From positions 434,001 through 498,000 of the forward strand of contig NZ_CP061498.1 of NCBI RefSeq assembly GCF_014681765.1: DNA of 64,000 nucleotides. The letters are read 5' to 3'. Positions 1 through 64,000 of this stretch are shown in pieces. Every line of letters begins with the position of its first letter. Position 1 is the first letter of the stretch. A program made the position numbers and the translations under genes. This stretch comes from Roseicitreum antarcticum. GTDB taxonomy: Bacteria; Pseudomonadota; Alphaproteobacteria; Rhodobacterales; Rhodobacteraceae. The notes beneath the pieces are model-generated. The model searched no databases. It was not told the DNA's origin and was given only the letters and a program-made list of their open reading frames with translations.

Positions 1-1
1 T

Positions 2-340
2 GCCGCCTATGCCGCGCGCTATCTGGCCAAGAACGTGGTGGCTGCCGGGATGGCCGAGCGCTGCACAATCCAGCTTTCCTATGCTATCGGCGTCGCCAAA
101 CCGTTGTCGATCTATGCCGACACGCACGGTACAGGGCAGGTGCACGAATCCGCGATCGAGCGCGCAGTTGCCCGCGCCATGGACCTGACCCCACGCGGCA
201 TCCGTACGCATCTGGGCCTCGACCGCCCGATCTATGCACGCACCGCCGCCTATGGCCACTTTGGCCGCGCGCCCGAGGCCGACGGCGGCTTCAGTTGGGA
301 ACGCACCGACCTGGCCGAGGCGCTGAAGAAAGAAGTCTGA
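2..340 (+). CDS. metK: S-adenosylmethionine synthetase, C-terminal part (cut by window edge)
   Basis: C-terminal 112 residues of methionine adenosyltransferase, which makes S-adenosylmethionine from methionine and ATP in the cytoplasm. The reading frame is open from base 2 and the start lies outside the window. Family features visible are the [16 protein letters not shown] block, the DTHGTG segment and the final domain with [18 protein letters not shown] and YGHFGR. The gene ends TGA and is followed about 60 bases later by a strong terminator hairpin. trmB, a SAM-using tRNA methylase often linked to metK in Rhodobacterales, lies downstream, here separated by an SDR gene on the other strand. 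Confidence 0.95.
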
Positions 341-397
341 CCGCCTCGCGCCCACGTCATGGGCGCGAAAGCGCGCCTACATAACGGAACACATCAT

Positions 398-436
398 GCC
401 CTTCCTCCGCCATGCACTGGCGGTGGAGGGTTTTTT
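398..436 (+). terminator. Rho-independent terminator of metK
   Basis: A GC-rich hairpin with about 12 paired bases (CCTCCGCCA arm against TGGCGGTGGAGGG, one bulge and one mismatch) and a 5-base loop is followed directly by six T. It lies 58 bases after the metK stop and between convergent genes. Confidence 0.85.
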
Positions 437-496
437 GTCGGCCGCCGCCGCCGGTCCTGCGACCGAGTGACCAATCTTGCAAAGGTGCCGTCGCCG

Positions 497-1258
497 TTAG
501 CGGCCACCCGTGACATCCAGCACAGCGCCAGTTGTATAGGACGCCTCATCGCTGCAGAGCCAGATGATCGCGTTGGCAACTTCCCGGGCGCGTCCGGCGC
601 GCGCCATCGGCACCAGTTTTCCCAACCGCTGTGCGCGATCGGGTTGCCCACCGCTTGCATGGATCTCTGTCTCGATCAGGCCAGGGCGGACCGCGTTCAC
701 CCGGATATTCTGCGCGGCAAGTTCTTTGGAAAGGCCGAGAGTCAGCGTATCAATCGCCCCCTTGGCTGCCGCATAATCGACGTATTCAAAGGGCGCGCCC
801 AATCTTGCCGCGACGGAAGACACGAAGACCAGCGCGCCGGAAGGTTCATCGGCGTCGCGCGGCAGATACCGCGCAGCCTCGCGGGCAAACAGCAATGCCC
901 CCAGAAGATTGACCTCAACCATGTTTCGGATCCGGTCCGCGCTCATCTGGGCCAGGGGCATGGAGGGCCCGACGATGCCGGCATTCACCACCACCGCATC
1001 GATACGGCCAAAGTGGTCGGCCACCTGCCTGAAGTTGTGCGTCACATCGGCCTCGGTGCAGACATTGCCCTGCACCATCATTCCGCGCGCGCCCAGATCC
1101 TCGATCTCCTGAACCGTGCGCGCTGCCATCACGCTGTCGGTGCGATATGTGATCGCGACCGACCAACCCCGTTCGGCCGCGCGAAGCGCTGTCTCCCGTC
1201 CGATGCCACGCGATCCGCCGCTGATCAGAAGCGTCTTGGTGCCCGGGGTTTTCGACAT
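497..1258 (-). CDS. SDR-family NAD(P)-dependent oxidoreductase
   Basis: A 253-residue short-chain dehydrogenase. The N-terminal cofactor motif is GGSRGIG (about residues 14-20), followed by the NAG motif (VVVNAGIVG), the catalytic Ser in FVSSVAA and the YxxxK pair in YVDYAAAKGA; the C-terminus ends DVTGGR as in FabG-like enzymes. The start at 1258 is chosen because AAAGGA lies about nine bases upstream; the open frame runs further upstream without family similarity. It is convergent with metK and divergent from trmB. The substrate cannot be told from the sequence; it resembles sugar or 3-oxoacyl reductases of the classical SDR type. Confidence 0.9.
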   Translation of the reverse strand: MSKTPGTKTLLISGGSRGIGRETALRAAERGWSVAITYRTDSVMAARTVQEIEDLGARGMMVQGNVCTEADVTHNFRQVADHFGRIDAVVVNAGIVGPSMPLAQMSADRIRNMVEVNLLGALLFAREAARYLPRDADEPSGALVFVSSVAARLGAPFEYVDYAAAKGAIDTLTLGLSKELAAQNIRVNAVRPGLIETEIHASGGQPDRAQRLGKLVPMARAGRAREVANAIIWLCSDEASYTTGAVLDVTGGR

Positions 1259-1626
1259 CGTTGCTCGTCCTTTCGACATATGCCTCTGAGCCATGGCGCA
1301 CACCGCCAGGTGCAGCGACGGACCAACTTCCCCCGATGTGCTTGGGAGAACCATTGCATCAGATGGTACGGGGCAGAAGGCAGGCGCGCAATCGCGACAA
1401 CCACAAGGCCGCACCGCCACTGGAATCGGCCCACGCGCCACATTTGGCAATGACGCCCCGTGACCCGGCGCCCGCGCTACCCCCCGATTCCCGCGCAGCG
1501 CATTCCACACCCAGCGAGCGTTGGCCTTCTGCCGCTCCGCCCCTTGGTGAGGTTTTGCCGCCACCCCTTGACCCCGCAGTCCCCAGAAGCCATACCCCCG
1601 CCGATCAGAACAACCCCGGGGCCCCC

Positions 1627-2349
1627 ATGCGCCAATCGCCTGAAAAACACCCCTTCCGGGGCCGCAACTTTTATGGGCGGCTGAAGGGCAAGACCTTGCG
1701 GCCCATGCAGCAGGAATACCTTGATCAGGATCTGAAGCCGCTGGCCCCGGCCGGTGTCAGCTTTACCGACAACCCGCAACGCACGCGCGTCGATCCTGCG
1801 GCGTGGTTCGCGGACCCCCGGCCCCTGTGGCTGGAGGTGGGCTTTGGCGGTGGCGAGCATCTGGTGCATCAAGCCACCCTCAACCCCGGGGTCGGCATTA
1901 TCGGGTGCGAGCCCTATATCAACGGTGTCGCGATGTTGCTCGGCAAGATCCGCGACGCCGGGGTCGAGAACCTGCGCATCCATGCGGGCGATGTGCGCGA
2001 TCTGTTCGAGGTGCTGCCCGATGCCTGCCTGACCCGGGCCTTTCTGCTGTACCCAGATCCCTGGCCGAAGAAGCGCCACCACCGCCGCCGGTTCGTCACG
2101 CCCGAGCATCTGGTTCCGCTGGCCCGCGTGCTGGCCCCTGGCGCGCAGCTGCGCGTGGCAACCGACATCCCCGATTACGTCCGCCAGACCATGAAGGAGG
2201 TGCCGCCTGCCGGGTTCACGTGCCTCAACCCCGCACGGGTGGATTGGTACGCCCCTTGGCCAGACTGGATTTCCACGCGGTATGAGCAGAAGGCCCTGCG
2301 CGAGGGCCGCACCCCGCATTACCTGACGTTTGAACGCAACGCAGCCTGA
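1627..2349 (+). CDS. trmB: tRNA (guanine-N7-)-methyltransferase
   Basis: A 240-residue SAM-dependent methylase that makes 7-methylguanosine at position 46 of tRNA variable loops. The SAM-binding motif EVGFGGGEHL is near residue 74, and the family signature YPDPWPKKRHHRRRF follows, with FVTPEHL and ATDIPDYV downstream and a YEQKALREGR tail. The start MRQSPEKHPFRGRNFYGR matches the usual N-terminus; the frame is open upstream, but that part is low-complexity. No strong ribosome site is seen. Length is normal for the family. Confidence 0.94.
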   Translation: MRQSPEKHPFRGRNFYGRLKGKTLRPMQQEYLDQDLKPLAPAGVSFTDNPQRTRVDPAAWFADPRPLWLEVGFGGGEHLVHQATLNPGVGIIGCEPYINGVAMLLGKIRDAGVENLRIHAGDVRDLFEVLPDACLTRAFLLYPDPWPKKRHHRRRFVTPEHLVPLARVLAPGAQLRVATDIPDYVRQTMKEVPPAGFTCLNPARVDWYAPWPDWISTRYEQKALREGRTPHYLTFERNAA

Positions 2350-2760
2350 TTGGCAGGATGCGTGGGTGAGGGGGTGCTGTCCCCGTCCAAACCTGTCCTG
2401 CCGCACCTTCGACGGCCCCATGCGCACGCGAACCCCGGCCTGATACGCCGCCACCATTGCGACCGGGCTGTAGCCCCCCCCCATTGCGACCAAGGCTTTG
2501 CGCAGGTCACTCCGCCCCACAAACTGGAACCGTCGTCGCCATGGCCCTGCGGCGTCATCCCGCCCCTCGGCTGACCACGCAGGCAACAGCCCCGGCGTGG
2601 CCAAATCACGCGTGGCCGATTATCGACGTTTTATTGCCCGACGATATGCGCTAAACCCTGACGCCAAAGGTGCCTTCTGCGCCCATTCTTCACCGCCCTT
2701 CAGGCCCCGTGGCATCTTGGTGCCCGGCCCTGCTGACCGCCCGTTCAAAGGAAACCGCCC
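2350..2760. other. Intergenic region trmB-psd, no gene seen
   Basis: About 410 bases between co-directional genes. Short open frames here lack family features or ribosome sites. The last 15 bases hold the psd ribosome site (AAAGGA, eight bases before ATG). I see no hairpin with a T-run. Confidence 0.6.
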
Positions 2761-3459
2761 ATGTCCGCCGATATGATGTCCACTGTCGTCAAACCCATCC
2801 ACCGTGAGGGGTACAAGTTCATCACGATCTTCGCCGTCGTGACGCTGGTGCTGTTTCTGATCGCCGAGCCGCTGGGCTGGATCGGCGCCGGGCTGACCGT
2901 CTGGTGTTATTATTTCTTCCGTGACCCGGAGCGTCACACCCCGATGCGCGAAGGGCTGATCATCAGCCCCGCCGACGGCGTGATCTCGCTGATCGAACGC
3001 GCTGTGCCGCCGGTCGAACTGGGCATGGGCGATGCGGCACTGACCCGGGTGTCGGTCTTCATGAACGTGTTCAACTGCCATGTGAACCGCGCGCCGATTG
3101 CAGGCCGGATCGACAAGATCGCCTATCGGCCGGGCAAGTTCCTCAATGCCTCGCTCGACAAGGCCAGCGTGGACAATGAGCGCAACTCGGTCGCGATCGA
3201 GATGGCTGATGGGCGCAAGCTGGCGGTGGTTCAGATTGCCGGGTTGGTGGCGCGCCGCATCTTGTGCGAAGTGACCGAGGGGCAGGAGATGGAGACGGGC
3301 GAACGTTTCGGCATGATCCGCTTCGGTTCGCGCCTCGATGTGTATCTGCCCGAGGGGGTGGAGCCGCTGGTCGCGCTGGGGCAGACCATGGTTGCGGGTG
3401 AAACGGTGTTGGCCGACCTGACCGCGCATGAGGCACGTCGCATGGCTGAGGCACGCTGA
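2761..3459 (+). CDS. psd: Phosphatidylserine decarboxylase proenzyme
   Basis: A 232-residue short-type proenzyme that converts phosphatidylserine to phosphatidylethanolamine at the inner membrane. A hydrophobic segment lies near residues 20-48. Family blocks are [28 protein letters not shown] and RNSVAIE. The self-cleavage site is Gly189-Ser190 in [11 protein letters not shown]; the Ser becomes the pyruvoyl group. A clear ribosome site (AAAGGA) precedes the ATG. pssA starts three bases after the stop, so the two steps of phosphatidylethanolamine synthesis form one operon. Confidence 0.97.
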
Positions 3460-3462
3460 GCC

Positions 3463-4257
3463 ATGGCCAAGGACCCAGAACCCCGCCGCGGCCTGCGCCC
3501 CGGTTTTCGCCCGCATAACCGCGCACCGCTGCGCGACACTTTGCCGTTCTTGACGCTGGTACCCAATCTGGTCACGATCATCGGGCTGTGCGCGGGACTG
3601 ACCTCCATCCGCTATGTGATGGAGGGGCGGTTCGAGATCGCGGCGGGCCTGTTGATCTTTGCCGCGTTTGTCGATGCGCTGGACGGGCTGCTGGCGCGGA
3701 AATTGAATGCGGCCAGCGACTTTGGGGCAGAGCTGGACTCGCTGGCCGATTTCGTGAATTTCGGCATCGCGCCGGGGCTGTTGCTGTTTCAATATGCGCT
3801 GAAGGGTGCATCTGGGCTGGGATGGATGTTCGTGCTGATCTTCGCGGTCTGCGGCTGTCTGCGGCTGGCGCGGTTCAATGTGAACCGTGACGCGCCCAAT
3901 CCCGGCGGGCGGTTGCATTTCGTCGGCGTGCCGGCGCCTGCGGGCGCGATGCTTGCACTTTTGCCGGTTTTCTTGGGGCTGGCGGATGTGATCGACCTGC
4001 GGGCAGCCTCATTGCCGGTCGCGGTTTATCTGGGGCTGGTGGGGATGTTGATGATCAGCCGGTTGCCCACACCGTCGATCAAGGGCGTACGGGTGTCGCG
4101 TGACCGCGTAGTCTGGGTGCTGATCTCAATGAGTGCCATCATCGGGCTGGCGCTGACGCAGTTCTGGCTGCTGGCGGTTATCTTGGACCTGATCTACATC
4201 GGCTTGTTGGTGCATGCCGTCATCGGCGTGCTGCGCAAACCCCGGGCAAAGGACTGA
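3463..4257 (+). CDS. pssA: CDP-diacylglycerol-serine O-phosphatidyltransferase
   Basis: A 264-residue integral membrane enzyme that makes phosphatidylserine from CDP-diacylglycerol and serine, the substrate of the Psd encoded just upstream. The CDP-alcohol phosphotransferase motif DG(x)2AR(x)8G(x)3D(x)3D is complete, from D71ALDGLLARK through ASDFGAELDSLAD. Six or more hydrophobic segments follow the pattern of type II (PssA/Pcs-like) membrane enzymes. Translation is probably coupled to psd. Confidence 0.96.
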   Translation: MAKDPEPRRGLRPGFRPHNRAPLRDTLPFLTLVPNLVTIIGLCAGLTSIRYVMEGRFEIAAGLLIFAAFVDALDGLLARKLNAASDFGAELDSLADFVNFGIAPGLLLFQYALKGASGLGWMFVLIFAVCGCLRLARFNVNRDAPNPGGRLHFVGVPAPAGAMLALLPVFLGLADVIDLRAASLPVAVYLGLVGMLMISRLPTPSIKGVRVSRDRVVWVLISMSAIIGLALTQFWLLAVILDLIYIGLLVHAVIGVLRKPRAKD

Positions 4258-4391
4258 AGGGTGACGTCCGCCGTGGTCGTCTATCCGCTTTCCGTGATGC
4301 GCGGGCCTGGCGTCCGGCGTGACTTGCGCCATTGCGCAATGGCTCACTGAAAATTCCCCTTGAGTTTCGCTGCAACTGCCCGAAATCACCC

Positions 4392-4420
4392 TTGACCTTG
4401 CTGCCACGCGCCCCTAAGAC
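4392..4420 (+). promoter_or_regulatory. Sigma-70-type promoter of tRNA-Asp
   Basis: TTGACC (4392-4397) and TAAGAC (4415-4420) are separated by exactly 17 bases and lie 38 bases before the mature tRNA 5' end. The TTGACC -35 box is common in alphaproteobacterial stable RNA promoters. Confidence 0.65.
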
Positions 4421-4457
4421 GCGCCAACGCCGGATGAAACATTCGGCGGCTTGCGGG

Positions 4458-4534
4458 GCGGTTGTAGCTCAGTTGGTTAGAGTACCGGCCTGTCACGCCG
4501 GGGGTCGCGGGTTCGAGCCCCGTCAACCGCGCCA
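4458..4534 (+). tRNA. tRNA-Asp (anticodon GTC)
   Basis: A 77-base tRNA with encoded CCA. The acceptor stem is GCGGTTG paired with CAACCGC, the D-loop holds AGCTCAGTTGGTTAGAG, the anticodon stem CCGGC/GCCGG encloses ctGTCac, and the T-loop is GTTCGAGCC. The anticodon GTC reads Asp codons. Confidence 0.97.
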
Positions 4535-4920
4535 CCGCAAAGCATTTCTTCCCATATTGCAGGCATGGCCGGCCCTTTAAGCGTGGGTCGCGCTGGACTG
4601 GCAAACATTGCCGTGTACAGCGGCGTTCGTGCGTCGAAGGGGCCGCGTAGTGGCTGCTATGGTCCCGTCACGCGCGTCTGCTTGTTCTTCATGTTTTTCT
4701 GCGTGGTGGGTCTTTCCCTATGGTGCCGCGTGCAATCGTACCGGAGCCGGTTCCCTGCGCGGCAGTGTTGCGGGTGGGCGGGCCCTTGAGTTCCGCGCCG
4801 CCCCCTTGCGGTTGGCGCGGGAATCGGCCAGCCTTTAAGCTGACTTTGCTTTTTGATTGGGTGGTTCGCAGTGCGTTCGAGTTAGTTACACGCAGGGCAG
4901 GTAGCAGCGGGGCAGGCATC
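4535..4920. other. Intergenic region tRNA-coaBC, no gene seen
   Basis: About 385 bases. An open frame in phase with coaBC extends to 4720, but its translation has no similarity to the family, so the gene is taken to start at 4921. No clear terminator follows the tRNA. Confidence 0.5.
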
Positions 4921-6351
4921 ATGCTGGCGGGCAGACAGGTACTTTTGATCATCGGCGGCGGCATCGCAGCCTACAAGGCGCTGGAACTGATCCGTCTGTT
5001 GCGCGGCGCGGGTGCGGGCGTTGTGCCGGTGATGACGACCGCAGCGGCGCAATTCGTTACGCCCCTGTCGGTGGCGGCGCTGGCCGGGCACCGCGTTTAT
5101 GCGACCCTCTTCGATCTGAAAGATGAGGCTGAAATGGGGCATATCCAGTTGTCGCGGCTGGCCGATCTGATCGTGGTGGCCCCGGCGACCTCTGATCTTT
5201 TGGCAAAGATGGCAGGGGGGCATGCAGACGATCTGGCGTCGACCCTGCTTCTGGCTACGGACACCCCAGTTTTGGTGGCACCTGCGATGAATGTGCGGAT
5301 GTGGGACCACCCGGCCACCCGGCGCAACATGGCGCAAGTGCAGGGTGATGGCGTGGCCTGCATCGGCCCGGACAGCGGCGAGATGGCCTGCGGCGAATAT
5401 GGCCCCGGCCGGATGGCCGAGCCGACCGCCATCTTGCAGGCGGTCCGCGAAATACTGCGGGCCGGTGGTGCGCCTGACGGCAGGGGTGCGGTGGGAGGTG
5501 GGCAGGGCATCGGCTTGGGCATTGCCCAACGCGATGTATCGGGAACGCCCACCAGCGTCGCGCCCGTTGCTGAGACGGGCGCCGCATCCGCGCACAGCCT
5601 CGAGACCGCTGCTGCACCGCTGCGCGGCCCATTGACGGGGCGGCATGTCCTTATCACATCCGGCCCGACCCATGAGCCGATCGACCCGGTGCGCTATATC
5701 GCAAACCGGTCTTCGGGGGCTCAGGGTGCAGCGCTGGCGGCGGCTTGTCGCGATCTCGGCGCGCGGGTGACGTTCGTGACCGGCCCGGCCAGCGTGCCGC
5801 CACCTGCGGGTGTTGACGTGGTGCGCGTGGAGACCGCGCTGGAGATGCTGGCGGCAGTGCAGGGAGCGCTTCCCGCTGACGTGGCGATATTTGCGGCTGC
5901 TGTCGCCGACTGGCGCGTTGCCAATGCGGGTGCGCAGAAGCTGAAGAAGACCGAAGGCGGCCTGCCAGTGCTGGAATTCAGCGAGAACCCCGATATTCTG
6001 GCCACGGTATCTGCCCATCCGCACCGCCCCGCGCTGGTGGTGGGCTTTGCCGCCGAGACCCATGACGTGGCGGCGTACGCCCACGCCAAGCGCCTGCGCA
6101 AGGGCTGTGACTGGATCGTGGCCAATGATGTCAGCCCGGGCACCGGGATCATGGGCGGCAGCGACAATGCTGTGCATCTGATCACTGCCGACGGGTCCGA
6201 GGTTTGGCCGATGCTGCCCAAGACAGAGGTCGCGCGCCGCCTGGCCAACCGCATCGCCGCCGTCCTGCCGCCCGGTACAGGCGATAGCGGGGGCTTTGGT
6301 GGGGTTTCGGGCGATGGCCGCGGATCGCCGCCGCAGGGCGCGTCCGGGTGA
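4921..6351 (+). CDS. coaBC: Bifunctional phosphopantothenoylcysteine decarboxylase / phosphopantothenate-cysteine ligase
   Basis: A 476-residue fusion for two steps of coenzyme A synthesis. The CoaC flavoprotein half (about 1-180) has GGGIAAYKALELIRLL, the active His74 in MGHIQLSRLADL, the APAMNVRMW motif and the active-site Cys157 in MACGEYGPGR. The CoaB half starts near residue 236 with GRHVLITSGPTHEPID and NRSSGAQG, and contains the KLKK segment. An unusual 50-residue Gly/Ala/Thr-rich linker separates the halves, and the last 25 residues are also low-complexity. GGGGCAGG precedes the chosen ATG. dut and moeB follow, as in many Rhodobacterales. Confidence 0.95.
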   Translation: MLAGRQVLLIIGGGIAAYKALELIRLLRGAGAGVVPVMTTAAAQFVTPLSVAALAGHRVYATLFDLKDEAEMGHIQLSRLADLIVVAPATSDLLAKMAGGHADDLASTLLLATDTPVLVAPAMNVRMWDHPATRRNMAQVQGDGVACIGPDSGEMACGEYGPGRMAEPTAILQAVREILRAGGAPDGRGAVGGGQGIGLGIAQRDVSGTPTSVAPVAETGAASAHSLETAAAPLRGPLTGRHVLITSGPTHEPIDPVRYIANRSSGAQGAALAAACRDLGARVTFVTGPASVPPPAGVDVVRVETALEMLAAVQGALPADVAIFAAAVADWRVANAGAQKLKKTEGGLPVLEFSENPDILATVSAHPHRPALVVGFAAETHDVAAYAHAKRLRKGCDWIVANDVSPGTGIMGGSDNAVHLITADGSEVWPMLPKTEVARRLANRIAAVLPPGTGDSGGFGGVSGDGRGSPPQGASG

Positions 6352-6793
6352 GGTGCGCCCGAAACGCTGCCCGCCGCGGCAGCGCGGTGGCGGCGGCGTG
6401 TTGGCTCGTATCCTCGCCGATGCGCGTTGGTCCCACACAGCCGCGTCGGCGCCGCAGATCAGGACCCGGGGCTGGCGCATCGACGCGGGCAACGCTACAT
6501 GGGGCCTTTGACATGGCTCACCCGACGCCGCCCGTCCGATGCCCGCTGCTCGATACAGGCTTTCCCGCATGGGGCATGAGAGAAGGGTGTTTGAAACGAA
6601 ATGTACGACACGCGCCGCTCGCCTCTACCCGTCACCGGCCACCCGAATTCCGATCCGACGTGTCCAGCCGGGAGGTGCCCCGAACTCACCCTCCGGCCAC
6701 CCGCGCCTCGCCTCTTTCGCACCAAGGTTGAATGCTGATGCCCTTTTCCCGCACACTCCCTTATGCCCACCTCTATGCCCAAGGTCCCCAGAC
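6352..6793. other. Intergenic region coaBC-dut, no gene seen
   Basis: About 440 bases of GC-rich sequence. The dut frame is open upstream to 6539, but the translation before MSVTVLF has no dUTPase features. No hairpin with a T-run was found. Confidence 0.5.
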
Positions 6794-7261
6794 ATGAGCG
6801 TCACCGTTCTTTTTTGTCGCGAGAGCTGGGCCGATCCTCAAATCGCCTTGCCCGCCTATGAAACCCCCGGTGCGGCTGGTGCTGATATACGCGCCTGCCT
6901 GCCTGACGACCTGCGCGAGGCGGGTATGACCTTCGCCCCGATGCAGCGCGCCGTGGTTCCCACCGGGCTGTGTGTCGAGATCCCGCCGGGGTTCGAGATG
7001 CAGATCAGGCCACGCTCGGGCTTGGCATTGAAGCATGGCATCACCCTTCCCAATACGCCGGGCACCATCGACAGCGATTATCGCGGTCCCCTGGGCGTCG
7101 CGCTGGTCAATCTGGGCACAGCACCCTACACCATCGCGCATGGCGACCGGATCGCGCAGATCATCATCGCGCCCGTGCTGCAGGCGCGCTTCATGCTGAC
7201 TGACACGCTGTCCGCGACGGCGCGAGGCCTTGGTGGTTTTGGCTCGACTGGGCGCAGCTGA
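6794..7261 (+). CDS. dut: dUTP diphosphatase (dUTPase)
   Basis: A 155-residue trimeric-type dUTPase that hydrolyses dUTP to dUMP and keeps uracil out of DNA. Conserved motifs are present in order: AGADIRA (motif 1), RPRSGLALKHG (motif 2), GTIDSDYRG with the catalytic Asp (motif 3), GDRIAQIII (motif 4) and the Gly-rich tail RGLGGFGSTG (motif 5). Length is typical. AAGG lies about nine bases before the ATG. Confidence 0.96.
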   Translation: MSVTVLFCRESWADPQIALPAYETPGAAGADIRACLPDDLREAGMTFAPMQRAVVPTGLCVEIPPGFEMQIRPRSGLALKHGITLPNTPGTIDSDYRGPLGVALVNLGTAPYTIAHGDRIAQIIIAPVLQARFMLTDTLSATARGLGGFGSTGRS

Positions 7262-7917
7262 GCCCGCGCGGCGCGGCGATCAGAGCGTTTGGAACGGGCC
7301 GCCCTGAACCTGCCCGGGTGCCCGCGCGATGATCGGGCGCCGCCCGACTGGACGCCTTGCGGTGGCCCATCGCGCGGGTAGACGCGGTCGTAAGGTGTGA
7401 GGGCGGCGTTGTCGCATGGCGTTTGTATCGCCATTGCGTCGACATGGGCTATGTTGCGCCTCGGCAGGTCGGGGCGGGGCCGAGATGCGTGGCCTGTCCG
7501 GCGCTTGACCTGTACGGAGGTTGGCTTGTCCGGAGCTTGGCCCGTCCGGCGTGCGGGAAGGCGCGGGTCTTTCGGGCCTTGGCTCTGTGTTGGTTCGGAG
7601 GCACCAGCCCGTGTGGGCGGTGTCGAAACCGGGGCGAGTTCGCGCTGATGACGCGGCCCATTCCGGCGCCTACATCAGGGATGGTGCAGCACCTGAGCGA
7701 CTAGGCTGCCCCGGATGTCGAAAGTGGCCGCGACCCGGACCATAAAATGCGGGCCGGCGCTGAGCCCGACGCGGCCCGCAAGACGGCCTCTGCGACACCG
7801 GGTGCAGGGGCAGAAGTCGGCACCGACATCCCGCAAGCGGGGCATAGGACCCGGCTTTGTGGGAAGAGGTGAACAAAAACGCGCGCCCCGCCGGGGGCCA
7901 GACGGATAGGATGACGC
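7262..7917. other. Intergenic region dut-moeB, no convincing gene
   Basis: About 656 bases. A 115-codon plus-strand frame (7357-7704) and overlapping frames on both strands exist, but their translations are Arg/Gly/Cys-rich, lack hydrophobic cores and have no good ribosome site. They look like chance frames in GC-rich DNA. The moeB ribosome site AGGA lies at the right end. Confidence 0.55.
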
Positions 7918-9006
7918 ATGGGACTGGTGCTGTTTGTGATGCTCGCTCTTTGGGGGCTTGGCGCGGTGATGAAGGCCCCAGTGCGCGCACGGCTCGGCAT
8001 GATCGGGGCGGTCTATCTGGCGGTGGTGCTGGCGCAACTGGTGCTGCCACAGGGCAACCCGCTGCGCGTGGCGACGGGGGGCGCGGCGCAGCCTTGGCTG
8101 GTGCTGGGCGGGCTGGTGGGGCTGGCGGCGCTATACCGGCTGGGCCTACGCCGACTGCGCGCCCGCGCCACCCCGTCCGAACCCGCGCCCGCCCCGGACG
8201 CCCCTTTCCGCGAGGCAGAGCTGAACCGCTACGCCCGCCACATCTTCTTGCGCGAAATTGGTGGGGCTGGCCAGAAACGGCTCCAGGCCGCGCGGGTGCT
8301 GGTGGTGGGGGCAGGGGGCCTCGGCTCTCCCGTGCTGTTATACTTGGCAGCATCGGGGGTGGGGACCATCGGGGTGATTGACGATGATGTGGTCGAAGGC
8401 TCTAACCTGCAACGGCAGGTTATCCATACCGACGATCGCATCGGCCAGCCCAAGGTCTTCTCGGCACAGGCTGCGATGCAGGCGCTGAACCCCTTCATCA
8501 CGGTGCGCCCCTACCATCGCCGACTGACACGGGATATCGCGCCAGCACTTTTTGCCGACTATGACCTGATCGTGGACGGCAGCGACAATTTTGAGACGCG
8601 CTACATGGTCAACCGGATGGCGGTGGCAGCGGACAAGCCCCTGATCGCGGGTGCGATGACGCAATGGGAGGGGCAGGTCAGCCTATATCAACCTGGCGTG
8701 GGGGGGCCGTGTTACCAATGCGTCTTCCCCGAAGCACCCGCGGTGGGGCTGGCCCCGTCATGCGCCGAGGCCGGGGTGATCGCGCCGCTGCCTGGTGTCA
8801 TCGGGTCGATGATGGCGCTGGAGGTGGTGAAGCACATCTGCGGCGCAGGTGAAACGCTGGCCGGGCGGCTGGTAATCCATGATGCGCTTTACGCCGAGAC
8901 GCGCAGCATCCGTGTACACCGCCGCGACAATTGCCCGATATGCGGCGGGCTGGCAGGCGCTGCGTCTGGCGCTGTGCCGGATGCCGCGCAGCAGAAAATC
9001 GGTTGA
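7918..9006 (+). CDS. moeB: MoeB/ThiF-family adenylyltransferase with N-terminal membrane segments
   Basis: A 362-residue E1-like enzyme that adenylates the C-terminal Gly of a ubiquitin-like sulfur carrier such as MoaD or ThiS. The catalytic domain starts near residue 100 (NRYARHIFLREIGG). It has the nucleotide loop GAGGLGSPVL, NLQRQVIHTDDRIG with the Arg finger, DGSDNFETRY, and zinc-binding pairs CYQC and CPIC. Three hydrophobic stretches (about 1-17, 26-43, 60-74) precede it, so the enzyme is probably membrane-anchored. E. coli MoeB (about 250 residues) lacks these. AGGA lies six bases before the ATG. Confidence 0.9.
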   Translation: MGLVLFVMLALWGLGAVMKAPVRARLGMIGAVYLAVVLAQLVLPQGNPLRVATGGAAQPWLVLGGLVGLAALYRLGLRRLRARATPSEPAPAPDAPFREAELNRYARHIFLREIGGAGQKRLQAARVLVVGAGGLGSPVLLYLAASGVGTIGVIDDDVVEGSNLQRQVIHTDDRIGQPKVFSAQAAMQALNPFITVRPYHRRLTRDIAPALFADYDLIVDGSDNFETRYMVNRMAVAADKPLIAGAMTQWEGQVSLYQPGVGGPCYQCVFPEAPAVGLAPSCAEAGVIAPLPGVIGSMMALEVVKHICGAGETLAGRLVIHDALYAETRSIRVHRRDNCPICGGLAGAASGAVPDAAQQKIG

Positions 9007-9076
9007 CCACGACGCGCTGGATGTCGCCCAACAGCCGACCGGACACCTTCAGATGGGCCAAGGGGCGCCGTTTGAC

Positions 9077-9119
9077 GCGTCTTGACTGCGCCAGAGTGTT
9101 TCAGGCGCAGTCAAGACGC
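9077..9119. terminator. Perfect 16-bp inverted repeat after moeB
   Basis: GCGTCTTGACTGCGCC (9077-9092) and its exact reverse complement (9104-9119) flank an 11-base loop. The hairpin lies 70 bases after the moeB stop and 121 bases before the kinase start. No T-run follows, so it may end transcription only weakly or may act as a protein or RNA processing site. Confidence 0.6.
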
Positions 9120-9240
9120 TAGAGCGAGCACGCGCTGGCCAGCCCGGGAACTCGCGCTCGGGCAAGCTGGCGCGTGTTAACGCGGATTTCACAAAGCTCC
9201 CTCATGGTCGGCGGGTGTAGGTTGTGCCGAGAGTTTTTCG

Positions 9241-12200
9241 ATGGATTTGTCCGATTCACTCGCGAAAGAGCGTAGGGCACGCTTGATGGCGCAACAGCTT
9301 TTGCAACAGACCCAGGCAGAGCTGTCGAAGGCGCTCAAGCAACTGGACCTGCATGCGCGCGACCTGTCCGCCCAGGTGATCCGCCAACGCGCCGAGGTGC
9401 AGGACGCCCGCAGTACTGCCGAGGTTTTGAAGGGCGAAAAGCGCCAGGCGCTGGTCGAACTCAAAAGCGCGCATCTGACCGCAGTGCAAACCGAACGGCG
9501 CCTGTGGGACAGCATCAATACCGTAACCGATGGGTTTGCTGTCTTTGATGTCGACAGCAGGCTGGTGCTGGCCAATACCGCCTACATGCAGGTGTTCTGT
9601 GACTGGCCCGAGGTTGCGGTGGGCATTACCTTGCAGCGCGTGCTGGAAATCTGCGCCTATGAAGGGGTCGTGCAGCTGGAGGGGCAGGACCCAGCGGACT
9701 GGATCGCCGCGCAGCTCACCCGCTGGGAACAAAACCCGATCCCCGAGGCAGTCTTCAATTTACCTGACGGGACGATCGTGCGCGTTTGTGAACAGCGCGG
9801 GCGCGGCGGCGATGTGGTGTGCCTGATCCGCGACATCACACGCTCGATCCACCACGCCGCCGAGTTGGAGACGACACGCGCCCGCGCCGAGGCCGCGAAC
9901 CGGGCAAAATCGGCGTTTCTGGCGAATATGAGCCATGAAATCCGCACCCCGATGAATGGCGTGATCGGCATGGCAGAGATATTGGCCGAAAGCGACCTGA
10001 CGCCCGAACAGCGGCTTTATGTGTCCAGTATCCAGTCCTCTGGCGGGGCGCTGATGGAGATCATCAACGACGTTCTGGATTACTCGAAGATCGAGGCCGA
10101 GAAGCTGACCCTCGTCGCTGAACCGATGGATCTGGAGCAGTGCATCCATGAGGTGGCGCTGATGCTGCAGCCGCGCGCCCGGGCTCGCGGGCTGGATCTG
10201 ATCGTGGATTACGACCTGGCCACGCCCGCGCGGTTCATCGGTGATCCCGGGCGATTACGGCAAGTGATGACCAATCTGATCGGCAATGCGGTCAAGTTCA
10301 CGCCAGCGGGCCACGTTCTGGTACGGGTCGAGGGGCAGATGGTACAAGATCATGTGGCGGAAGGGCGTGGGTTGGACGCTTCTGATGGCGATGCGCTGCT
10401 TCAGGATCTGCGCATCACGGTCGACGACACCGGGATTGGCATCAGCGCCGAGCATCTGGAACAGATATTCGATGAGTTCAAACAAGTCGAAGAACAGGCC
10501 AACCGCGCATTCGAGGGGACGGGCCTTGGCCTTGCGATCACGCGCAGGCTGGTTGATCTGATGGGCGGCGCGATCTGGGTGGAATCGACGCCCGGCGTCG
10601 GGTCGTGCTTTGGTCTTGACCTGCGGTTGCCGGTTGCGGCGACCGCTGCACCGGGGGCGGATGGGGCTGTGGACACTTCGTCATCGGGGGCGGCGGAAGT
10701 CCAGCCAAGGGGGATACAACAGCCTGTGGCGGGCGCGCCTGTAACCCAAGGACATGCTTCGCGCTGGCCGGTAACGGCTGGGCCCGCGCGTGACAGGCCC
10801 GCGCGTGACAGGCCTGCGCAGGAAAGCAGCGCAGCGCAATGGCTGGCGTCAGAAAAAATGGCGACTGGCACGGCAAGCGACAAGCTGACGATCGCGCGGC
10901 CGGTGTCAGAAGCGGTTGCCAGTCACGGGCCGGTCTGGGCCTCCGCCACCGGACAGGCCACGCCGAATGGGGCTTTGCAAACCACTGCTGTGCCCTTGGT
11001 TCCGACGCCGCGCGCACCTAGGACAGCAGGGCCAAACGCACAAACGGCGAGGCCAGAGGTCGAGGGTCCGGTAGTGGCGGCAGGGGTTCCGGGATTGCCA
11101 GGGGCTGGACCTTCCGCCCACCCACTTGCCCCCCACGCGCCTGCACCCCAAGCCTATGACCCTCAGGCGCTTTCCTCCGAAGCGCAGTCAGGTGGTCTGT
11201 CGCCGCCCGAGGGAAGTTCCCCCGACCAGCGCGCGCTGGACCAGATCGGGCGCGTGTTGTTTGTCGATGACAGGAGCCTGACGTGCACGATCCTTAGTCG
11301 CAACCTGGCGCGGCTTCGGGTGCCGGTGCGGGTTGCGGGCCATGATGCGCCTTTACCTACTGCCGTGGCGCCCGGTGACGGTGTGGATCTGTTGGTCATC
11401 GACCATGACGTGCTGGGGCCGGATGTGACCGGCAAACTGGCGCATCTGTGCACGGCCTACCCCATGGCGGCAATGGTGGTGCTGACAGCGCAGCCGACCG
11501 CGCTGGCAGAAACGGCGGCGGTGCCGACCGGTGCCCGATTGGTGCAAAAACCGGTGGATTTTCGCGGCATTCTGCACGAACTGGCCATGGCCGCAGGGCA
11601 GTCGCTGACCGCATCGGCCGACCCCGGCATTGCGCTGCGGAGGCGTGACGCGCAGCCGTTGGGGCACTGGCCGCGCGCTGCGGCGGACGTGTCAGGCCCT
11701 GATGTCTTTGACGTCGGCGGGCCGGGCGATCCCGCATCCCGCCGGGTTGCCGCCGCAACTGGCCACATGCCCTACGACGCGCATGCACCAGGGGCTGGAG
11801 GTGACACTGGACCGGAAGCACCGCTTGCCCTGAACCAAGGCCCCTCTGCGCCCCACGGGACAGGCGTCGCCGATGCCGGGTCTGTCGCCGGGCCTTCGGG
11901 CCTGAACGGCATCCGCCTTCTGGTGGCCGAGGATAACCGCACCAACCGGTTGGTCGTCGACACCATGCTGCGCGGGCAGGGGCTGGACATTCGCTTCGTG
12001 GTCAATGGCGCGCATGCAGTGGCCGAATTCCAGGATTTTCGCCCCGATATCGTGCTGATGGACATCTCCATGCCCGAAATGGACGGGCGCGAGGCAACGC
12101 GGCGCATCCGCGCCCTGCCTGGCGGCGCAGATGTGCCCGTCATTGCCCTGACGGCGCATGCTCAGGCTTCGGAGCGTGCGGCCGCGCTGGCGGCAGGGAT

Positions 12201-12282
12201 GACCGACTACCTGACCAAGCCCATGCGCAAGGCGGGGCTTCTGGCGGTGATCCGGCAGCATTGCGCCCCACCGACGCGCTGA
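9241..12282 (+). CDS. Hybrid sensor histidine kinase with two receiver domains
   Basis: A 1013-residue soluble-looking hybrid kinase. An N-terminal coiled coil (about 1-90) and a PAS-like sensor domain (about 90-200) precede HisKA, with His232 in NMSHEIRTPMNGVIGM. The ATPase domain has NAVKFTP, DTGIGIS and GTGLGLAITRRL. A linker of about 200 residues rich in Ala, Pro and Gly follows (465-668). Receiver 1 keeps D676/D677, D721, a Thr and K770, though its surrounding sequence is divergent. Receiver 2 has E897-D898, phospho-acceptor D941 in LMDISMPEMDG, and K993. No transmembrane segment is seen. The phn genes follow, but a link to phosphonate sensing is only a guess. Confidence 0.93.
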   Translation: MDLSDSLAKERRARLMAQQLLQQTQAELSKALKQLDLHARDLSAQVIRQRAEVQDARSTAEVLKGEKRQALVELKSAHLTAVQTERRLWDSINTVTDGFAVFDVDSRLVLANTAYMQVFCDWPEVAVGITLQRVLEICAYEGVVQLEGQDPADWIAAQLTRWEQNPIPEAVFNLPDGTIVRVCEQRGRGGDVVCLIRDITRSIHHAAELETTRARAEAANRAKSAFLANMSHEIRTPMNGVIGMAEILAESDLTPEQRLYVSSIQSSGGALMEIINDVLDYSKIEAEKLTLVAEPMDLEQCIHEVALMLQPRARARGLDLIVDYDLATPARFIGDPGRLRQVMTNLIGNAVKFTPAGHVLVRVEGQMVQDHVAEGRGLDASDGDALLQDLRITVDDTGIGISAEHLEQIFDEFKQVEEQANRAFEGTGLGLAITRRLVDLMGGAIWVESTPGVGSCFGLDLRLPVAATAAPGADGAVDTSSSGAAEVQPRGIQQPVAGAPVTQGHASRWPVTAGPARDRPARDRPAQESSAAQWLASEKMATGTASDKLTIARPVSEAVASHGPVWASATGQATPNGALQTTAVPLVPTPRAPRTAGPNAQTARPEVEGPVVAAGVPGLPGAGPSAHPLAPHAPAPQAYDPQALSSEAQSGGLSPPEGSSPDQRALDQIGRVLFVDDRSLTCTILSRNLARLRVPVRVAGHDAPLPTAVAPGDGVDLLVIDHDVLGPDVTGKLAHLCTAYPMAAMVVLTAQPTALAETAAVPTGARLVQKPVDFRGILHELAMAAGQSLTASADPGIALRRRDAQPLGHWPRAAADVSGPDVFDVGGPGDPASRRVAAATGHMPYDAHAPGAGGDTGPEAPLALNQGPSAPHGTGVADAGSVAGPSGLNGIRLLVAEDNRTNRLVVDTMLRGQGLDIRFVVNGAHAVAEFQDFRPDIVLMDISMPEMDGREATRRIRALPGGADVPVIALTAHAQASERAAALAAGMTDYLTKPMRKAGLLAVIRQHCAPPTR

Positions 12283-12545
12283 TTCCATTGCGCGTGCCAA
12301 GGGATGCTGGCGCGCGTGCAGACGCAGGCGCGCAATAACCCAGACGTGCAGCCCGCGCTGCAAATCCGGGTACCCGTACCGCACGGGGCGCGGCTGTGAT
12401 TGGAATAGAACAACGTTACAGCCCGTTTTACAAAATCTTCATCCCGCCTTCGCTGGACTGACGCATTCCCCGCGTACATCGGCCGGGCAACAATTGGCGC
12501 TGCCGCGTTGCAGCAACCGCATATCTGCGATGGAGTTATTTAGAT

Positions 12546-13475
12546 ATGATCCGCACGACACTTCTGGGCCTGATCGCTGCCAGCACGGCACTGACCGCGC
12601 TGTCTTCCGCCGCCGTCGCACAAGACTGGCGCGCTGATCTGCCGACCTTCCGCATCGGCCTTCTGGGTGGCGAGAACGAGTCTGATCGCCTGCGCAACAA
12701 CGACTGCCTGCGCGTCGCGCTGGAAGAGCGTCTGGGCGTGCCGGTCGAAATGTTCCCCGCACCCGATTACGCTGGCGTGATGCAGGGCCTGCTGGCCGAC
12801 CAGCTGGATTATGCCGCGCTTGGCGCGTCGGGCTACGCCGGCATCTATCTGCAAGATCCCGAAGCCGTAGAGCCGGTCTTTGTTTCGGCCGAGGCTGATG
12901 GCTCGCTGGGTTACATCGCCGTCATGCTGGCGCGCGCTGACAGCGGCATCGAAAATCTTGAGCAAATGGAAGGCCGTAGCCTGGTCTACGCCGACCCGAA
13001 CTCAACCTCGGGCTACCTGGTCCCGCGCGCCGAACTGGCAGCGATGGGAATCGACGACAGCACCTATTTCAGCAACACCGGCTTTGGTGGCGGGCATGAG
13101 CAGGGCGTGATCGCCGTGGTCAACGGCCAGTATGACGCCGCTGTCACCTGGGCTTCGGGTCTGGGCGAACCGGCTGAAGGCTATACCCGTGGCAACGTGC
13201 GCCGCATGATCGACAATGGCCTGCTGGACATGTCGGAAATGCGCGTCATCTGGGAATCGAACCTGATCCCGAACGGCCCGGTCGTGCTGCGCAAAGACCT
13301 GCCGCAAGAGGTCAAGGACATCGTGTCCGACTACCTGGCCAACCAGTTGGAAGCCGATGCGCAGTGCTATTACGACGTGTCGTTTGGCGAAGGCCAGGGC
13401 TGGGCGCCGGTCGACCATTCGTTCTTCGCAGGTATAGTTGCGATGCGCGAAGCTGAGCTTGCAGGCTCGCGCTGA
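12546..13475 (+). CDS. phnD: Phosphonate ABC transporter, periplasmic binding protein (first copy)
   Basis: A 309-residue PhnD-family binding protein with a signal peptide (about 1-25, cut after AVA). It captures phosphonates in the periplasm for PhnCE. Family features are FRIGLLGGENESDR, FPAPDYAGVMQGLLADQLDYAALGASGY, DPNSTSGYLVPRAEL and GGGHEQGVIAV. GGAG lies about ten bases upstream of the ATG. A strong terminator follows the stop. The second copy at 13623 shares long identical blocks, so this is a tandem duplication that has diverged. Confidence 0.93.
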   Translation: MIRTTLLGLIAASTALTALSSAAVAQDWRADLPTFRIGLLGGENESDRLRNNDCLRVALEERLGVPVEMFPAPDYAGVMQGLLADQLDYAALGASGYAGIYLQDPEAVEPVFVSAEADGSLGYIAVMLARADSGIENLEQMEGRSLVYADPNSTSGYLVPRAELAAMGIDDSTYFSNTGFGGGHEQGVIAVVNGQYDAAVTWASGLGEPAEGYTRGNVRRMIDNGLLDMSEMRVIWESNLIPNGPVVLRKDLPQEVKDIVSDYLANQLEADAQCYYDVSFGEGQGWAPVDHSFFAGIVAMREAELAGSR

Positions 13476-13485
13476 CCCCTGAATT

Positions 13486-13512
13486 GGCGGCCCCATCGCG
13501 GGCCGCCTTTTT
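13486..13512 (+). terminator. Rho-independent terminator after first phnD
   Basis: GGCGGCCC pairs with GGGCCGCC around a 6-base loop and is followed by TTTTT, ten bases after the stop. It probably limits read-through so that the binding protein is made in excess. Confidence 0.85.
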
Positions 13513-13546
13513 CTTTCCGTCTTCCCCTTCTGGGTCGTCGGGAACG

Positions 13547-13582
13547 CGTATGGAAACCGTATGGGTCTGGTATGGCTTTGAT
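13547..13582 (+). promoter_or_regulatory. Three 11-bp-spaced GTATGG repeats upstream of second phnD
   Basis: GTATGG occurs at 13548, 13559 and 13570, an exact 11-bp period, and a weaker fourth unit (CGTCGGGAACG) precedes at 13536. The block ends 40 bases before the phnD ATG. Direct repeats with 11-bp period are the usual target form of PhoB/OmpR-family regulators, but the repeat sequence is not the Pho consensus. A 31/36 match occurs at 61652-61687. Confidence 0.55.
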
Positions 13583-13622
13583 CGGGCTTCCAGCGCTCCC
13601 TCCGCATGAAAAAGGAAACGCC

Positions 13623-14549
13623 ATGAAACCGTCGAACATCCTGAAGTTGTCCACCGCAGCCGCCATCGCGCTGACCGCCAGCACCCCGGCTTTCGCCGAC
13701 TGGCGCGCCGATATGGGCACCTACAACATTGGCCTTCTGGGCGGTGAGAACGAATCCGACCGCCTGCGTCGCTATGATTGTTTTGCCGATACGATGAGCG
13801 AAGCGCTTGGCGTTCCGGTCGAGCTGTTCCCCGCGTCGGATTATGCCGGTGTGATGCAGGGCCTGCTGGCGGGCCAGCTTCATCAGGCCGGGTTGGGCGC
13901 ATCGGGCTATGCCGGGATCTATCTGCAAGACCCCGACGCCGTGTCGCCGATCCTGACCACCAAGAACGTGGATGACAGCCTTGGCTATTACTCGGTCATC
14001 TATGTGAAGTCTGACAGCGACGCCCAGTCGCTGGAAGATCTGGAAGGCATGTCGCTCGCTTATGCCGACCCGAACTCCACCTCGGGCTACCTCGTGCCGC
14101 GCGCCGAGCTGGCTGCTGCCGGGATCGACGACGCCACCTTCTTCAGCGGCACCGGCTTTGGTGGCGGGCATGAACAGGCGGTTATCGCCGTGCTGAACGA
14201 TCAATACGATGCCGGCGTCACCTGGACCTCGCTGATGGGTGAGGAATCTGAGGGCTACACCCGTGGCAACCTGCGCCGCATGGTGGACAATGAACTGCTG
14301 GACATGGGCGATATCCGCATCGTGTGGGAATCGAAACTGATCCCGAACGGCCCGACCGTGTTCCGCAACGATCTGCCTGAAGAAGCCCGCGACCTGGCCG
14401 TGCAGGCGATGCTGAATCTGAAAGAGAACGATCCCGCCTGCTATTCCGACACCGTGGGCGGTGAGGGCAACGGTTTTGCCGAAGTCGACCATTCGTTCTA
14501 CGAAGGCATCGTTGCGATGCGCGAAGCCGAAATGGCCGCGTCGCGTTGA
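13623..14549 (+). CDS. phnD: Phosphonate ABC transporter, periplasmic binding protein (second copy)
   Basis: A 308-residue PhnD paralogue with signal peptide (about 1-23, cut after AFA). It shares GLLGGENESDRLR, the YAGVMQGLL block, DPNSTSGYLVPRAELAA and the SLIPNGP-like end region with the first copy. The start at 13623 has AAAGGA seven bases upstream; an in-frame ATG at 13572 falls inside the repeat element and is not used. Its own terminator follows. Two binding proteins before a single phnCEE set may widen the substrate range, which is inference. Confidence 0.93.
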   Translation: MKPSNILKLSTAAAIALTASTPAFADWRADMGTYNIGLLGGENESDRLRRYDCFADTMSEALGVPVELFPASDYAGVMQGLLAGQLHQAGLGASGYAGIYLQDPDAVSPILTTKNVDDSLGYYSVIYVKSDSDAQSLEDLEGMSLAYADPNSTSGYLVPRAELAAAGIDDATFFSGTGFGGGHEQAVIAVLNDQYDAGVTWTSLMGEESEGYTRGNLRRMVDNELLDMGDIRIVWESKLIPNGPTVFRNDLPEEARDLAVQAMLNLKENDPACYSDTVGGEGNGFAEVDHSFYEGIVAMREAEMAASR

Positions 14550-14567
14550 TCCCCTGATCCCTGTTGA

Positions 14568-14604
14568 CAGGCCCCCGCATCGCACGCGGGGGTCTGTTTT
14601 TGTT
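14568..14604 (+). terminator. Rho-independent terminator after second phnD
   Basis: CAGGCCCCCGC pairs with GCGGGGGTCTG (one G-T pair) around a 7-base loop, followed by TTTTTGTT. It sits between phnD and phnC and would set the ratio of binding protein to ATPase and permeases. Confidence 0.85.
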
Positions 14605-14650
14605 CTGACGGCGGGCCGTTGTGCCTGCCCCCTGATGCGAGGTGACGCAG

Positions 14651-15475
14651 ATGCTGGAACTCCGACAGCTTTCCAAAGAATTCAAAGGCAACGTGGCCGT
14701 GAAACCGGCGGACCTGACCATTCCTGACGGTCAGATGGTAGGTATCATCGGCCGGTCTGGTGCGGGCAAATCGACGCTGCTGCGCATGATCAACCGGCTG
14801 AACGATCCGTCGGGTGGGCAGATCCAGTTTCATGGGCGCGACATCACCGCGATGAAGGGCCGTGAGTTGCGCAAGTGGCGCAACGAATGCGCCATGGTGT
14901 TTCAACAGTTCAACCTTGTGGGTCGGCTGAATGTCATCACCAATGTGATGACCGGCCGTCTTTATCATCATGGATTTGTCAGCTCGATGTTGCAGCAGTT
15001 CAGCGCGCGCGAGCGTGCTTTCGCGGTGCGCGCCCTTGACCGGCTGGGCATGGCGCATGTCGCCTTGCAACAGACCGATACGCTGTCGGGTGGCCAGATG
15101 CAGCGGGTGGCGATTGCCCGCGCGCTGGTGCAGGAACCCAAGATCATGCTGGCCGATGAACCCATCGCCAGCCTTGACCCGCTGAACGCCAAGGTGGTGA
15201 TGGACGCGCTGCGCGCCATCAACCAAGAAGACGGCATCACCGTTGTGTGCAATCTGCACACGCTGGACACGGCGCGCACCTATTGCGACCGTATCATCGG
15301 CATGCAGGACGGGAATATCGTATTCGACGGCCCGCCCAAGGCCCTGACCGACAAGGCCGCGCGCACCATCTACGGGGCTGAGGCGGCGGAAGCGTTCTCT
15401 GAGGCGCTGACCTCTACCTCGCTTCAGCAGCCATCGGGGAAGCGCCCCGAGGTCGAAACCCGCGTGGTGAACTGA
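14651..15475 (+). CDS. phnC: Phosphonate ABC transporter, ATP-binding protein
   Basis: A 274-residue ABC ATPase that drives phosphonate import with PhnE. Walker A is GRSGAGKST, the Q-loop lies in [13 protein letters not shown], the signature is [15 protein letters not shown], Walker B is IMLADEP and the switch His is in CNLHTLD. An in-frame GTG lies nine bases earlier, but it is part of the GAGGTGA ribosome site, so the ATG at 14651 is preferred. phnE follows one base after the stop. Confidence 0.95.
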
Positions 15476-15476
15476 C

Positions 15477-16424
15477 ATGGCTGATGCAACTGCAAATGGC
15501 GGTGCGGGTGCCGGTTCGGGCAACAGGGGCACGACCGATGCGGTCACCCTGTTCGAGGAACACCGCGCCCGGCTGATCCGCGACAAGATGATGGCCAACC
15601 TTCTGTTGGCCGCGCTCTTCGTGTTCTTTCTGGTCTGGTCGATCTATATCTCGGGGTTCTTTCCCGAACGCTTGGCCACGGGCATTCCGCGCATCTTTGA
15701 ATACTTTGGCACGATCATTCCCAACCTGGAGGCCGACAAGCTGTTTGCGGCCCGGATGGAGGATGGCCGCGCCGTGCCGGGGTCGTTGCAATACTGGTAT
15801 TCCGATTTCAGCAAATACGTCACGCTGATCTGGGAAACCATTTTGATGGCGATCACCGCCACCATTCTGGGCACGGCGCTGGCCTTCGTCTTGTGCTTCC
15901 CGGCGGCGCGCAACCTTGCGCCCAATGGCTGGATTGGTATGGCCTCGCGGCGCTTCATGGAATTCTGCCGCGGGGTCCCTGAGATCCTCTATGCGCTGAT
16001 CCTGGTCTTTGCGGTCGGTATCGGCCCCCTTGCCGGCGTGCTGGCCATTGCGATCCACACGGCCGGCGCCTTGGGCAAGATGTTCGCCGAAGTGAACGAG
16101 AACGCCAGCCTGCGGCCCGTGGACGGGATCAAATCCGTTGGCGGGACCTGGTTTGAGCAGATCCGCTTTGGCATCGTTCCGCAGGTATTGCCGAACTTTG
16201 CCAGCTACACGCTGTTGCGCTTCGAGGTGAATGTGCGCGCCTCGTCCATCGTAGGCTTCGTTGGCGCGGGCGGGATCGGGCAAGAGTTGAACCATGTCAT
16301 CAGTTTCTATTCCGATGACCGGGTGCTGGCGGTGCTGATCCTGGTGGTGCTGACCGTGACCTGTATCGACCTCTTGTCCGAGCGGGTGCGCCATTACTTC
16401 ATCGGCAAGGAGAACCTGAAATGA
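15477..16424 (+). CDS. phnE: Phosphonate ABC transporter, permease PhnE (first)
   Basis: A 315-residue inner-membrane permease with a cytoplasmic Gly/Ala-rich N-terminus of about 40 residues and around six hydrophobic segments. The EAA-type ATPase contact loop is visible as EVNENASLRPVDGIKSVGGT, and the C-terminal FVGAGGIGQEL is typical for PhnE. It overlaps the second phnE by four bases (ATGA). Two different PhnE permeases encoded side by side usually form a heterodimer. Confidence 0.94.
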   Translation: MADATANGGAGAGSGNRGTTDAVTLFEEHRARLIRDKMMANLLLAALFVFFLVWSIYISGFFPERLATGIPRIFEYFGTIIPNLEADKLFAARMEDGRAVPGSLQYWYSDFSKYVTLIWETILMAITATILGTALAFVLCFPAARNLAPNGWIGMASRRFMEFCRGVPEILYALILVFAVGIGPLAGVLAIAIHTAGALGKMFAEVNENASLRPVDGIKSVGGTWFEQIRFGIVPQVLPNFASYTLLRFEVNVRASSIVGFVGAGGIGQELNHVISFYSDDRVLAVLILVVLTVTCIDLLSERVRHYFIGKENLK

Positions 16425-17278
16425 CGACGATGACCTTTGCCGCGATCACCGATGCCGATGTGGCATCCGTGCGCAAGCGCCACCCCGGCGCGTTTGGCGA
16501 TCCGTTCCAGCGCGCGCTTGTGGTGGGCAGTTGGGCGATCATGATCGGCTACCTGCTGTATTCGTTCCATATGTTCGAGTTCTACAAACTGTTCCAGGCG
16601 TCCGACAGGGCGTTGCAGATGCTCAGCCGGATGGTGGTCTGGCGCGACATGGAAACGTGGAACTACGGCAATATCTACACCGGGATCGCCCAGACCATCG
16701 CCATGGCGTTTCTGGGCACGTTCCTTGGCACAATCGTGGCGCTGGGACTGGGCTTTCTGGCCGCGCGCAACACGATGCCTGTGGGCATCATCCGCCACGG
16801 TGTGCGCCGGTTGCTGGATGTGTTCCGCGGGGTGGATCAGGTCGTCTGGGGTCTGGTCTTCGTGCGTGCCGTGGGCCTTGGGCCGCTGGCGGGCGTGCTT
16901 GCCATCTTCATCAGCGACATGGGCACGCTGGCCAAGCTCTATTCCGAGGCGATCGAGAACATCGACCGCAAGCAGGTCGAGGGCGTGCGCGCGACGGGCG
17001 CTGATCAGGCGCGGATTATCCGGTTCGGCTATATTCCGCAGATCCTGCCGGTGTTCATTTCCCTGTCGCTCTATTCGTTCGAATCCTCCACCCGGTCGGC
17101 CACCATTCTGGGGCTGGTAGGGGCAGGCGGGATCGGCATGATCATCATTGAGCGTTTCCGCGCGGGGCTCTTCGACCAGGTGGCCTTTGTGGTGCTGAAC
17201 GTGCTGGTGGTGATCGCGATCATTGATTGGGGCTCTGGGCTGATCCGCAAACGCTTTATCGGTGAGCGCGGGCATTGA
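16421..17278 (+). CDS. phnE: Phosphonate ABC transporter, permease PhnE (second)
   Basis: A 285-residue permease partner of the preceding PhnE. It has a first hydrophobic segment near residue 35, four or five more, the contact loop SEAIENIDRKQVEGVRATGA and the GLVGAGGIGMIIIERF motif. The start codon overlaps the upstream stop (ATGA), so translation is coupled. A GC-rich hairpin follows the gene. Confidence 0.94.
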   Translation: MTTMTFAAITDADVASVRKRHPGAFGDPFQRALVVGSWAIMIGYLLYSFHMFEFYKLFQASDRALQMLSRMVVWRDMETWNYGNIYTGIAQTIAMAFLGTFLGTIVALGLGFLAARNTMPVGIIRHGVRRLLDVFRGVDQVVWGLVFVRAVGLGPLAGVLAIFISDMGTLAKLYSEAIENIDRKQVEGVRATGADQARIIRFGYIPQILPVFISLSLYSFESSTRSATILGLVGAGGIGMIIIERFRAGLFDQVAFVVLNVLVVIAIIDWGSGLIRKRFIGERGH

Positions 17279-17304
17279 GCCGCGCTTGCCACCCCGAAAA
17301 CACA

Positions 17305-17334
17305 CCCCCGCCGCGGCATGCCCGGCGGGGGCTT
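17305..17334 (+). terminator. Hairpin between phnE and the transferase gene
   Basis: CCCCCGCCG and CGGCGGGGG form a 9-bp perfect stem with a 9-base loop, followed only by CTTT. It is a weak terminator or processing site, so the next gene may still be co-transcribed. Confidence 0.6.
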
Positions 17335-17353
17335 TCGCCAGAATGGACGCAAC

Positions 17354-17995
17354 ATGAAAAAACTTTCGCCCCAGACCGCGCTGATCCATGAGGGATGCAG
17401 TATCACCGACGCCAGCTTTGGGGCCTATACCGAAGTGGGGCGCGGGTCGGTCATCCAGAATTCGGAGTTTGGCGATTACAGCTATTGCGCGCGGCTGTGC
17501 GACATCGTGAACACCAGTGTCGGCAAGTTCGCCAATATCGCCGCCATGGTGCGCATCGGGCCGACGGACCATCCGATGGACCGCGCCAGCCTGCATCACT
17601 TCCTCTATCGCTCGGCCGATTACTGGGCGGATGCCGAACCCGATGATGCCTTCTTTGCCCGGCGGCGTGCGCGGCGCGTGGTGATCGGGCATGACACATG
17701 GATCGGCCATGGCGCGATCATCCGGCCCGAGGTTACCATCGGCCATGGCGCGGTGATCGGCGCGGGCGCGGTCGTCACCCATGACGTTGCTCCCTATACG
17801 ATCGTCACCGGCGTGCCTGCGACCAAGCTGCGTCGGCGGTTCCCCAAGAAGATTGCTGCGCGGCTGATCGCGCTGGCGTGGTGGGACTGGGAACACGCCC
17901 GGCTGCGCGCCGCCCTGCCGGATTTCCGCGCGCTCAACATCGAGGCGTTTCTGGACAAGTATGAGGATGCGCGGCTGGGCGGCCCGACGCATTGA
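17354..17995 (+). CDS. Hexapeptide-repeat acetyltransferase of the phosphonate cluster
   Basis: A 213-residue left-handed beta-helix acyltransferase. Hexapeptide turns are seen in the N-terminal half (CSITDASFGAYTEVGRGSVIQNSEFGDYSY) and again at HDTWIGHGAIIRPEVTIGHGAVIGAGAVVTHDV, with the catalytic-type His in GPTDHPMDRAS. Related proteins form a family found in phn operons, where they may N-acetylate aminophosphonates or a pathway intermediate, a role E. coli gives to PhnO. The acceptor here is not known. It is the last gene of the phnC-E-E transcription unit. Confidence 0.85.
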   Translation: MKKLSPQTALIHEGCSITDASFGAYTEVGRGSVIQNSEFGDYSYCARLCDIVNTSVGKFANIAAMVRIGPTDHPMDRASLHHFLYRSADYWADAEPDDAFFARRRARRVVIGHDTWIGHGAIIRPEVTIGHGAVIGAGAVVTHDVAPYTIVTGVPATKLRRRFPKKIAARLIALAWWDWEHARLRAALPDFRALNIEAFLDKYEDARLGGPTH

Positions 17996-18306
17996 GCGTG
18001 TGCTGAAATGGGATGCTTCGGCGGTGTGCAGCGGCTGTGCCGATGAAACCGTCCCTCTGGCGCTCTGCGGCTGAAGGGGGCTACCCCAAGGCCCCATCGC
18101 GCAGCAAAATCCAGCGACTTCGGCCCAAGGGCAGCGCCCGCGGCCCGGCGCGTCGCGTGCATTTGTTTTAGAGTAGCGGGAAGCACGTTGGCGGACCCCG
18201 TGCATTCACGTCGTGTCTCGATGACGTGTCAGCCCTGTTCTGGCGCGCTTGGCCGCTCGCCCCCACGCGCCCTATCTGTCGTGCGGGGGCGCGGGCTGGC
18301 GGCCCC
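17996..18306. other. Intergenic region between convergent phn genes
   Basis: About 310 bases between the transferase gene (plus) and the phnM-like gene (minus). No open frame with family features and no strong hairpin with T-run was seen. Confidence 0.5.
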
Positions 18307-19491
18307 TTACTCGGCCGCCAGCGCCCGGGCGGTGCGGGGGCGCATCAGCCGCGCGGCGGCACCGCCCGACAGATGTGCAATCTGACCGTTGGCAATCGTG
18401 CCCTCGATCCGCCGGGTCGCGGGGTTCATGATGACCAGATCTGCGCGCTGACCGGCCCGCAAGTTCCCGCGATCCGTCAGCCCGAAGATCCGCGCCGGAC
18501 TTGTCGAGATCATCTCCCAGGCATGCGAGAAACTGCACACGCCCCGGTCGGCAAGCGCCCAGGCCGCAAGGGCCAGCGCGGGTGCGTAGTAGTCCGAGAC
18601 GAGGGCGTCGCATAGCCCGTCCTCGATCAGGTCCTGCGCCGCGATGTTGCCCGCCTGCGAGCCACCGCGCACCACATTGGGCGCCCCCATCAGCACCGGC
18701 TCGCCCGCGTCTTTCGCGGCGCGCGCGGCGTTTGGTGTGGTGGGGAATTCGCAGATCCGTGCGCCGCGCGCGCGAAAGAAGGCGCGGGTTTCCGCATCGC
18801 CATCGTCATGCGAGGCCATCTGCACGCCGACGCCTGCCAATTGCGGTGCCAGAGCGGCCAAAAGATCGGGCACCTGCGGGTCATGCGCCTTTGCGGCGTG
18901 GATGATGTCCAGCAATTGCTGCGGCGTGCGTCCCTGAGAGGCCGCCCAATTGGCAAACCGATCAGGCCGGTCGCGGGCCTGTTCCAGCGCCTCGGGCAGG
19001 TGGTTGTTGTAGGCGATGTAATCGACGCCATAGCGCGCGAGGGCGCGCAGCAGGCGGTCGTGGCCGTCTGTCACATGCGTCTCGAACCGGATCTGCAGGC
19101 GGATATCGGTCAGGAATTGTGCGCGCTGCGCGGCGATTGCTGCCATGATCTCTTCGGCCTTGTCAGGGCTGCGCGTGCCGCCCTCCCACGACCAGCTTTG
19201 CGCGAACCAGGCGGTTGTGACGCCATTGGTCGCCAGCTCGGCATCGGCGGCCAGCAGGGCGCGTCCTGTGTCGAAAGGCGCCGTAGGGCGGGGCGAGAGG
19301 TGGTGCTCAAACCCGTCGCCATGCAGGTCGATGATGCCCGGCAGCAGCCAGTAGCCCGACAGATCGGCGGCGTCCGCGCCGGGCATGTCGGCAAGGTGGC
19401 CGTCGGCAATGGTCAGGTCGGTGTCATGCAGCGCGCCATCGATCAGGCACAGCGCACCTGTGAGGCGAACGGGGGGGAGGAGAGAGGTCAT
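18307..19491 (-). CDS. Divergent PhnM-like amidohydrolase
   Basis: A 394-residue amidohydrolase-superfamily protein related to PhnM, the diphosphatase that removes pyrophosphate from ribose 1-methylphosphonate 5-triphosphate. It has the metal motif PGIIDLHGDG (HxD), FETHVTDG, the ASHDDGD motif, CEFPTTPNAA and VLMGAPNVVRGGSQAGN, all in PhnM order. It differs from the canonical PhnM at 27197 around the first metal site (HGDGFEHH rather than HTDNLERH). It may be a second PhnM with another substrate. AGGA lies nine bases before the ATG. Confidence 0.82.
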   Translation of the reverse strand: MTSLLPPVRLTGALCLIDGALHDTDLTIADGHLADMPGADAADLSGYWLLPGIIDLHGDGFEHHLSPRPTAPFDTGRALLAADAELATNGVTTAWFAQSWSWEGGTRSPDKAEEIMAAIAAQRAQFLTDIRLQIRFETHVTDGHDRLLRALARYGVDYIAYNNHLPEALEQARDRPDRFANWAASQGRTPQQLLDIIHAAKAHDPQVPDLLAALAPQLAGVGVQMASHDDGDAETRAFFRARGARICEFPTTPNAARAAKDAGEPVLMGAPNVVRGGSQAGNIAAQDLIEDGLCDALVSDYYAPALALAAWALADRGVCSFSHAWEMISTSPARIFGLTDRGNLRAGQRADLVIMNPATRRIEGTIANGQIAHLSGGAAARLMRPRTARALAAE

Positions 19492-19840
19492 GTCGCTATC
19501 CTTTTTCGCCGCGTCCTATCGCACAGCTGTTGCGGTTTTATGACGCCCCGCGTCTGAGGAGCGGTTTGGGCCCGGTTGCCGGGCAGATTTTCCGGGGCGT
19601 GGCGGGTGCCACGTTTCCGGGTGAAGGTCTGGCTGGTGCGCGCCGTCCGCCCACGCCGCGCTTCCTTCGGCCCGCACGCCCGACCGTGCTGCACCACACC
19701 GCTGTTTGCGGTCACGCTGCCATGTGTTTTCAGCCGCGCGAACCCCTGAGGAATGCGCCGCGCCGCTGTATCTTGCGATCGTGCGACACTGCCACGGGTG
19801 CAGGGCTAGCATGTCGGACCGCGTGGCACCAGCGGGTGCG
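19492..19840. other. Intergenic region phnF-phnM-like gene
   Basis: About 350 bases upstream of the minus-strand phnM-like gene and after phnF. It must hold the promoter of the phnM-like gene unless transcription continues from phnF. I see no Pho box, PhnF site or clear hairpin. Confidence 0.5.
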
Positions 19841-20641
19841 TCACGGCGCGCCCGCGTCGCCGTCGATCAGCAGTTGCACCCGGTCTCCGGCGAACCAGGT
19901 GCGACCATATTCCACCGGCGTGCCAGCAAGGTCGGTATTGACCGCCACGCTGCGCAACAACGGCGCGTCGCGGGGCAGGCGCAGCAGGCGCGCGCGCTCT
20001 GCGGTGGCGCGTTCCGCCGACAGCCGGGTCGAGGCACGGACATAATCGCAAAGGCCACAATGTTCCAGCGCCAGGGTGACTGACCTAGTCGCTGCCAGCG
20101 CCTTCAGCAGTGCGGGAAACCGCGCCGCGCAGAAGACGGAGCGAAAGACCGACAGCGGCACGCCATCCGCCAGGCTGACGCCTTCCCAGACATGCACCTG
20201 CGCGCCGGGTGGCAGGTGGAGCGCCTGCGCCTCGCGCCCATCGGCGGCGCGGGTTTCCAGCCGCAGCACATCCTTGGTGGGCGTCTGGCCTGCGTCGCTC
20301 AGGTTCTGGTGGAACCGTGTGCGGCGGCTGATGCGGTAGGCGGTGGGTTGCGCGGTGACAAACACCCCCGCGCCGCGCCGCGCATGTACCAGCCCCTGGT
20401 CGGACAGCGCCCCCAGCGCGCGGCGCACCGTATGGCGGTTGACGCTGAAGCGCGCCGACAGCGCCGCCTCGGTCGGCAGCTTGTCGCCCGGGGCGTAATG
20501 TCCGCAGGCCAGATCATGTTGCAGGGCGTCCAGGATCTGCTGCCAGATCGCGACATCTTCGGCACCGGGCACGCGTGTGGGGCTTTGGGGTTCAGGGCCA
20601 GTATCTAAGGTTGGGTTATCTGGGGTTGGGCGCTGGGGCAT
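19841..20641 (-). CDS. phnF: GntR-family regulator of phosphonate genes (HutC/UTRA type)
   Basis: A 266-residue repressor-type regulator. The winged-helix DNA-binding domain (about 30-98) has the GntR signature YAPGDKLPTEAALSARFSV and TVRRALGALSDQGLV, and a UTRA ligand-binding domain covers about 110-255. It is divergent from phnG across 99 bases that hold TTGTATAG-type repeats, the likely operator. PhnF-type regulators typically respond to phosphate or phosphonate intermediates; the ligand here is not known. The first 30 residues are Pro-rich. Confidence 0.9.
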   Translation of the reverse strand: MPQRPTPDNPTLDTGPEPQSPTRVPGAEDVAIWQQILDALQHDLACGHYAPGDKLPTEAALSARFSVNRHTVRRALGALSDQGLVHARRGAGVFVTAQPTAYRISRRTRFHQNLSDAGQTPTKDVLRLETRAADGREAQALHLPPGAQVHVWEGVSLADGVPLSVFRSVFCAARFPALLKALAATRSVTLALEHCGLCDYVRASTRLSAERATAERARLLRLPRDAPLLRSVAVNTDLAGTPVEYGRTWFAGDRVQLLIDGDAGAP

Positions 20642-20694
20642 GTTACGAAAAATTCACATCTTGGTGGTTGCGGTTGCGGGGGTACTCGGGGTAT

Positions 20695-20722
20695 TTGTAT
20701 AGTTGTATAGGCAGCTAGACAA
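20695..20722. promoter_or_regulatory. Candidate PhnF operator
   Basis: TTGTATAG at 20695-20702 is repeated directly at 20703-20710, and CTAGACAA at 20715-20722 forms an inverted repeat with the second copy (TTGTATAG against TTGTCTAG). It lies between divergent phnF and phnG, 18 bases before the phnG ATG. The TATAGAC core resembles known PhnF sites. Confidence 0.65.
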
Positions 20723-20740
20723 CTTTGCAAGGTGTTGAGA

Positions 20741-21184
20741 ATGAACGGAATTGACGCGCGCAAGACATGGATGGGCCTGCTGGCCCGCGCCCCGCAGGTG
20801 GCGCTGGAACAGGCCTGGGCGGCGTTGGGACTGGACCCGGGCTATAGCTGGCTGCGTGCACCCGGCGTGGGTACGGTGATGGTGCGGGGCCGAGCGGGTG
20901 GCACTGGCGCGCCGTTCAACCTTGGTGAGATCACGGTGACCCGCGCCAGTCTGCGGCTGGCCTGCGGCACGGTGGGTCATGCCTATGTGCAGGGTCGCTC
21001 TACGGCGCACAGCACCCGGGCGGCACTGGTCGATGCCCTGATGCAGACCGATGCGGCGGAACGGGTGCGCGCGCTGGTGCTGGACCCGCTGGCCCAGGCC
21101 GAGGCTGCCGCGCGGACAGGCCGCGCCGCCAAGGCCGCCGCCACCAAGGTGGATTTCTTTACACTCGTGCGGGGAGAGAACTGA
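20741..21184 (+). CDS. phnG: Carbon-phosphorus lyase core subunit PhnG
   Basis: A 147-residue subunit of the PhnGHIJ core complex that attaches the phosphonate to the 1' position of ribose from ATP. Family features are ARKTWMGLLARAP, PFNLGEITVTRASLRL and GHAYVQGR with HSTRAALVDAL. AAGG lies eight bases before the chosen ATG; an in-frame GTG at 20732 belongs to that site. The stop overlaps the phnH start by one base. It is the first gene of phnGHIJK, right after the PhnF operator. Confidence 0.94.
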   Translation: MNGIDARKTWMGLLARAPQVALEQAWAALGLDPGYSWLRAPGVGTVMVRGRAGGTGAPFNLGEITVTRASLRLACGTVGHAYVQGRSTAHSTRAALVDALMQTDAAERVRALVLDPLAQAEAAARTGRAAKAAATKVDFFTLVRGEN

Positions 21185-21759
21185 TGCAGACCCACGCTGA
21201 TACTTTGGGCGGGGGCTTCACCGCGCCCGCGCAGGATGGCGCAGCCGCGTTTCGCGCCGTGCTGGATGCCATGTCGCGCCCCGGCACGATTGTAAGGCTG
21301 GCGGGCGCGCAGCCCCCCGCACCTGCGTCTGTCGCGGCCGGCGTGGTGTTGCTGACACTGCTCGATGCCACGACGCCGCTGCACCTCGCTGGCGCGCATG
21401 ACACGCCGGGCCTGCGGGACTGGCTGACCTTCCACACCGGCGCGCCGCTGGTGGGCCGGGCAGATGCGGCCTTCGTGCTCGGCACATGGGACGCGGTTTC
21501 GCCGCTGGAAGGGTATGCCACCGGCACGCCCGAATATCCCGACCGTTCCGCCACGCTGATCGTCGAGATGCCCGCGCTTTCGTCCAGCGGTCTCACGCTG
21601 ACCGGCCCGGGCATCCGCGACACCGCACATTTGAACTTGCCCGGTAGGGATGCGTTGCGCGCCAATGCGCGCCTGTTCCCGCTGGGCCTTGATTTCATCT
21701 TCACCGCCGGGGCGGAATGTGCCGCCCTGCCGCGTACCACGCAACTGGGGGATCGGTAA
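21184..21759 (+). CDS. phnH: Carbon-phosphorus lyase core subunit PhnH
   Basis: A 191-residue core subunit. The N-terminus FTAPAQDGAAAFRAVLDAMSRPG matches the conserved PhnH start, and PEYPDRSATLIVEM, LTGPGIRD and FPLGLDFIFTAG are family blocks near the C-terminus. PhnH is needed for assembly of the PhnGHIJ complex. It overlaps phnG by one base and phnI by one base (TAATG), so translation is coupled. Confidence 0.93.
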   Translation: MQTHADTLGGGFTAPAQDGAAAFRAVLDAMSRPGTIVRLAGAQPPAPASVAAGVVLLTLLDATTPLHLAGAHDTPGLRDWLTFHTGAPLVGRADAAFVLGTWDAVSPLEGYATGTPEYPDRSATLIVEMPALSSSGLTLTGPGIRDTAHLNLPGRDALRANARLFPLGLDFIFTAGAECAALPRTTQLGDR

Positions 21760-22967
21760 TGTATGTTGCTGTCAAAGGCGGCGAGCGGGCGATTGACAAC
21801 GCGCACGCCTGGCTGGCCGAAGCGCGGCGCGGCGACCGTGCTGTGCCTGAACTGTCCACCGATCAGATCCGCGAGCAGATGGCGCTGGCAGTCAACCGGG
21901 TGATGGCCGAAGGCTCGCTCTATGATCCTGATCTGGCGGCGCTGGCGCTCAAACAGGCGCGCGGTGATATGGTCGAGGCGGTTTTCCTGATCCGCGCCTA
22001 CCGTACCACACTGCCGCGTTTCGGCGCGGCGCGCCCGGTGGATACCGGCGCCATGGCCTGCGACCGGCGCATCAGCGCCACGTTCAAGGATGCGCCCGGC
22101 GGGCAGGTGCTGGGCCCGACGTTCGACTATACCCACCGCCTGTTGGATTTCGCGTTGTTGGCTGAAGGCGATGTGGCCCCTGCGCCCACCGCCCCACCGC
22201 GCGCAGAGGCCACGCCGCATATTACATCCTTCCTCAACCACGACGGGCTGATCCAGCCCGAGGTGCCGTCCGATGCCACGCCCCCCGATCTGACCCGCGA
22301 ACCGCTGGAATTGCCTGCTGATCGTGCGTTGCGGCTGCAGGCCCTGGCGCGCGGGGATGAGGGGTTCGTGCTGGGCCTCGCGTATTCCACCCAGCGCGGC
22401 TATGGGCGCAATCATGCCTTTGTCGGCGAATTGCGCATCGGGCAGGTCGCGGTCGAAATGGACATTCCCGAACTGGGCTTCAGCATCGAGATCGGGTCGG
22501 TCGAGCTGACGGAATGCGAGACGGTGAACCAGTTTCAGGGCTCTAAAACCCAGCCGCCGCAGTTTACCCGGGGTTACGGGCTGGTGTTTGGCCAGTCGGA
22601 ACGCAAGGCGATCTCCATGGCTTTGGTAGACCGGGCGTTGCGCTGGCAGGAACTGGGCGAGGATGACAGCGGCGCACCTGCGCAGGACGCCGAATTCGTG
22701 CTCTCGCATTGCGACAACATTCAGGCCAGCGGGTTTCTGGAGCATATCAAGCTGCCGCATTACGTCGATTTTCAGGCGGAGCTGGAGCTGGTGCGTCGGT
22801 TGCGCGCCGAGGCGGAGTCAGCCGCCAATCCTGCTGCCAGTCCTGCTGCCAATCCTGCTGGCGACCCGGCGCTGCAGTCCCAAACAAATGTGCGCGGGGC
22901 AGGGCCGTTGGACGATCTCGAAGCCCCGCTGAGTGCCCGCAACACCACCTCGGAGGCCGCGCAATGA
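21759..22967 (+). CDS. phnI: Carbon-phosphorus lyase core subunit PhnI
   Basis: A 402-residue core subunit with nucleosidase activity that, with PhnGHJ, replaces adenine of ATP by phosphonate. Family blocks are MYVAVKGGERAI, ARGDMVEAVFLIRAYR, QRGYGRNHAFVGELR and GYGLVFGQSERKAISMALVDRAL, plus SGFLEHIKLPHYVDFQAEL. It is about 45 residues longer than the E. coli protein; the extra C-terminal tail contains a tandem repeat of AANPAASP type made by 12-bp repeats. Its stop overlaps phnJ by four bases. Confidence 0.95.
   Translation: MYVAVKGGERAIDNAHAWLAEARRGDRAVPELSTDQIREQMALAVNRVMAEGSLYDPDLAALALKQARGDMVEAVFLIRAYRTTLPRFGAARPVDTGAMACDRRISATFKDAPGGQVLGPTFDYTHRLLDFALLAEGDVAPAPTAPPRAEATPHITSFLNHDGLIQPEVPSDATPPDLTREPLELPADRALRLQALARGDEGFVLGLAYSTQRGYGRNHAFVGELRIGQVAVEMDIPELGFSIEIGSVELTECETVNQFQGSKTQPPQFTRGYGLVFGQSERKAISMALVDRALRWQELGEDDSGAPAQDAEFVLSHCDNIQASGFLEHIKLPHYVDFQAELELVRRLRAEAESAANPAASPAANPAGDPALQSQTNVRGAGPLDDLEAPLSARNTTSEAAQ
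22824..22871 (+). repeat. 12-bp tandem repeat in the phnI tail
   Basis: Three near-identical units (gcc-aat/agt-cct-gct) and one degenerate unit encode an Ala-Asn/Ser-Pro-Ala tail just outside the conserved PhnI domain. It is a likely site of slippage. Confidence 0.8.
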
Positions 22968-23881
22968 ACGATTATAACTTTGCCTATCTGGACGAACAGA
23001 CCAAGCGCATGATCCGCCGCGCGCTGCTGAAAGCGGTCGCGATCCCCGGCTATCAGGTTCCCTTTGCGTCGCGCGAGATGCCGATGCCCTATGGTTGGGG
23101 CACCGGCGGGGTTCAGGTCACGGCGGCCTGCCTGATGCCCGGCGACGTGCTGAAAGTCATCGATCAGGGCGCGGATGATACCACCAACGCCGTGTCGATC
23201 CGCAAGTTCTTCCAGCGCACCGCCGGTGTCGCGGTGACCGAAGCCACCGCCGAGGCCACGGTGATCCAGACCCGCCATCGCATACCGGAGGTCCCGCTGA
23301 CCGACGGGCAGATCCTGGTCTATCAGGTGCCGATCCCCGAACCCCTGCGGTTTCTGGAACCGCGCGAGGTTGAGACCCGGCGCATGCATGCGTTGGCCGA
23401 TTACGGCCTGATGCATGTGCGGCTCTATGAGGATATTGCCCGCCATGGCGAGATCGCGCGCGCCTATGCCTATCCGGTCCGGGTCGAGGGGCGCTATGTC
23501 ATGGACCCCTCGCCCATTCCGCGCTTTGACAACCCCAAACTGCACCAGTCCAGCGCGCTTCAACTCTTTGGCGCGGGGCGTGAACAGCGGATCTATGCGC
23601 TGCCGCCCTATACGGATGTGGTCAGTCTGGATTTTGAGGATTATCCTTTCACAGCGTCAAAGGCGGATCACCTGTGCGACCTTTGCGGATCAGGCGAAAG
23701 CTATCTGGATGAGGTGATCACCGATGATGTCGGCGGGCGGATGTTCGTGTGTTCAGACACCGATTATTGCGCCACGCGTGTGCAGGCTGGGCATCGCGGC
23801 GCGCTGTCGCCTGACGCGCCAGGCGCAGACGCCGATGCCGATGCCGATGCCGACGCCCCTGTGCCGGAGATGATGAAATGA
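22964..23881 (+). CDS. phnJ: Carbon-phosphorus lyase, radical SAM subunit PhnJ
   Basis: A 305-residue radical SAM enzyme that breaks the C-P bond of ribose 1-phosphonate 5-phosphate, releasing the hydrocarbon. The iron-sulfur cysteines are C238, C241 and C263 (C-x2-C-x21-C, not the usual CxxxCxxC), and C269 fits the substrate-attaching Cys. Gly29 in IPGYQVPF fits the glycyl radical position near the N-terminus. Blocks REMPMPYGWGTGG and DDTTNAVSIRKFF are conserved. The last 30 residues hold an Ala-Asp repeat. It overlaps phnI and phnK by four bases each. Confidence 0.96.
   Translation: MNDYNFAYLDEQTKRMIRRALLKAVAIPGYQVPFASREMPMPYGWGTGGVQVTAACLMPGDVLKVIDQGADDTTNAVSIRKFFQRTAGVAVTEATAEATVIQTRHRIPEVPLTDGQILVYQVPIPEPLRFLEPREVETRRMHALADYGLMHVRLYEDIARHGEIARAYAYPVRVEGRYVMDPSPIPRFDNPKLHQSSALQLFGAGREQRIYALPPYTDVVSLDFEDYPFTASKADHLCDLCGSGESYLDEVITDDVGGRMFVCSDTDYCATRVQAGHRGALSPDAPGADADADADADAPVPEMMK
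23825..23857 (+). repeat. Hexamer (gccgat) tandem repeat in the phnJ tail
   Basis: Five and a half units of gccga(t/c) encode an Ala-Asp repeat after the last conserved PhnJ Cys. The unit length keeps the frame, so copy number could vary without breaking the gene. Confidence 0.8.
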
Positions 23882-24711
23882 ACAATGCTGTGCAAATTCA
23901 GGCCCGGAATGCCGAGGTTGAAACCCCGGATGCCCCCACCATCCGCCCGCTGTTGCAGGTGGACCGGCTGACGAAATTCTACGGCGGGCACATCGGCTGC
24001 GCGGATGTGTCCTTTGAGCTGTGGCCCGGCGAGGTCATGGGCATCGTCGGCGAAAGCGGGTCGGGCAAATCAACGCTGCTGTCCTGCCTTGCGGGCCATA
24101 TCGCGCCCGATTCAGGGCGGGTCATGTTCGATACCCGTGAAGGTGCTCTGCGCGACACCGTCACCATGTCCGAACCCGAACGCCGGATGCTGGGCCGCAC
24201 CGACTGGGCTTTCGTGCACCAGAACCCGCGCGACGGGCTGCGCATGGGCGTCAGCGCGGGTGGCAATGTGGGCGAACGCCTGATGGCGGTCGGCGCGCGG
24301 CACTATGGCGATATCCGCGCGGCGGCAACCGACTGGCTGGGCCGGGTCGAGATTGATACGGGCCGGGTGGATGACCGCCCGCGCACCTTCTCGGGCGGGA
24401 TGCAGCAACGCTTGCAGATCGCGCGCAATCTGGTCACCGGGCCACGGCTGGTGTTCATGGACGAACCGACGGGCGGCCTTGATGTTTCGGTGCAGGCGCG
24501 GCTTCTGGACCTGATGCGTGGCCTTGTGCGCGACCTTGGCCTGTCGGCCGTGGTGGTGACGCATGACCTGGCGGTGGTGCGGCTGCTGGCGCACCGGCTG
24601 ATGGTGATGAAGGGCGGCCATGTGGTCGAGGCCGGGTTGACCGATCAGGTGCTGGACGATCCGCAGCATCCCTATACGCAACTTCTGGTCAGTTCGGTGT
24701 TGCAGGTATGA
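23878..24711 (+). CDS. phnK: Carbon-phosphorus lyase ATP-binding protein PhnK
   Basis: A 277-residue ABC-type ATPase that binds the PhnGHIJ core through PhnJ rather than a permease. Walker A is GESGSGKST, the signature FSGGMQQRLQIARNL, Walker B LVFMDEPTGGLD and the switch His is in VVTHDLAVV. The first 28 residues are an extension before LLQVDRLTKFYGG. The ATG overlaps the phnJ stop (ATGA). A 169-base gap with a Pho box separates it from phnL. Confidence 0.95.
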   Translation: MNNAVQIQARNAEVETPDAPTIRPLLQVDRLTKFYGGHIGCADVSFELWPGEVMGIVGESGSGKSTLLSCLAGHIAPDSGRVMFDTREGALRDTVTMSEPERRMLGRTDWAFVHQNPRDGLRMGVSAGGNVGERLMAVGARHYGDIRAAATDWLGRVEIDTGRVDDRPRTFSGGMQQRLQIARNLVTGPRLVFMDEPTGGLDVSVQARLLDLMRGLVRDLGLSAVVVTHDLAVVRLLAHRLMVMKGGHVVEAGLTDQVLDDPQHPYTQLLVSSVLQV

Positions 24712-24798
24712 CGTGGCTGGGCGCAAACTGGTACTTTGGGCGCGGCGCGGTGTTTTCAGCATCGCACACCTTTGGGTTGTGCGGGGCCGAAAAGGAGA

Positions 24799-24819
24799 AT
24801 GTCATACCCCTGTCACCTC
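24799..24819 (+). promoter_or_regulatory. PhoB binding site (Pho box) upstream of phnL
   Basis: TGTCAT (24800) and TGTCAC (24811) are direct repeats with the 11-bp period of PhoB half-sites and closely fit the alphaproteobacterial consensus TGTCAT-N5-TGTCAC. It lies 62 bases before the phnL ATG inside the phn gene string, so phnL-phnN can be started independently under phosphate starvation. Confidence 0.8.
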
Positions 24820-24880
24820 TTGGGGTCACTGAAGGCTGCGGACAGCCGCGCGGCAGGCAATTCAATGGAAGGGGCACAAG

Positions 24881-25585
24881 ATGATCGTCGTCAAGGATGT
24901 GGCCAAGGCCTTCACGCTGCACAATCAGGGTGGCGCGCGTATCCCCGTCATGCAAGGCGCGGATCTGCATGTCAGGCCGGGTGAATGTGTGGCGCTGACC
25001 GGCGCGTCGGGGGCGGGGAAATCCACGCTGATGCGCATGATCTGGGGCAATTACCGCATTGATGCGGGGTCTGTTCAGGTCGCGGGGGTAGAGCTGGCGG
25101 GCGCCGAGGCGCGCACCGTGCTGGATCTGCGCCGACGTCAGATGGGCTATGTCAGCCAGTTCCTGCGCGTGGTGCCCCGCGTGCCGACGCTGGATGTGGT
25201 GGCCGAACCCCTGCTGGCCGTGGGGGTCGCGGCTGACGAAGCGCGGGCCCGGGCACGCGAGCTTCTGGCCCGCGTGAACATTCCACCGACGCTGTGGGAC
25301 CTGTCGCCCACCACCTTTTCGGGTGGCGAGCAACAGCGCGTGAACATTGCGCGCGGCTTCATCCATCCGGTGCCTGTGCTCCTGCTGGATGAGCCGACGG
25401 CCAGTCTGGACGGCGCGAACCGCGACACGGTGCTGCACCTGATCCTGGAGGCCAAGGCGCGCGGCGCGGCTATCCTGGGCATTTTCCACGATGAGGCGGC
25501 GCGCAATGTGGTCTGCGACCGCAATGTGGATGTGCGCGGCTTTGCCCCGAACGCGGCGGCGCCTGCGGCCCAGGTGCCCGCATGA
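24881..25585 (+). CDS. phnL: Carbon-phosphorus lyase ATP-binding protein PhnL
   Basis: A 234-residue ABC ATPase needed with PhnI, G and H to form the ribose triphosphate phosphonate. Walker A is GASGAGKST, the signature FSGGEQQRVNIARG, Walker B VLLLDEPTASLDG. The conserved QFLRVVPRVPTLDVVAEPL block and the IFHDEAAR segment mark the PhnL family. The site GGAAGGGG lies before the ATG. It overlaps phnN by four bases and probably starts a transcript from the Pho box upstream. Confidence 0.94.
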   Translation: MIVVKDVAKAFTLHNQGGARIPVMQGADLHVRPGECVALTGASGAGKSTLMRMIWGNYRIDAGSVQVAGVELAGAEARTVLDLRRRQMGYVSQFLRVVPRVPTLDVVAEPLLAVGVAADEARARARELLARVNIPPTLWDLSPTTFSGGEQQRVNIARGFIHPVPVLLLDEPTASLDGANRDTVLHLILEAKARGAAILGIFHDEAARNVVCDRNVDVRGFAPNAAAPAAQVPA

Positions 25586-26346
25586 CAGATCCTCGATGGC
25601 GCGCGGCAAATGGACGGGGCGCGGATGGGCTTGGCGCAGGCGCAGCGCAGCGCAGGGCATCCGCATCCTCCCCCGTTGCGCCTGAGTCCAGCGTCAGTGG
25701 CAACACCGGGACATCGGCCAACGGGGGGGGGCCGGGGCCAGCCTCGGACGTTGGGAGCGGCAGCGCCCTCCCGCAGTCGCGGTTCGCACCGACCGCGCCG
25801 CGCGCCAATGGGCGCCTGGTTGCGGTGGTCGGCCCTTCGGGTGCGGGCAAGGATACCATTCTGGCCGGTGTGCTGGCCGCGCGCCCCGATCTGGTGCTGG
25901 CGCGCCGCGTCATCACCCGCCCGTCCAGTGCGGGGGGCGAGGACTTTGAGGGCGTGACGGCGGCTGAATTCGAGACCCGGCTGGCGCTGGGTCTTTTTGC
26001 GTTTCATTGGCGCGCGCATGGGCTGTGCTACGGCATTCCGTGCAGCATCGACGTCGACCTGGCGGCGGGGCGGCTGGTGCTGTTCAACGGCTCGCGTTCG
26101 GCATTGCCGGGCATCCGCGCGATCTATCCCCGGGTGGAGGTCATCGTGATCACCGCGCCCGCCGGCGTGCTGGCGGAACGGCTGGCTGCGCGCGGCCGCG
26201 AACGCCCCCGCGATATCGAGGCCCGTCTGCGCCGCGCCTTGCTGCCCCCGCCGCCCGGGGCGCGTGAAGTGGTGAATGACACCACCCCCGCTTTAGGTGT
26301 CGCGCGGTTTCTGGAAGCCCTCAACGCCCCAGCGGCAGCCGGGTAA
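25582..26346 (+). CDS. phnN: Ribose 1,5-bisphosphate phosphokinase PhnN with long N-terminal extension
   Basis: A 254-residue protein. The kinase part (about 75-254) makes phosphoribosyl diphosphate from ribose 1,5-bisphosphate, recycling the C-P lyase product. It has the P-loop GPSGAGKDT, RRVITRP, ETRLALGLFAFHWRAHG and CYGIPCSIDVDL, and LAARGRERPRDIEARL. The first 74 residues are Ala/Gly/Ser-rich with no Met after position 1, so either they are translated or a non-ATG start is used. The ATG overlaps the phnL stop. The 3' end overlaps the convergent DUF1045 gene by 26 bases. Confidence 0.92.
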   Translation: MTDPRWRAANGRGADGLGAGAAQRRASASSPVAPESSVSGNTGTSANGGGPGPASDVGSGSALPQSRFAPTAPRANGRLVAVVGPSGAGKDTILAGVLAARPDLVLARRVITRPSSAGGEDFEGVTAAEFETRLALGLFAFHWRAHGLCYGIPCSIDVDLAAGRLVLFNGSRSALPGIRAIYPRVEVIVITAPAGVLAERLAARGRERPRDIEARLRRALLPPPPGAREVVNDTTPALGVARFLEALNAPAAAG

Positions 26347-27016
26347 TCAGATGGAAAGCGCCGTCCGTATCCTCGCCAAAAACCGAAAGATCGGTCATCA
26401 TCTGCGGTGTGCCGGTCGCGGGCGCCATCCAGTCTTGCACGGCGGCGCGGATGGGTACGACCTCGGCATCCGACAGTTTGCCCGTGCAGGTGACGTGAAA
26501 GCGGAATTCATCCAGCACATAGGGGTAGCCCCATTGGCGCAGCAACATGTCTTGCTGCGGGGTCAGGGGCGTGGCGCGCCGGCGCGCCATCTCGGCCGCG
26601 TTCAGCGGTGCTCGGAACATGTCCAGCGCGGTGACCACGCGCGCGGCAACGGTTTCCAGCGCGGGGGTCTGCACCTCGGGGATCAGCGCCAGGAAGGGAC
26701 CCAGCGCCCGCACCCGCAGCATCCCGAGGTTCACCGGCGCCATGGCGGCGGCGATGTCGGTCGCGGCTGTCAGGAACGTGTCGTAGCTCTGTCCATGCGC
26801 CAGCCGGAAAGGCGGCTTCAGCGTGCCGTGCATCCCGTATTTGCGCGGGGTCTCGGTGATCTCGGCCAGCGGGCGGGGCAGGCCGCCGATGGTGGGCTGA
26901 TCTGCCGCGCAGCCCGCATCCACATCCCATCCCAGCCATTGTGCGCCCCGTGTTGCCAGTTCGGACCCTGCGGGCGGGGTGTAATAGATCGCATAACGCT
27001 GAAATTCCATGGGCAT
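26321..27016 (-). CDS. DUF1045 phosphonate-cluster protein, 2H phosphodiesterase type
   Basis: A 231-residue protein of the family found in phn operons of many alphaproteobacteria. Two HxT motifs (H63-G-T65 in MHGTLKPPF, and FHVTCTG near residue 175) mark the 2H phosphoesterase fold. It may act on a cyclic ribose phosphate, the step done by PhnP in E. coli; no phnP is seen in the window, so this is a plausible replacement, but inference. The start at 27016 has AGGA nine bases upstream; the open frame runs much further upstream as an antisense shadow of phnM. A Pho box lies 46 bases upstream. Confidence 0.85.
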   Translation of the reverse strand: MPMEFQRYAIYYTPPAGSELATRGAQWLGWDVDAGCAADQPTIGGLPRPLAEITETPRKYGMHGTLKPPFRLAHGQSYDTFLTAATDIAAAMAPVNLGMLRVRALGPFLALIPEVQTPALETVAARVVTALDMFRAPLNAAEMARRRATPLTPQQDMLLRQWGYPYVLDEFRFHVTCTGKLSDAEVVPIRAAVQDWMAPATGTPQMMTDLSVFGEDTDGAFHLITRLPLGR

Positions 27017-27061
27017 CGGCTTTGTTCCTGTGGTGTATTTATGTTCCTTGTATGCCGTGGG

Positions 27062-27082
27062 TCTGTCACAGGGCGATGACAT
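27062..27082 (-). promoter_or_regulatory. Candidate Pho box upstream of the DUF1045 gene
   Basis: Read on the minus strand, TGTCAT and, 11 bases later, TGTGACA match the two PhoB half-sites (about 13 of 21 consensus positions). It lies 46 bases before the DUF1045 start and 114 bases from the divergent phnM start. Confidence 0.55.
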
Positions 27083-27196
27083 TTTCCAGCGCTGCTGCTC
27101 CTCGAATGACCCGCCGACCGTATCGCTAAAGTTGTCCGTCCGATCCGACCTGAACGCAACCGTCCGAAATCCAGAAGCGACAAGAAAGAAAACTGC

Positions 27197-28345
27197 ATGA
27201 CTGACACGATCCTGGGCAACGCCCGCATCATCTTGCCGACCGAGATTGTGGAGGGCAGCCTCGTGCTGCGGGCGGGCAAGATCGCCGCGATTGAGCCCGG
27301 CCCCACCCGCCACGCAGGCGCCATCGACTGTCATGGCGATTACGTCGCGCCGGGGCTGGTGGAACTGCATACGGACAATCTGGAACGCCACATGACACCG
27401 CGCCCCGGCGTCGACTGGCCGCATGCCAATGCGATCATTGCCCATGATGCCGAACTGGCGGGCGTGGGGATCACCACGGTGTTCGACGCGCTGCGCATCG
27501 GGTCCGAGGTGATGGTGTCGGCCGGCAAGCCGCGCTACAACGCCTATGCCCGCAAGATGGCGTCCGAGATTTTGCAGATGCGCGCCAAGGGTGCGCTGCG
27601 CATCAGCCATTTCCTGCACCTTCGCGCCGAGATCTGTTCCGAGACCCTGCCCGAGGAGATCGACGCCTTCACCGCCGAGGAACGCATCGGCATCGTCAGC
27701 CTGATGGACCATACACCGGGGCAGCGGCAGTTTTCCGATCTGACGCAGCTGCGCACCTACATGAAGGGCAAGCATCAGATGAGCGATGCGGAATTCGACG
27801 CCCATATCGCGCGGCGGCAGGGGCTGGGCGACCGGGTGCGCGCGGCGCATACTGCGGCAGCGGTGACGGGTGCGGCGCGGCTGGGCGCGATCCTGGCCAG
27901 CCATGACGATACGACTGCCGCGCATGTGGCGACCTCGCACGCACATGGCGTGCGGATCGCCGAGTTTCCCACAACGCTGGAGGCCGCGCGCGCCTGCCAT
28001 GCGGCGGGGATAGCGGTGATGATGGGCGCGCCGAACCTGATCCGGGGCGGGTCGCATTCGGGCAATGTGGCGGCGTCCGAACTGGCGGCGGCGGGGGTGC
28101 TGGACATCATGTCGTCGGATTACATCCCGGCGGCGTTGCTGATGGCGGCGGTGGCTTTGGGCGAACAGGCTGGTGACATGGCTTACGGCATGCGCACGGT
28201 CACCCAGGCCCCCGCGCGTGCGACCGGGCTGGACGACCGTGGCGCCATCGCGTTGGGGCTGCGCGCCGATGTGATCCGCTTTGGTGTTGTGAGCGGCGCC
28301 GCCGTGGTGCGCGGCACCTGGGCGCAAGGGCAGCGGGTCGCTTAA
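27197..28345 (+). CDS. phnM: Ribose 1-methylphosphonate 5-triphosphate diphosphatase
   Basis: A 382-residue amidohydrolase that removes pyrophosphate from ribose 1-phosphonate 5-triphosphate to give the PhnJ substrate. Canonical PhnM motifs are all present: LVELHTDNLERHMTPRPGVDWP, GITTVFDALRIGS, LMDHTPGQRQF, ASHDDTTAAHV, AEFPTTLEAA and MMGAPNLIRGGSHSGN. AAGAAAG lies before the ATG. It is divergent from the DUF1045 gene. It is the closer relative of E. coli PhnM of the two copies in the window. Confidence 0.95.
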   Translation: MTDTILGNARIILPTEIVEGSLVLRAGKIAAIEPGPTRHAGAIDCHGDYVAPGLVELHTDNLERHMTPRPGVDWPHANAIIAHDAELAGVGITTVFDALRIGSEVMVSAGKPRYNAYARKMASEILQMRAKGALRISHFLHLRAEICSETLPEEIDAFTAEERIGIVSLMDHTPGQRQFSDLTQLRTYMKGKHQMSDAEFDAHIARRQGLGDRVRAAHTAAAVTGAARLGAILASHDDTTAAHVATSHAHGVRIAEFPTTLEAARACHAAGIAVMMGAPNLIRGGSHSGNVAASELAAAGVLDIMSSDYIPAALLMAAVALGEQAGDMAYGMRTVTQAPARATGLDDRGAIALGLRADVIRFGVVSGAAVVRGTWAQGQRVA

Positions 28346-28522
28346 GCGGCAGGCCTGCCGGGCGGATGGGATCTGCCTTGGTCCAGTTGGATTGGCCCCT
28401 GTGGGTCGGGCCTCGCGCGGATGGGGTTGTGATAGTGCGGATAGCTTCGCGCAGGGGCGGCGACGCGTTGCCACGCTGCGCCAGACCTGACGGGCAGGGT
28501 GGCGCCCCCCTCCCATGCCCCC

Positions 28523-30580
28523 CTAACGCCGGGGCATGTCTGCGGGGCGCAGGGCGCGTTTCTGGGCGGCAATTCGGAACGGGGCGTTCGGCGCGCCGTA
28601 GCCTTGATAGGCCCCGCACCGCTGCACCACCTCGAAGAACAGCCCGTCGGGCCGGGTGGTGGAATAGAGCTGGAAGAACTGCCCGCCCGCATCCTCATCA
28701 TAAAGTACGTTGCACGCCCGCATGCGCGCCGTCAGCTCTGCATCGAGGCCGAAGCGTGCCTCAACATCCGCATAATAGTTCTCGCCGATCTGCAACACCG
28801 GAAAGCCGCCTGCTGCCAGTGCCCGGGCGGTAGCGAAGATGTCATCGGTCGAAAAGGCGATATGCTGGACGGAGGAGCCGAAGGTATCCTCGATGAACCG
28901 GCCCGCCAGGGTGCGCCGTGCTTCGGCCCCGTTGAGGGTGACGCGCAGCGCCCCCGCCTGCACAGCCTGCGACCGTACCAGCCCGTCGGGATCGGCCACA
29001 TCGACCATGGGCGCGCGCGTGGCGTCAAACAGGGCATGGTAGAACAGCGACCAACTGAGCATCTCATCATGCGCCATGGTCTGGGCGATATGGTCGATAT
29101 GGATTAGCCCTGCGCCGGGCGGGAAGGGCGTGTTCATGGCGTCGGTTGCAGGATCGACCGCGCCAGTCGCCACGGTGCCAGTCGCCACGGTGCCAGTAGC
29201 CACGGTGCCTGTGGCGGGCGCTATCGTTTGAGCGACCGGGCGCGCAGCCGCGCCATCCGGGCCGGATGCTGGGTCGGATGGTGCCGTGAGATCAAGCGCT
29301 TCGGCGAAATCCACCTGCCAGATGCGCGACAGATCGGGGCTGTTGTCCAACAGCCGCAGCACGCTGCCACCGACGCCGCGAATGGCGGGGATTTGCAGCT
29401 CTTGCGCCGCAATAGCATCTGCATGGGCGGGAATGCCCAGTGCCGCTGCCCGGGCCTGCGTTGCGCGGGCATCCGGGACCGAAAGTGCGATCTCGGACAC
29501 GGTGGTGCCATGCGTCAGGTAGCTGGTCTGCGCAAAGCCCTGGGTTTCGGTATTGACCAGCAGGTTCACCGTGCCCTGTTGCCAGCGTGTCACCGACTTC
29601 GAGCGGTGCTGCGCTGTCGGCCGGAAGCCCGCCGCGCGCAAGAAGCCTTCCAGCGCCGGGGCCTCGGCCTGTGCCGTGGCGAATTCCACGAAGGCCACGC
29701 CGTCCACCGGGGCGGGTGGGGCAAAGGCGGGCAGGGCGGTGGGCAACGCGGGTTCTGCCCGGCGCACGCGGTCCATCAGGTCGATCAGACTGCGGTAGCC
29801 ATCTTGCGCGATCAGGCGCGGCAGCCCGGCGCGGAATTGGTCGTTGAAGATCTCCAGGCTCAGCGGGCCGCTGTAGCCGGTCGCGGTGACGGCGCGCATG
29901 AAGCCTGCGACATCCAGATCGCCCTCGCCGGGCATGTTGCGGAAATGGCGCGACCAATACAGCAGATCCATCGGGATTGCGGGCGCATCGGCCAGTTGCA
30001 CATAGAAGATGCGGTCGCCGGGAATGGCGCGGATGCTTTCGGGCGACAGCCCGCGTCCCAACGTGTGGAAACTGTCGAGGACCAGACCCACCCGGTCGTG
30101 ATCTGCGCGGCGGACCACCTCCCAGGCGTCGCGGTGGTCGTTGATGTAGCGGCCCCAGGCCAGCGCCTCGAAGCCGACGCGCACGCCGTGGGCGGCGGCC
30201 AGATCGCCCAGTTCGGCAAAGTCCCCGGCCATGCGGTCAATGCCGCCCAGTGCTGCGGGGTGGACGCTGGAACACACCAGGATCAGGTCGGTGCCAAGCT
30301 CGTTCATCAAGTCGAACTTGCGCGCGGCGCGGGCGAAGGCGCGGGCGCGATAGGGCTCTGGCAGGGCCTCGAAATCGCGGAAGGGCTGGAACAGGTCGAT
30401 CTTCAGCCCGTGGTCGCGTACCATCGCTCCCACCTGACGCGGTGACAGGTCAGAGGCGACGAAATCTTGCTCGAAAATCTCGATCCCGTCGAAACCCGCG
30501 CCGGCGATGGCCTCCAGCTTCTCGGCCAGGGTGCCTGAGATCGAGACGGTCGCGATGGAGGTCTTCAAGGTCGTCTGCAT
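28523..30580 (-). CDS. quiC: 3-dehydroshikimate dehydratase, QuiC type (fusion with HPPD-like domain)
   Basis: A 685-residue two-domain protein. The N-terminal TIM-barrel sugar isomerase/AP-endonuclease-2 domain (about 1-280; KTSIATVSISGTLAEKLEAI, DGIEIFEQDF, GVRVGFEALAWG, LVLDSFHTLGRG) would convert 3-dehydroshikimate to protocatechuate. Two vicinal-oxygen-chelate modules related to 4-hydroxyphenylpyruvate dioxygenase follow (about 295-430 and 480-660; HIDHIAQTM, GSSVQHIAFSTDD, YYADVEARFGLD, GLFFEVVQR). A Thr-Val-Ala-Thr-Gly repeat lies in the linker. AAAGG precedes the ATG. aroQ, aroE and a TRAP importer nearby support quinate/shikimate breakdown. Confidence 0.88.
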   Translation of the reverse strand: MQTTLKTSIATVSISGTLAEKLEAIAGAGFDGIEIFEQDFVASDLSPRQVGAMVRDHGLKIDLFQPFRDFEALPEPYRARAFARAARKFDLMNELGTDLILVCSSVHPAALGGIDRMAGDFAELGDLAAAHGVRVGFEALAWGRYINDHRDAWEVVRRADHDRVGLVLDSFHTLGRGLSPESIRAIPGDRIFYVQLADAPAIPMDLLYWSRHFRNMPGEGDLDVAGFMRAVTATGYSGPLSLEIFNDQFRAGLPRLIAQDGYRSLIDLMDRVRRAEPALPTALPAFAPPAPVDGVAFVEFATAQAEAPALEGFLRAAGFRPTAQHRSKSVTRWQQGTVNLLVNTETQGFAQTSYLTHGTTVSEIALSVPDARATQARAAALGIPAHADAIAAQELQIPAIRGVGGSVLRLLDNSPDLSRIWQVDFAEALDLTAPSDPASGPDGAAARPVAQTIAPATGTVATGTVATGTVATGAVDPATDAMNTPFPPGAGLIHIDHIAQTMAHDEMLSWSLFYHALFDATRAPMVDVADPDGLVRSQAVQAGALRVTLNGAEARRTLAGRFIEDTFGSSVQHIAFSTDDIFATARALAAGGFPVLQIGENYYADVEARFGLDAELTARMRACNVLYDEDAGGQFFQLYSTTRPDGLFFEVVQRCGAYQGYGAPNAPFRIAAQKRALRPADMPRR
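29163..29207 (-). repeat. 15-bp tandem repeat in quiC linker
   Basis: Three almost identical 15-bp units encode TVATG repeats between the two VOC modules of QuiC. Copy number changes would keep the frame. Confidence 0.8.
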
Positions 30581-30630
30581 GGCGGGGCCTTTGGGTTAAA
30601 GAGGTTCGAGTGAGACGGGGCAGCTTGATG

Positions 30631-31551
30631 TTACCCCGGAAAGATCAGCCAGAGCAGGGCCGAGACAGTCGCAAAAGACGCTACCGTTGCCAGGATCAGC
30701 GCGGTGGCGGCAAGCGCCTCATGCCCCCAGCGCTGCCCGAACAGGCCGTAGATCGACATCATCGGCACCGCGGCGAGGATGACGCCTGACAGCAACAGCG
30801 CGTCGGGCACACTACCCAGTAGTGATAGGATGCCCAGCACCGCCAACGGATGCAAGACCAGTTTGCCCGCGACCACCAGCGCGATGGGCATGCGCACCGG
30901 CGCGAAGGACAGTGCGGCCACCGTGCCGCCGACCGCCAACAGGGCCACAGGCGCCGCGATTACCGCCAGCATGTTCAGCGTCTGCGCCACCGGCCCCTGC
31001 GGCATCCCGCCCATGGTGGCAACCGCGCCGCCCGCCACCACCGCGATGATCAGCGGGTTGGTCAGCATGGGGCGGATCAGCACCGCCCACAGGCCGCGCC
31101 CGCCCGCCCGGTCGGCGATCAGCATGGCCAGCGGCATCATCACCACGTTTTCGACCAGCAGCGCCATGGTGAAGGCCTGCAAGGCAACATCGCCCATGAC
31201 CATCGCCGCGATGGGGTAGCCCATGAAGGCGCTGTTGGAGGACGACATGCCCAGCCCCATCAGCACCTGCACCCCGCGCGGCTGGTTCAGCACATGGCGC
31301 GCCAGTGCCAGCCCCGCGCCGAACACGAGCAGCGAGGCAACGAGGTAGCCGCCCAGAAAATCCCAGCGAAAGGTCTGGGACAGGGGCGTGCCCGAGATAT
31401 TGACGAAGATCGTCACCGGCATGCAGATCCGCATGGCGATGCGTCCCAGCGCGCGCACGTCATCCGCCGTCACATAGCCGGTCTTCACCGCAACATAGCC
31501 GGTCGCGATGATAAGGTAGATCGGCAGGGTCAGGGCGAAGATCTGGATCAT
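30631..31551 (-). CDS. AEC-family (auxin efflux carrier type) transporter
   Basis: A 306-residue polytopic membrane protein with about ten hydrophobic segments in two five-helix repeats, broken in the middle of each half as in the AEC/BASS fold (GLGMSSSNSAFMGYPI in repeat 1, LLSGVILAAVPMMSIYGLFG in repeat 2). Members carry malate, malonate or other organic acids or export aromatic acids. Its position between quiC and the aldolase gene suggests a substrate or product of this pathway; direction is not known. Confidence 0.88.
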   Translation of the reverse strand: MIQIFALTLPIYLIIATGYVAVKTGYVTADDVRALGRIAMRICMPVTIFVNISGTPLSQTFRWDFLGGYLVASLLVFGAGLALARHVLNQPRGVQVLMGLGMSSSNSAFMGYPIAAMVMGDVALQAFTMALLVENVVMMPLAMLIADRAGGRGLWAVLIRPMLTNPLIIAVVAGGAVATMGGMPQGPVAQTLNMLAVIAAPVALLAVGGTVAALSFAPVRMPIALVVAGKLVLHPLAVLGILSLLGSVPDALLLSGVILAAVPMMSIYGLFGQRWGHEALAATALILATVASFATVSALLWLIFPG

Positions 31552-31625
31552 GGGGAATGCGGGGCGCGCGCACAGGCCTATGGCTGGCGGCGCCCCTTAT
31601 GCCTTCTGCTTGCGTTGCGTGTGCC

Positions 31626-32396
31626 TTATGCCCCGGCCTTCCATTTTTGCGCCAGCGCACGGGCGCCGCGCAGCAAGATTGCCTGATCCACATCGACGGC
31701 GGTGAACACGCTGCCCGCCGCCGCCGCACGTTCCAGAAGGTCTGGGTTCAACGACAGAAGGCCCGCTGGCAGGCCCGCGGCGGTGATCCGGCGGATACCG
31801 TCCAGCACCGCGTCTTGCACATCCGGGTGGTCGGGGTTGCCCGGATACCCCATCGAGGCTGCCAGATCAGCGGGGCCAATGAAGATGCCGTCAACGCCGG
31901 GCACTGCCGCGATCTCTTCGATATTGGTCAGCGCTTGCGCGGTTTCCACCTGCACCAGCAGGCAGATTTCCGCGTCGGCGCGGCTGGTATAGTCCGGGAT
32001 CAGGCCAAAGCGGCTGGCGCGCGTGATGCCAGCGACGCCGCGCGTGCCATTCGGCGGGTAGCGCACGGCAGAGACAGCCTGTGCGGCCTCTGCCGCTGTC
32101 TGGACATACGGGATCAGAAAGGTCTGCGCGCCCGCATCCAGCAGGCGCTTCAGCTCTACCGCGTCATTCCAGCCCGGGCGCACGGCGGCATGGGTCGGGT
32201 AGGGGGCCACGGCCTGCAACATGCTTTGCACGGTCGGCATGTCCACGGTGGAATGTTCGGTGTCGATCAGCAGCCAGTCAAAGCCGCAGCTTGCCAGCGA
32301 TTCGGCATGTACCGAGCCGCCGATGGCGCACCAGATGCCGATTTGCGGGGTGCGCGCGCGCAGCGCGGCCTTGAAGGGGTTGAGGGGCAGGTCCAT
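31626..32396 (-). CDS. HpcH/HpaI-family aldolase
   Basis: A 256-residue class II metal-dependent aldolase of the 4-hydroxy-2-oxoheptanedioate/2-keto-3-deoxy acid type. Family blocks are GIWCAIGGSVHAE, DWLLIDTEHSTVD, LIPYVQTAAEA, YPPNGTRGVAG, VQVETAQAL and GIFIGPADLAASMGYPG; the metal ligands are in the VQVE Glu and GPADL Asp. AAGGA lies six bases upstream of the ATG. Its substrate in a quinate-type pathway is unclear; it could split a 2-keto acid made by a side branch. Confidence 0.9.
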   Translation of the reverse strand: MDLPLNPFKAALRARTPQIGIWCAIGGSVHAESLASCGFDWLLIDTEHSTVDMPTVQSMLQAVAPYPTHAAVRPGWNDAVELKRLLDAGAQTFLIPYVQTAAEAAQAVSAVRYPPNGTRGVAGITRASRFGLIPDYTSRADAEICLLVQVETAQALTNIEEIAAVPGVDGIFIGPADLAASMGYPGNPDHPDVQDAVLDGIRRITAAGLPAGLLSLNPDLLERAAAAGSVFTAVDVDQAILLRGARALAQKWKAGA

Positions 32397-32418
32397 GTCG
32401 CGTCCTTGATGTTAAGGT

Positions 32419-33474
32419 CTATACGGGTTGAATCTCGATGCGGGTGCCGGTGGCGGCGGCGGTCTTCACCGCCTCGATGACCATGAGGGTTTTCAGCCCC
32501 TCCAACCCCGGCACCAGCGGCGGCTCCTCGCCCAGAATCACGCGGGCGAATTGCACGATCTGGCGCACCAGCGGGTCACCATGGTCGCGCGGCGGGGTGG
32601 TGGCGCGGATCGGCGACCACCAGTCAGGCGCGCCTTCATGTGACCACAGCCGCAGCGACGGCAATTCCAGCGCGCCCTTGGTGCCGCCGATGGTATAGCA
32701 GGACTGGCCCGCGTAGGGGTAGGCGGGGTTCTCGGCCGCGCTGAGCTCCCAACTCCAGGGCGCGGGGATGCAATCGGCGACATTCATCGTGGCCAGCACA
32801 CCGCTTTCGAATTCCAGCAGCACCACCGCCGCATCCTCAACCGCATTGCCGCGGACCGCACTGGTCTGTGCGGCTTGCACCGCGCGCACATCGCCCAGGA
32901 AATGCCGCATCAGATCGACATCATGGCTGAGGTTCATGTAGACCGGCCCGGCGCCGGGCTGGCGCCGCCAATCGGTCTCATAGTAACTGTCGGGCTTGGC
33001 CAGCCAGAACATGCCCTGCGCCGATACCGGCTGCCCGATCACGCCCTGGGCCAGCATTTCCTTGGCCTTGGCGATCAGCGGGTTGTGGCGGCGGTGATGC
33101 CCGGTCAACACCGGAACGCCTGCATCGAGCCCCGCGCTGACGATGGCGCGTGCGTCGTCCAGATTGGTGGCGATGGGCTTTTCCACCAGCACCGGCAGGC
33201 GCTGCGCAATACACCAAAGCGCGCCGACCCGGTGCGCGGTGTTGGGCGTTGCCAGCAGCACGCCGTCGGCCAGGCCGGGGCGCAGATCCTCCAGCGCGCG
33301 CAGATGCGGCACCCCGGCGGCCTGCGCGAAGGGCGCGGCGGCGTCGGAGGGGTCGATCACGGCGGCCAGCGTGGCCCCTTCGGCCACGGCAATCGCGGCG
33401 ATATGGCGCTGGCCGATCAGCCCGGCCCCGGCGACGGCAATGCGGACCGGCGTTTTCTGGGTGGACGCGCTCAT
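32419..33474 (-). CDS. Gfo/Idh/MocA-family oxidoreductase
   Basis: A 351-residue NAD(P)-dependent dehydrogenase. The Rossmann motif GAGLIGQRH is near residue 15, the EKPIATN signature near 95, and the catalytic-type segment [15 protein letters not shown] near 190. The family acts on sugars, cyclitols and their acids. The start overlaps the aroQ stop by four bases (ATGA), so it is made with AroQ. A cyclitol-like acid such as quinate would suit this fold, but the assignment is inference. Confidence 0.9.
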
Positions 33475-33905
33475 GCCAGCAACGTTCCCAGACGGCGCAG
33501 CGCCGCCTGGTAGCCTTCGGTCCCCAGGCCCGCGATCACGCCATCAGCGCGCAGCGACACATACGAATGGTGTCGGAAGCTCTCCCGTTTATGCACGTTG
33601 GAGATATGAACCTCGACCACCGGGCCGTCGAACGTGTTCAGCGCATCCAGGATCGCAACCGAAGTATGGGTATAGGCCCCGGGGTTGATGATGATCCCCG
33701 CAGCGTTTTCACGCGCGGTGTGAATCATGTCCACGATGCCGCCCTCATGGTTCGACTGGAACAGCTCTACCGTCAGGCCCAGCGTTTCGCCAAGTGCTGC
33801 GCAGGCGGTGCGGATGTCGTCCAGCGTCTCATGCCCGTAGATTTCGGGCTGGCGACGGCCAAGCAGGTTCAGGTTCGGTCCGTTCAGGATGTAGACAGTC
33901 TTCAT
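33471..33905 (-). CDS. aroQ: 3-dehydroquinate dehydratase, type II
   Basis: A 144-residue type II dehydroquinase that interconverts 3-dehydroquinate and 3-dehydroshikimate. Family motifs are [19 protein letters not shown] with the catalytic Tyr, [26 protein letters not shown] with the Asn-Pro-Gly pocket, and [17 protein letters not shown] with the catalytic His. It is likely the catabolic copy because it is transcribed with the Gfo/Idh/MocA, aldolase and quiC genes. GAGG lies close before the ATG. Confidence 0.93.
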
Positions 33906-34031
33906 GGTGCCTCACAGGATTGGTGCAACAGCAAGCGCCCGGATCTGGGCGGGACAGGGGTAAGGGGATACGGCAGATAGTCGATTATTCATCGCGTACC
34001 AGTTGACGTTGTAAAAAGCAACGGAAATCAC

Positions 34032-34043
34032 ATCTTGTAAGAT
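34032..34043. promoter_or_regulatory. Short palindrome in the aroQ-dctP divergent region
   Basis: ATCTT-GT-AAGAT is a 12-bp inverted repeat in the 228-base space between divergent aroQ and the TRAP operon. FCD-type GntR regulators often bind short sites with a T-G-T/A-C-A core, so it is a candidate site for the regulator at 37890. Confidence 0.35.
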
Positions 34044-34133
34044 AATGCTGGACAGGGCGCCCATGGTCTGTAACCTTTAGCCATGCCCCGGAGGAGGGGC
34101 GATTCGATCTGACACGATGGGGGGAGAGTTTCC

Positions 34134-35135
34134 ATGTCATATTCATTCACGCGCAGGGTTCTGTTGCAGGCGGGCGCTGCGGCGACGGCGCTTTGTGCTT
34201 TGGGCGCGGCAGCAACCGCACAAGATCGCATTCAGTTGCGTATGTCCACTGTCGCCACCGAAAGCGACCAGCGGACTGTCGCGCTGGAAGAAGCCTTCGG
34301 CCCCGGCGTTGCGGAATTCGCAAGCTATGAGCCGCACTACAACGGCACGCTGTTCAGGCAGGCCACGGAATTGGACGCGATTGCACGCGGCAACCTGGAA
34401 ATGGCCATCACCTCGGCGCAGGAGCTCGCGGAATTCTTCCCCGAATTCTCGGTGTTCACCGCAGGCTACCTGCACCGCGACGCGGCACATCAGGTGGCGG
34501 TGTTCAACGACCCGCTGATGGACCCGTTCAAGCAAAAGGTTGAGGATGAGCTGGGCGTCAAGCTGCTGACGGTGATGTACCTCGGCCGCCGCCACGTCAA
34601 CCTGCGCACCGAAGAAGAGGTGCAGACCCCGGAAGATCTGGCAGGCATCACCCTGCGGATGCCGGGCACCGAGGCATGGCTGTTCCTGGGCAGCGCGCTG
34701 GGGGCAAACCCCGTGCCGATGGCCTTTGGCGAGGTCTATACCGGCCTGCAAACCGGCGCGATCGACGGTCAGGACAACCCGCTGCCCACCGTGCGCGACT
34801 CGCGCTTCTACGAGGTGACGAAGCAAATCGTCCTGACCTCGCATCTGGTGGACCTTAACTATCTGGCGATCTCCAAAGCCACATGGGACGCGATGACACC
34901 GGAACAGCAAGAGGCCACGCAGGCCGCGGCCGATGCCGCAGCTGAAGTGGCGCGCAACCGGCAACTGGCGCTGGAGGATGAGCTTGCTGATTTCTTCCGT
35001 GCCGAAGGGCTGAGCGTCTATGAACCCGATGTAGAGGCATTCCGCACCCACGTGCAGGCGGCCTATCTGGCATCGGAATTCGCCAATGACTGGCCCGAAG
35101 GCATCGTGGATGCCGTGAACGCAGCCGGAAACTGA
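34134..35135 (+). CDS. dctP: TRAP transporter periplasmic binding protein DctP (quinate/shikimate cluster)
   Basis: A 333-residue DctP-family binding protein. The N-terminus has a twin-Arg-like pair and a hydrophobic signal (about 1-30, ending ATAQ). Family blocks are LRMSTVATESD, YNGTLFRQATELDAIARG, LRMPGTEAWLFLGSALGANPVPM, GEVYTGLQTGAIDGQDNPLPT. The conserved Arg of the LRMPG block normally binds the carboxylate of the ligand, so an organic acid is expected. The genes around suggest quinate, shikimate or a related acid. GGGGGAGA lies before the ATG. Confidence 0.92.
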   Translation: MSYSFTRRVLLQAGAAATALCALGAAATAQDRIQLRMSTVATESDQRTVALEEAFGPGVAEFASYEPHYNGTLFRQATELDAIARGNLEMAITSAQELAEFFPEFSVFTAGYLHRDAAHQVAVFNDPLMDPFKQKVEDELGVKLLTVMYLGRRHVNLRTEEEVQTPEDLAGITLRMPGTEAWLFLGSALGANPVPMAFGEVYTGLQTGAIDGQDNPLPTVRDSRFYEVTKQIVLTSHLVDLNYLAISKATWDAMTPEQQEATQAAADAAAEVARNRQLALEDELADFFRAEGLSVYEPDVEAFRTHVQAAYLASEFANDWPEGIVDAVNAAGN

Positions 35136-35148
35136 GGGGGCTGGGCGC

Positions 35149-35700
35149 GTGTTGCATCGTCTCGCACTCTGGGCACGCGCCGGTTCCGACTTTGTGGCGG
35201 CAAGCATGCTTGCCGCCATTTTCGCCACGTTTCTGGTGCAGGTCGCTGCGCGCTACGTCTTTAACTATCCGCTTGGTTGGACCGTTGAGGTCTGTTTGAC
35301 GCTGTGGCTGTGGTTGGTGCTGTTTGGCTCCAGCGCGTGCCTGTCGGACCGCGACCACGTGAAATTCGACGTGCTGTACCTGTCGGTGGGCACGCGAACG
35401 CGGCGCATCATGGCGGGACTGTCGGCGCTGGCGGTGATGATCGGCATTGCCTCGCAACTGCCTGCCGCGTGGGATTATGTCGATTTCTACAAGATCCGCC
35501 GCAGCGCCACGCTGCGCATTCCGCTGAACCAGATCTATTCGATCTATCTGCTGTTCTGCGGCATCTTGATCGTGCGGTATGGCTGGGGACTGGTGCAGGT
35601 GCTGCGCAACCGACATGACGACCCGGCCGTCGACCCCTTCGCTGTCACGCCACCAACGGTTGCCAAGCCTAACATTTCCGAAAACCGGTCAGAGGACTGA
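35149..35700 (+). CDS. dctQ: TRAP transporter small membrane subunit DctQ
   Basis: A 183-residue four-helix membrane protein of the DctQ family with FLVQVAARYVFNYPLGWTVEV and a DRDHVKFDVLY block, both typical. The start is GTG at 35149 with GAGGGG eight bases upstream. It sits 13 bases after dctP and one base before dctM, forming the usual dctPQM order. Confidence 0.9.
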   Translation: MLHRLALWARAGSDFVAASMLAAIFATFLVQVAARYVFNYPLGWTVEVCLTLWLWLVLFGSSACLSDRDHVKFDVLYLSVGTRTRRIMAGLSALAVMIGIASQLPAAWDYVDFYKIRRSATLRIPLNQIYSIYLLFCGILIVRYGWGLVQVLRNRHDDPAVDPFAVTPPTVAKPNISENRSED

Positions 35701-35701
35701 G

Positions 35702-36997
35702 ATGAGCATTGCCTTCCTTGCCTGCCTTGCGGCGGTCTTCGTGCTGGCGGCCATCGGCACGCCCATCGGCTATGCGATGCTGCTGGGCGGCGTTGTATAT
35801 CTGGCGGCGGTGGGGTCGGATCTGAGCCTTGCCGCTGAACAACTGATCCAGTCGGTATATGACGGTTACATCTTGCTGGCGGTGCCGCTGTTTATCGTGG
35901 CGGCAAACATCATGAACGCCGGCGCGATCAGTGAAAAATTGCTGAACTTCTGCGTGGCCATCGTGGGCCGCTTCCGCGCCGGGCTGGGTCATGTGAATAT
36001 TGTATCCTCATTGATCTTCGCAGGCATGTCGGGGTCGGCGGTCGCCGATGCGGCGGGGATCGGCAAGATCATCATCGGTATGATGACGAAGGATGGCCGC
36101 TATCCGCGCGGATACGCGGCGGCGCTGACGGCGGCTTCGGCCACCATCGGGCCGATCATCCCGCCCTCTATCCCCATGGTGATGTACGCCCTGATCTCTG
36201 GCCAATCCATCGGCTACCTCTTTCTGGCCGGGATCGTGCCGGGGTTCTTGATGGCGCTGATGCTGATGATCATGAACCACATCCGCGCCACGAAAATCGG
36301 CGTGGTCGAGGATACGCCCGTGCCACTGCGCGAGTTGCCGCGCCTGACCGGCGTGGCCTTTCCGGCGCTTTTGATGCCGGTGATCTTGCTGGGCGGCATT
36401 TACGGCGGCGCGACCACGCCCACCGAGGCGGCGGCGATCGCGGCCTTCTATGCGCTGCTGCTGACCGCATTCTTCTACCGCTCGCTGTCGGTGAGGGAAT
36501 TCTACCGCCAGTTGGTGGTCAGCGCGCGGCAGGCGGCGGCGGTGGGCATCGTGATCGGCTGCGCGCTGATCTTCAACTACATCGTCGCGTCCGAGCGGAT
36601 TCCCAACCAGTTGCAGGCGCTTTTGGCTGGGATGGACATGAGCCCCCTGTGGTTCTTGCTGGCCATCACGTTGCTGGTGTTGCTGCTGGGCTGCCTGCTG
36701 GATGCAACCACGATCATCCTTGTGGTGCTGCCGTTGTTCATTCCCACCTGTGCGGCGCTGGGGATCGACCTGATCCACTTCGGCGTGGTCGCGGTGGTGG
36801 CCAGCATGATCGGGCTGATCACACCGCCCTATGGGATGTTGTTATTCGTCATCAATGCAGTGACGGGCATCCGGCTGCGCGACATCATAATCAACGTTGT
36901 GCCCTTCTTGTTCGCGCTTCTGGTGGCTTTGCTGATCCTGATCCTGGTGCCCGACATCTCGCTTTGGTTGCCACGTCAGTTCGGATATCCGGGGTAG
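35702..36997 (+). CDS. dctM: TRAP transporter large membrane subunit DctM
   Basis: A 431-residue elevator-type permease with about twelve hydrophobic segments. Family blocks are LAVPLFIVAANIMNAG, FAGMSGSAVADAAGIGKIII, TAASATIGPIIPPSIPMVMYAL and GLITPPYGMLLFVIN. It moves the ligand delivered by DctP with sodium ions across the inner membrane. aroE starts three bases after its stop, which ties the transport to shikimate-type metabolism. Confidence 0.93.
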   Translation: MSIAFLACLAAVFVLAAIGTPIGYAMLLGGVVYLAAVGSDLSLAAEQLIQSVYDGYILLAVPLFIVAANIMNAGAISEKLLNFCVAIVGRFRAGLGHVNIVSSLIFAGMSGSAVADAAGIGKIIIGMMTKDGRYPRGYAAALTAASATIGPIIPPSIPMVMYALISGQSIGYLFLAGIVPGFLMALMLMIMNHIRATKIGVVEDTPVPLRELPRLTGVAFPALLMPVILLGGIYGGATTPTEAAAIAAFYALLLTAFFYRSLSVREFYRQLVVSARQAAAVGIVIGCALIFNYIVASERIPNQLQALLAGMDMSPLWFLLAITLLVLLLGCLLDATTIILVVLPLFIPTCAALGIDLIHFGVVAVVASMIGLITPPYGMLLFVINAVTGIRLRDIIINVVPFLFALLVALLILILVPDISLWLPRQFGYPG

Positions 36998-37000
36998 GAC

Positions 37001-37843
37001 ATGAAAAACTGGCGACTGGGCCTTATCGGCGGCAACATCACCGCCAGCCGCTCCCCGCTCCTGCACACGGTCTGCGGGCTGGCGGCGGGGGGCAATGCCA
37101 CTTATGATCTGATGGTGCCCGCCGAATGGGGGCTGAGTTTTGATGAAATGCTCGCGCATTGCAAGGGTGCTGGCTTCGACGGTGTGAATGTCACCTATCC
37201 GTTCAAGGAAGCCGCCGCCGCAACAGTGCCGCCCGGTGACCCGCTGGTGGCGGCTATGGGATCGGCCAATACAGTGTGCTTCACGCAGCAAGGGCCGCGC
37301 GCGTTCAACACCGATTACACGGGCTTCATGGCGGCGTTCAGCGCACGTTTTCCGGGCCGTGCGCCGGGCCGGGTGCTGGTGCTGGGCACTGGCGGGGTGG
37401 GGCGTGCCGTGGTCTTCGGACTGGCGCAACTGGGCGCGCGCGCGCTGGTGTTGCATGACACCGATCCTGCGCGGATCGCATCACTGAGCCGGGCGGTCGG
37501 GGGGCAGTTCGACCTGCCTGTGCATGCCGCTGATGCCGATGCGCTGGCGGATCTTGACGGCTTTGACGGCGTGGTGAACTGCACGCCCTTGGGGATGGAA
37601 GGGCGGCCGGGGTCGCCGCTGCCGGATGGGCTGCGCGGCAATCCGAGCTGGGCATTCGATGCCGTCTACACGCCCGAGGATACGACCTTTCGCGCGCAGC
37701 TAGAGAACCTTGGTGCGGATTTCCTGTCAGGGTATGACCTGTATTTCCATCAGGGCGTCCAAGCCTTCGCGCATTTCTCAGGCACGGCCGCACTGGATGC
37801 CGAATGGGTGCGGTCGGTGATTTCGCACCGCGCCGATGGTTAA
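37001..37843 (+). CDS. aroE: Shikimate/quinate dehydrogenase, AroE family
   Basis: A 280-residue NAD(P)-dependent dehydrogenase. The shikimate-binding region has SRSPLLH, the catalytic Lys in NVTYPFKEAA and the catalytic Asp in FNTDYTGF. The cofactor loop is GTGGVGRA, and the C-terminal block is YNxx-like DAVYTPEDTTF with LSGYDLYFHQGVQAF. Because it is the last gene of a TRAP operon, it probably oxidises imported quinate or shikimate rather than serving aromatic amino acid synthesis. Whether it prefers NAD cannot be read with confidence. Confidence 0.9.
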   Translation: MKNWRLGLIGGNITASRSPLLHTVCGLAAGGNATYDLMVPAEWGLSFDEMLAHCKGAGFDGVNVTYPFKEAAAATVPPGDPLVAAMGSANTVCFTQQGPRAFNTDYTGFMAAFSARFPGRAPGRVLVLGTGGVGRAVVFGLAQLGARALVLHDTDPARIASLSRAVGGQFDLPVHAADADALADLDGFDGVVNCTPLGMEGRPGSPLPDGLRGNPSWAFDAVYTPEDTTFRAQLENLGADFLSGYDLYFHQGVQAFAHFSGTAALDAEWVRSVISHRADG

Positions 37844-37853
37844 TAGATTGGTT

Positions 37854-37888
37854 TAACAACTGCCGACAGTGCGTTGTTATTAAATAAC
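37854..37888. terminator. Inverted repeats between convergent aroE and GntR gene
   Basis: TAACAAC (37854-37860) and GTTGTTA (37873-37879) form a 7-bp stem around 12 bases. Overlapping it, GTTATT-A-AATAAC (37876-37888) is a perfect palindrome. The site is between convergent genes and may end both transcripts or bind the regulator. Confidence 0.45.
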
Positions 37889-37889
37889 T

Positions 37890-38552
37890 TCAGGATGTTT
37901 CCTGCGCCCGGTTTGCCCGCAGCGCATGCGTCACCCCGCCGTCGATATGGCGGATAAGCGTGGCGCGCGCGCCCTCGACATCCCGCGCAAGGGCAGCATC
38001 CAGCAGCGTGCGATGTTCATCGGCGGCCACCTGGCCGCGAAAGGTCAGATAGATCATCTGGTAGCGCAGGTATTTGTCGAAAACCGTCTCGTGCAACGCC
38101 AACAATTCCGCGGACTGGCACCCCATGATGAGAGTTTGGTGAAACTCAAAATCATAGCGTTTCCATTCGGTGCGGTCGCCGGTGGCATCTGCCAGCATCC
38201 GCGCCTCGACCCGCGACAGGCGGTAGTGCGCCGCGACCACGTTGCTTTCCCATTCCATCGTGCCGTTGCGGATGGATTGTTCCAGCGCGTTCAGTTCGAT
38301 CAGTTTGCGCAGCTCTGCAATCTCGATCAGGTTCCCGGCCGAGATGGAGGCGACCGAGAACCCGCGCGAATCCTGCAAGACAACCAGTCGTTCGGACACA
38401 AGGCGGTTGAGGACCTCGCGCAGGGTGGGGACTGACGCGCCGTAGCTGGCGCGCAGGTCGTCCAGCCGCAGCCGCATGTCTGGCGGCAGCTTGCCAAAGA
38501 TGATGTCGGCGCGCAGCGCGGCATAGGTGGATTGAAACAGCGTCGCAGTCAT
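37890..38552 (-). CDS. GntR-family regulator, FCD type
   Basis: A 220-residue regulator with an N-terminal winged helix (about 8-75; LRADIIFGKLPPDMRLRLDDLRASYGAS, TLREVLNRLVSERLV) and a C-terminal all-helical FCD ligand domain (about 80-210; IELRKLIELNALEQSI, EFHQTLIMGCQS, EHRTLLDAALARDVEGA). FCD proteins usually bind organic acids. Being at the end of the quinate-type cluster, it probably represses it and is relieved by the substrate, which is inference. Confidence 0.9.
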   Translation of the reverse strand: MTATLFQSTYAALRADIIFGKLPPDMRLRLDDLRASYGASVPTLREVLNRLVSERLVVLQDSRGFSVASISAGNLIEIAELRKLIELNALEQSIRNGTMEWESNVVAAHYRLSRVEARMLADATGDRTEWKRYDFEFHQTLIMGCQSAELLALHETVFDKYLRYQMIYLTFRGQVAADEHRTLLDAALARDVEGARATLIRHIDGGVTHALRANRAQETS

Positions 38553-38656
38553 GGCGGCCCCGAGATTGGTCGGGCGCGCACATCGCCCGATAAACGATTA
38601 TACGAGCGAATTATGATGATGCGCCCGTAACGCAGGGTATCAGATGAAAACGCCAT

Positions 38657-38679
38657 GGCGCCAGAAAAATTCTTGCGCC
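38657..38679. promoter_or_regulatory. Imperfect 10-bp inverted repeat
   Basis: GGCGCCAGAA and TTCTTGCGCC flank AAA with one mismatch. It lies between the GntR gene (both minus strand) and the end of gtrA; it can be a weak terminator of gtrA or an operator in front of the GntR gene. No T-run is seen. Confidence 0.4.
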
Positions 38680-38708
38680 TTACAGGATGCAGTCTAAACG
38701 ATTTTTGA

Positions 38709-39107
38709 TTACCCGCCGCGCGTATCGCGGCCAGGGTCGTCGCGGCGAAATACCACCAGCGCGTTGACGGCATAGTTGAACACGAAGGCCCCGCCGATGC
38801 CGCAGGTCTTCGCCAGCCATGGCGCCAGCCCCAGCATTGTCGCCGCGCTGAGCGTCAGCCCGGTGTTCAGGCACAGCCCCAAGGTGGCAAAGGCGGCAAA
38901 TCCCGCCAGCCGCCGCCATGTCGCCTTCGCGCCGAAGACATAGGCTGAGGACAGCGCGAAATTAACCAGCATCGCCAGCGCGAAGCTGAGGACTGCGGCG
39001 GGCAGCAGCGCCATGCCCGCGCTGGTCAGGACAACGAAGCCGCCCAGATCTACGCAGGCGGCCAGCCCACCCGCCACGATATAGCGTCCGAACTGGCGCG
39101 CCTGCAT
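38709..39107 (-). CDS. gtrA: GtrA-family membrane protein
   Basis: A 132-residue protein with four hydrophobic segments and the GtrA-type start FGRYIVAGGLAACVDLGGFVVL, VNFALSSAYVF and a C-terminal FVFNYAVNALVVFRR. GtrA proteins are thought to move polyprenyl-phosphate-linked sugars across the membrane. It lies 14 bases downstream of the UbiA-type gene, forming one operon. Confidence 0.88.
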   Translation of the reverse strand: MQARQFGRYIVAGGLAACVDLGGFVVLTSAGMALLPAAVLSFALAMLVNFALSSAYVFGAKATWRRLAGFAAFATLGLCLNTGLTLSAATMLGLAPWLAKTCGIGGAFVFNYAVNALVVFRRDDPGRDTRGG

Positions 39108-39121
39108 GTCATTTCCCCTGA

Positions 39122-40138
39122 CTATTGCGCCCCTTGAGGCGTCAGAGCGATGAAATGCTGCTCGGCCAGCAGGTCCAGCACGGGGATGTCAACAAAGGTG
39201 GTGACACCGAACAACACCGCAATCAGGGCCGAGACCGCCATCAGCCGTGTCTCGCGGAACAGCTTTTCGGGGCGGCGCGCGGCAGAATCCGGGCGCAGTG
39301 CCATGGCGTAGTATTCGGCGAAGAGGAAAGTGATGAAGGGGAACAGCAACACATATTCGATGCGGTACTTCGCCACGAAGATCGCGAGGAAGTACGCACA
39401 CAGCAGCGCGTAGGTCTGGTTGGCGACCGACAGCCGCGCCTCGGTGTAATAGGCAAATGACCGGCGGTAGAGCGCAAGCCGGGCCTGTCCCATTTCGGCG
39501 GTGATGTCGCGGAATTCGGCCAGCCGCTTGGCGTTCATCAAGAACGCGCCGCCAAACCAGAATGACAAGAGGACAGATGCCGGCGGCAGGGTCGTGGGGT
39601 CCACCATTGCCCAGCCCAGCATCATGCGCAGCGGGTTGTTCAGCGATTCGCTCAGCACATCGACATAGGGACGGTCCTTGCTGCGGACCGGCTGCACGTT
39701 GTAGATCACGCCCGCGCAGACAAAGGCTGCCGCGGTCACCATGAAAGTGGCATTGACCAGCGCCGCCAGCCCGACGCCGGTGACCACCAGCGCGGCATAG
39801 AAACTGTAGACGATCACGGGGTCCAGTTCGGTCTGGACCGCTGCGCGCTGCGATTTCTCGGGGTGGTGGGCGTCAAAGTCACGGTCCAGCCATTCGTTGA
39901 TGACATAATTGGCCGATGCTACCGCCACCGCCGCCAGGAAGCCCAGCACCAGATTGGCCAACAGCGGCGTCTCGCCCACCCCGCGCAGCAAGATCGCCAA
40001 TGCGATCCCAGGCAGAATGAACACATGCTTGGTCATATGGTCCAGCCGCGCGATGCGCAGGTAGTCGCGCCAGCCTGCCTTAAGGCGATGCGTGGGCTGG
40101 CCGAAACCGCGGGGCGGGTTTGTCTCGATGTTTGCCAT
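39122..40138 (-). CDS. UbiA-family prenyltransferase, polyprenyl-phosphate phosphoribosyltransferase type
   Basis: A 338-residue polytopic membrane enzyme. The first metal motif is NEWLDRDFDAHHPEKSQR; the HPxK extension is typical for decaprenyl-phosphate phosphoribosyl transferases and not for UbiA quinone enzymes. The second site is YNVQPVRSKDRPYVDVLSE. It may attach phosphoribose to a polyprenyl phosphate for envelope glycan synthesis. AGGA lies eight bases before the ATG at 40138; ATG 40168 or TTG 40192 would add 10 or 18 residues. The gtrA gene follows. Confidence 0.82.
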   Translation of the reverse strand: MANIETNPPRGFGQPTHRLKAGWRDYLRIARLDHMTKHVFILPGIALAILLRGVGETPLLANLVLGFLAAVAVASANYVINEWLDRDFDAHHPEKSQRAAVQTELDPVIVYSFYAALVVTGVGLAALVNATFMVTAAAFVCAGVIYNVQPVRSKDRPYVDVLSESLNNPLRMMLGWAMVDPTTLPPASVLLSFWFGGAFLMNAKRLAEFRDITAEMGQARLALYRRSFAYYTEARLSVANQTYALLCAYFLAIFVAKYRIEYVLLFPFITFLFAEYYAMALRPDSAARRPEKLFRETRLMAVSALIAVLFGVTTFVDIPVLDLLAEQHFIALTPQGAQ

Positions 40139-40204
40139 GTTCTGCGTCCTGTGTTCAGACTTGCTCATGCTGTCCAAGGGGTTGGGGTTCAAAGGAATTC
40201 TGGG

Positions 40205-43084
40205 TCAATTGTCTTCGGGGTCGGCGTTTGGCATCTTTGGCGGGTGCACCAGCGCCACCAGCGCCAGCATTGCTACTGGCAGCAGCCAGATGACCCGTGC
40301 CTGAAACCTGTCGTAGGGGGATGCGAGCACGCCGCAGATTACCGCGTTCAGCACGATCCCGGCCAGCAGCACCGCCACGATCAGCAAGCCCTGGTGCAGG
40401 TGGGCGCGCCGCAACATCTCGACCTTGCGGGCCTGCGCGGCGCGGCTCTCGGTGCCGTGGGTCCGAACGATGCGCCCCTCGGCGGCTTGGTTCAGCCCGG
40501 CGATGGTGTTTGCAGCGGTGGACAACGCGCGGCCGACAGGCAGGGCATCGCGCCTGCGCTGTGCGTCCAGGTACAATTGCCGCGCCGCGCGTCCGCCAAA
40601 GATCAGCGCGGCCAGTACCACGATCCATGTGGTCAGCGTCAGCGCGCCCAGCAGGCCGGGATTGCCATGGATGACCGAGGCGCGGGTGGCCGCCTGCACC
40701 GATCCGGGGAAGGTTATGGCGCGTTCCTCAAAGATTGCGGGTGGCATCTGGACGCCGTTCGAGGCAAATCGCACCAGTTGTTCGGCGCTGGCCGCCATGG
40801 CGAAGCCAAGCGTGCGCAGCGGCGCATCGGCAAACACCGCCAGCGCGAAACGGGTCTGTTCTTCGGACAAGGCGATGGACATCGCCACCGGGTCGTTGGG
40901 GAAGGGGCCCGTCGGCAGGTTGTGGTCGGCGAACAGGAAGCCGATCCAGTGCATTGGCGCCTGGTCGGCATAGGCGCAGACGGCAAAGCCGGACTCGGGG
41001 CAGTGGCGACGCAAGTAGTGGGTGCCCACCTGGCTGTCGATCAGATGCGCGGTCAGATGCGGGCGGTGGATGATGGTTCTGTCGTCCGACCGCTCCAGCA
41101 GCCGCACTGACGCGGTGTCGAGCAGGGCCGCGCCGCCCACCGATGCCAGTACCGCCAGCGCGCCCAGCGTCGCGCCGGGCCGCCGCAGCGTGGTTGCCAG
41201 CAGTCCCGCGCCCAGTGCTGCGCCCAACAACAGGTGGCTGCCATGCGATATCATCGCAAACAAAGCCGTCGTACAGAGAATGGCGCGCTGCATCCGCGTC
41301 AGGCTGTGCCAGCACGCGACCAGCAGCGCCACAGCAAGGATCAAAAGCCCCGCCAGCAGATCGGGCATCGCCAGCCCGGCAAACAGGCCCAGCGGCGTCA
41401 GGAGGCCGATTGCGCCGACGCCCGCCAGCCAGCGCCCGGTCAGACGACGGCCCAGCCCCCGGGTCCAGATCAGCGCCAGCATCCAGGTGGTCAGCGCGCC
41501 ATAAAGCGCAATCATCGGCCAGCCGCCGCCCACCGCCTGCATGGCCGAGGCGATGATGCGGAAATAGAGGGATCGGTTGCGATAGACGACCTCGGTCGCG
41601 CCATCTGCGGGTCCTGCGGGCATCGCCACATCGCCCGCCAATTGCGGTGCGCTTGCCGCAAGGTCTGCACCGGTTGCTGCGGTATCGGACCCGAAGGACA
41701 ACAGCCCCTCAAGCGCTGTGCGGATCGCATCGGTGCTGGAGACGTAATAAACGGAATCGAAATAGATGAACGGCGCGCCGTTCATAAGGGCGGGCAAAGC
41801 AATCATCGCCATGCCGCCCAGAACCCAAGGCCACAGCGGCTTTGTCACCACCGGCACCTGATTGGCGTGCTCGGCCCCTGGCAGGCGACGCCCGGCCAGG
41901 TAGCGGCGCATCCGTTGCACCATGCGCAGCGATGGTTCATCGACCAGCAGGGTGAAAGCCTGCGATATTGCGAAGGTCATGGCGATGTAGACAGCGAAAA
42001 GCAGCCCCGGCGGCATCTCCAGGTTCAGCTGCGCCGATGCGACAAAAGTATAAAGCAGCGGCACATGCACGAGGTAGAGCGCGAAGGAAAGCCGCCCGAA
42101 CCATTGCGGCAGCCGCGTCGACAAAAGGGTCGCAAAGGGCGCAAGCCGCAGGGCCGCCAGCATCAGAAATGTGGCCGCCAGAACCGCGGTCAGGCCCCAG
42201 GTGTTGCCGGGGTGAAACCGTGTCGGCACGCCCGCCAGTTCCATCCGGCCGATGAACCCTTCGGCCGGGGCGCCAAGCATGATCCCTGCGACCAGCGCCA
42301 GCAGGCCCACCCAGCCGGGCAGGCGCTGCAGCAGCCCGCGTTTTTGCGCCTCATAGAGCAGCGCGCCGGTGACGAAGCACAGATAGGCGTCGCGGATCAA
42401 AAACAGCCCCAGCGCCGCAAACCCGGCCAATGCCGCAAAGCGTAGCGCCGTGTGGTGGCGGCCTATCCAGTAGACGACGAACAATGCGACCGAACCCACA
42501 AGCTCGACCTGCATGGTCCACAAGACGTTGTTGATCGGCGAGGCACCTGCGATGAAGCTTCCCGCCACCCCGTCATATAGCCCCGCCCAGACCGAGGGCA
42601 GATCGCCCTGCACGCTGTAGCTTAGCCATGCCGAGGGCGCAGGCATCGCCGCCGCCAGATCGCGCGCAGCGGTGGGGATCAGCGTCAGCCAGAACAGCGC
42701 CAGAAGCACGCTGGCCGTGACCGGGATTGCCAGCCGGAAATACCGCGTGACGGTATTGGACAGCAGGTGGTCTGCCCGCCGCTCTGCCGCCGCAGCCATG
42801 ACGAAACCCGAAAGCACGAAGAACACCAGAACCGCGAATTCGCCGTTCCAGAAGATCGCCAGCGGCGTATCGGCCAGCCAGTGGGGCGCTGCGCCATAGC
42901 GCGGCACCATTTGTGGGTGCAGCATGGCCATGTAGTGAAACACCACGACGATCACTGCCGCCACGCCGCGCAACCCGTCCAGCGCCAACAGCCGCGCGGC
43001 GTCTTGCGCGCGCGTCTGTGGGGGGAATGCAACGCTTGAGGAATGGATCATCTTGCGCCCCGGAATTTCGCTTTGTATCGACAT
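40205..43084 (-). CDS. Acyltransferase-3 fused to a large polytopic membrane domain
   Basis: About 959 residues with the start at 43084 (ATG at 43051 is an alternative; the frame is open to 43225). The N-terminal part (about 20-400) is an OafA/YrhL-type acyltransferase: LLALDGLRGVAAVIVVVFHY with catalytic-type His, FVLSGFVMA, LWTMQVELVGSVALFV. The C-terminal half is a second set of about ten membrane segments with a large extracytoplasmic part (residues near 570-800) that includes FDSVYYVSSTDA early on, like the first loop Asp of GT-C glycosyltransferases. I do not recognise this half with certainty. UbiA-type and gtrA genes follow 12 and 14 bases apart. Confidence 0.78.
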   Translation of the reverse strand: MSIQSEIPGRKMIHSSSVAFPPQTRAQDAARLLALDGLRGVAAVIVVVFHYMAMLHPQMVPRYGAAPHWLADTPLAIFWNGEFAVLVFFVLSGFVMAAAAERRADHLLSNTVTRYFRLAIPVTASVLLALFWLTLIPTAARDLAAAMPAPSAWLSYSVQGDLPSVWAGLYDGVAGSFIAGASPINNVLWTMQVELVGSVALFVVYWIGRHHTALRFAALAGFAALGLFLIRDAYLCFVTGALLYEAQKRGLLQRLPGWVGLLALVAGIMLGAPAEGFIGRMELAGVPTRFHPGNTWGLTAVLAATFLMLAALRLAPFATLLSTRLPQWFGRLSFALYLVHVPLLYTFVASAQLNLEMPPGLLFAVYIAMTFAISQAFTLLVDEPSLRMVQRMRRYLAGRRLPGAEHANQVPVVTKPLWPWVLGGMAMIALPALMNGAPFIYFDSVYYVSSTDAIRTALEGLLSFGSDTAATGADLAASAPQLAGDVAMPAGPADGATEVVYRNRSLYFRIIASAMQAVGGGWPMIALYGALTTWMLALIWTRGLGRRLTGRWLAGVGAIGLLTPLGLFAGLAMPDLLAGLLILAVALLVACWHSLTRMQRAILCTTALFAMISHGSHLLLGAALGAGLLATTLRRPGATLGALAVLASVGGAALLDTASVRLLERSDDRTIIHRPHLTAHLIDSQVGTHYLRRHCPESGFAVCAYADQAPMHWIGFLFADHNLPTGPFPNDPVAMSIALSEEQTRFALAVFADAPLRTLGFAMAASAEQLVRFASNGVQMPPAIFEERAITFPGSVQAATRASVIHGNPGLLGALTLTTWIVVLAALIFGGRAARQLYLDAQRRRDALPVGRALSTAANTIAGLNQAAEGRIVRTHGTESRAAQARKVEMLRRAHLHQGLLIVAVLLAGIVLNAVICGVLASPYDRFQARVIWLLPVAMLALVALVHPPKMPNADPEDN

Positions 43085-43296
43085 GTCTCGGCAATCTACC
43101 AGAAAAGTGGCCAACTTGTGTCGATTTGAGGTTAAGCTGATGGTAATGCTGCATTCGTGCGGGCGCGGGGCTGGCGGTTGGCTGTTTTCCGTGCGCTGCT
43201 GCGGGTGATCGCCGCAGTTGACCAAACCTGATCTGAACCGACGCCTGCCCCCGACACAGAACGCCCACTTTCCAGATGCAATAGCCGGAGGCCCAG

Positions 43297-44478
43297 ATGC
43301 GCCCGCCTGTCCCCCCGCCCACCGCTGTCGGCGGGCCCGTCCATCACGACGTTGCCGCTGACATTACAGACGCGGGCATTCCTGATACCGGCATCGCCCA
43401 GGCCCAAACCTCTGATGCTGACCTTTCGGATGATGGCGCAGCGGCAGATGCGGCTTCCGGCCCAGCCACGCTGGCTGTCGATCTCGATGGCACGCTGATC
43501 CGCAGTGATGTGTTGTTTGAAAGCTTCTGGCGCGCCTTTGCCCGCGAACCACGCGCACCGCTTCGGGCGGTCGCGGCCTTGATGCGCGGCGGGCGCCCCG
43601 GGCTGAAGCGGCGGCTGGCGGCATTGGGGCCGGTGGATGTGACGCGGCTTCCTTATAACCGGCCAGTGCTGGACCTGATTGCGGGCGCCCGGGCGTCGGG
43701 GCAGCACACTGCCCTTGTCACCGCCGCCGATCAGGGGCTGGCCGATGCGGTGGCGGGGCATCTGGGCCTCTTTGATGCAGTACATGGCAGCCAGCCCGGC
43801 CTTAACCTCAAAGGCTCGGCCAAGGCTGCGTTCCTGCGCGAAACCTACGGCGCGGGCGGCTATGTCTATGCGGGCGATTCCACGGCGGATCTGAAGGTCT
43901 GGCCCGGGGCGGCGGGGGCGGTAACGGTCACGCACAGGACCGATCTGCGCGCCCGCGTCGATGGCTTGGGTATTCCCGTGACGCATCTGTCCAGTGATGT
44001 GCCAAGGCTTGGTGCGCTGCGCACCTTGCCGGGGCTGTGGGAAATGGCGGCCGGCGCCTTGGTCCTGGTGGCGCTGCTGTGGGCCATGCCTGACCGTGCG
44101 CCTGACCGTGCGCCTTCCGTGGGTTCAGCCGCCGCGACGGTGGTGGCGGGGTTGATTGTCGCGGGATTCGCGCTGCTGCATCTTGGCGGGCTGATGACCA
44201 TGGACTTGCTGCGCCGCGCCGATGAAGGTGGGGACAGCGCTGCGGAGCGGGCATTTGGCTTGCCGCGCGCGACGTTGGTGGCGATTGCGCTGGCGGTGGG
44301 GGGCGTGGCGTTGCTGGCCACCACGGGTGCAGGGCCGCTGGTTTGCGCGGCGCTTTTCGGGGTGACATTTTGCTTGTCTGCGGCCCGCAGGCGCCCCGCA
44401 TGGGGCGGCGCAGTGTTCACCGCCGGGCGCCTGAGCCTGATGGTGTTGGCCGCGATCCTTGCGAAAGGGGGCTTTTGA
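43297..44478 (+). CDS. HAD-family phosphatase with C-terminal membrane domain
   Basis: A 393-residue protein. After an extension of 55 residues, a HAD domain has D62-L-D64-G-T motif 1, VTAADQG motif 2, the Lys in LKGSAKAAFLRE and GDSTADLKVW motif 4. From about residue 245 there are four or five hydrophobic segments. In many bacteria this HAD type is fused to a UbiA domain; here the membrane tail lacks the Asp-rich UbiA motifs and the UbiA enzyme is encoded divergently. It might dephosphorylate the polyprenyl-phosphoribose-5-phosphate. GGAGG lies seven bases before the ATG. Confidence 0.82.
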   Translation: MRPPVPPPTAVGGPVHHDVAADITDAGIPDTGIAQAQTSDADLSDDGAAADAASGPATLAVDLDGTLIRSDVLFESFWRAFAREPRAPLRAVAALMRGGRPGLKRRLAALGPVDVTRLPYNRPVLDLIAGARASGQHTALVTAADQGLADAVAGHLGLFDAVHGSQPGLNLKGSAKAAFLRETYGAGGYVYAGDSTADLKVWPGAAGAVTVTHRTDLRARVDGLGIPVTHLSSDVPRLGALRTLPGLWEMAAGALVLVALLWAMPDRAPDRAPSVGSAAATVVAGLIVAGFALLHLGGLMTMDLLRRADEGGDSAAERAFGLPRATLVAIALAVGGVALLATTGAGPLVCAALFGVTFCLSAARRRPAWGGAVFTAGRLSLMVLAAILAKGGF

Positions 44479-44729
44479 GCGCCCTGCAACTGTAACGGAA
44501 GCCCTCGAAACGCCCGATGCGTTTGGTGTTCACTCTTTTGTCAAATGCTGGCCGGGCCGTCGTCAGCCCGGCCCAACGCCCCCGGTCTATCGCCCGGGTC
44601 GAACAAACGCAGCGCCGCAGCCGATAGGGCGCACGCGCGTGCGGTCCAAAAGCGGCAAGGCGCAGCTTGGTGCGTGGCGCGTCCATTTGAATTCACGCGC
44701 CACGCCTTTACGTGCTTAAATCGCACGTT

Positions 44730-44757
44730 GGGAAAGCGAAATCGCTTCCCGCTTTTT
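44730..44757 (+). terminator. Terminator hairpin between HAD gene and FKBP gene
   Basis: GGGAAAGCG and CGCTTCCC form a stem around AAAT, followed by GCTTTTT on the plus strand; an A-run on the other side lets it serve the minus-strand FKBP gene too. The 270 bases before it hold no gene. Confidence 0.55.
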
Positions 44758-44766
44758 GCAAAACGC

Positions 44767-45195
44767 TCAGTTCACGCCGACGATTTCGACCGCGAAGGTC
44801 AGATCCTTGCCCGCCAGCGGGTGATTTGCGTCCAGCGTCACTGTCTCATCCGAGACGGCGGCGACGACCACGGGCATGGCTTTGCCATCAGGCATCTGCA
44901 TTTGCAGCCCCAGACCAACTTCCAACGGGATCGATTCCGGGATCTGGTCGCGCGGCACATCTTGACGTCCATCGGGATTGTGCGGGCCATAGGCCAGATC
45001 GCTGGGGATATGCACGGTCTTTGCCTCACCCACGGTCATGCCGGGCAGCGCCTGGTCCAGCCCGGGGATGATCTGGCCGGAACCCAGTTGAAACTCCAGC
45101 GGGTCGCGCCCGTCGGAACTGTCGAAAACTGTGCCGTCTTCCAGCGTGCCGGTGTAGTGAATGCGGACGGTATCGCCCTCTTTGACTTGCGTCAT
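44767..45195 (-). CDS. FKBP-type peptidyl-prolyl cis-trans isomerase, SlyD-like
   Basis: A 142-residue protein with the FKBP domain split by an insert-in-flap domain, as in SlyD: VRIHYTGTLEDGTVFDSS, GSGQIIPGLDQALPGM, GEAKTVHIPSDLAYG, and DANHPLAGKDLTF after the insert. It helps protein folding in the cytoplasm. The metal-binding His-rich tail of E. coli SlyD is missing. A divergent hydrolase gene lies upstream. Confidence 0.93.
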   Translation of the reverse strand: MTQVKEGDTVRIHYTGTLEDGTVFDSSDGRDPLEFQLGSGQIIPGLDQALPGMTVGEAKTVHIPSDLAYGPHNPDGRQDVPRDQIPESIPLEVGLGLQMQMPDGKAMPVVVAAVSDETVTLDANHPLAGKDLTFAVEIVGVN

Positions 45196-45428
45196 ATGGT
45201 GTCGCTTTCATGTTGGGAGGGGTGAATTTGCGAAGGCCACGCGAAAATGCGCGCGGGTTGCTTCATGTGCGGGCTTTAGCCTAGCGGACCGTGGCATAAT
45301 GTAAACCCCCACGGCAAAGCGGGGCGGCGGGGGCATCTGGCCCCTTCCCCCTGACGCCGCCTTGTGCAAATCTGGCCCCGAACGGGCGCCCGTCGCCCTC
45401 GGCCGTTTCCCCCCTGGAGGGTTCGCTC

Positions 45429-46250
45429 ATGCCCGATTTCACCGCAGCCGATGGCGCGCGGCTGCATTACACCGACGAAGGCCATGGCGTGCCGCTTCTG
45501 TGTCTCGCCGGGCTGACGCGCGACGGGCGCGACTTTGACTATCTGGCACCGCATCTGCCGCCGCTGCGGCTGATCCGCCCCGATTATCGCGGGCGTGGGC
45601 AGTCCGACTGGACCGGTGCCGCGACCTATACTGTCGCCCAGGAGGCAGCGGATGCGCTGGCGTTGCTGGATCATTTGCGCCTGAACTCCGCCGTGGTACT
45701 GGGCACGTCGCGCGGTGGGATCATCGGCATGTATCTGGCCGCCACCGCACCGGACCGTCTGCGCGGGCTGTGCCTGAACGATGTAGGCCCGGTGATCGAG
45801 GGGTCGGGGCTGGCCCGGATCGCCGACTACATCGGTGTGAATCCCGCCGCGCGCAGCCATGCCGCCGCCGCCGTGGCGCTGGAACACGCGATGAGCGATT
45901 TCGCCAATGTCCCCAAGGGCCGGTGGATGGCCGAGGCCCGCAAGCATTTCAACGCGACCGACAACGGGCTGGAACTGACCTATGACCCCGCCTTGCGTAA
46001 CGCCTATCTGGCGGCGATGACGGGCGGCGTCACCGATATGTGGCCGTTGTTCGACGCCTGCAATGGCCTGCCGTTGGCGCTGATCCGGGGGGCGAATTCC
46101 AACCTTCTGTCGCGCGACACGGCCGAGGAGATGCAGCGCCGCCGTCCCGACATGATCTTTGAGGAGGTGCCAGACCGTGGCCATATCCCCTTCCTGGATG
46201 AACCCGCATCGCTGCGCGCCGTCCACCAGTTGCTGGGGCGGTGCCTTTAG
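45429..46250 (+). CDS. Alpha/beta hydrolase
   Basis: A 273-residue single-domain hydrolase. The nucleophile Ser94 is in GTSRGGIIG, the oxyanion region in LAGLTRDGRDF, the acid near the C-terminal third and the His in GHIPFLDEPASL. GGAGG lies eight bases before the ATG. The substrate is not known; the family covers esterases, lactonases and haloalkane-like hydrolases. A threonine dehydratase-like gene follows 217 bases later. Confidence 0.88.
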   Translation: MPDFTAADGARLHYTDEGHGVPLLCLAGLTRDGRDFDYLAPHLPPLRLIRPDYRGRGQSDWTGAATYTVAQEAADALALLDHLRLNSAVVLGTSRGGIIGMYLAATAPDRLRGLCLNDVGPVIEGSGLARIADYIGVNPAARSHAAAAVALEHAMSDFANVPKGRWMAEARKHFNATDNGLELTYDPALRNAYLAAMTGGVTDMWPLFDACNGLPLALIRGANSNLLSRDTAEEMQRRRPDMIFEEVPDRGHIPFLDEPASLRAVHQLLGRCL

Positions 46251-46467
46251 GGGCGGTGCCCCGGGCGCTGGCCTCGGTATCGACAAGACACGTTGCAGCC
46301 AGCCGCATCAATGTAGGCACCCCGCGCATCTGCGCACCACGGGTGATGATGACCAACGCTGACAATCGCTGTGCCTGCACCGCCAATTTTCCCCGCGCGC
46401 AGGCGCAGCGACAAAGGGCATCCGGCCCGCAGCACGAACCCTGACACTTGAAAGAAAGCCAAACGAC

Positions 46468-47463
46468 ATGACCATCGCTGAGCATACCATGCCCGTCGCC
46501 CCCGATCTGGCCGCCATCATGGCCGCGCAGGCCCGGCTGACGGGCAAGGCGCGGGTGACGCCGCTTTTGTCTTCCCCCTTCCTTGACGACATCGCCGGGC
46601 GGCGTGTGCTGGTGAAGGCGGAATGCCTGCAACACACCGGCAGCTTCAAGTTTCGCGGCGCGTGGTCGGCGATCTCGGCGCTGCCGGACAGCCTGCGCGC
46701 GCGCGGTGTGCTGGCGTTTTCCAGCGGCAACCATGCGCAAGGTGTGGCGCTGGCCGCCCGGATGCATGGCGTCGCGGCGGTGATCTTGATGCCCGCCGAT
46801 GCGCCGCAGGTGAAGATCGCCAACACCCGCGGGCTGGGGGCCGAGGTGGTGCTTTATGATCGCGCGACCGGCGACCGCGATGCGCTGGGGGCCGAACTGG
46901 CCGCGACACGGGGCCTGACGCTGATAAAACCCTTCGACAACCACGATGTGATCGCCGGGCAGGCCAGCGTCGGGCTGGAAATCGCCGTACAGGCCGCGGC
47001 CGAGGGCGTGAGTGCCGCCGATGTGCTGGTCTGCTGCGGTGGCGGTGGGCTGACCTCGGGCATCGCGCTGGCGCTGGAGGGGCATGCCCCCGGCCTGCGC
47101 GCCCGCCCGGCAGAGCCTGAGGGGTTCGACGATGTTGCCCGCTCGCTCGCCACGGGCAAGCGGCAGGCCAATACCCTGCGCACCGGGCTGTGCGACGCGA
47201 TTGTGACGCCGACGCCGGGCGATCTGACATGGCCCGTGATCCAGCGCCTGTGCGGGCCGGGGCTGGTGGTCAGCGACACGCAGGCCCTGCGCGCCATGGC
47301 GTTGGCGTTCGAGCGGTTGCGCATCGTGCTGGAGCCTGGCGGCGCCGTGGCGCTGGCTGCGGCACTGTTCCACCCCGATGCCGTGACGGGCGACGCGGTG
47401 ATCGCCGTCGCCTCGGGCGGGAATGTGGACCGCGCGGTGTTTGAGCGCGCGCTGGCGCTGTAG
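46468..47463 (+). CDS. Threonine/serine dehydratase-like PLP enzyme
   Basis: A 331-residue fold type II PLP enzyme. The cofactor Lys61 is in HTGSFKFRGA, followed by SSGNHAQGVALAA, the phosphate loop CCGGGGLTSG and SGGNVDR at the end. It lacks a C-terminal ACT domain, so it resembles catabolic threonine dehydratase, serine racemase or related ammonia lyases. GAAAG lies before the ATG. Strict substrate assignment is not possible from sequence. Confidence 0.88.
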   Translation: MTIAEHTMPVAPDLAAIMAAQARLTGKARVTPLLSSPFLDDIAGRRVLVKAECLQHTGSFKFRGAWSAISALPDSLRARGVLAFSSGNHAQGVALAARMHGVAAVILMPADAPQVKIANTRGLGAEVVLYDRATGDRDALGAELAATRGLTLIKPFDNHDVIAGQASVGLEIAVQAAAEGVSAADVLVCCGGGGLTSGIALALEGHAPGLRARPAEPEGFDDVARSLATGKRQANTLRTGLCDAIVTPTPGDLTWPVIQRLCGPGLVVSDTQALRAMALAFERLRIVLEPGGAVALAAALFHPDAVTGDAVIAVASGGNVDRAVFERALAL

Positions 47464-47806
47464 GTCAGGGCCGGGACGCGGTGGGCTGGGCATGACGCTG
47501 AGACGTCGGGGTGCCAAGGGCTTTCCGTGTCGGGGTTGGGGAAAGCGCCTATGCCATCCGTGCCCCGTCGCCTAGGCAATGCAGTGGGAAGACAGCGATG
47601 CGGGCGGGGGCAAAAGTCCCGGGCCAGCCCTTGATCAGCCGCACGCCCCTTCCACATGGGCGTTTCGCCCGCCGGGGGATCTGGCGCCGCAGCGTCTGTT
47701 TTTCGCATGGAACGGCACGGCATTCGGTGGTTTAAGCAATGGGAATACGGGCGGACAGCGCGGGACTGCGCACCCGCCCGCCCTTCATCCGGTAAAGGAG
47801 ATACCC
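47464..47806. other. Intergenic region before pcaD, no gene seen
   Basis: About 340 bases. The pcaD frame is open upstream, but the translation shows no family features. The right end has an excellent ribosome site (AAAGGAG). Confidence 0.5.
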
Positions 47807-48595
47807 ATGCATATGGCCGATCTGGGCGGCATCCGCCTGCATTACCGCATCGACGGCAACCCCGAGGGGCGGCCCGTCGTCTTCTCGAACTCGCTCGGCA
47901 CTGATCTGCGGATGTGGGACAAGGTCATCGCGCGACTGCCGCAATCGCTGCGCCTGATCCGCTATGACCGGCGCGGGCACGGGCTGTCCGACGCGCCGCC
48001 CGCGCCCTATGCCATGGGCCAGTTGGTGCGGGATACTGAGCAGCTTCTGGACCATCTGGCGGTACGGGATTGCGTGTTCGTCGGCCTGTCCATCGGTGGC
48101 ATGGTGGCACAAGGGCTGGCGGTGAAGCGGCTGGACATGGTGCGCGCGCTGGTCCTGTCGAACACTGCCGCCAAGATCGGCACGCCGCAGATGTGGCACG
48201 ACCGCATCGCCAGTGTGGCGTCCGGCGGGGTCGAGGTATTGGCCGACGCGGTGATGGAGCGCTGGTTCTCGCGCCCCTTCCGCGCCACGCCCGAGGCTGC
48301 GGCCTGGCGCAATATGCTGACGCGCACGCCGGTCGATGGCTATGCAGGGTGTTCGGCGGCGATTGCGGGTACCGATTTCTACACCACCACCGCCAGCCTG
48401 ACCCTGCCGACGCTGGGCATCGCGGGGACCGAAGACGGATCGACCCCGCCCGATCTGGTGCGCGAGACGCTTGGCCTGATAAAGGGGTCCGAGATGGCGG
48501 TGATGCACGGCGTGGGCCACATTCCGTGCGTGGAGGACCCCGATGCCTATGCCGCGCTGCTCAACGACTTTCTGACGCGGCTGGGGCATGTGTGA
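47807..48595 (+). CDS. pcaD: 3-oxoadipate enol-lactonase
   Basis: A 262-residue alpha/beta hydrolase that opens 3-oxoadipate enol-lactone in the protocatechuate branch of the beta-ketoadipate pathway. Family features are LHYRIDG, VVFSNSLGTDLRMWDKV, RLIRYDRRGHGLSD, the nucleophile Ser95 in GLSIGGMVAQGLA, and GHIPCVEDP with the His. The other pca genes are not in the window. It would process protocatechuate made by the QuiC product, which is a pathway-based link only. Confidence 0.88.
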   Translation: MHMADLGGIRLHYRIDGNPEGRPVVFSNSLGTDLRMWDKVIARLPQSLRLIRYDRRGHGLSDAPPAPYAMGQLVRDTEQLLDHLAVRDCVFVGLSIGGMVAQGLAVKRLDMVRALVLSNTAAKIGTPQMWHDRIASVASGGVEVLADAVMERWFSRPFRATPEAAAWRNMLTRTPVDGYAGCSAAIAGTDFYTTTASLTLPTLGIAGTEDGSTPPDLVRETLGLIKGSEMAVMHGVGHIPCVEDPDAYAALLNDFLTRLGHV

Positions 48596-48638
48596 CGGCG
48601 GGCCCGGTTGATTTGGCGCAATAGCAAGTCTTGCGTGG

Positions 48639-48659
48639 TCGTGGGTCGTGGGTCGTGGG
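48639..48659. repeat. 7-bp tandem repeat (TCGTGGG, three units)
   Basis: Three exact 7-bp units lie in the 297-base space after pcaD. I see no hairpin or gene here, only a short slippage-prone repeat. Confidence 0.7.
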
Positions 48660-48892
48660 TGGCGGGTAGTGATCCGGGCCGTGCCTGCACGGGGGGTGTA
48701 TCTGACTCGCAATGCGCCCTGCGTGGATGAGCCACCGCAAAGGCCAGGGGCCGCGCGGCGGGAGACGATACGCCGAAAGGCAGGCGAGGCGCCGGCCGAC
48801 ATGGCCGCCCGGAGTTGCGGGGGCAGGGGCTGCAAAACCGGATGGCGCGCCGCGACGGCGCGTCCTCTCTGGCGGTAGAGGTAGGGGGAGAT

Positions 48893-49612
48893 ATGGCCGA
48901 ATTTCTGCTGATCCATGGATCTTGCCATGGGGCATGGTGCTGGCGCGATGTGTTGCCGCACTTGCACGCGCTGGGGCACGGCGCGCGGGCGATTGACCTA
49001 CCCGCGCATGGTGCCGACACGACGCCACTGGAAGACGTAACGCTGGACCTCTATGCCCGCGCGATTGTCGCGGCCATGGAAACCGCCCCCGCGCCAGTGG
49101 TGTTGGTGGGGCATTCCATGGCGGGCTATCCGATCTCTGCCGCCGCCGAACTGGCCCCCGCGTTGATCCAAAAGCTGGTCTATCTCTGCGCCTATGTGCC
49201 GGTCTCGGGCCATTCGCTGGTGCAGATGCGGCAGGCGGCGCCCGCGCAACCCCTGTTGGAGGCGATCCGCAAGACCCCCGACGGGCTGGCCTTCACCATT
49301 GATCCGGCGCAGGCCGAGGCAAAGTTCTACCATGATTGCCCGCCCGAGGCCGTGGCCTATGCCATCGCGCGCCTTGGCCCGCAGCCAATCTTGCCGCAGG
49401 CCACGCCGCTGCGTCTGGGCGCGGCATATGCCAGCGTGCCGCGCCACTACATCCGCTGCACCGATGACCGCACCATCCCCCCGGAGTATCAAGTGACCAT
49501 GACGCGCGACTGGCCGCAGGAAGATGTGAGCGCGTTGGACACGTCGCATTCCCCGTTCTTCACAGCCCCACAGGCGCTGGCCGACCGGCTGATCGCCTGC
49601 GCCGCTGGCTGA
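48893..49612 (+). CDS. Alpha/beta hydrolase, salicylate-esterase/hydroxynitrile-lyase-like
   Basis: A 239-residue hydrolase. The start MAEFLLIHGSCHGAWCW and the DLPAHGAD segment, the nucleophile Ser75 in GHSMAGYPI, an Asp in CTDDRTIPP and a His in LDTSHSPFFTAPQAL match the RsbQ/plant-esterase-like family. The frame is open upstream to 48815, but the chosen ATG has GGGGAG just before it. The substrate is not known. Confidence 0.88.
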   Translation: MAEFLLIHGSCHGAWCWRDVLPHLHALGHGARAIDLPAHGADTTPLEDVTLDLYARAIVAAMETAPAPVVLVGHSMAGYPISAAAELAPALIQKLVYLCAYVPVSGHSLVQMRQAAPAQPLLEAIRKTPDGLAFTIDPAQAEAKFYHDCPPEAVAYAIARLGPQPILPQATPLRLGAAYASVPRHYIRCTDDRTIPPEYQVTMTRDWPQEDVSALDTSHSPFFTAPQALADRLIACAAG

Positions 49613-49685
49613 GTGCGGGGTGCGGAACGCTTTGGCAATGAGCGCCCCGCAAGAACCGCTGACGAGACATGGACATGCGCCGCCT

Positions 49686-50831
49686 TCAGAAACAGGCGGT
49701 GATCAGCGCGCGGGTGTTTTCAGGCGTCATGGCGACCGGGTTGCCGCCCACGCTGGGGTCTTCCAGCGCCATGGCGGTCAGATCGTCGATGCGGTCGGTC
49801 GGCACGCCCATCTGCGTCAGGTTCAGCGGGATGTTCAGCCCGACGTTCAGCGCGGCGACATCGGCCACGAACCCGTCGAACCCGCCCGTGATCCCCAGAT
49901 AGGCGGCGGCGGCCTCGATCCGCGACTCGATGGCTTCGCGGTTGAAGGCCAGTACCGGGGCCATGACGGCTGCGTTCGTGGTGCCATGGTGCGTTCCATA
50001 AACAGCTCCCACCGGATGGCTGATGGCATGGATCGCGCCCAGCCCCTTCTGGAAGGCCACGGCGCCCATGGCACCCGCTGCCATCATCTGCGCCCGCGCT
50101 TCCAGATCCGTGCCATCCGCATAGGCGCGCGGCAGGTAAGTGCGCACAAGGCGCATGCCTTCCAGCGCCATGCCATGGCTCATCGGGTGGAAATGCGGGC
50201 TGCAATAGGCCTCCAGGCAATGGGCGAAGGCGTCCATGCCCGTACCTGCGGTGATCGCGGGGGGCATGCCCACGGTCAGTTCGGGGTCGCATATCACCTG
50301 CGCAGGCAGGACGCGGGGATGAAAGATGATCTTCTTCACATGGGTGACCGAATTGGTGAGCACGCTGGCGCGCCCGACCTCGGACCCGGTGCCCGCAGTG
50401 GTGGGCACCGCGACGATGGGGGCAATGCCGGCCGCATCGGCGCGGGTCCACCAGTCGCCCACATCCTCAAAGTCCCAGATCGGGCGGGACTGGCCGGACA
50501 TGAAGGCCACCATCTTGCCCAGGTCGAGGCCAGAGCCGCCGCCAAACGCGATCACGCCGTCATGTCCGCCGGCATGATAAGCCCGGAGACCGGCTTCGAG
50601 GTTGACCTCGGACGGGTTCGGGTCGACCTCGGCGAAGATCGCGCGGCCCAGACCCGCTTTCTCCATCAGGTCGAGCGTGCGCGCGGTGATCGGCAGCGCG
50701 GCCAGCCCGCGGTCGGTGACCAGCAAGGGCTTTGAAATTCCCGCCGCCGCGCAGGCAGCCGCGATTTCCGCGATCCGGCCCGCGCCGAAACGGATGTTGG
50801 TGGGGTAGGACCAATTGGCGGTAAGCGTCAT
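49686..50831 (-). CDS. Iron-containing alcohol dehydrogenase
   Basis: A 381-residue group III alcohol dehydrogenase. The NAD-binding motif FGGGSGLDLGK, VPTTAGTGSE, and metal ligands in AGTGMDAFAHCLEAY, HPMSHG, GAIHAISHPVGAVYGTHHG are present. It overlaps the aldehyde dehydrogenase gene by four bases (ATGA), so an alcohol-aldehyde-acid sequence is likely. It is the last gene of the operon that starts at 57827. Confidence 0.93.
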   Translation of the reverse strand: MTLTANWSYPTNIRFGAGRIAEIAAACAAAGISKPLLVTDRGLAALPITARTLDLMEKAGLGRAIFAEVDPNPSEVNLEAGLRAYHAGGHDGVIAFGGGSGLDLGKMVAFMSGQSRPIWDFEDVGDWWTRADAAGIAPIVAVPTTAGTGSEVGRASVLTNSVTHVKKIIFHPRVLPAQVICDPELTVGMPPAITAGTGMDAFAHCLEAYCSPHFHPMSHGMALEGMRLVRTYLPRAYADGTDLEARAQMMAAGAMGAVAFQKGLGAIHAISHPVGAVYGTHHGTTNAAVMAPVLAFNREAIESRIEAAAAYLGITGGFDGFVADVAALNVGLNIPLNLTQMGVPTDRIDDLTAMALEDPSVGGNPVAMTPENTRALITACF

Positions 50832-52207
50832 TTCTGCAACTTTCTGAAGTGGTAGGATTTGGGCCGTGTCAGGTTGTGATAGCCGATGACCGACAGTCCG
50901 CCGCCCTTGCCGGTGGTCTTGCAGCCGGTCCAGCACAGCGCAGGATCGAGGTAATCGGCGCGGTTGAGAAAGATTGTCCCGGTTGCGACCTGCGCGCCGA
51001 TCCGCAGCGCGCGGTCCACATCGTGCGTCCACAGGCTGGCGGTCAGGCCGTAGGGGCTGTCGTTCATCAACGCCAGCGCCTCGGCATCGTCGCGCACCGG
51101 CATGATGCCAACGACCGGGCCAAAACTTTCGTCGCGCATCACGGCCATATCATGGGTCACGCCGGTCAGGATCTGCGGGGTCAGGTAGCAGCCGCCGTCA
51201 TCTGCGGCCATGCGCGCGATATGCGCGGTGGCGCCTGCCGCCACGGCGGCGTCGATCTGCCCGCGCACGGTGTCGGCAAAGCGGCGTGCGGCCATGGGGC
51301 CGATGGTGGTGGCTTCATCGCGCGGGTCGCCCAGCACGTAGCTGTTCACCAGCGCCACGGATTTCGCCACAAAGGCATCGAACAGGCTTTCATGGACATA
51401 AATCCGCTCGATCCCGCAGCAGCACTGGCCCGAGTTGAACATTGCCCCGTCGATCAGCACCGCCACGGCGGTGTCGAGGTCGGCGTCTTCCATGACATAT
51501 CCCGGGTCCTTGCCGCCCAGTTCCAACCCCATGGGCACGAAAGTGCCCGCCGCCGCGCGTTCCATCGCCTGCCCCCCCGCGACCGAGCCGGTGAAGTTGA
51601 CGAAATCAAAGGCCCGTGCGCCGATCAGATCGCTGGTGGTGGCATGGTCCAGAAAGACGTTCTGGAACACGTCACGCGGGATGCCCGCGCTGTGGAAGGC
51701 GCGCGCCATTCGCTCGCCGACCAGCAGCGTCTGGGTGGCGTGTTTCAGCACCACTGTATTGCCCGCGATCAGCGCGGGCGCCACCGTGTTGATCGCGGTC
51801 ATATAGGGATAGTTCCAGGGCGCGATGACCAGCACGACGCCATGGGGCTCGCGGATGATCTGGCGCAGGAAGGCGTCCGAATCCTCGACCCCGATGGGGG
51901 CGAGCGCTTCTGCGGCGATGGTCGCCATGTGGTTCGCGCGTTCCTCGAAACCGCCGAATTCGCCGCCAAACCGCACGGGGCGGCCCATCTGCCCGGCAAG
52001 TTCGGGCACGATCTCGTCATTCATGGCGCCGACGGCAGCCACGCCTGCCTGCACCAGCGCAATACGCTCGGCCAGCGGGCGAGCAGCCCAGGCGGCCTGT
52101 GCGTCGCGCGCGCGCGTGGCTGCGGCGTGCGCGGCGTGCGCCGACAGGGCGGCGCGTTCGGCATAGACAGAGCCGTCGATGGGAGAAATGCACTGAAGTG
52201 TCGTCAT
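50828..52207 (-). CDS. Aldehyde dehydrogenase
   Basis: A 459-residue NAD(P)-dependent aldehyde dehydrogenase. It has VLVIAPWNYPYMTAINTVAPAL, FTGSVAGG, the catalytic Glu in LELGGKDPGYV and the catalytic Cys in NSGQCCCGIERIYV, plus the ESFGPVVGI block. AGGA lies seven bases before the ATG. Translation is coupled to the alcohol dehydrogenase. With the glutamine-synthetase-like gene upstream it may oxidise a glutamylated aldehyde, as PuuC does in putrescine breakdown. Confidence 0.93.
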   Translation of the reverse strand: MTTLQCISPIDGSVYAERAALSAHAAHAAATRARDAQAAWAARPLAERIALVQAGVAAVGAMNDEIVPELAGQMGRPVRFGGEFGGFEERANHMATIAAEALAPIGVEDSDAFLRQIIREPHGVVLVIAPWNYPYMTAINTVAPALIAGNTVVLKHATQTLLVGERMARAFHSAGIPRDVFQNVFLDHATTSDLIGARAFDFVNFTGSVAGGQAMERAAAGTFVPMGLELGGKDPGYVMEDADLDTAVAVLIDGAMFNSGQCCCGIERIYVHESLFDAFVAKSVALVNSYVLGDPRDEATTIGPMAARRFADTVRGQIDAAVAAGATAHIARMAADDGGCYLTPQILTGVTHDMAVMRDESFGPVVGIMPVRDDAEALALMNDSPYGLTASLWTHDVDRALRIGAQVATGTIFLNRADYLDPALCWTGCKTTGKGGGLSVIGYHNLTRPKSYHFRKLQK

Positions 52208-52464
52208 GTCGGGTTCCTGATGGGTTTGTGGCCCGGGGGCTGGTAGTGGTTTGAGGCGCTGCTGGTGGGGGCGCCGCCCCTTGCGCCGCTGTTCAGTTCA
52301 GATCACGTGCGACCCAGACGTTCAAGCGACCCGTCGCTGGTGTGCGGTTCTGGCGGCGATCCTGGGGCGGCTTTCCACCGTGCAGCGTCGCGCAAGGGCC
52401 TGCGCCGGGGCTTGGCCGTCTTCGCATCCCCTGCGCTGCTGCGCGAGGTGGTCCACACCATTCC

Positions 52465-53841
52465 TCAGCATCGCTCGAACCCGCGCTGGACTTCCCAGTC
52501 GGTCACTACGCGGTCGGCCTGCGACACCTCCCATCGGGCGGCATGGGTGTAATGGTCGATCACCGCGTCGCCGAAGGCCGCGCGCAGCATGGCCGACCCT
52601 TCCAGTGTGTCGGCCGCGTCGCGCAGGGTTCGGGGCAGGGCGGGGGCATCGCCCGCATAGGCGTCGCCTGCGAAGGCGGGGGGCAGTTCCATCTGCCCCT
52701 CAATCCCGGCGATTCCGGCCGCGATCAGGGCGGCCATCGCGAGGTAGGGGTTCAGATCCGCTCCGCCGATCCGGCATTCCATCCGCACAGCCTTGGTGCC
52801 CGCGCCACACAGCCGGTAGCCTGCGGTGCGGTTGTCGGTGGACCAAACGGTGGACGTCGGCGCAAAAGTGCCCGATTGAAAGCGTTTGTAGCTGTTCACA
52901 TAGGGTGCGAGGAAATAGCAGATCTCGGCGGTGTGGGCCAGTTGCCCGGCGGTGAACTGCCGCATCAGCGCCGACATGGTGTCGGGCGCGTCGGGGTCGT
53001 GGAAGGCCGATGCGCCATCGGCATGCAGCAGCGACATGTGCACATGCGACGAGGATCCGACGCGGTCATGGTGCCATTTCGCCATGAACGTCACCGCGCG
53101 CCCCTTCGACCAGGCGATTTCCTTGCAGCCGTTCTTCACAACCGAGTGGTTGTCGGCGGTGTCGAGCGCGTCTGAATAGCGGACGTTGATCTCTTCCTGC
53201 CCGGCCTCGGCCTCGCCTTTGGAATTCTCGACCGGAATGCCCGCGCCATAAAGCCCGTTGCGGATGGCACGCATCACATCCTCTTCCTTGGTGGTCTGGA
53301 AGATGTGGTAATCCTCATTATAGCCGCTGATCGGCGTCAGCCCGGCGAAATTGCTGTCGCGCAGGGCGTCATAGCTTTCGCGGAACAGGAAGAATTCCAA
53401 CTCCGTCGCCATCATCGCGCGCAGACCCATCGCTTCCAGCCGTGCCACCTGCCGCTTGAGGATCGCGCGGGGGGAATGGGGCACCTCGGCGTGGGTGTGG
53501 TGGTCAAGGATGTCGCACAGCACCAGCGCCGTCCCCTCCAGCCACGGGATATGCCGCAAGGTGGTCATGTCGGGCTGCATGACATAATCGCCATAGCCCG
53601 CCTGCCAACTGCTGGAGGCATAGCCCGGCACGGTGTGCATCTCCAGGTCTGTGGCCAGCAGATAGTTGCAGCAATGCGTTTCACGCCACGCGCTGTCGAC
53701 AAAATGCTGGGCATGAAAGCGTTTGCCCATCAACCGGCCCTGCATGTCGACGCCGCAGGCCAGCACGGTGTCGATGGAACCGCTCGCAACGGCGGCTTTG
53801 AGGCTGTCATGGGTCAGGTTTCCGGGCATCAGGGCACTCAT
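52465..53841 (-). CDS. Glutamine-synthetase-like gamma-glutamyl ligase (PuuA/IpuC type)
   Basis: A 458-residue GS-family ligase. Key elements are ATELEFFLF, the metal Glu in EAEAGQEEINVRY, the His-Val-His in SSSHVHMSLL, NSYKRFQSGTFAP, and CRIGGADLNPYLAM with the Arg for glutamate. It lacks the adenylation Tyr loop of true glutamine synthetase. Members join glutamate to amines (putrescine, isopropylamine, ethanolamine). With ALDH, ADH, TRAP and an amidohydrolase it suggests amine or amino-alcohol breakdown; the true substrate is open. Confidence 0.88.
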   Translation of the reverse strand: MSALMPGNLTHDSLKAAVASGSIDTVLACGVDMQGRLMGKRFHAQHFVDSAWRETHCCNYLLATDLEMHTVPGYASSSWQAGYGDYVMQPDMTTLRHIPWLEGTALVLCDILDHHTHAEVPHSPRAILKRQVARLEAMGLRAMMATELEFFLFRESYDALRDSNFAGLTPISGYNEDYHIFQTTKEEDVMRAIRNGLYGAGIPVENSKGEAEAGQEEINVRYSDALDTADNHSVVKNGCKEIAWSKGRAVTFMAKWHHDRVGSSSHVHMSLLHADGASAFHDPDAPDTMSALMRQFTAGQLAHTAEICYFLAPYVNSYKRFQSGTFAPTSTVWSTDNRTAGYRLCGAGTKAVRMECRIGGADLNPYLAMAALIAAGIAGIEGQMELPPAFAGDAYAGDAPALPRTLRDAADTLEGSAMLRAAFGDAVIDHYTHAARWEVSQADRVVTDWEVQRGFERC

Positions 53842-54007
53842 TTCTGTTCAGGGTCAGTGGGTTGGCGCAGGATCGGCAGGGTAGGGGCTTTGGGTAACGG
53901 TGCGGGAAAGCCTGCCCGCAAGGTCGGGGTCGGACGCCGCAGGGGGGGGCATGCGGGCGCGGGGCGTTGCCGTCCCCGCGCCCAGTGTAGAAAGCTATCG
54001 CCGGGCT

Positions 54008-54034
54008 GCCCCACCGGCGCGGGGCCGGTGGGGC
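54008..54034 (-). terminator. 11-bp perfect hairpin after dctP
   Basis: GCCCCACCGGC and GCCGGTGGGGC form a perfect stem with a 5-base loop, nine bases after the dctP stop on the minus strand. No T-run follows. It probably stabilises the dctP transcript or partly ends it before the ligase gene. Confidence 0.65.
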
Positions 54035-54042
54035 GTGATGCC

Positions 54043-55077
54043 TTAGCGGTAGGGGCTGCCTGCGCGGTCCATCGCGGCGTTGTAATCCTTGAAGATCTGC
54101 ACAACGCGGGCCTTGGTTTCCGATTCGGCCGCGATCTCGTCCCAGAATTCGCGCGCGGCGGTTTCCACCGTCGCCCATTCCTCGGCGGGGATCGTCGTCA
54201 GTTCCAGCTTGGTGCCCTCGGTGCGCAGCCGTGCTTCACCTGCCCAGTACCAGTGCTGGCGATAGTAATGGCTTTGCTGGCAGCAGGTCTCGAACAGGGT
54301 TTGCAAATGTTCGGGCAATTCGTTCCAGCGGTCCATATTGGCGAAGAAATGCCCGATCCACGCGCCCGAGATGTTGTTGGTCACGAAGTAGCTGGCAACA
54401 TCGGCCCAGCCGACCTGATAGGCCTCGGTGATGCCCGCCCAGGCGATCCCGTCCAATTCGCCCGTCTGCATGGCGATTTCCACGTCTTCCCACGGCACGG
54501 TGACCGGCACGACGCCAAATCGCGACAGGAAGCGTCCGGCGGTGGGGAAGGTGAAGACCCGCTTGCCTTCCAGATCGGCAAGGCTGGTCACAGGTTCGCG
54601 CATGGTGAAATGGCACGGGTCCCAGGCACCGGCCGACACGTGTTTCACGCCGACGCTGGCATATTCCTCCGCCCAGATCTCATTGAGGCCCCAATCGTTG
54701 AAAAGTGCCGGCACATCGAGCGAATGGCGGCTGGCAAAGGGGAAATAGCCGCCGAAAACCCGCACTTCGGTGGGGCTGGCCATGGAATCGTCATCTGACT
54801 GAACGGCGTCGATGGTTCCGCGCTGCATGGCCTGAAAAAGCTCTCCCGTGGGGACAAGCTGATCGGCAAAGAACAGGTCGATCTGCATCTCATCGCCCGC
54901 GATGGCGTTGAACATGTCGATGGCGGGCTTCGCCACCTGTTCGCCAAGCGCGCCGCCCGCATAGGTCTGCATGCGCCAGCGGATGGTGGATTGTGCATGC
55001 ACGGCGGGGGCAGCGAGGGTGGCGGCACCTGCGGCCAATGCGCCGCTGGTCAGGAACTTGCGTCTGGTTGTGGTCAT
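54043..55077 (-). CDS. dctP: TRAP transporter periplasmic binding protein DctP (second system)
   Basis: A 344-residue binding protein with a twin-arginine signal (TTTRRKFLTSG, cut after VHA near residue 28). It belongs to the DctP group with RWRMQTYAGG, FFADQLVPTGELFQAMQRGTIDAVQ, KRVFTFPTAGRFLSRFG and GELDGIAWAGITEAYQVGW. In this branch the conserved binding Arg block is changed (RVFTFPTAG instead of LRMPG), so the ligand may not be a simple dicarboxylate. GGAGG lies seven bases before the ATG. Confidence 0.92.
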   Translation of the reverse strand: MTTTRRKFLTSGALAAGAATLAAPAVHAQSTIRWRMQTYAGGALGEQVAKPAIDMFNAIAGDEMQIDLFFADQLVPTGELFQAMQRGTIDAVQSDDDSMASPTEVRVFGGYFPFASRHSLDVPALFNDWGLNEIWAEEYASVGVKHVSAGAWDPCHFTMREPVTSLADLEGKRVFTFPTAGRFLSRFGVVPVTVPWEDVEIAMQTGELDGIAWAGITEAYQVGWADVASYFVTNNISGAWIGHFFANMDRWNELPEHLQTLFETCCQQSHYYRQHWYWAGEARLRTEGTKLELTTIPAEEWATVETAAREFWDEIAAESETKARVVQIFKDYNAAMDRAGSPYR

Positions 55078-55165
55078 GATCGGTCCTCCGGTTGGATGAC
55101 CCAGGATTGGGTCGGGGGTTGGGGCGGAAATGGGCGCGTTGGCCGCGCCGCGTTGGAAATTCGGG

Positions 55166-56494
55166 TCAGGGCGTGTACAGCACCTGCGGCAGCCAAAGCG
55201 CGATCTGCGGGAAGGCCATCACCAGGGCGAGCGCCAGGATCATAACCGATACAAATGGCACGATGGAGCGGTAGATATCGGCCAGCGTCACCTCGGGCGG
55301 GGCCATGGCGCGCATCAAGAACAGGTTGTAGCCAAAGGGCGGCGTCATGTAGGCGATCTGGCAGGTCATCGTATAAAGCACGCCATACCAGACCAGATCG
55401 AACTCCAGCATCCGCACGATGGGCACATAAAGCGGCGCGACGATGACCAGCATCGCCGTGTCGTCCAGAAACGTGCCCATCAAGATAAACGAAAGCTGCA
55501 TCAGGATCAGGATTTCCCAACGCCCAAGGCCCAGGTTGTCCATGAACAGCGCGCGCACGAAATCCACCGCACGCAGCCCGTCGAAGACTGCGCCAAATGC
55601 CAGCGCCGCCAGGATGATCCACATGAACATACAGGTGATGGCCAAGGTGTGGCGGGTCACTTTTTCCAGCACGTCAAATGTCATGCGGCCCTTGGCGATC
55701 GCGGCAAGAAGGGCTGCCAGCGCCCCGATGACCGAGCTTTCGACCAGCCGGGTATAGCCCAGCACGAAAGGCACCATCATCACCACGAAGATGCCCAGCG
55801 GCAGCAGGCCCGCCAGCAGCAGGCGGTTCTTTTCAGACCGGCTGACTGCCGCGCGGTCCGCGTCCGATATGGCCGGGCCAAGCGCCGGATTGATCTTGCA
55901 GCGTACCCAGATGTAGAGAATGAACATCAAAGCCATCATCAGCCCCGGCACGATGCCTGCCAGCCACAGCTGACCCACCGGCTGGCGTGCGATCATCGCA
56001 TAAAGCACCATGACGACCGAGGGGGGGACCAAGATCCCCAGGCTCGACCCGGCCTGAATGACGCCCGTGACCATGCGTTTGTCGTAATTACGGCGCAGCA
56101 GTTCGGGCAGGGCAATCGTGGCGCCAATCGCCATGCCCGCCACCGACAGCCCGTTCATCGCCGAGATCAGGACCATCAAGACGATTGTGCCAATCGCCAG
56201 CCCACCGGGTACCGGGCCGAACCAGACGTGGAACATGCGGTACAGGTCATCCGCCAGTTTGCTTTCCGACAGCACATAGCCCATGAAAATGAACATCGGC
56301 AGGGTCAGCAGCGGGAACCAGTTCATCAGCTTGATGCTCTGGGCAAAGGCCAGATCATAGCCGCCCCGGTCACCCCAGAGGAACAGCGCCGCCACCACGG
56401 CGACAAAGCCGATGATGCCGAACATGCGCTGCCCGGTCATCAGCATGACCAGCATCGATCCGAACATCAGCATCGCGATCATGTCATATGACAT
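55166..56494 (-). CDS. dctM: TRAP transporter large membrane subunit DctM (second system)
   Basis: A 442-residue permease with about twelve hydrophobic segments. Blocks are LLTLPMFIFMGYVLSESKLADDLY, ISAMNGLSVAGMAIGATIALPELL, AGSSLGILVPPSVVMVLYAMIARQ and AYMTPPFGYNLFLMRAM. The start at 56494 overlaps the dctQ stop by one base; the open frame upstream of it is dctQ shadow. The transported compound is delivered by the DctP at 54043. Confidence 0.92.
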   Translation of the reverse strand: MSYDMIAMLMFGSMLVMLMTGQRMFGIIGFVAVVAALFLWGDRGGYDLAFAQSIKLMNWFPLLTLPMFIFMGYVLSESKLADDLYRMFHVWFGPVPGGLAIGTIVLMVLISAMNGLSVAGMAIGATIALPELLRRNYDKRMVTGVIQAGSSLGILVPPSVVMVLYAMIARQPVGQLWLAGIVPGLMMALMFILYIWVRCKINPALGPAISDADRAAVSRSEKNRLLLAGLLPLGIFVVMMVPFVLGYTRLVESSVIGALAALLAAIAKGRMTFDVLEKVTRHTLAITCMFMWIILAALAFGAVFDGLRAVDFVRALFMDNLGLGRWEILILMQLSFILMGTFLDDTAMLVIVAPLYVPIVRMLEFDLVWYGVLYTMTCQIAYMTPPFGYNLFLMRAMAPPEVTLADIYRSIVPFVSVMILALALVMAFPQIALWLPQVLYTP

Positions 56495-57000
56495 CAGATT
56501 TCCCGGCCCCGCAGTTTTGCAATGTCGCGGATCAGAAATGCCGTGCATTGCAGCAGCATCATGAGGATCCCGATACACATGATGATCTTGATCGGCGCCA
56601 TATAGGGCTGCCAGATGCCGCGCCGCCGCTCGCCATATTCCAGCGCGTATTGCGTGCTTTCGATCCCGCCCCAGAGCAGGACGCCCAGATAAACCAGCAG
56701 CGTCAGAATGGTGATCGCATCGACCACCGCGCGCGTGCGGTCCGACCAGCGGGAATACAGCAGATCCATGCGCACCGCCGAGCCCAGTTGCAGCGAATAT
56801 GCGCCGCCCAGCATGAAATACCCCATCAGCAAGAACTGCCCCATCTCATCGGTCCAGATCTGGGGGCTGAACCAGGCGCGCGATACAGCACCCCACAGCA
56901 GCACGGCCATCAGGGCGAAGATCATGTACATCATGATCCGGCCCACGCGGTGGTTGAACGCCTCGACCGCGCGGACATAGGTGATGAGGAAGCCGGGCAT
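56494..57000 (-). CDS. dctQ: TRAP transporter small membrane subunit DctQ (second system)
   Basis: A 168-residue four-helix protein with AVLLWGAVSRAWFSPQIWTDEM, LLMGYFMLGGAYSLQLGSAVRMDLLY and a last helix IIMCIGILMMLLQCTAFLI, the DctQ pattern. It overlaps both the amidohydrolase stop and the dctM start by one base each (TGATG), so all three are translated together. Confidence 0.9.
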   Translation of the reverse strand: MPGFLITYVRAVEAFNHRVGRIMMYMIFALMAVLLWGAVSRAWFSPQIWTDEMGQFLLMGYFMLGGAYSLQLGSAVRMDLLYSRWSDRTRAVVDAITILTLLVYLGVLLWGGIESTQYALEYGERRRGIWQPYMAPIKIIMCIGILMMLLQCTAFLIRDIAKLRGREI

Positions 57001-57827
57001 CAGCGCGCCCCCGCCTTGGCCGGGGCGGATTGCGCGCCGCTTTCCAGCAGCGCATGCGCCAGCACCGGGGCGAGGGTGCGGGCCATGACATCTTGCGTGG
57101 CGGGCGTGGCGATGAGGTCGTTGCGCACCTCCAGCATGGCGCTTGGCAGGCCGTAGGGGGTCGCATGCAGCCGCAGCGTATGGGTCACGTCGTCCGCTGC
57201 ACTGTAGGGCGCGTTCAGCGCACTGCGCAGCGTGGTCATGGCGTCGGCACCGGCGACAATCGCCTGCGCCAGCGTGGGGTCGGCATCATGGATCACGCCG
57301 AATTCCAGCGTGCGCCGCTTGCCGTGAAACACCGGCGTGAAGGAATGCACACTGATCAGAGCGGGGCGCAGGCCGCGGGCCAGTTGGCGCGCAACCGCAT
57401 CGTGCAGCGTGGCGTGAAAGGGGGTGTAAATGGCGGCGATACGGTCTTGGCGTGCCTGCGCGCCGATGGCGGCGTTTCCGGGGATATCATAGACTTCGGA
57501 CCGTGCGGGCATCGCGCCGGGATGGTCGGGCGCGCGGTTGCAATCGACGATCAGCCGCGACAGCGGCGCGTGGATCAGCATCGCCCCCAGCCGCGCTGCC
57601 AGCCCCCTTGCCAGCCCCAGCGCACCGGGGTCCCAGGCGATGTGGGCCTGACGCTCGGCCTCGGTCAGGCCAAGCTCGCCCCAAGGTGCGGCAAAGCGGT
57701 TGGAGGCGTGTTCGCACACCAAGATCAGCCCGGCAGAGCCTTCGGCGGCGTTTGTATCCCGCTCATGGCTCACCAGCCCGGGCCAGCGCCCGCCGGGGGC
57801 ATCGTGCATTTGCGCCGTTTGTGTCAT
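57000..57827 (-). CDS. N-formylglutamate amidohydrolase-family protein
   Basis: A 275-residue hydrolase of the HutG/N-formylglutamate amidohydrolase family. It has the metal motif LVCEHASNRF, AHIAWDPGALGLARGLAARL, LIVDCNRAPD, a Arg/His-rich SVHSFTPVF and EFGVIHDAD. It is the first gene of the minus-strand operon and is not near hut genes. It may release glutamate from a glutamyl or acyl-glutamyl intermediate of this pathway, which is inference. The divergent RpiR regulator lies 165 bases away. Confidence 0.85.
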   Translation of the reverse strand: MTQTAQMHDAPGGRWPGLVSHERDTNAAEGSAGLILVCEHASNRFAAPWGELGLTEAERQAHIAWDPGALGLARGLAARLGAMLIHAPLSRLIVDCNRAPDHPGAMPARSEVYDIPGNAAIGAQARQDRIAAIYTPFHATLHDAVARQLARGLRPALISVHSFTPVFHGKRRTLEFGVIHDADPTLAQAIVAGADAMTTLRSALNAPYSAADDVTHTLRLHATPYGLPSAMLEVRNDLIATPATQDVMARTLAPVLAHALLESGAQSAPAKAGAR

Positions 57828-57858
57828 GCCCGCAGCCTGTGTTGTTTCGCATCAGATC

Positions 57859-57877
57859 GTGCCGGAGAATCCGGTAC
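57859..57877. promoter_or_regulatory. Inverted repeat in the amidohydrolase-rpiR divergent region
   Basis: GTGCCGG and CCGGTAC flank AGAAT with one mismatch. It lies 31 bases upstream of the amidohydrolase start and is a candidate regulator site. Confidence 0.4.
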
Positions 57878-57917
57878 CTTTGTTGGTTCAGCCTGTTTCA
57901 GCGCGCCGTCATATGTC

Positions 57918-57930
57918 AAGAATTTTTCTT
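57918..57930. promoter_or_regulatory. AAGAA-TTT-TTCTT palindrome upstream of rpiR gene
   Basis: A perfect 5-bp inverted repeat in an AT-rich stretch, 62 bases before the regulator ATG. RpiR-family proteins often bind AT-rich palindromes, so autoregulation is possible. Confidence 0.4.
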
Positions 57931-57992
57931 CGGTGGATTTTCTGTTACAAATCGCACATGCTGGCGGCCAGACGCGCGACAAAGGCCTTGCC

Positions 57993-58865
57993 ATGCCCGA
58001 TCAGACCCAGACCACAGATGTCTTGCTGCGCGAGGCGCTGCCCAACCTCAGCCGGGCGGAGCGCCAGCTTGCCGCCCATATTCTGGGCAATTTTCCGGTG
58101 CCCGCGCTGGGGTCGGTCTCGGCCCTTGCGCGGGGGGCGGGGGTGTCGGGGCCGACGGTGGTGCGGCTGGTGCAGCGGCTGGGTTTCAGCGGCTATCCGC
58201 AGTTTCAGGCGCGTATCCGCGACGAGATCGGCGAGAAACTGGCGAGCCCGCTGGTAAAGCGTGATAAATGGGCAGAGAGCACGGCGGTTGAGCATATTCT
58301 GAACCGTTTCGCCAATGTGGTCGTCGAAAACCTGCAAGCGACGCTGGGCCAGATCGATCATGCGACATTTGATGCCGTGGCTGATCTGCTGGCCGACCCC
58401 GACCGCCGCATCTATGCCATGGGGGGGCGGATCACCCATGCGCTGGCTGACTACTTTGCCTCTGTCATGAAGGTGATGCGCGGCGATGTTACCTTGATGT
58501 CCGATATGTCGAACACGTGGCCACCCGCGCTTCTGGATATGAAACGCGGCGATGTGCTGATGGTGATGGACATCCGGCGGTATGAGAACTCTGTCCTGCA
58601 AGTCGCTGAAATGGCTCGCGAACACGGGGCAGAGGTGGTGTTGATCACTGACCGCTGGGTGTCGCCCGCTGCCGCCCATGCCACGCATCTGCTGCCATGT
58701 CATATCGAGGCGCCATCGGCATGGGATTCCACCGCCTCGCTCTTGGTGGTGATCGAGACGCTGCTGGCGGCGGTGCAAAGCCGCAATTGGGCTGAAACCG
58801 AAGCGCGGCTTAACCGGATGGAAGATCTTTTTGCACGCACGCACTTCTTTCGCCGCCCACGCTGA
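57993..58865 (+). CDS. RpiR/MurR-family transcriptional regulator
   Basis: A 290-residue regulator with an N-terminal helix-turn-helix (about 1-77; LSRAERQLAAHIL, SVSALARGAGVSGPTVVRLVQRLGFSGYPQFQ) and a C-terminal SIS sugar-phosphate-binding domain (about 115-265; RRIYAMGGRITHALADYF, VLMVMDIRRYENSVLQVAEMAREHGAEVVLITD). AAAGG lies before the ATG. It is divergent from the amidohydrolase-TRAP operon and likely controls it. RpiR proteins next to TRAP operons are common in Rhodobacterales. Confidence 0.92.
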   Translation: MPDQTQTTDVLLREALPNLSRAERQLAAHILGNFPVPALGSVSALARGAGVSGPTVVRLVQRLGFSGYPQFQARIRDEIGEKLASPLVKRDKWAESTAVEHILNRFANVVVENLQATLGQIDHATFDAVADLLADPDRRIYAMGGRITHALADYFASVMKVMRGDVTLMSDMSNTWPPALLDMKRGDVLMVMDIRRYENSVLQVAEMAREHGAEVVLITDRWVSPAAAHATHLLPCHIEAPSAWDSTASLLVVIETLLAAVQSRNWAETEARLNRMEDLFARTHFFRRPR

Positions 58866-59054
58866 AAATTGCGGCGAAAATTATTTGAAACATGAACTAT
58901 GTGAGTTAATGGTCTGATACTAAGGGACTTTAATGCCTCTACCTGAGGTTGTGTCTCCGAATCAGGCCGCCCGAATCATAAAAAGGATTATCTTTTTTGT
59001 AATGTTTTGCTGTACCTTTTGGCCTTGGGAATTTGCCTTCAGGGACGTCAGGCG
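58866..59054. other. AT-rich intergenic island
   Basis: About 190 bases distinctly richer in A and T than the flanking genes, with an AAAAAGGATTATCTTTTTT near-palindrome at 58979-58998. It can hold the end of the rpiR transcript and the promoter of the deacetylase gene. Confidence 0.5.
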
Positions 59055-59735
59055 ATGGCACGCGCGATCATCAATTTTCATGGAATAGGCCCGGTGCCGC
59101 GCCCGCTGGCGCCGGGCGAGGATGATTTCTGGCTCGACATGGGTCAATTCCGGGCCGTGCTCGATCTGGTCATGGAGATGGCGCCGGAACTGCGCCCCCT
59201 TCTTACATTTGACGACGGCAACCTGTCAGACATCGACCGCGCCGCGCCAGAGCTGGCCGCGCGCGGGCTGAAGGCGCAGTTCTTTGCGCTGTCCGGGCGG
59301 CTGGGAGAGCGCTATTTCCTGGGCGCCGGGCATCTGCGCGATTTGCGTGCTGCGGGGCACGGCATCGGGTTGCATGGCGCCGATCACGTTGACTGGCGCG
59401 GGCTGGACGCCGAGGGCCAGCGCCGGGAATTTGTCGATGCGCGCCAGATACTTGAGGATGCAAGCGGCAGTTTCATCACCGCCGCTGCCGTGCCCTTCGG
59501 GCGATATGACCGGCGCGTGCTGCGCCAGTTGCGCGCGGCCGGTTTTAGCGCGGTCTACACATCCGACTGCGGGGTGATGCGCCCCGGCGCCTGGCTGTGC
59601 CCCCGCAGTTGCCTTCGCCACAGCATGGACCAGCGCGTCGTCTTGTCATGCCTCACAGGGCGTGTCCCGCTGCAACAACGCCCGCGCCGCTGGATCGGGG
59701 TTGTCAGAAAGCGCGCGTTGCCTATACTAGCTTGA
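59055..59735 (+). CDS. Polysaccharide deacetylase-family protein
   Basis: A 226-residue protein with NodB-like features: INFHGIGPVP at the start, LTFDDGNLSD with Asp53-Asp54, HGIGLHGADHVDW with paired His, and AVPFGRYDRRVLRQLRAAGF. It is shorter than typical deacetylases and has no signal peptide. It could remove acetyl groups from an envelope or exopolysaccharide sugar. A glycosyltransferase gene follows. AGGGA lies about ten bases before the ATG. Confidence 0.82.
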   Translation: MARAIINFHGIGPVPRPLAPGEDDFWLDMGQFRAVLDLVMEMAPELRPLLTFDDGNLSDIDRAAPELAARGLKAQFFALSGRLGERYFLGAGHLRDLRAAGHGIGLHGADHVDWRGLDAEGQRREFVDARQILEDASGSFITAAAVPFGRYDRRVLRQLRAAGFSAVYTSDCGVMRPGAWLCPRSCLRHSMDQRVVLSCLTGRVPLQQRPRRWIGVVRKRALPILA

Positions 59736-59891
59736 TTAGTTTACCAAGTTATTAAGCCAGTCGTTGTGCGAGGCCTTGATGCCGGGAAGATCGACGCGCG
59801 CCTGTCCTGTCACGACCAGACCGCTGGTGGCGAAAGCGTGCGCCGCCGGGCGCGCGGCTGCCGTCTCGGCATGTATTTGCATCGGAAGCGC

Positions 59892-60725
59892 ATGATCTCG
59901 GTCATCATACCCGCGCATGACGAGGCCGCATTTATTGGCGGCTGTCTGGAGCGTTTGCTGGCCAGCGATCTGCCCGGCGCGCAGGGGGTCGAGGTCATCG
60001 TTGCGGCCAATGGTTGCACCGATGACACCGCTGAGCGCGCCGCGCGCTGGCAGGCGGATTTCGCGGCGCGGGGCTGGCGGCTGGTGGTATTGGTTGATTC
60101 CATTGCCAATAAAATCAAGGCGTTGAACATGGCTGAGGCGGTCGCCACTGGCGCAATCCGGGTCTATGTTGATGCCGATGTCCATGTCACCACGGGGCTG
60201 ATTGCGCTGCTGGCCGCTGCGCTGGACCGGCCTGATCCGGCTTATGCCAGCGGACGGCCTGATATCCGGGTGCCGCGGTCGGCGGCGTCCCGCCGCTATG
60301 CGCGGTTCTGGATGCGGCTGCCGTTCATGTCGCGCGACGTTCCGGGCTGCGGGATCTATGCGGTGAACGCGGCGGGGCGGCAGCGTTGGCAACAGTTTCC
60401 AGACATCATGGCCGACGATATTTTTGTGCGCATGCATTTCGCGCGCAGCGAACGCATCGCGGTGCCGGCGCAGTACAGCTGGCCGATTGCCGAGGGATTC
60501 GGCTGGCTGGTCAAGGTGCGTCGGCGGCAGAATTCTGGTCTGCGCCAGCTCTATGTCGCCTTTCCCGATCTGGTGCGCCGGTCGGATAGCACACGGCCCA
60601 AGCCGCTGGAATTATTGCAGTTGTTGGCGCGCGATCCAGTCGGCTTTGGCGTTTACAGCGCGGTGGCGGTGCTTGTGAAACTGCCGTTTTTGCGCGCGCG
60701 TGAACGCTGGCCGCGCGGCAGGTAA
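59892..60725 (+). CDS. Family 2 glycosyltransferase
   Basis: A 277-residue GT-A fold transferase: MISVIIPAHDEAAFIGGCLERLL, VIVAANGCTDDTAERA, the DxD motif in VYVDADVHVT and an acceptor-site region with IMADDIFVRM. GGAA lies just before the chosen ATG; ATG 59871 in frame would add seven residues. It has no clear membrane anchor, though a hydrophobic segment near residue 250 (YSAVAVLVKLPF) may touch the membrane. The sugar cannot be told. Confidence 0.88.
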   Translation: MISVIIPAHDEAAFIGGCLERLLASDLPGAQGVEVIVAANGCTDDTAERAARWQADFAARGWRLVVLVDSIANKIKALNMAEAVATGAIRVYVDADVHVTTGLIALLAAALDRPDPAYASGRPDIRVPRSAASRRYARFWMRLPFMSRDVPGCGIYAVNAAGRQRWQQFPDIMADDIFVRMHFARSERIAVPAQYSWPIAEGFGWLVKVRRRQNSGLRQLYVAFPDLVRRSDSTRPKPLELLQLLARDPVGFGVYSAVAVLVKLPFLRARERWPRGR

Positions 60726-60784
60726 GGGCTTCTCTTTTCTTGCGCGGCGCGCGATGCTGCTCCGATAAGCCAAGGGGGAGTTTC

Positions 60785-61537
60785 ATGGCAGACAAGATTG
60801 CAATCGTCACCGGGGCCGCGCGCGGAATCGGGCTGGCAACCACCCGGCTTTTGCTGCGCGACGGGTTCCGCGTGGCCATGCTGGACATTGACGCGGAGGA
60901 GTTGCACGCGCGCGCCGAGGGGCTTTCGGGCGTGCGGGCCTATCCCTGTGATGTGTCCGATCCCGGCAGCGTCACGGCGACGTTTGCCGCCGTCGCGGCG
61001 GATATGGGCGGCATCGACGCACTGGTCAACAATGCGGGCATCGCCGATTTTGGCCCGATCGAGGAGACGGATTTCACCCGTTGGCGCCGGGTGATGGACA
61101 CCAACCTCGACGGGGTTTTCCTGTGTTCTCAGGCGGCTACCCCGGCGCTGATCGCGCGGCGGGGGGTGATCGTGAACATCGCGTCAATCTCGGGGCTGCG
61201 GGCATCGACCTTGCGGGTGGCGTATGGCACCTCGAAGGCTGCGGTGATCCACCTGACGAAGCAACAGGCCGTGGAACTGGGCGAATACGGCGTGCGTGCC
61301 AATTGCGTGTGCCCCGGCCCGGTGCGCACCAAGCTGGCGATGGCGGTGCATTCGCAAGAGATCATCGACGCCTATCACGATGCGATCCCGCTGAACCGCT
61401 ACGGGTCAGAGGAAGAGATTGGTGAGGTCATCGCCTTCCTGTGCTCGGCCCGCGCCAGCTATGTAACGGGGCAGATCGTCGCGTCGGATGGCGGGTTTGA
61501 AAGCACTGGCGTGGGGCTGCCTGCGTTGCGCAAATGA
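60785..61537 (+). CDS. SDR-family oxidoreductase
   Basis: A 250-residue classical short-chain dehydrogenase. It has the cofactor motif VTGAARGIG, LDID at the end of the second strand (Asp prefers NAD), NNAGIADFG, SISGLRAS with Ser, the YGTSKAAVIHL Tyr/Lys and the C-terminal VTGQIVASDGG. GGGGGAG lies before the ATG. It is a separate gene from the SDR at 497. Confidence 0.92.
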   Translation: MADKIAIVTGAARGIGLATTRLLLRDGFRVAMLDIDAEELHARAEGLSGVRAYPCDVSDPGSVTATFAAVAADMGGIDALVNNAGIADFGPIEETDFTRWRRVMDTNLDGVFLCSQAATPALIARRGVIVNIASISGLRASTLRVAYGTSKAAVIHLTKQQAVELGEYGVRANCVCPGPVRTKLAMAVHSQEIIDAYHDAIPLNRYGSEEEIGEVIAFLCSARASYVTGQIVASDGGFESTGVGLPALRK

Positions 61538-61651
61538 CACATTTTGCCGGTTCCCGGGGCCGGTTTTGGGGATTGTATGGGCGGTGGCGCGGTGTGCCAC
61601 GGCTTTGCCCCAAAAGCAGGGCTTAACCTTTGAAAACAGCCCCGAATCTGC

Positions 61652-61687
61652 CGTCTGGAAACGGTATGGTTTTGGTATGGATTTGAT
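61652..61687 (+). promoter_or_regulatory. Three 11-bp-spaced repeats, second copy of the 13547 element
   Basis: CGTCTGG, GGTATGG and GGTATGG start at 61652, 61663 and 61674 (11-bp period) and the block ends TTTGAT. It matches 31 of 36 bases of the element before the second phnD. It lies 100 bases before the start of the next gene. Confidence 0.55.
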
Positions 61688-61787
61688 ACATACGCGCGCA
61701 GCGTCAGGGTGGTGTTAACCCCGCGCGCGGGGATGGGGGGCACGTGAATTTGGCACGGTTTTCGTGGTGGGCAGAGGTGAGGCGGTC

Positions 61788-62627
61788 ATGCGGGTGAGGT
61801 TGGCCGGACGGACGCCCGTGGGGCCGCTTCCTTCGACATTTGCGCGCCGGGTCTTTGACGGGGCACATCTGCGCGCGCTGTTGTGCGCGCGCGGCCACCG
61901 CCGGCTGATGGTGACGTTCGACCATTGGGTCGAGGGCAAGGCGGGCTGGTCCGTTGCCGCGCCGTCAAAGGCGTTCGAGGAAAACGGCTTTGACCAACTG
62001 CGCATCCAGTCCTTGCGCAACGACTGGTTCATCAATGCCGACACGCCCGCGTTTGAGCGCGCGATCAACCAACTTGCACGGCGCTATGACCGGGTGCATG
62101 CGTTGGGGTATTCGATGGGCGGCTACGGCGCGTTCCGCTTTGCCGGGGCGTTGCGGCTGAATCAGATCCTGGCGGTGTCGCCGCAATATTCGATCCATCC
62201 CGATGTGGTCCCGTTTGAGAAGGGCTATCTGACCGAGGCGCGGGGGTTCGACCCGGTGCACGGCGCGATGCGGGCCGATGCGCTGCCCGCCTTGCGCGCG
62301 CAGATCCTGGCGGATGGGTTCAACCCGGTTGACCTGCGTCACGCAGCGATGATCGCCGGGGTCCTTCCGGGCGTGTCAGTGATCCGGCTGGGGGCGGGTG
62401 GGCACCCCGCGACGGGCGTGATGCAAGAGGGGGGGCGCGGTTTCACCGCGCACCGTGCCGCAATGACCGAGGGGCTGGACGCTTCCTTGGTCCGTGCCGC
62501 CCACCGCGCGTGCCGCCGCGCATCGCCCGGGTATTGGCGACGGCTGGCGCGGATGGCGGAACGCAGCGGGCGGATGGGGTTGATGGCGTATGCGCGGGGG
62601 CAAATGGGGCGTGATGGGGCGCGCTGA
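61788..62627 (+). CDS. Alpha/beta-hydrolase-fold protein of unknown function
   Basis: A 279-residue protein. The nucleophile elbow GYSMGGYGAFRFAG (Ser109) marks an alpha/beta hydrolase; RLMVTFDHWVEGK near residue 40 and SVIRLGAGGHPATG near the end, with a possible catalytic His, fit this. GAGG lies before the ATG at 61788; GTG 61764 is an alternative. The C-terminal 60 residues are Arg/Ala-rich. Similar proteins occur near exopolysaccharide and capsule genes, and it follows a glycosyltransferase region. Confidence 0.72.
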   Translation: MRVRLAGRTPVGPLPSTFARRVFDGAHLRALLCARGHRRLMVTFDHWVEGKAGWSVAAPSKAFEENGFDQLRIQSLRNDWFINADTPAFERAINQLARRYDRVHALGYSMGGYGAFRFAGALRLNQILAVSPQYSIHPDVVPFEKGYLTEARGFDPVHGAMRADALPALRAQILADGFNPVDLRHAAMIAGVLPGVSVIRLGAGGHPATGVMQEGGRGFTAHRAAMTEGLDASLVRAAHRACRRASPGYWRRLARMAERSGRMGLMAYARGQMGRDGAR

Positions 62628-62683
62628 GGCCTTTGCTATGATCTGCAAGACGCAGAGCATCAGGTCAGGCGCAAGGCAGCCAA

Positions 62684-62717
62684 GCACGGGCCGGGGACCT
62701 TTGCCCCCGGCCCGTGC
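62684..62717. terminator. 13-bp hairpin between convergent genes
   Basis: GCACGGGCCGGGG and CCCCGGCCCGTGC form a perfect stem around about eight bases. It lies between the hydrolase-like gene and clpB and probably ends both transcripts, although T-runs are short. Confidence 0.65.
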
Positions 62718-62724
62718 CTTTGGT

Positions 62725-62760
62725 CAGTGCCAGTGCCAGTGCCAGTGTCAGTGTCAGTGC
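62725..62760 (-). repeat. Hexamer microsatellite (six CAGTGC/CAGTGT units) at the clpB stop
   Basis: Six tandem 6-bp units lie at the 3' end of clpB. The stop codon TGA (62754-62756) is inside the repeat; each CAGTGT unit gives TGA and each CAGTGC unit gives TGG in the clpB frame. Past the two TGA codons the frame would read His-Trp repeats. Confidence 0.85.
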
Positions 62761-64000
62761 ACCACCGCCGCCGCGCGCGGTTCGCGCTGCGAGGGCGAAA
62801 CGCGGGCGCCGATGATCAGGCCGTCGGGGCCTGCGGTGATGGGGACGGTGGTGCCGTCCAGCACTTCGCCCGCCAGCAGCATTTCGGCCAGCGGGTCCTG
62901 TACCGCGCGTTGGATCACGCGTTTCAGGGGCCGCGCGCCAAAGACCGGGTCATAGCCTTCATCGGCCAGCCAGGTGCGGGCGGCGGCGTCCAGATCCAGC
63001 GTGATCTTGCGCGCCAGCAGGCGTTTGAGCAGGCGGGCCATCTGGATATCGACAATCGCATCCATATCGTCGCGCGCCAGCCGGTCGAAGATCACGGTTT
63101 CATCCAGCCGGTTGAGGAATTCCGGGCGGAAATGGCCGCGCACGGCTTCCATCACGCTGGCCTTGGCCTGCGCGCTGTCGGTGCCTTCGGGCAGTTGGCT
63201 GAGCGCCTGCGACCCGAGGTTGGAGGTCAGCACGATCAGCGTTTGCTTGAAATCCACATGCCGCCCCTGACCATCGGTCAAGATGCCGTCATCGAGCACT
63301 TGCAGCAGCACGTTGAACACATCGGGATGCGCCTTTTCGACCTCATCGAACAAGATCACCTGATAGGGGCGGCGGCGCACGGCCTCGGTCAGGACGCCGC
63401 CTTCGTCATAGCCGACATAGCCCGGAGGGGCGCCGATCAGGCGGCTGACGCTGTGTTTCTCCATGAATTCGGACATGTCGATGCGCACCATGGCGGTGTC
63501 GTCGTCAAAGAGGTATTCGGCGACGGCCTTGGTCAGTTCGGTCTTGCCCACGCCCGTCGGCCCGAGGAAGAGGAACGAGCCCAGCGGCCGGTTCTCATCG
63601 TTCAGGCCCGCACGCGCGCGGCGCACGGCATTGGCGACGGCGGTCAGCGCGGTGCGCTGGCCGACGACACGTTTGCCAAGCTCGGCTTCCATTTTCAGCA
63701 GCTTGTCGCGCTCGCCTTCCAGCATCTTGGAGGTGGGGATGCCGGTCCAGCGTTCGACCACCTGCGCGATCTGTTCGGGGCGCACGGCTTCGGCCACCAT
63801 GGCCTCGCCCTCGCGGCCTTCGGCGTCGCTGAGGGATTTTTCAAGCGCGGGGATGGTGCCGTATTGCAATTCACCGGCGCGGGCGAAATCACCCTGACGC
63901 TTGGCGGTGTCAAGGTCGGCGCGGGCGCGGTCCAGATGTTCCTTCAGCCCGCGCGCCGTGTCGAGTTTCGCGCGTTCGGCCTGCCATTGCGCGGTCATCT
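62754..64000 (-). CDS. clpB: ATP-dependent chaperone ClpB, C-terminal part (cut by window edge)
   Basis: About 415 C-terminal residues of the ClpB disaggregase, which works with DnaK to rescue aggregated proteins. The end of the coiled-coil middle domain, [17 protein letters not shown], the second AAA+ module with Walker [12 protein letters not shown], the pore loop [13 protein letters not shown], Walker [14 protein letters not shown], the Arg finger region [11 protein letters not shown] and sensor 2 GARPLKR are present. The last 15 residues go beyond the usual ClpB end, and the stop lies in a hexamer repeat. The start lies outside the window. Confidence 0.96.

Follow-up and report, generated by a model that had tools for sequence, protein, structure and literature searches.

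The Puu pathway of E. coli (putrescine) and the Ipu pathway of Pseudomonas (isopropylamine and alaninol) share with the operon described here the principle of gamma-glutamyl activation, and differ from it in their substrates, transporters and releasing hydrolase (Ipu as judged by description). An ethanolamine pathway was reportedly proposed earlier for Chromohalobacter by Vetting et al. 2015, as related in papers citing that work. In Phaeobacter sp. MED193 the operon MED193_10021-10056 has the order RpiR-GGAH-EtoV-EtoW-EtoX-ETAGA-GAADDH-GETADH, and in the available part of that report EtoX bound ethanolamine with a Kd of 7.9 uM and showed no binding of phosphorylethanolamine, phosphocholine, glycerol-1-phosphate or glycerol-3-phosphate (PMC10132767, Sci Adv 2023). 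Five operon proteins rose on phosphorylethanolamine; the evidence given in that part of the report is binding and proteomics, and its figure labels the pathway as predicted (PMC10132767). The GlnA4 pathway of Streptomyces coelicolor (SCO1610-1615) is similarly described as a gamma-glutamylethanolamide route with a predicted member of the formylglutamate amidohydrolase family at its last step. However, as far as the accessible text goes, it has a short-chain dehydrogenase and no iron alcohol dehydrogenase, and relatives of the pathway have a permease in place of a TRAP transporter (PMC6529630).

The window analysed here, a stretch of 64,000 nucleotides from Roseicitreum antarcticum, carries seven genes on the minus strand from 57827 to 49686, each scoring above its Pfam cut-off. 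This agrees with the first-pass annotation, which had claimed a minus-strand set of an FGase-like enzyme, a full TRAP transporter, a glutamine synthetase (GS)-like ligase, an aldehyde dehydrogenase and an iron alcohol dehydrogenase. The seven genes, a divergent regulator and an upstream box are as follows:

57000..57827, minus strand, FGase-family amidohydrolase (PF05013 140.6 bits, cut-off 28.9)
56494..57000, minus strand, TRAP small permease DctQ (EtoV) (PF04290 79.6 bits, cut-off 28.3)
55166..56494, minus strand, TRAP large permease DctM (EtoW) (PF06808 239.3 bits, cut-off 23.8)
54043..55077, minus strand, TRAP ethanolamine-binding protein DctP (EtoX) (DctP 70.3 bits, cut-off 23.4)
52465..53841, minus strand, glutamine-synthetase-like gamma-glutamyl ligase, predicted ethanolamine gamma-glutamylase, ETAGA (Gln-synt_C 324.2 bits, cut-off 24)
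50828..52207, minus strand, aldehyde dehydrogenase, predicted GAADDH (PF00171 375.1 bits, Aldedh cut-off 23)
49686..50831, minus strand, iron alcohol dehydrogenase, predicted GETADH (PF00465 153.9 bits, cut-off 31.3; PF25137/ADH_Fe_C 139.4 bits, cut-off 27)
57993..58865, plus strand, divergent RpiR/MurR-family regulator (Pfam HTH_6 43.8 bits, SIS 60.1 bits)
57911..57928, minus strand, conserved upstream box GAAAAATTCTTGACATAT, candidate -35 and/or RpiR operator (EM motif)

The refined start of DctM (56494) has one base in common with the end of DctQ, and the refined ATG of the iron alcohol dehydrogenase (50831; mechanical open reading frame start 51032) overlaps the stop of the aldehyde dehydrogenase by four bases. 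Gaps of 88 nt, 201 nt and 257 nt separate DctM from DctP, DctP from the ligase and the ligase from the aldehyde dehydrogenase, respectively. From their order and shared strand, the seven genes probably form one transcript. No Rfam family matched in 49000-59200, and a terminator scan returned 7 sites against 5.3 expected by chance, a result that carries no weight.

Set against the available published gene list of the Phaeobacter sp. MED193 operon (a list, not sequences), the window showed no difference in gene set or order; the eight gene types and their order are alike, with RpiR at the FGase end, and the counterpart of the window RpiR gene is MED193_10021. The combination of a HutG-like hydrolase with a TRAP importer had been put forward as new, but the published operon of this strain already has all eight gene types arranged in this way. 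The pathway and gene combination are therefore known, and are ordinary for Rhodobacteraceae. Two other Phaeobacter loci (L076 and L092) have all eight genes in this order, and all eight were found in identical order and orientation in 58 of 80 related loci, which excludes chance as the source of the set and confirms the conservation in other genomes that had been suggested as a check. The RpiR gene was divergent at the FGase end in each of these 58 loci.

Across 149 Rhodobacteraceae genomes, EtoX and the ligase had orthologs together in 80, EtoX alone in 6, the ligase alone in 12 and neither in 51, and in 66 of the 80 co-carrying genomes the two starts were at most 3.5 kb apart. The coupling is not absolute, as 6 of 86 genomes with EtoX had no ligase over the threshold (among these, at least G035 at 86% and G129 at 76% are incomplete drafts) and 12 of 92 genomes with the ligase had no EtoX. 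The alcohol dehydrogenase was present in all 12 ligase-only genomes and a match to it was absent in three of the six EtoX-only genomes.

The identity of the amine, given as unknown in the first-pass annotation, is indicated by the binding protein. DctP matched the structures 4UAB and 4XF5 of Csal_0678 (E=2.1e-178), the former of which holds ethanolamine coordinated by Glu220, according to the available part of the source (PMC12410723). The DctP model aligned to 4UAB with Z 30.6 and rmsd 2.9 over 309 residues at 76% identity; the confidence of this model was middling (pLDDT 69.7), so it served only for residue register and PDB titles. Residue 218 of DctP corresponds to Glu220 of 4UAB (model 31..344 aligned to chain 33..346) and is Glu in 74 of 74 proteins. 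Residue counts here and below come from the full-length open reading frames of the 80 loci, with truncated or odd-length ones dropped (73 DctP, 57 ligases, 64 aldehyde dehydrogenases, 46 alcohol dehydrogenases and 63 FGase-family proteins kept). The ligase is likewise close (65% identity) to Csal_0679, whose locus tag is consecutive with that of Csal_0678; Chromohalobacter salexigens is gammaproteobacterial, unlike the window host.

The ligase matched the Csal_0679 structure 5DM3 (E=6.3e-208), and its model, with a pLDDT of 80.9 against the lower value for EtoX, aligned to it with Z 47.4 and rmsd 1.7 over 367 residues. At the flap position, where true glutamine synthetases have Glu327, Phe326 was found in 58 of 58 ligases, while a GlnA-type protein of the same genome has Glu. 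The ethanolamine ligase GlnA4 also has Phe at this position and, in the text available, is reported to have lost Asp50 and Tyr179, the ammonium-site residues of true glutamine synthetases (PMC6529630). In the window ligase and its relatives Asp65, which lies close to the Asp50 position, and Tyr178 were invariant in 58 of 58; the alignment near Asp50/Tyr179 is ambiguous, so these residues speak neither for nor against the ethanolamine reading and the flap residue alone was used.

For the FGase-family protein, predicted to be a gamma-glutamylglycine amidohydrolase (GGAH), the closest solved structure was 2ODF (Atu2144; E=3e-64), and the full alignment comprised 21 proteins (the window and 20 of the 63 kept). 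The aldehyde dehydrogenase, a predicted gamma-glutamylacetaldehydeamide dehydrogenase (GAADDH), has the Asn of PWNYP, the Glu of LELGGKD and the Cys of GQCCCG invariant in 65 of 65 sequences, residues that we take to be catalytic. Asp203, His207, His275, His284 and His285 of the iron alcohol dehydrogenase, presumably metal ligands, were invariant in 47 of 47, and this enzyme is predicted to be a gamma-glutamylethanolamide dehydrogenase (GETADH).

Taking the observed gene set and order, close kinship, key-residue conservation and co-occurrence together, this is very probably the known ethanolamine gamma-glutamylation operon, leading from ethanolamine to glycine with glutamate regenerated. EtoX would take up periplasmic ethanolamine and EtoVW would bring it into the cell, where the ligase would attach it, at the cost of ATP, to glutamate through the gamma-carboxyl group. 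The hydroxyl would then be oxidized to an aldehyde by the iron alcohol dehydrogenase, and the aldehyde dehydrogenase would convert this to gamma-glutamylglycine, which the FGase-family hydrolase would split into glycine and glutamate. These reactions, and the regulation discussed below, are inferred. The earlier outline of glutamate ligation, oxidation of alcohol to aldehyde to acid and release of glutamate, in parallel to Puu and Ipu, is supported. The amine, most likely ethanolamine from membrane phospholipids, is thus answered by existing data, and the operon would connect the turnover of lipids with the supply of carbon and nitrogen. Automatic annotation calls the genes glutamine synthetase, N-formylglutamate amidohydrolase and DctP, which masks the pathway, so annotation would gain from the right labels.

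The same chemistry could act on an amino alcohol bearing a substituent, for example alaninol as in the Ipu pathway, and then yield alanine. The second Csal_0678 structure, 4XF5, is reportedly a complex with 2-amino-1-propanol, the dehydrogenase pair would suit any 2-amino alcohol, and EtoX may also accept close ethanolamine analogues. Ethanolamine is, however, an abundant lipid head group, the Phaeobacter operon is reported to respond to phosphorylethanolamine and its EtoX to bind ethanolamine at 7.9 uM, and we regard a substituted amino alcohol as an improbable main substrate.

Two further readings fare worse still. Puu likewise relies on a GS-like ligase plus an aldehyde dehydrogenase, but a pathway of this type for putrescine or another polyamine is hardly credible given the scores on its models, 191.1 bits against a cut-off of 650 for the ligase on gamma-glutamylputrescine synthetase (NF045547) and 182.5 against 850 for the aldehyde dehydrogenase on PuuC; moreover, Puu uses an amine oxidase where this operon has an alcohol dehydrogenase, and the binding protein is closely related to an ethanolamine-binding one. 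Equally far-fetched is an ordinary glutamine synthetase lying by chance beside an N-formylglutamate (histidine) pathway gene. The family names Gln-synt_C and FGase would fit, but the ligase fell below the NCBIfam equivalog cut-offs for type I (218.3/429.15 bits) and type III (229.5/469.6) glutamine synthetase, the FGase-family protein scored 26.2 bits on the HutG equivalog TIGR02017 (cut-off 278.75), another GS gene of the genome scored higher on PF00120 (439.8 vs 325.3 bits) and the gene order is kept widely, as noted above.

No EutB match was detected in the Roseicitreum antarcticum genome, which thus gave no sign of an ethanolamine ammonia-lyase route. A EutBC-type substitute was also considered for seven genomes with an EtoX locus lacking enzyme genes and was dropped, with EutB in none of the seven; E. 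coli alone matched among the 14 in the control search. Three of these genomes (G001, G004 and G005) have a ligase ortholog away from EtoX (67-69% identity), and in G007 (L036) the ortholog adjoins EtoX (67% identity), just the dehydrogenases being unseen in the locus. In G002, G003 and G006 the ortholog was absent, the best match having 34-35% identity.

The RpiR gene, which starts at MPDQTQ, lies beyond the stretch covered by the first-pass annotation, yet is part of the conserved set. The gene shares an intergenic region with the operon, and its product probably regulates transcription from there. A perfect inverted repeat was tried as its operator, but the best word pair occurred in too few regions (5 of 53, against 1-2 in 20 shuffles), so no operator is named and the ungapped box is given instead. 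The box GAAAAATTCTTGACATAT contains TTGACA and had a site assigned in all 63 upstream regions, those of 62 loci and of the window, with a motif score of 960.7 against 405.5-412.0 in 8 single-base shuffles, a score inflated by kinship. A generic promoter scan did not report the box (57911..57928) and gave 1 site where chance alone would yield 2.1, which carries no weight.

This box and a variant ligase in Saccharospirillum, located at L095:9336-10706, are small testable leads. Two Saccharospirillum genomes carry EtoVWX beside an RpiR gene of their own without the enzyme genes. In these genomes the nearest ligase is GS-like but not orthologous, with 33-35% identity and with Trp in place of Phe at the flap; it is located elsewhere and adjoins relatives of the operon's two dehydrogenases. 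The window substrate range may therefore exceed ethanolamine, and we offer as a tentative and rather doubtful proposal that the Eto importer acts as a mobile module able to serve more than one glutamylation pathway, with other small amino alcohols possibly among the window substrates. A third Saccharospirillum locus (L027) carries the full eight-gene operon.

The seven genes proposed by the first-pass annotation were real, running on the minus strand from 57827 to 49686 with each exceeding its Pfam cut-off. Two starts were refined from the sequence, and a divergent regulator just beyond those coordinates belongs to the gene set.

56494 (start), minus strand, DctM (EtoW)
50831 (start), minus strand, iron alcohol dehydrogenase
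57993-58865, divergent, RpiR/SIS regulator

This system has already been described. The available text of PMC10132767 (Sci Adv 2023) gives, for Phaeobacter sp. MED193 (MED193_10021 to 10056), RpiR, GGAH, EtoV, EtoW, EtoX, ETAGA, GAADDH and GETADH, identical to the window in gene types and order. The gamma-glutamylation reasoning of the first-pass annotation was good, but its suggestion of a new combination fell to this published gene order. Ethanolamine binding and raised protein levels have been demonstrated by others, in relatives: the EtoX of MED193 has a Kd of 7.9 uM for ethanolamine and showed no binding of phosphorylethanolamine, phosphocholine or the glycerol phosphates. On phosphorylethanolamine five proteins of the operon were upregulated, EtoX also without phosphate (PMC10132767). 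The same text terms the MED193 genes close relatives of an ethanolamine pathway of C. salexigens and A. tumefaciens C58, citing Vetting et al. 2015.

The analysis itself established relationship, gene order and conserved residues. EtoX, the TRAP binding protein, matched Chromohalobacter salexigens Csal_0678 (PDB 4UAB/4XF5) at E=2.1e-178, with the next solved sequence at only 6.5e-19. When its AlphaFold model (pLDDT 69.7) was aligned with VIA-align 2, the top match was again 4UAB (Z 30.6, rmsd 2.9, 309 residues, 76% identity), compared to Z 26.5 for the best entry other than Csal_0678. In 4UAB, which was solved with ethanolamine, Glu220 coordinates this ligand and aromatic side chains lie around it (PMC12410723, as far as its available text goes). 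Glu220 corresponds to residue 218 of the window EtoX in the register of the model alignment, and all 74 proteins compared (that of the window and 73 full-length ORFs of the 80 related loci) have Glu at this position.

The GS-like ligase matched PDB 5DM3 in sequence (E=6.3e-208) and structure (Z 47.4, 367 residues, 65% identity). 5DM3 is Csal_0679, whose locus tag adjoins that of the binding protein Csal_0678. The ligase reached none of three NCBIfam cut-offs (type I GS, type III GS, gamma-glutamylputrescine synthetase). Its Phe326 lies at the Glu327 flap site of true glutamine synthetase, and every one of the 58 proteins compared (that of the window and those of 57 loci) has Phe there. The ethanolamine ligase GlnA4 carries Phe331 at the flap site and is also altered at Asp50 and Tyr179 of glutamine synthetase, according to the available text of PMC6529630. 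Near these two sites one Asp and one Tyr were invariant in our ligase alignment, which is ambiguous there. The genome encodes three other GS-family proteins, one with Glu at the flap site. Although PDB 11ZS (Brucella melitensis) bears the title glutamine synthetase, it has 58% identity to the window ligase (52465-53841) and likewise Phe at the flap, so its sequence suggests a member of this gamma-glutamyl ligase group and not a glutamine synthetase.

Catalytic residues were constant in both dehydrogenases: the iron alcohol dehydrogenase kept its Asp/His motif in 47/47 proteins, and the aldehyde dehydrogenase its Asn/Glu/Cys residues in 65/65. The FGase-family protein scored far under the cut-off for HutG, the N-formylglutamate deformylase (26.2 vs 278.75 bits), and its sole clear solved relative was 2ODF (E=3e-64), Atu2144, an Agrobacterium locus tag. 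On PF05013, two further genes of the FGase family in this genome scored higher (249.9 and 240.2 bits). We infer the enzyme reactions and regulation of the operon: EtoXVW would import ethanolamine, the ligase would gamma-glutamylate it at the expense of ATP, two oxidations would yield gamma-glutamylglycine, and a final hydrolysis would release glycine and glutamate. EutB, marker of the alternative ethanolamine route, was not found in the window's genome. Upstream of the operon lies a shared box.

57911-57928, box GAAAAATTCTTGACATAT, its first base preceding the FGase start by 101 bases

By motif search, each of the 63 upstream regions (from 62 loci and the window) received a site. The motif scored 960.7, compared to 405.5-412.0 in eight single-base shuffles, although the high score is partly due to common descent of the regions.

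The gene set proved to be conserved, with all eight genes kept in one order and orientation in 58 of 80 related loci, the best 80 of at least 591 confirmed stretches from the scan. At least one gene went undetected in each of the remaining 22, where several contigs end within the cluster; genes were absent despite about 7 kb on either side in ten loci (L030, L033, L034, L036, L037, L043, L048, L059, L081, L082). In a 149-genome sample of the family to which the window belongs, 86 genomes had an EtoX ortholog (E<=1e-100) and 92 a GS ortholog (E<=1e-120); the two occurred together in 80, EtoX alone in 6, GS alone in 12 and neither in 51 (Fisher test, p=1.7e-21, which overstates the coupling because the genomes are related). 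Where both occurred, their starts were <=3.5 kb apart in 66 genomes, <=10 kb in 1 and apart in 13. The alcohol dehydrogenase was present in all 12 GS-only genomes; among the six EtoX-only genomes, three had a match and three had none. At L098:6197-8747 GS and alcohol dehydrogenase orthologs lie side by side; the aldehyde dehydrogenase and TRAP genes of the window had no relative in the 16 kb searched, and EtoX was not over threshold in that genome (G059).

Three genomes with EtoX and without the GS ortholog, two Saccharospirillum and one Sneathiella, encode a non-orthologous GS-like protein (33-35% identity, Trp at the flap) near relatives of both dehydrogenases, intact copies of which are 53-56% identical to those of the window.

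L095:6493-10706, minus strand, variant gene set, Saccharospirillum
L096:6257-10528, plus strand, variant gene set, Saccharospirillum
L097:5295-13615, plus strand, variant gene set, Sneathiella

In both Saccharospirillum loci the ligase and dehydrogenases are adjacent, beside an FAD oxidoreductase and an ornithine cyclodeaminase-like gene (families scanned in L095), and in all three genomes EtoVWX is located elsewhere. A third Saccharospirillum locus (L027) has the complete eight-gene operon. The Sneathiella alcohol dehydrogenase (L097:12438-13615) is broken by stops, with one TGA and one TAG in the longer piece, which reflects either gene decay or an error of the draft assembly.

On the plus strand of the window, three alpha/beta hydrolase genes and one PLP-dependent (PALP) gene (45429-49612) converge on the operon. 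Among the best 80 of at least 591 loci, the window's DctM and DctP were nearest to L015-L025 (80-87% identity), whereas its dehydrogenases were nearer to other loci (up to 78-79%, e.g., L040, L045, L076) than to L015-L025 (67-73%). A mosaic history of the operon (49686-57827) is possible, judging from sequence identities.
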